Part shown: piece after piece, positions 1 through 7,524 of the stretch | Numbering within the stretch: the stretch's first letter is position 1 | Layout: every line of letters begins with the position of its first letter | Assembly: GCA_003153075.1 (NCBI GenBank) | Contig: PMBW01000147.1 | Location: 1 to 7,524 of the forward strand | Length of the DNA: 7,524 nucleotides | Direction of reading: 5' to 3' | Origin: Dehalococcoidia bacterium | Lineage (GTDB): Bacteria; Chloroflexota; Dehalococcoidia; Dehalococcoidales; Fen-1064 | Made by a program: the position numbers and the translations under genes | Notes under the pieces: model-generated | Told to the model about the DNA's origin: nothing | Databases searched by the model: none | Seen by the model: the letters and a program-made list of their open reading frames with translations, nothing else

Positions 1-1058
1 CTGAGCAGGCCGATGGTTTTCAGCGCGACAGTTTTGCCGCCGGTGTTGGGACCGGTGATCACCAGTATTGAATAATCCTGGCCGATGACGATATCCAGCG
101 GCACCGCGCGGTCGCCGAGCAGCGGATGGCGCGCTTGTTGTAAATGTAAACCCGGCCTTTTCTCCGCGGTAAAGGGCATCATTTGCGGCTCGGTCGCTTT
201 GGCACGGCGGGCGTATTTGGCCTTGGCGAATATGAAATCCAGTTCCGCCGCCAACGTGATATCGCGGCGGATCTCACTGTCATGCAAACCAACTTCCGTG
301 CTCAGACTGGTCAGGATTCGGACAACTTCGCGCCTTTCCTCATTAACCAGTTCGCGCAGTTCGTTGCCCTCCTCCACAGTTTCCCACGGCTCGATGAAGA
401 TAGTGGCGCCGGTATTGGAAACATCGTGCACAATGCCTTTGATTTCATGTTTGGATTCGATCTTCACCGGGATGACATAGCGGCCTTCGCGCTCTGTGAC
501 GATCTGTTCCTGTACGATTTTCTGCCCGCCGGGCGACCGGATAAAACTCTCCAGATTGGTCAGCATGGCATGCCGCTTATTGCGGATCTGCTGGCGTAAA
601 TTCATTAAGTGCGACGAAGCCGAATCCATGATCTCGCCGTCGATAGAGACGCAGGAATCGATGCTTTTTTCCAGCGAACGCAGCTCGGTGATATTCTTGG
701 CAATATCCCATACAGCGGGAAAGTCGACGGCAATTTTATTCAGACTAGAATGCAGATAGCGGATGCTGGAAATAGCCTTCCCTACACCGGCCAGCACAAC
801 AGGTTCCAGAACTTTGCCGCGTGCCGCCAGACCGACCGGCTCCCGGATATCCTCAATGGCATCGATATGGAAATCATGTTCCACAGCCAGTATTTGCCGG
901 GCTTCGTAGGACTGCTTGAAAAGCAGTTGAATTTTTTCATAATTGGAGATTGGAAGAAGGTTGAGCGCCAGCGCCTGGCTGGCAGGGAAAGAGGTATACC
1001 CCGCGATAATTTCCCGCACGCGGTGGAATTCCAGCATTTCCAGGCTTTTTGTATCCAT
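1..1058 (-). CDS. mutS2: Endonuclease MutS2, N-terminal part (truncated by window edge)
   Basis: The frame is open from an ATG at 1058 to base 1, giving the first 352 residues and part of codon 353; the C-terminal half, where this family carries the rest of the ATPase and the Smr nuclease domain, lies outside the window. The start reads MDTKSLEMLEFHRVREII, typical of the MutS2 N-terminus. Residues 336-343 are GPNTGGKT, the Walker A motif of MutS-type ATPases, followed by VALKTIGLL. The middle part is the charged helical core/clamp expected before the ATPase, with the family-like stretch EGRYVIPVK. MutS2 binds branched DNA or collided ribosomes depending on species; it lacks the mismatch-recognition domain of MutS, and none is seen here. 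A GAAGGA ribosome site lies 10 nt upstream. The gene has richer GC than the DNA to its right. Identification is firm; the cellular role in this organism is not. Confidence 0.95.
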   Translation of the reverse strand, partial: MDTKSLEMLEFHRVREIIAGYTSFPASQALALNLLPISNYEKIQLLFKQSYEARQILAVEHDFHIDAIEDIREPVGLAARGKVLEPVVLAGVGKAISSIRYLHSSLNKIAVDFPAVWDIAKNITELRSLEKSIDSCVSIDGEIMDSASSHLMNLRQQIRNKRHAMLTNLESFIRSPGGQKIVQEQIVTEREGRYVIPVKIESKHEIKGIVHDVSNTGATIFIEPWETVEEGNELRELVNEERREVVRILTSLSTEVGLHDSEIRRDITLAAELDFIFAKAKYARRAKATEPQMMPFTAEKRPGLHLQQARHPLLGDRAVPLDIVIGQDYSILVITGPNTGGKTVALKTIGLL

Positions 1059-1068
1059 GTCAGAGGGT

Positions 1069-1074
1069 TCCTTC
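1069..1074 (-). promoter_or_regulatory. Ribosome binding site of mutS2
   Basis: GAAGGA on the minus strand, 10 nt before the ATG at 1058. It supports that start over internal Met codons. Confidence 0.6.
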
Positions 1075-1092
1075 AGGTTTTGTATAAAAGAT

Positions 1093-1101
1093 ATTGTATC
1101 A
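1093..1101 (-). promoter_or_regulatory. Candidate extended -10 promoter of mutS2
   Basis: The minus strand reads TGATACAAT, an extended -10 (TGnTACAAT), about 35 nt before the mutS2 ATG. No good -35 hexamer is visible at 16-18 nt, which is tolerable for extended -10 promoters. This is motif recognition only. Confidence 0.45.
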
Positions 1102-1450
1102 CGTTAAGACTTGCTTGAAGTAAGCAACAAAGTTTTCGGATATTTAATTTTAATTACACTGAACGGATATCGGGCTCTCTGAAAAATCACGAATTGACTT
1201 GACTACCGACGTTTGTATTGACTTTTTACTATTATGACAATACCGCAATCTCAAAAAAGCTGTCGAAGGTTTAACTGTAACAGACAAAGCCATTCTTTTG
1301 AATTTTGGGGTGCCGCTCTAAAACATAGTGATATCAGACATGTTTGCCGGGTAAGTAGTAGGCTCTCCCCAAAAACTCCTTTTGCAGAATTGGTTTAACC
1401 GGATAAAATTTTAGCAAAAAAAGATTAGTGGAAATTAAAGTGATTTGCTA
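1102..1450. other. AT-rich intergenic DNA, no gene seen
   Basis: This stretch lies between the divergent mutS2 and acyltransferase genes. I see no open frame of useful length, no RNA gene, and no clear inverted repeat. It is much richer in A and T than mutS2, as is the gene that follows, which suggests the left edge of acquired DNA or decayed sequence. Confidence 0.5.
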
Positions 1451-1479
1451 TTGACACAGACTTAACCAAATAATACAAT
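1451..1479 (+). promoter_or_regulatory. Sigma-70-type promoter upstream of the acyltransferase
   Basis: A perfect -35 hexamer TTGACA (1451-1456), a 17-nt spacer and a near-consensus -10 TACAAT (1474-1479). Transcription would start near 1486 and run right, leaving a leader of about 200 nt before the ATG at 1694. It is among the best promoter matches in the window. Confidence 0.65.
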
Positions 1480-1527
1480 ACATTTTATCATTTATAGTAA
1501 TAAGATCATGGATTATGATGAGAGGCC

Positions 1528-1629
1528 ATGACAATAGGATTTACTCCCAATCACGTGAACGTTTTGAAAGAAAAGGCAGTACAGATGCTTGATTTCAAGA
1601 CCAATCCGAATATGAGAATAAGAAGTTAA
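1528..1629 (+). CDS. Possible 33-codon leader ORF or gene remnant
   Basis: An ATG at 1528 opens 33 codons ending in TAA, beginning MTIGFTPNHVNVLKEK and ending NPNMRIRS. It lies inside the leader between the promoter at 1451-1479 and the acyltransferase start. The composition looks protein-like (amphipathic, Lys-rich), but the only purine-rich stretch upstream (AGAGG at 1521-1525) is too close to the ATG for a good ribosome site. It may be a leader peptide, the N-terminal stump of a lost gene, or chance. I do not recognise the family. Confidence 0.2.
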   Translation: MTIGFTPNHVNVLKEKAVQMLDFKTNPNMRIRS

Positions 1630-1684
1630 CAAGTAGCACGCATATTAGTGAGGAATTAAATTATATTCACGGATTGAATAGCCC

Positions 1685-1689
1685 AGGAG
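1685..1689 (+). promoter_or_regulatory. Ribosome binding site of the acyltransferase
   Basis: AGGAG, 4 nt before the ATG at 1694; close spacing, but it is the only site and the start fits the family N-terminus. Confidence 0.6.
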
Positions 1690-1693
1690 TAAA

Positions 1694-2617
1694 ATGACCT
1701 ATCCGGACATTTTCTTCACGCCTGAATACGCAAAAGTATTTGAAAAGACAGGATTTGGGGGAGAATGGGTTACCTTAAATTCGAACACTGGTATAGACTC
1801 TGTTGTCTATAATTACTATGTTCGTTCAATTCCCAACACCGAATACTTTGACATTATCTCCCCTTATGGGTATTCAGGGATTCTGAATGCTAATCCTGAT
1901 TATCTCAAGTCATTTCACGATCATTGTTTGCATAATAAGATAGTTTCTGAATTTTGCCGCTTGCATCCTTTCATTGAAAATCACAAACAGTTACCTCAAG
2001 AGAATGTTGTAAAGAATGGCATTGTCTATTACATAGATTTAACAAAACCATTTAAATATGAATATAGCGTTGAGAAACACATCCATAAAGCTATCCGAAA
2101 TGGGATTGAGGTTAGAAACACTGATGTCAAGGAATTTGCAGACCTGTACTATCAAACAATGCAAAGAAACAAAGCCATCTCCGAATACTATTTTACTTTA
2201 GAAACTCTTGAAGAATTGTGCAATCTTAAAGGTTCTCAACTTTTAACTGCCTGGTATAAAGGTAAGATTGTTTCAGGGAGAATCATCATTAGTTCTACAG
2301 ACTACGCTCACGACTTTTTAGCTGGGTCAACATTGGAGGGGAACTACCTTTGTGCCGGTCACCTTCTCCTGGATGAGGCCATTAGATGGTCAAAGAACAA
2401 AGGATGCAAGATATTCAATCTCGGCGGCGCTAAAACCGAGACTCACGGTAGTTTCAAATGGTCATTTAGCCATATGACCAAACCTTTTTATACTTATCGC
2501 AAAGTGCATAATCAACGAGTCTATGACGAGTTGAGCAAGGGCATACAAACAGATTATTTCCCGGCATACAGGAATGATAGACATACCACTTTAGGGAGTT
2601 ATGAAAATAACGTGTAG
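1694..2617 (+). CDS. FemAB/BioF2-like GNAT acyltransferase
   Basis: A 307-residue protein of the FemAB-like GNAT superfamily (Acetyltransf_6/BioF2-like). Members transfer amino acids from aminoacyl-tRNA to peptidoglycan precursors or acyl groups to sugars and other acceptors; the substrate cannot be read from sequence. Hallmarks are SPYGYSG at residues 56-62, the second GNAT-like half with AWYKGKIVSGRIIIS (186-200), the helix AGHLLLDEAIRWSKNKG (221-237), and FNLGGA (241-246) followed by a GSFKWSFSH motif (252-260), where related proteins have a Lys/Phe-rich F-K-W/F-S segment. There is no signal peptide, so it is cytoplasmic. An AGGAG site at 1685-1689 lies 4 nt before the ATG, a little close. 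The gene is AT-rich beside mutS2 and M20, stands alone on the plus strand with its own promoter, and has no wall or polysaccharide genes next to it, consistent with acquisition by transfer. Confidence 0.85.
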   Translation: MTYPDIFFTPEYAKVFEKTGFGGEWVTLNSNTGIDSVVYNYYVRSIPNTEYFDIISPYGYSGILNANPDYLKSFHDHCLHNKIVSEFCRLHPFIENHKQLPQENVVKNGIVYYIDLTKPFKYEYSVEKHIHKAIRNGIEVRNTDVKEFADLYYQTMQRNKAISEYYFTLETLEELCNLKGSQLLTAWYKGKIVSGRIIISSTDYAHDFLAGSTLEGNYLCAGHLLLDEAIRWSKNKGCKIFNLGGAKTETHGSFKWSFSHMTKPFYTYRKVHNQRVYDELSKGIQTDYFPAYRNDRHTTLGSYENNV

Positions 2618-2699
2618 TTTTTTACTAAAATATTATTAACAAACTGAGGCTACATAAGATTATACCAATAGATGCTGCTCAACAACAATAAGATTAACA

Positions 2700-2726
2700 A
2701 AACCCCGGTGCTCTCTCTTGGGATTT
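2700..2726 (-). terminator. Possible weak terminator after the Ig-like protein
   Basis: On the minus strand AAATCCC (overlapping the stop codon) can pair with GGGGTTT over 7 bp, including one T-G pair, around a 13-nt loop. The downstream side continues TGTTAATC, so the U tract is poor. The rest of 2618-2724, between convergent genes, shows no stronger hairpin. Confidence 0.25.
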
Positions 2727-3240
2727 AACTCTTTGTCGAATAAGGCATAATCTGAACCTGTTTTGTGTAATCGAACGTCGAGCCATTCCGAAACGTGCCG
2801 TTTATTCTTAATGGATAAAGAATGTTTTCACCAAATCCACCGCTTATCAGGGTTTGTTCGGTACTAATTGTTTTTCCGGGAAATAAAGGCACGGGTAATG
2901 AAACATCGAATGCGAAGTTAAAAGGTCTATTCAATTCAAGGGTAACATTTAAAGTGACTATTGGTTCCGAGGATATATTTTTCAGCATCATCTCGACGTT
3001 TGGCCCTCCGGGATTCACCGGCGGCAAAGGCCCGATCAAAGAAACAACTTCAAGCGGTTGCTGGTTGGTCAGAGTGGTCGACAAAGTATTGGTCGGACTA
3101 GATTTTGAAGAAGACGTAATTTGCGCAGGCACACAGGCGGTAGGAAGGGTGATTAATAAAAAAGCTGCACATAATAATGGCACTTTATAACTCCGCAATT
3201 TCTTCCGCGACTCTTTCATTTTCTCTTTCTCCGGTTTCAT
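2725..3240 (-). CDS. Small secreted, probable lipoprotein with Ig-like domain
   Basis: A 171-residue exported protein of unknown function. A basic N-region (residues 1-19) and hydrophobic core (about 20-33) lead to TLPTAC with Cys36 as the likely lipidation site; Pro at -3 makes the lipobox imperfect, so plain secretion is also possible. A Ser/Thr-rich linker (37-60) is followed by one beta-rich domain (about 62-168), with alternating hydrophobic strands such as VEMMLKN, IVTLNVTLEL and YPLRINGTF, resembling the single Ig-like/FxLYD-type domains common in bacterial surface proteins. No catalytic motif is seen. A GGAG site lies 7 nt before the ATG at 3240; an in-frame ATG at 3219 (MKESRKK) also has a purine-rich stretch before it and would give a more usual signal peptide. 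It lies downstream of the rhodanese lipoprotein on the same strand, so both may act in the envelope. Confidence 0.75.
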   Translation of the reverse strand: MKPEKEKMKESRKKLRSYKVPLLCAAFLLITLPTACVPAQITSSSKSSPTNTLSTTLTNQQPLEVVSLIGPLPPVNPGGPNVEMMLKNISSEPIVTLNVTLELNRPFNFAFDVSLPVPLFPGKTISTEQTLISGGFGENILYPLRINGTFRNGSTFDYTKQVQIMPYSTKS

Positions 3241-3337
3241 AAGTTGACTCCAATCCTGTTCGATTTAAAAGGTAAATATCTGTGTGTCTGCCGATCCAAA
3301 ACCCATAATTATTGCGAGATCCTGTTGGTGCGTCTAA

Positions 3338-3395
3338 AACCTGCGCCCAATTGACGGATTCTTCCGGCCTTCCCGGTCTAAGAACAATCGGGTCG
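3338..3395 (-). pseudogene. Fragment of an M20 peptidase C-terminus (copy A)
   Basis: Bases 3338-3368 match 5028-5058 of the M20 gene with one mismatch in 31, and 3372-3395 align, diverged, to 5080-5103. Read on the minus strand in the M20 frame it gives YDPIVLRPGRPEESVNWAQV, against DPIILGPGRLEEAHTPEESVNWAQV in the intact gene. A net 18-nt, in-frame deletion removes LEEAHT, including the last metal-ligand histidine. The match stops at CAGGTT; what follows is unrelated to the M20 tail. It cannot encode an enzyme and is a relic of duplication or recombination. Confidence 0.8.
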
Positions 3396-3396
3396 T

Positions 3397-3404
3397 ACCT
3401 CCTT
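3397..3404 (-). promoter_or_regulatory. Orphan consensus Shine-Dalgarno after the rhodanese gene
   Basis: The minus strand has AAGGAGGT, a perfect anti-16S match, 11 nt after the rhodanese stop codon. No ATG or GTG follows at 5-10 nt; the nearest choices are ATT and TTG. The frame entered by the ATT stays open to a TAA at 3187-3185 and passes through the M20 relic. It is probably left from a lost gene start. Confidence 0.35.
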
Positions 3405-3415
3405 CTTATTTCATA

Positions 3416-4072
3416 TCACTTTTCAAGGGGATAACCAAGTTCTTCCCATCTAAGGATACTCTTCCATAAGACTTTTATATTATTTAGGTCACCTGATCTC
3501 AACTGTATCAATTTTTCTGCCAAACTAGCAGAATCTCCATCATCCGATCAGTCACAATAAAATATTATCATTTTATCACCGGGAAGTGCGGTGAGCTGAT
3601 CGTTGACCCATTGTTGTGTGAAATTGGGAGATGGATCATTGTAAGGAATATTTATGGCTCCTGGTATGTGTCCTGATGTAAAGGAACTGCTAAGTCTGGC
3701 ATCAACCAAAATGAAATCATCGCTTTTATCCATCATCTGCTTGAGTTGTTCACTTAATATTCGAGGTATTTCAGGGAAGATAAAGCCTTGTTTAATAAGA
3801 TCCTCTGGCGAAGGAGGGATCAGTCGTGTCGTCGTCGTTACCGCCGGTGCTATAGCCGTAGTTGTAGCCGGTTTTGTAGCCGACGTTGTAGCCGACGTTG
3901 TAGTCGGTATTGTAGTCGTTTGGGTATACGATTGTATTGGATAAATATGTGTTATTACGGAAAAATAAGTAGTTGAACTGGGCGATTGTTGTATAGAAGT
4001 TGGACTACCGCAAGCAGTAAGAACAAGAGCTGCTAAAATCATCAGGATTGCGATAATCTGTTTTACTCGCAT
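3416..4072 (-). CDS. Rhodanese-domain lipoprotein, candidate selenoprotein (in-frame TGA at catalytic site)
   Basis: A 218-residue envelope sulfurtransferase if TGA is read through. Residues 1-20 are a lipoprotein signal ending LTA-Cys21; 22-88 is a Thr/Ser/Pro linker; the rhodanese domain follows, with VDAR and the hallmark GHIPGAINIPY. The active site reads IIFYCD-TGA-SDDGDSASLAEKL. In rhodaneses the catalytic Cys is followed by five residues and then S/A-A; counting back from SA puts the catalytic residue at the TGA (codon 175, bases 3550-3548), not at Cys173, making a C-x-U motif. After the TGA the frame runs 43 codons to WEELGYPLEK and a TGA stop, a normal rhodanese C-terminus with no decay. 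A SECIS-like hairpin follows the codon. The ATG at 4072 is preferred over a GTG at 4081, because GAGGTG at 4086-4081 lies 8 nt before it. Alternative: a nonsense mutation, giving a dead 174-residue product. Confidence 0.75.
3515..3533 (-). promoter_or_regulatory. SECIS-like hairpin downstream of the in-frame TGA
   Basis: On the mRNA, UUCUGCU pairs with GGCAGAA (7 bp, the top pair U-G) around the loop AGUUU. The stem starts 14 nt and the loop 21 nt after the UGA. Bacterial SECIS elements are known to have a short apical loop with G in the first two positions, often followed by U, about 16-37 nt after UGA; this one fits. No bulged U like that of E. coli fdhF is seen. Pairing is read by eye, not by energy calculation. 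Confidence 0.6.
3862..3921 (-). repeat. 12-bp tandem repeat coding the Thr-rich linker
   Basis: Five successive 12-bp units, on the plus strand TTGTAGCCGACG and variants, two of them identical (3874-3885, 3886-3897). On the coding strand they give four-residue steps of the type T-T-S-A or K-P-A-T. Units of 12 bp keep the frame, so copy number can vary without harm to the rhodanese domain. Confidence 0.8.
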
Positions 4073-4110
4073 TATTAACACACCTCGACGGAATTATTCC
4101 CTTGGCGTAG

Positions 4111-4140
4111 ATTGTAGTCCCACTCATTATCAGGTGTCAA
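4111..4140 (-). promoter_or_regulatory. Promoter of the rhodanese lipoprotein gene
   Basis: On the minus strand TTGACA (4140-4135), an 18-nt spacer and TACAAT (4116-4111) form a near-consensus sigma-70-type promoter about 40 nt before the ATG at 4072. It shows the gene is transcribed on its own rather than only by read-through, and argues mildly against a dead gene. Confidence 0.65.
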
Positions 4141-4252
4141 TGTCGATTCGATTAAATGTTTGGGGGCAGCGCAGCTAATGCTACCGGGCACTCATCGGGA
4201 TGATTAGCCATTTTAGAATTCAAGAAGATTGCCGGATTCAGATTCAAATGGT

Positions 4253-4324
4253 CTACAAACTCAGCGCGAAATTCAAATAGATTTCGGCGGCTTCCTGGAC
4301 TTGCACTGCTGGGTCCTTACTCAT
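4253..4324 (-). pseudogene. 23-codon frame ending in a copy of the M20 C-terminus (copy B)
   Basis: An ATG at 4324-4322, overlapping the end of the membrane-protein gene, opens MSKDPAVQVQ and then EAAEIYLNFALSL with a TAG stop. The last 13 residues are identical to the end of the M20 protein, because 4254-4294 is an exact 41-bp copy of 4984-5024. The first ten codons are unrelated to M20. I take it for a displaced 3' end rather than a working gene, though translational coupling to the gene above is possible. Confidence 0.7.
4254..4294. repeat. 41-bp direct repeat, left copy
   Basis: Identical over 41 bases and in the same orientation as 4984-5024, the 3' end of the M20 gene. The pair encloses the membrane-protein gene, with repeat starts 730 bp apart. 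Confidence 0.95.
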
Positions 4325-4904
4325 TTTCGTCAAAGTATTTCTTGGCGCACTCCGGGCACATGCTGTGGGTAAACTCTGCCTGAGAGTGTTCTGACACATA
4401 TTGTTCCACTGTCTGCCAGTATCCTTTATCGTCGCGGATCTTTTTACACCAAGCGCAGATCGGAACCAGACCGCTCAGTGTTTTAATTTCAGCCAATGCG
4501 CTCTGCAGTTTATTGGCCATAATTTCCTTTTCGGCCAGGGTTGTCCTGATCAGGTTTTCTGCCCGCTTGCGCACTAATGAAAGATAGGTGATTACAGTCG
4601 CTACCAGTAAAAAGAATACTACCCGAACAGCCGCTTGTAACAATATCGCCGCATCACGCGTAAATGCCAATGTCAGCAAAAAATAGACTATTGCCAGAGT
4701 CGTGGAAAACACGAATCCCCGTTTCATGTAGTACAAACAAGCGATAATGATCGGAAAATAATAGAGATTCTGGAAAATAATGAAATAATTTCGGGAAAGA
4801 CACAGAATACTGACAACTACAGCTAAAACCGAGGTTACCGCCAGAACCAGAAAGGTCACTCGTTTTGTTCGAAAACCTTGCGCAGGGGGAACAGATATAT
4901 TCAT
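4317..4904 (-). CDS. Membrane protein with C-terminal four-cysteine module
   Basis: A 195-residue protein with about four membrane segments (residues 16-36, 43-60, 64-82, 88-111), the second and third resembling the N-terminal membrane sensor regions of signalling proteins. A charged, likely coiled-coil stretch (112-142) leads to LSGLVPICAWCKKIRDDKGYW and, at 183-186, CPEC. This C-terminal module, with Cys150, 153, 183 and 186 and probably metal-binding, is known from the ends of PAS- or GAF-containing sensor proteins, but here no kinase, cyclase or PAS domain is present. It may be a stripped-down sensor or a redox/metal-responsive membrane protein. A GGAAGAG site lies 8 nt before the ATG at 4904; in-frame ATG 4910 and GTG 4913 crowd or overlap that site. 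It follows M20 on the same strand but has its own possible -10. It is enclosed by the 41-bp repeats. Confidence 0.75.
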   Translation of the reverse strand: MNISVPPAQGFRTKRVTFLVLAVTSVLAVVVSILCLSRNYFIIFQNLYYFPIIIACLYYMKRGFVFSTTLAIVYFLLTLAFTRDAAILLQAAVRVVFFLLVATVITYLSLVRKRAENLIRTTLAEKEIMANKLQSALAEIKTLSGLVPICAWCKKIRDDKGYWQTVEQYVSEHSQAEFTHSMCPECAKKYFDENE

Positions 4905-4951
4905 CGCCATCACTCTTCCGCACTCTCATTGATATCTATGGAGATAAGTTT

Positions 4952-4957
4952 ATTATA
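4952..4957 (-). promoter_or_regulatory. Possible -10 box of the membrane-protein gene
   Basis: A consensus TATAAT on the minus strand in the AT-rich 78-nt gap after the M20 stop. No convincing -35 is seen 16-18 nt upstream, so the gene may depend on read-through from M20. Confidence 0.3.
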
Positions 4958-4982
4958 AATTGGAAATAAATGAAAGTGCTTT

Positions 4983-6095
4983 TTACAAACTCAGCGCGAA
5001 ATTCAAATAGATTTCGGCGGCTTCAATAACCTGCGCCCAGTTGACGGATTCTTCCGGCGTGTGCGCTTCTTCGAGGCGCCCCGGACCCAGTATGATCGGG
5101 TCGACACCGTCCGACCAGAGGATATTGGCATCGGAATGGCTGCGGAAATCCTGCGGTTCCCACGGCAATACCATTTGCTGATATATTTTTTGCAACTTCT
5201 GCACTAATAATCGTTCGTTGGAAATGCGGTAGCCCGGGCGTGCTTCCTCAAAACGCAGCACAGCATCGAGGCCAGGAATTTCCTTCCCGGCTTTTTCCAC
5301 CAGGTGTTCCAATTCCGTCTTGAGCGTATCAATTTTAGAATGCGGCGGCAGGTGCAGATCGACGTAAGCCTCACAGGTATCCGGCACGACAAACCCGCTG
5401 GGGAACCCCGAAAGCTCGCGGATATTATAGACCAGACCGTGCGCACTGGTGGTGGCGTAATCGGTGACCCGCAAGAGCAGTTTCAGCATCGACTCGATGG
5501 CGTTTTGCCCCAGTTCCGGCATCGACGAATGCGCCCGTTTGCCGTGGGTGCGTAATAACACTTCCAGGTAACCGTAGTGCCCCAGGCAGACCCCCAGATT
5601 GGTCGGCTCCCCCACCAATGCCCAGGGAAAACTGTATTCACGTGCAAGTGTCTTGGCGCCGCTGTTATCTTCTTCTTCCCCAACGACCAAAGCCAGTCCG
5701 ACAGCAGGCAAATCGTTGTTATTGGCGTGCAGCGTAGTGAAAGCCTCGATCATGGCGGCGCAGCCGGCTTTCATATCCGCCGTGCCCAAACCGTAGATCT
5801 TGCCGTCGTCCTCCGAGAAACCGAAATCATCCAGGTCATAAGCTGCGACAGTATCCAGGTGCCCCACATAGCAAAGGTCGACGTTCTCATCTTCGGGCAG
5901 CACCAGCAGGTTGTAACGGTTCTCATCCACTTCCTCGCGGATGACCGGCAATCCCTGACTTTTTAGATACTGCTCTGTATACTCCAGCACTTCCTCTTCC
6001 TTGCCGGAAGGACTGTAGATATTGACCAGCTCTTTGAGCAGGTTTTTCAGCCGCTCCGGCTGGATTTCTAATAGATTACTATCTGTGTCCGCCAA
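4983..6095 (-). CDS. M20 family zinc peptidase/deacylase (ArgE/DapE/LysK-like)
   Basis: A 370-residue cytoplasmic metallohydrolase of the M20 family, which removes acyl or aminoacyl groups from amino acids or cleaves small peptides; sequence alone does not fix the substrate. With the TTG start, the metal-site motifs are GHLDTV (His79, Asp81), GTADMKAG (Asp107), GEEED (Glu140/141), GEPT (Glu163) and EEAHTPEES (His345), all intact. GKRAHSS (His189) marks the dimerisation domain. Length is normal. The start is chosen at TTG 6095 because AAAGGTG lies 7 nt upstream and the protein then opens MADTDSNLLEI; an in-frame ATG at 6161 adds 22 residues (GQRTIIARDY...) unlike the family and has GGAAAG directly against it. 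It is probably co-transcribed with the GNAT and marC genes. Its last 41 and preceding about 75 coding bases recur elsewhere in the window. Confidence 0.88.
   Translation of the reverse strand: MADTDSNLLEIQPERLKNLLKELVNIYSPSGKEEEVLEYTEQYLKSQGLPVIREEVDENRYNLLVLPEDENVDLCYVGHLDTVAAYDLDDFGFSEDDGKIYGLGTADMKAGCAAMIEAFTTLHANNNDLPAVGLALVVGEEEDNSGAKTLAREYSFPWALVGEPTNLGVCLGHYGYLEVLLRTHGKRAHSSMPELGQNAIESMLKLLLRVTDYATTSAHGLVYNIRELSGFPSGFVVPDTCEAYVDLHLPPHSKIDTLKTELEHLVEKAGKEIPGLDAVLRFEEARPGYRISNERLLVQKLQKIYQQMVLPWEPQDFRSHSDANILWSDGVDPIILGPGRLEEAHTPEESVNWAQVIEAAEIYLNFALSL
4984..5024. repeat. 41-bp direct repeat, right copy (3' end of M20 gene)
   Basis: Exact partner of 4254-4294. It codes the last 13 residues (EAAEIYLNFALSL) and reaches into the stop codon, so recombination at this repeat leaves the M20 protein unchanged. 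Confidence 0.95.
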
Positions 6096-6102
6096 TTTTC
6101 TA

Positions 6103-6109
6103 CACCTTT
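6103..6109 (-). promoter_or_regulatory. Ribosome binding site deciding the M20 start
   Basis: AAAGGTG on the minus strand, 7 nt before TTG 6095. No comparable spacing exists for the upstream ATG at 6161. Confidence 0.55.
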
Positions 6110-6184
6110 GCCAATAATAATGTATCAAATAATCCCGGGCAATTATCGTGCGCTGCCCCATCTTTCCAATTTGTCACTCTCTCT

Positions 6185-6214
6185 CAATCTCTCCCTGGGA
6201 GGGAGAGAGGATTG
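6185..6214. repeat. Intergenic hairpin (CTCTCCC/GGGAGAG)
   Basis: CTCTCCC (6189-6195) and GGGAGAG (6201-6207) form a perfect 7-bp stem with a 5-base loop; CAAT and ATTG extend it across a 3-base bulge. It lies between the GNAT stop and the M20 start. No T tract follows on either strand, so a rho-independent terminator is unlikely. It may be a dispersed intergenic palindrome or an mRNA-stability structure. Confidence 0.65.
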
Positions 6215-6221
6215 GTATATA

Positions 6222-6752
6222 CTATTCCCCTTTGCCGCTTTCATCTTTCTTTTTCTTCCTGTGTTTCTGCAGGGTCTTGGCCAGCCAGACATGCTGCGCG
6301 CGTGCGGAAAAACCCATCGTATTAAGGAAAGCCAGGGCGCCGGAATTCTCAACGTCCGTATCTGCCATAACCATGCGGGCGCCTTCTTTCTGGAAAGTAT
6401 CCTCGATTTTGTTGTAGAGGCGCTGCCCAAGATTAGTGCGCTGATATTCAGGGTCGACACCGATCCAGGTCAGATAGCCGTACTTTTTCCAGGCGGTGCC
6501 TTCCTTTTCGATCATATTAGCCAGCACGAAACCAACGATTTTCTTATCTTCGGTTTCTGCCACCAGGCAGTACTCGGATTCGGTGGTGAAATAATCCGTT
6601 ACTTCATACGGATCCCATGTCCGGTAGAGAATGGGAAATTCGTCACTGGTAAAAAGTTTTTCGCCGAGATGATAAACAGTACTGAGGTCGTCGATTTCCA
6701 TTTCCCGGATGATAACCTCAACCCTGTGCTTTATCTCATTATCAGGTAGCAT
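6222..6752 (-). CDS. GNAT family N-acetyltransferase
   Basis: A 176-residue cytoplasmic protein with a RimI-like GNAT fold; it should transfer acetyl from acetyl-CoA to an amine, target unknown. The acetyl-CoA-binding motif A is IGVDPEYQRTNLGQRLYNKI (residues about 97-116), where Q-R-T-N-L-G stands for the usual Q/R-x-x-G-x-G/A, so the first glycine is replaced by Asn. Motif B follows with DTDVENSGALAFLNTMGF, the typical N-x-x-A-x-x-F-x-x-x-G-F. The tail (about 160-176) is strongly charged, KHRKKKKDESGKGE, and unstructured. GGGGG lies 6 nt before the ATG at 6752. It is 40 nt downstream of marC and 126 nt upstream of M20 on the same strand, so it sits mid-operon. Confidence 0.88.
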   Translation of the reverse strand: MLPDNEIKHRVEVIIREMEIDDLSTVYHLGEKLFTSDEFPILYRTWDPYEVTDYFTTESEYCLVAETEDKKIVGFVLANMIEKEGTAWKKYGYLTWIGVDPEYQRTNLGQRLYNKIEDTFQKEGARMVMADTDVENSGALAFLNTMGFSARAQHVWLAKTLQKHRKKKKDESGKGE

Positions 6753-6792
6753 ATACTGCCCCCTTTAAATTTCAATCTAAAACAGCTGGTAA

Positions 6793-7395
6793 CTACTTGA
6801 TGATGTGGATGATGTTGCTCAGGTCGAGACCGCGGATGATCATACTGACAGCGATTGCGACCAGCAGCAGGTTGAAGATCTGTGAAACTGCGCTCAGACC
6901 GCCTTTGCCTAAAAAGCCGGAAATACGGTTGGCCAGCATGAAAGCAAGCCAGGACAAAACCAGGTTGACCGCGAGTGCTATCAAAATAATATACAGCGAA
7001 TACTGAGTGGAGAGTAAGAGCAAGGTGGTAATGGTGGCGGGACCAACAATCAATGGTGTGCCGATGGGCACCACGGCGATCATCTCTTCTTTGATGATAT
7101 CCATCCACCTGCCGACCGTCAGGTAACGCAGCGAGAAGATCAGGAGGATGAGGCCGCCGGCAATGGTGAAAGCGCCTTGCGAGATTCCCATCACATTGAG
7201 GATGAACTTGCCGAAGAAAAGGAAGATCAAGCCTACGACTGTAGCGGTAGCAACTCCGATGTTAATAACATTATTACGCTGTTTGGGAGACAACCCTTCG
7301 CTCAGGGTAATGATAATGGGAACATTGCCCAATGCGTCCACAACGATAAAGAGGGGAAGGAATGTCAGCACAAAATCATGGAAAAAGTTACTCAT
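6793..7395 (-). CDS. MarC family integral membrane protein
   Basis: A 200-residue inner-membrane protein of the MarC/UPF0056 family, with about six membrane segments and the usual family length. Family features are VVDALGNVPIIITL near residues 18-31, a second half with the same pattern (VPIGTPLIVGPATITTL, about 108-124), where G-x-x-x-P-x-x-x and G-P-A-T are strongly conserved, and the loop SPKQRNNVINIGVATA. The two halves reflect an internal repeat of three helices. Despite the name, the family is not shown to be an antibiotic exporter; function is unknown. The ribosome site is poor (GGCAGG about 10 nt before the ATG at 7395), as may occur with translational coupling: the preceding gene ends 42 nt upstream. 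No promoter is evident in that gap. Confidence 0.93.
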   Translation of the reverse strand: MSNFFHDFVLTFLPLFIVVDALGNVPIIITLSEGLSPKQRNNVINIGVATATVVGLIFLFFGKFILNVMGISQGAFTIAGGLILLIFSLRYLTVGRWMDIIKEEMIAVVPIGTPLIVGPATITTLLLLSTQYSLYIILIALAVNLVLSWLAFMLANRISGFLGKGGLSAVSQIFNLLLVAIAVSMIIRGLDLSNIIHIIK

Positions 7396-7437
7396 GTCCG
7401 TAAAACCTGCCCGTTGCGAATTATCAGGAAGCCATTA

Positions 7438-7524
7438 TCAGATTCGTTTGGCGAATAAAACCAGGTCGTCACCCGGCGCATAGTAATCGGGAATCTGGCA
7501 TTCTTTCCGATAATTCAATTTTTC
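7438..7524 (-). CDS. C-terminal end of a probable GNAT acetyltransferase (partial)
   Basis: A frame enters from the right edge and ends at TGA 7440-7438, giving 28 residues: EKLNYRKECQIPDYYAPGDD and then LVLFAKRI. The pattern G/E-K-L-x-Y-R and D-Y-Y-A-P-G-D-D-L-V-L-F-A-K is that of the last strands of RimI-like acetyltransferases, where the D-Y-Y segment leads into the final beta strand. Only the tail is visible, so the family assignment is provisional. It precedes marC by 42 nt on the same strand and is probably the upstream member of the same operon. Confidence 0.6.
   Translation of the reverse strand, partial: EKLNYRKECQIPDYYAPGDDLVLFAKRI

Follow-up and report, generated by a model that had tools for sequence, protein, structure and literature searches.

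An in-frame TGA codon in a gene for a rhodanese, a putative lipoprotein, is, to judge from sequence comparisons, very probably decoded as selenocysteine (Sec). The gene lies in a stretch of DNA of 7,524 nucleotides, here termed the window, and the codon occupies the catalytic position of the rhodanese active loop. The original prediction, that UGA codes for Sec (U) at a C-x-U site, is supported by a stop position shared across the family, by coding constraint that extends past the TGA, and by a hairpin that follows it in register. The features concerned are collected in Table 1.

Table 1. Features of the rhodanese gene and its flanks (window positions)
Feature	Position	Strand	Basis or remark
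Gene for the rhodanese (putative lipoprotein)	3416..4072	(-)	218 residues with TGA175 read as selenocysteine
Putative signal peptide with lipobox LTAC, residues 1-21	4010..4072	(-)	motif match, no predictor
Rhodanese domain, residues 108-210	3443..3751	(-)	PF00581 and AlphaFold2 model
In-frame TGA, codon 175, proposed Sec codon (C173-D174-U175)	3548..3550	(-)	catalytic position
Terminal TGA, codon 219	3416..3418	(-)	identity to P0003 drops beyond this codon
Apical hairpin of the proposed bacterial SECIS, UUCUGCUA-GUU-UGGCAGAA	3515..3533	(-)	bSECIS model, covariation
Hairpin core: stem 3531-3527 with 3521-3517, loop 3526-3522	within 3515..3533	(-)	
Promoter-like TTGACA-18-TACAAT, upstream of the gene	4111..4140	(-)	consensus match only, 11/12

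The gene and its product

Read on the minus strand from 4072 to 3416, the gene proceeds from its ATG through the motif LTAC at residues 18-21, which we take to be a lipobox, and a Thr-rich linker to the rhodanese domain. The domain matches PF00581 with an E value of 4.2e-14 and 53.3 bits (Pfam gathering score, 22.2), and we class the window protein as a rhodanese by its fold. In an AlphaFold2 model, in which Cys replaces U, residues 173-178 lie between a strand (168-172) and a helix (179-191).

As predicted, the frame continues from FYCD-TGA for 43 further codons with no other disruption, codon 175 being the sole in-frame stop ahead of the terminal TGA. The predicted spacing was also found: between U175 and S181-A182 lie five residues, which places the TGA at the catalytic position. 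The in-frame UGA stands where homologues carry Cys, as is characteristic of selenoproteins, and Cys173 is nearly invariant among the homologues.

The ortholog P0003 has W at codon 175 and again at codon 219 in its source translation, as would be expected of a table-4 translation if both codons were TGA; we observe the TGA codon itself in the window and infer it in P0003. The latter protein runs past codon 219 into sequence homologous to window positions 3415-3251. Ahead of codon 175, 77 of 89 residues of the domain are identical in the two proteins; from there to the second TGA the count is 41 of 43, and past it 18 of 32. The last two values differ (Fisher P 8e-5), such that the drop occurs at the second TGA rather than at the first. 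The stretch after TGA175 (41/43) shows no significant excess over the one before (77/89; Fisher P 0.14). By this comparison, coding constraint evidently continues through TGA175, and we take the TGA at codon 219 to be the true stop of the gene.

Distribution of the stop position in the family

One protein search provided 36 homologues and another, with alignment, 190 among 7994 scored candidates; the best 120 of the 190 were considered. The alignment comprises 122 proteins, i.e., the window protein and 121 of the 123 found (P0036 and P0037 were left out). The original prediction had proposed comparing codon 175 among homologues: among the matches listed, 71 of the 122 aligned proteins end exactly at YC[DAG], one residue before the catalytic position (as judged from protein ends only), and 37 carry Cys at that position. 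The remaining rows are P0003 (W), the window (U) and 12 that show neither pattern. Relatives that end at the site contradict, as to the stop position, the possibility that this strain alone carries the TGA. Two members of the family, P0046 and P0078, are named Dehalococcoidales.

A tree was built from the 87 columns before the site and included 110 of the 122 rows; the other 12 show neither a stop at YCx nor YCxC, and 53 of the 105 inner branches are unresolved. With 73 stop-type and 37 Cys-type rows, 8 changes of state are needed, and branches with good support force at least 3 of these. Measured by tree path, the window's five closest neighbours (P0002, P0004, P0003, P0008 and P0049) all end at the site or read W, and the Cys forms are more distant from it. 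Given the 71 protein ends, the 37 Cys forms and the 8 changes on the tree, the stop position is widespread in the family and has been exchanged with Cys several times. By pattern match only, a strict lipobox occurs within the first 45 residues of 22 of the 71 stop-type proteins, and a hydrophobic run followed by Cys within the first 50 residues of 61 of 73 rows.

Four proteins end one or two residues short of the usual point: P0034 and P0114 at FY/VY, just before the first Cys, and P0035 and P0115 at YC, right after it. In these proteins Sec may occupy the position of the first Cys or the one directly after Cys.

Relation to known rhodanese selenoproteins

Five forms of rhodanese selenoprotein have been described, of which form 3 is CxU (NF041203), forms 1, 2 and 4 are UxxS or UxxG, and form 5, TsoB (NF045694), is UxxxxU (PMC13188914). 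Sec-containing rhodanese-related sulfurtransferases have also been reported in marine metagenomes (PMC1088965, PMC2398784). Thus, the prediction of a Sec rhodanese is supported but is less novel than it implied, since CxU rhodanese selenoproteins were already described.

The best NCBIfam match of the window protein is NF041203 (rhodanese_LYCAU), with 50.6 bits; the match spans profile positions 19-125 of 126 and includes the YC-x-U/C motif as FYCDU. The TsoB model gives 30.8 bits against a cut-off of 805. As the NF041203 score lies below the curated cut-off of 115, the window protein is, by its profile scores, a new subfamily of a known kind, nearest to NF041203. We also searched for NF041203 in 148 genomes of the phylum, presumably Desulfobacterota, to which G002 belongs (the genome of locus L002, a Syntrophaceae record). 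Matches were found in 126 of these genomes and exceeded the cut-off in 21; of the 30 matches over the cut-off, 28 hold one or two TGA codons.

Like NF041203, the window protein has a single rhodanese domain with C-x-U at the same place, both kinds have Cys versions, and in the NF041203 genes examined a hairpin follows the TGA in the same register. Unlike NF041203, the window protein carries a putative lipoprotein signal and a long Thr-rich linker, and it is probably from Dehalococcoidales, whereas the NF041203 loci examined are from another phylum. Forms 1, 2, 4 and 5 share with it a rhodanese domain with Sec but differ in their Sec motif or have a fusion architecture (PMC13188914). In our alignments, the solved structures 3tp9 and 6mxv have Cys in place of Sec and lack the extra C-x before the catalytic residue. 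The same presumably holds for GlpE (1gmx).

Titles and abstract openings in the literature on Dehalococcoidales or Chloroflexi selenoproteins and NF041203, in a collection outside which most subscription journals fall, did not reveal the subfamily. No relative was found in viral contigs with the A1 and P0001 queries, the A4 query found one distant viral locus (23% identity), and plasmids gave no match. The genome contigs yielded only two distant loci, L001 and L002. In L001 at 8220 and L065 at 363, rhodanese-like frames have their active-loop TGA further from the Cys (YCGGPTU and YCSGSTU, respectively).

The hairpin downstream of the TGA

A hairpin of bacterial SECIS shape at the right distance had been predicted, and one was found at 3533-3515, with GU in a loop that begins 22 nt after TGA175 (21 nt if the loop is read as AGUUU). 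The bSECIS model, as given in the legend to Fig. 2 of PMC13188914, calls for a loop of 3-9 nt with a G in its first two positions, a stem of 4-16 bp, a spacing of 16-37 nt and an MFE of at most -7.5. The window hairpin, with a stem of 8, the loop GUU, a spacing of 22 and -7.6 kcal/mol, passes the strict model, narrowly on energy. As background, the model is passed at 215 of the 14,928 positions in the window, by 4 of its 266 TGA triplets and by 30 of the 2000 synonymous resamplings. Folding energy alone is ordinary, being equalled or bettered in 115 of 400 such resamplings.

For comparison, 63 sources were scanned for the site, of which 40 were usable (35 TGA, 5 Cys) and 23 had no site by the pattern used; some of the 23 hold a TGA within their NF041203 match. 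In our own contiguous-stem version of the bSECIS test the window passes. At other loci, 36 TGA sites were tested and 14 pass (the 36 include two chance pattern matches, L013 at 751 and L027 at 355); of eight Cys-pattern sites, three of them chance matches, one passes.

Covariation was assessed in 33 of the 37 TGA-pattern sites, i.e., the window and 32 TGA-bearing homologues of another phylum, in a gapless alignment from the TGA; L001 and L065, with their longer spacing, and the two chance matches were excluded. Over these 33 genes, 98.2% of the stem cells are paired, 17 are changed on both sides, and the covariation score is 0.327, each of these values being reached by none of 500 shuffles. 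Stem pairing in slid versions of the alignment is 21-59%. Two further measures fall within the range of the shuffles: pairs with a double change (388/500 as high) and further pair types (462/500). Pair 20-34 is G-C in 25 sequences and C-G in six, including the window; by eye, Ser181 is coded by TCN rather than AGY in five of these six. In the five Cys homologues, 60% of the same stem is paired, and L068 keeps all five pairs (by eye). The hairpin is thus evidently common, in register, to the related family, where it covaries.

When the window was left out of the sequences behind a covariance model, the model's best match in the window was 3550-3503, at 19.4 bits, followed by a match of 5.7 bits. 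A sequence-only model gives the site 7.6 bits and second place, after 967-989 (+). Since this model ranks another place first, and since the covariance model gives higher scores to two of the five Cys homologues (L068, 36.5 bits; L035, 27.3 bits) than to the window, part of the score derives from coding homology. Rfam at gathering thresholds gave no match in the window.

Alternative explanations

A sequencing error or a recent nonsense mutation, named in the original prediction as the simple rival, would make the gene a pseudogene by a single base change from Cys to TGA; Cys homologues do exist, and remnants of another gene lie nearby. Recent mutation fails because the five nearest rows on the tree all end at the site or read W, with the Cys forms further off. 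The same stop position in 71 of the 122 aligned proteins, the 8 state changes (at least 3 forced) and the conservation of the codons past the TGA (41/43) likewise stand against a pseudogene, which we consider very improbable. The 71 database entries that end at the site speak for a functional short form, a conserved protein ending at FYCD with the TGA as a real stop. Such a product, however, would lack the catalytic residue along with the part of the active loop that follows it, as well as the final 43 residues of the fold, and it would account neither for the conservation of the 43 codons that follow nor for the bSECIS-type hairpin after the TGA; there is very little chance that it is correct.

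Genome-wide reassignment of UGA, such as the reading as Trp implied by the source translation of P0003, would explain the W at both TGA positions of that protein. Among the aligned homologues, however, Trp at the site is confined to P0003, and Cys stands there in 37; in the six other complete window genes that were checked no in-frame TGA occurs, and Trp, present in five of them, is encoded by TGG; and the last codon of the gene is itself a TGA, beyond which conservation falls. Reassignment is therefore hardly credible, and decoding of TGA175 as Sec remains our preferred reading.

Host lineage and selenocysteine machinery

The M20 peptidase encoded beside the rhodanese gene has a Dehalococcoidales protein as its first named match (83%); its other named matches, among those listed, are Chloroflexi, Chloroflexota, Dehalococcoidia or just bacterium. 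The gene probably belongs to an uncultured Dehalococcoidales bacterium. Another member of this order, Dehalogenimonas alkenigignens, is reported to have selC, genes for Sec synthesis and for a Sec elongation factor, and a selenophosphate synthase that itself contains Sec (PMC4918011). According to PMC4959059, Sec is annotated in many anaerobic dehydrogenases of Dehalococcoidales, and the single-cell genome of one member gave no evidence of Sec enzymes.

For the comparison loci, a tRNA-Sec match over the cut-off was obtained in G001 and G002, and also in 5 of 14 control genomes; SelB exceeded its cut-off in nine of the ten genomes tested. The tenth, G011 (locus L045), has a TGA-type rhodanese but only weak SelB matches below the cut-off, which may reflect an incomplete assembly or another reading of the codon.

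Genomic surroundings

The original prediction also credited the gene with a strong promoter of its own. A consensus match is present (Table 1), but the number of such promoter-like sites in the region is 2, against 2.7 expected in shuffles. The neighbours comprise two ORFs without Pfam matches, an acetyltransferase-like protein, the M20 peptidase, a GNAT and a MarC protein, and no partner gene for the rhodanese was identified among them.

Portions of the M20 peptidase gene, from its 3' end, are copied at window positions 3330-3395, 4254-4294 and 4984-5103 (41 nt at 100%, 39 nt at 90% and 37 nt at 70%). The copies flank the rhodanese gene and its upstream side, and the downstream remnant is also present in P0003; the region looks as if it arose through duplication and insertion. 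At 3-1058 (-), a long open frame runs off the left end of the window. Its sequence is suggestive of the Walker motif of MutS2, but this reading is unconfirmed, as Pfam gave no match for the frame.

Proposed function and implications

The gene would encode an extracytoplasmic rhodanese of one domain, tethered by a lipid anchor; SelB would insert Sec at its UGA codon 175 under the direction of the hairpin 21-22 nt further on. On the outer side of the membrane, the selenolate at this position would take up sulfane sulfur, or else react with an oxidant, and would be resolved by Cys173, two residues away. We infer this enzyme function for the window protein, and find it reasonably likely that the selenolate serves as the active-loop nucleophile in this manner outside the cytoplasmic membrane. 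A broader proposal, which we offer only tentatively and regard as rather doubtful, is that a large cell-surface family of Sec rhodaneses, with Dehalococcoidales at its centre, serves an extracytoplasmic selenium or sulfane-sulfur chemistry undescribed for the phylum. Within this family the site would have alternated repeatedly between Sec and Cys, and it may have moved as well.

If the Sec reading is true, 71 of the protein clusters examined, some of them in NCBI, are truncated at the catalytic residue, and a family rule could restore these entries. The family would then add a lipid-anchored form, found in Dehalococcoidales, to the CxU rhodanese selenoproteins, and its repeated exchange of Sec and Cys, if true, would provide a set with which to study what a rhodanese site gains from selenium.
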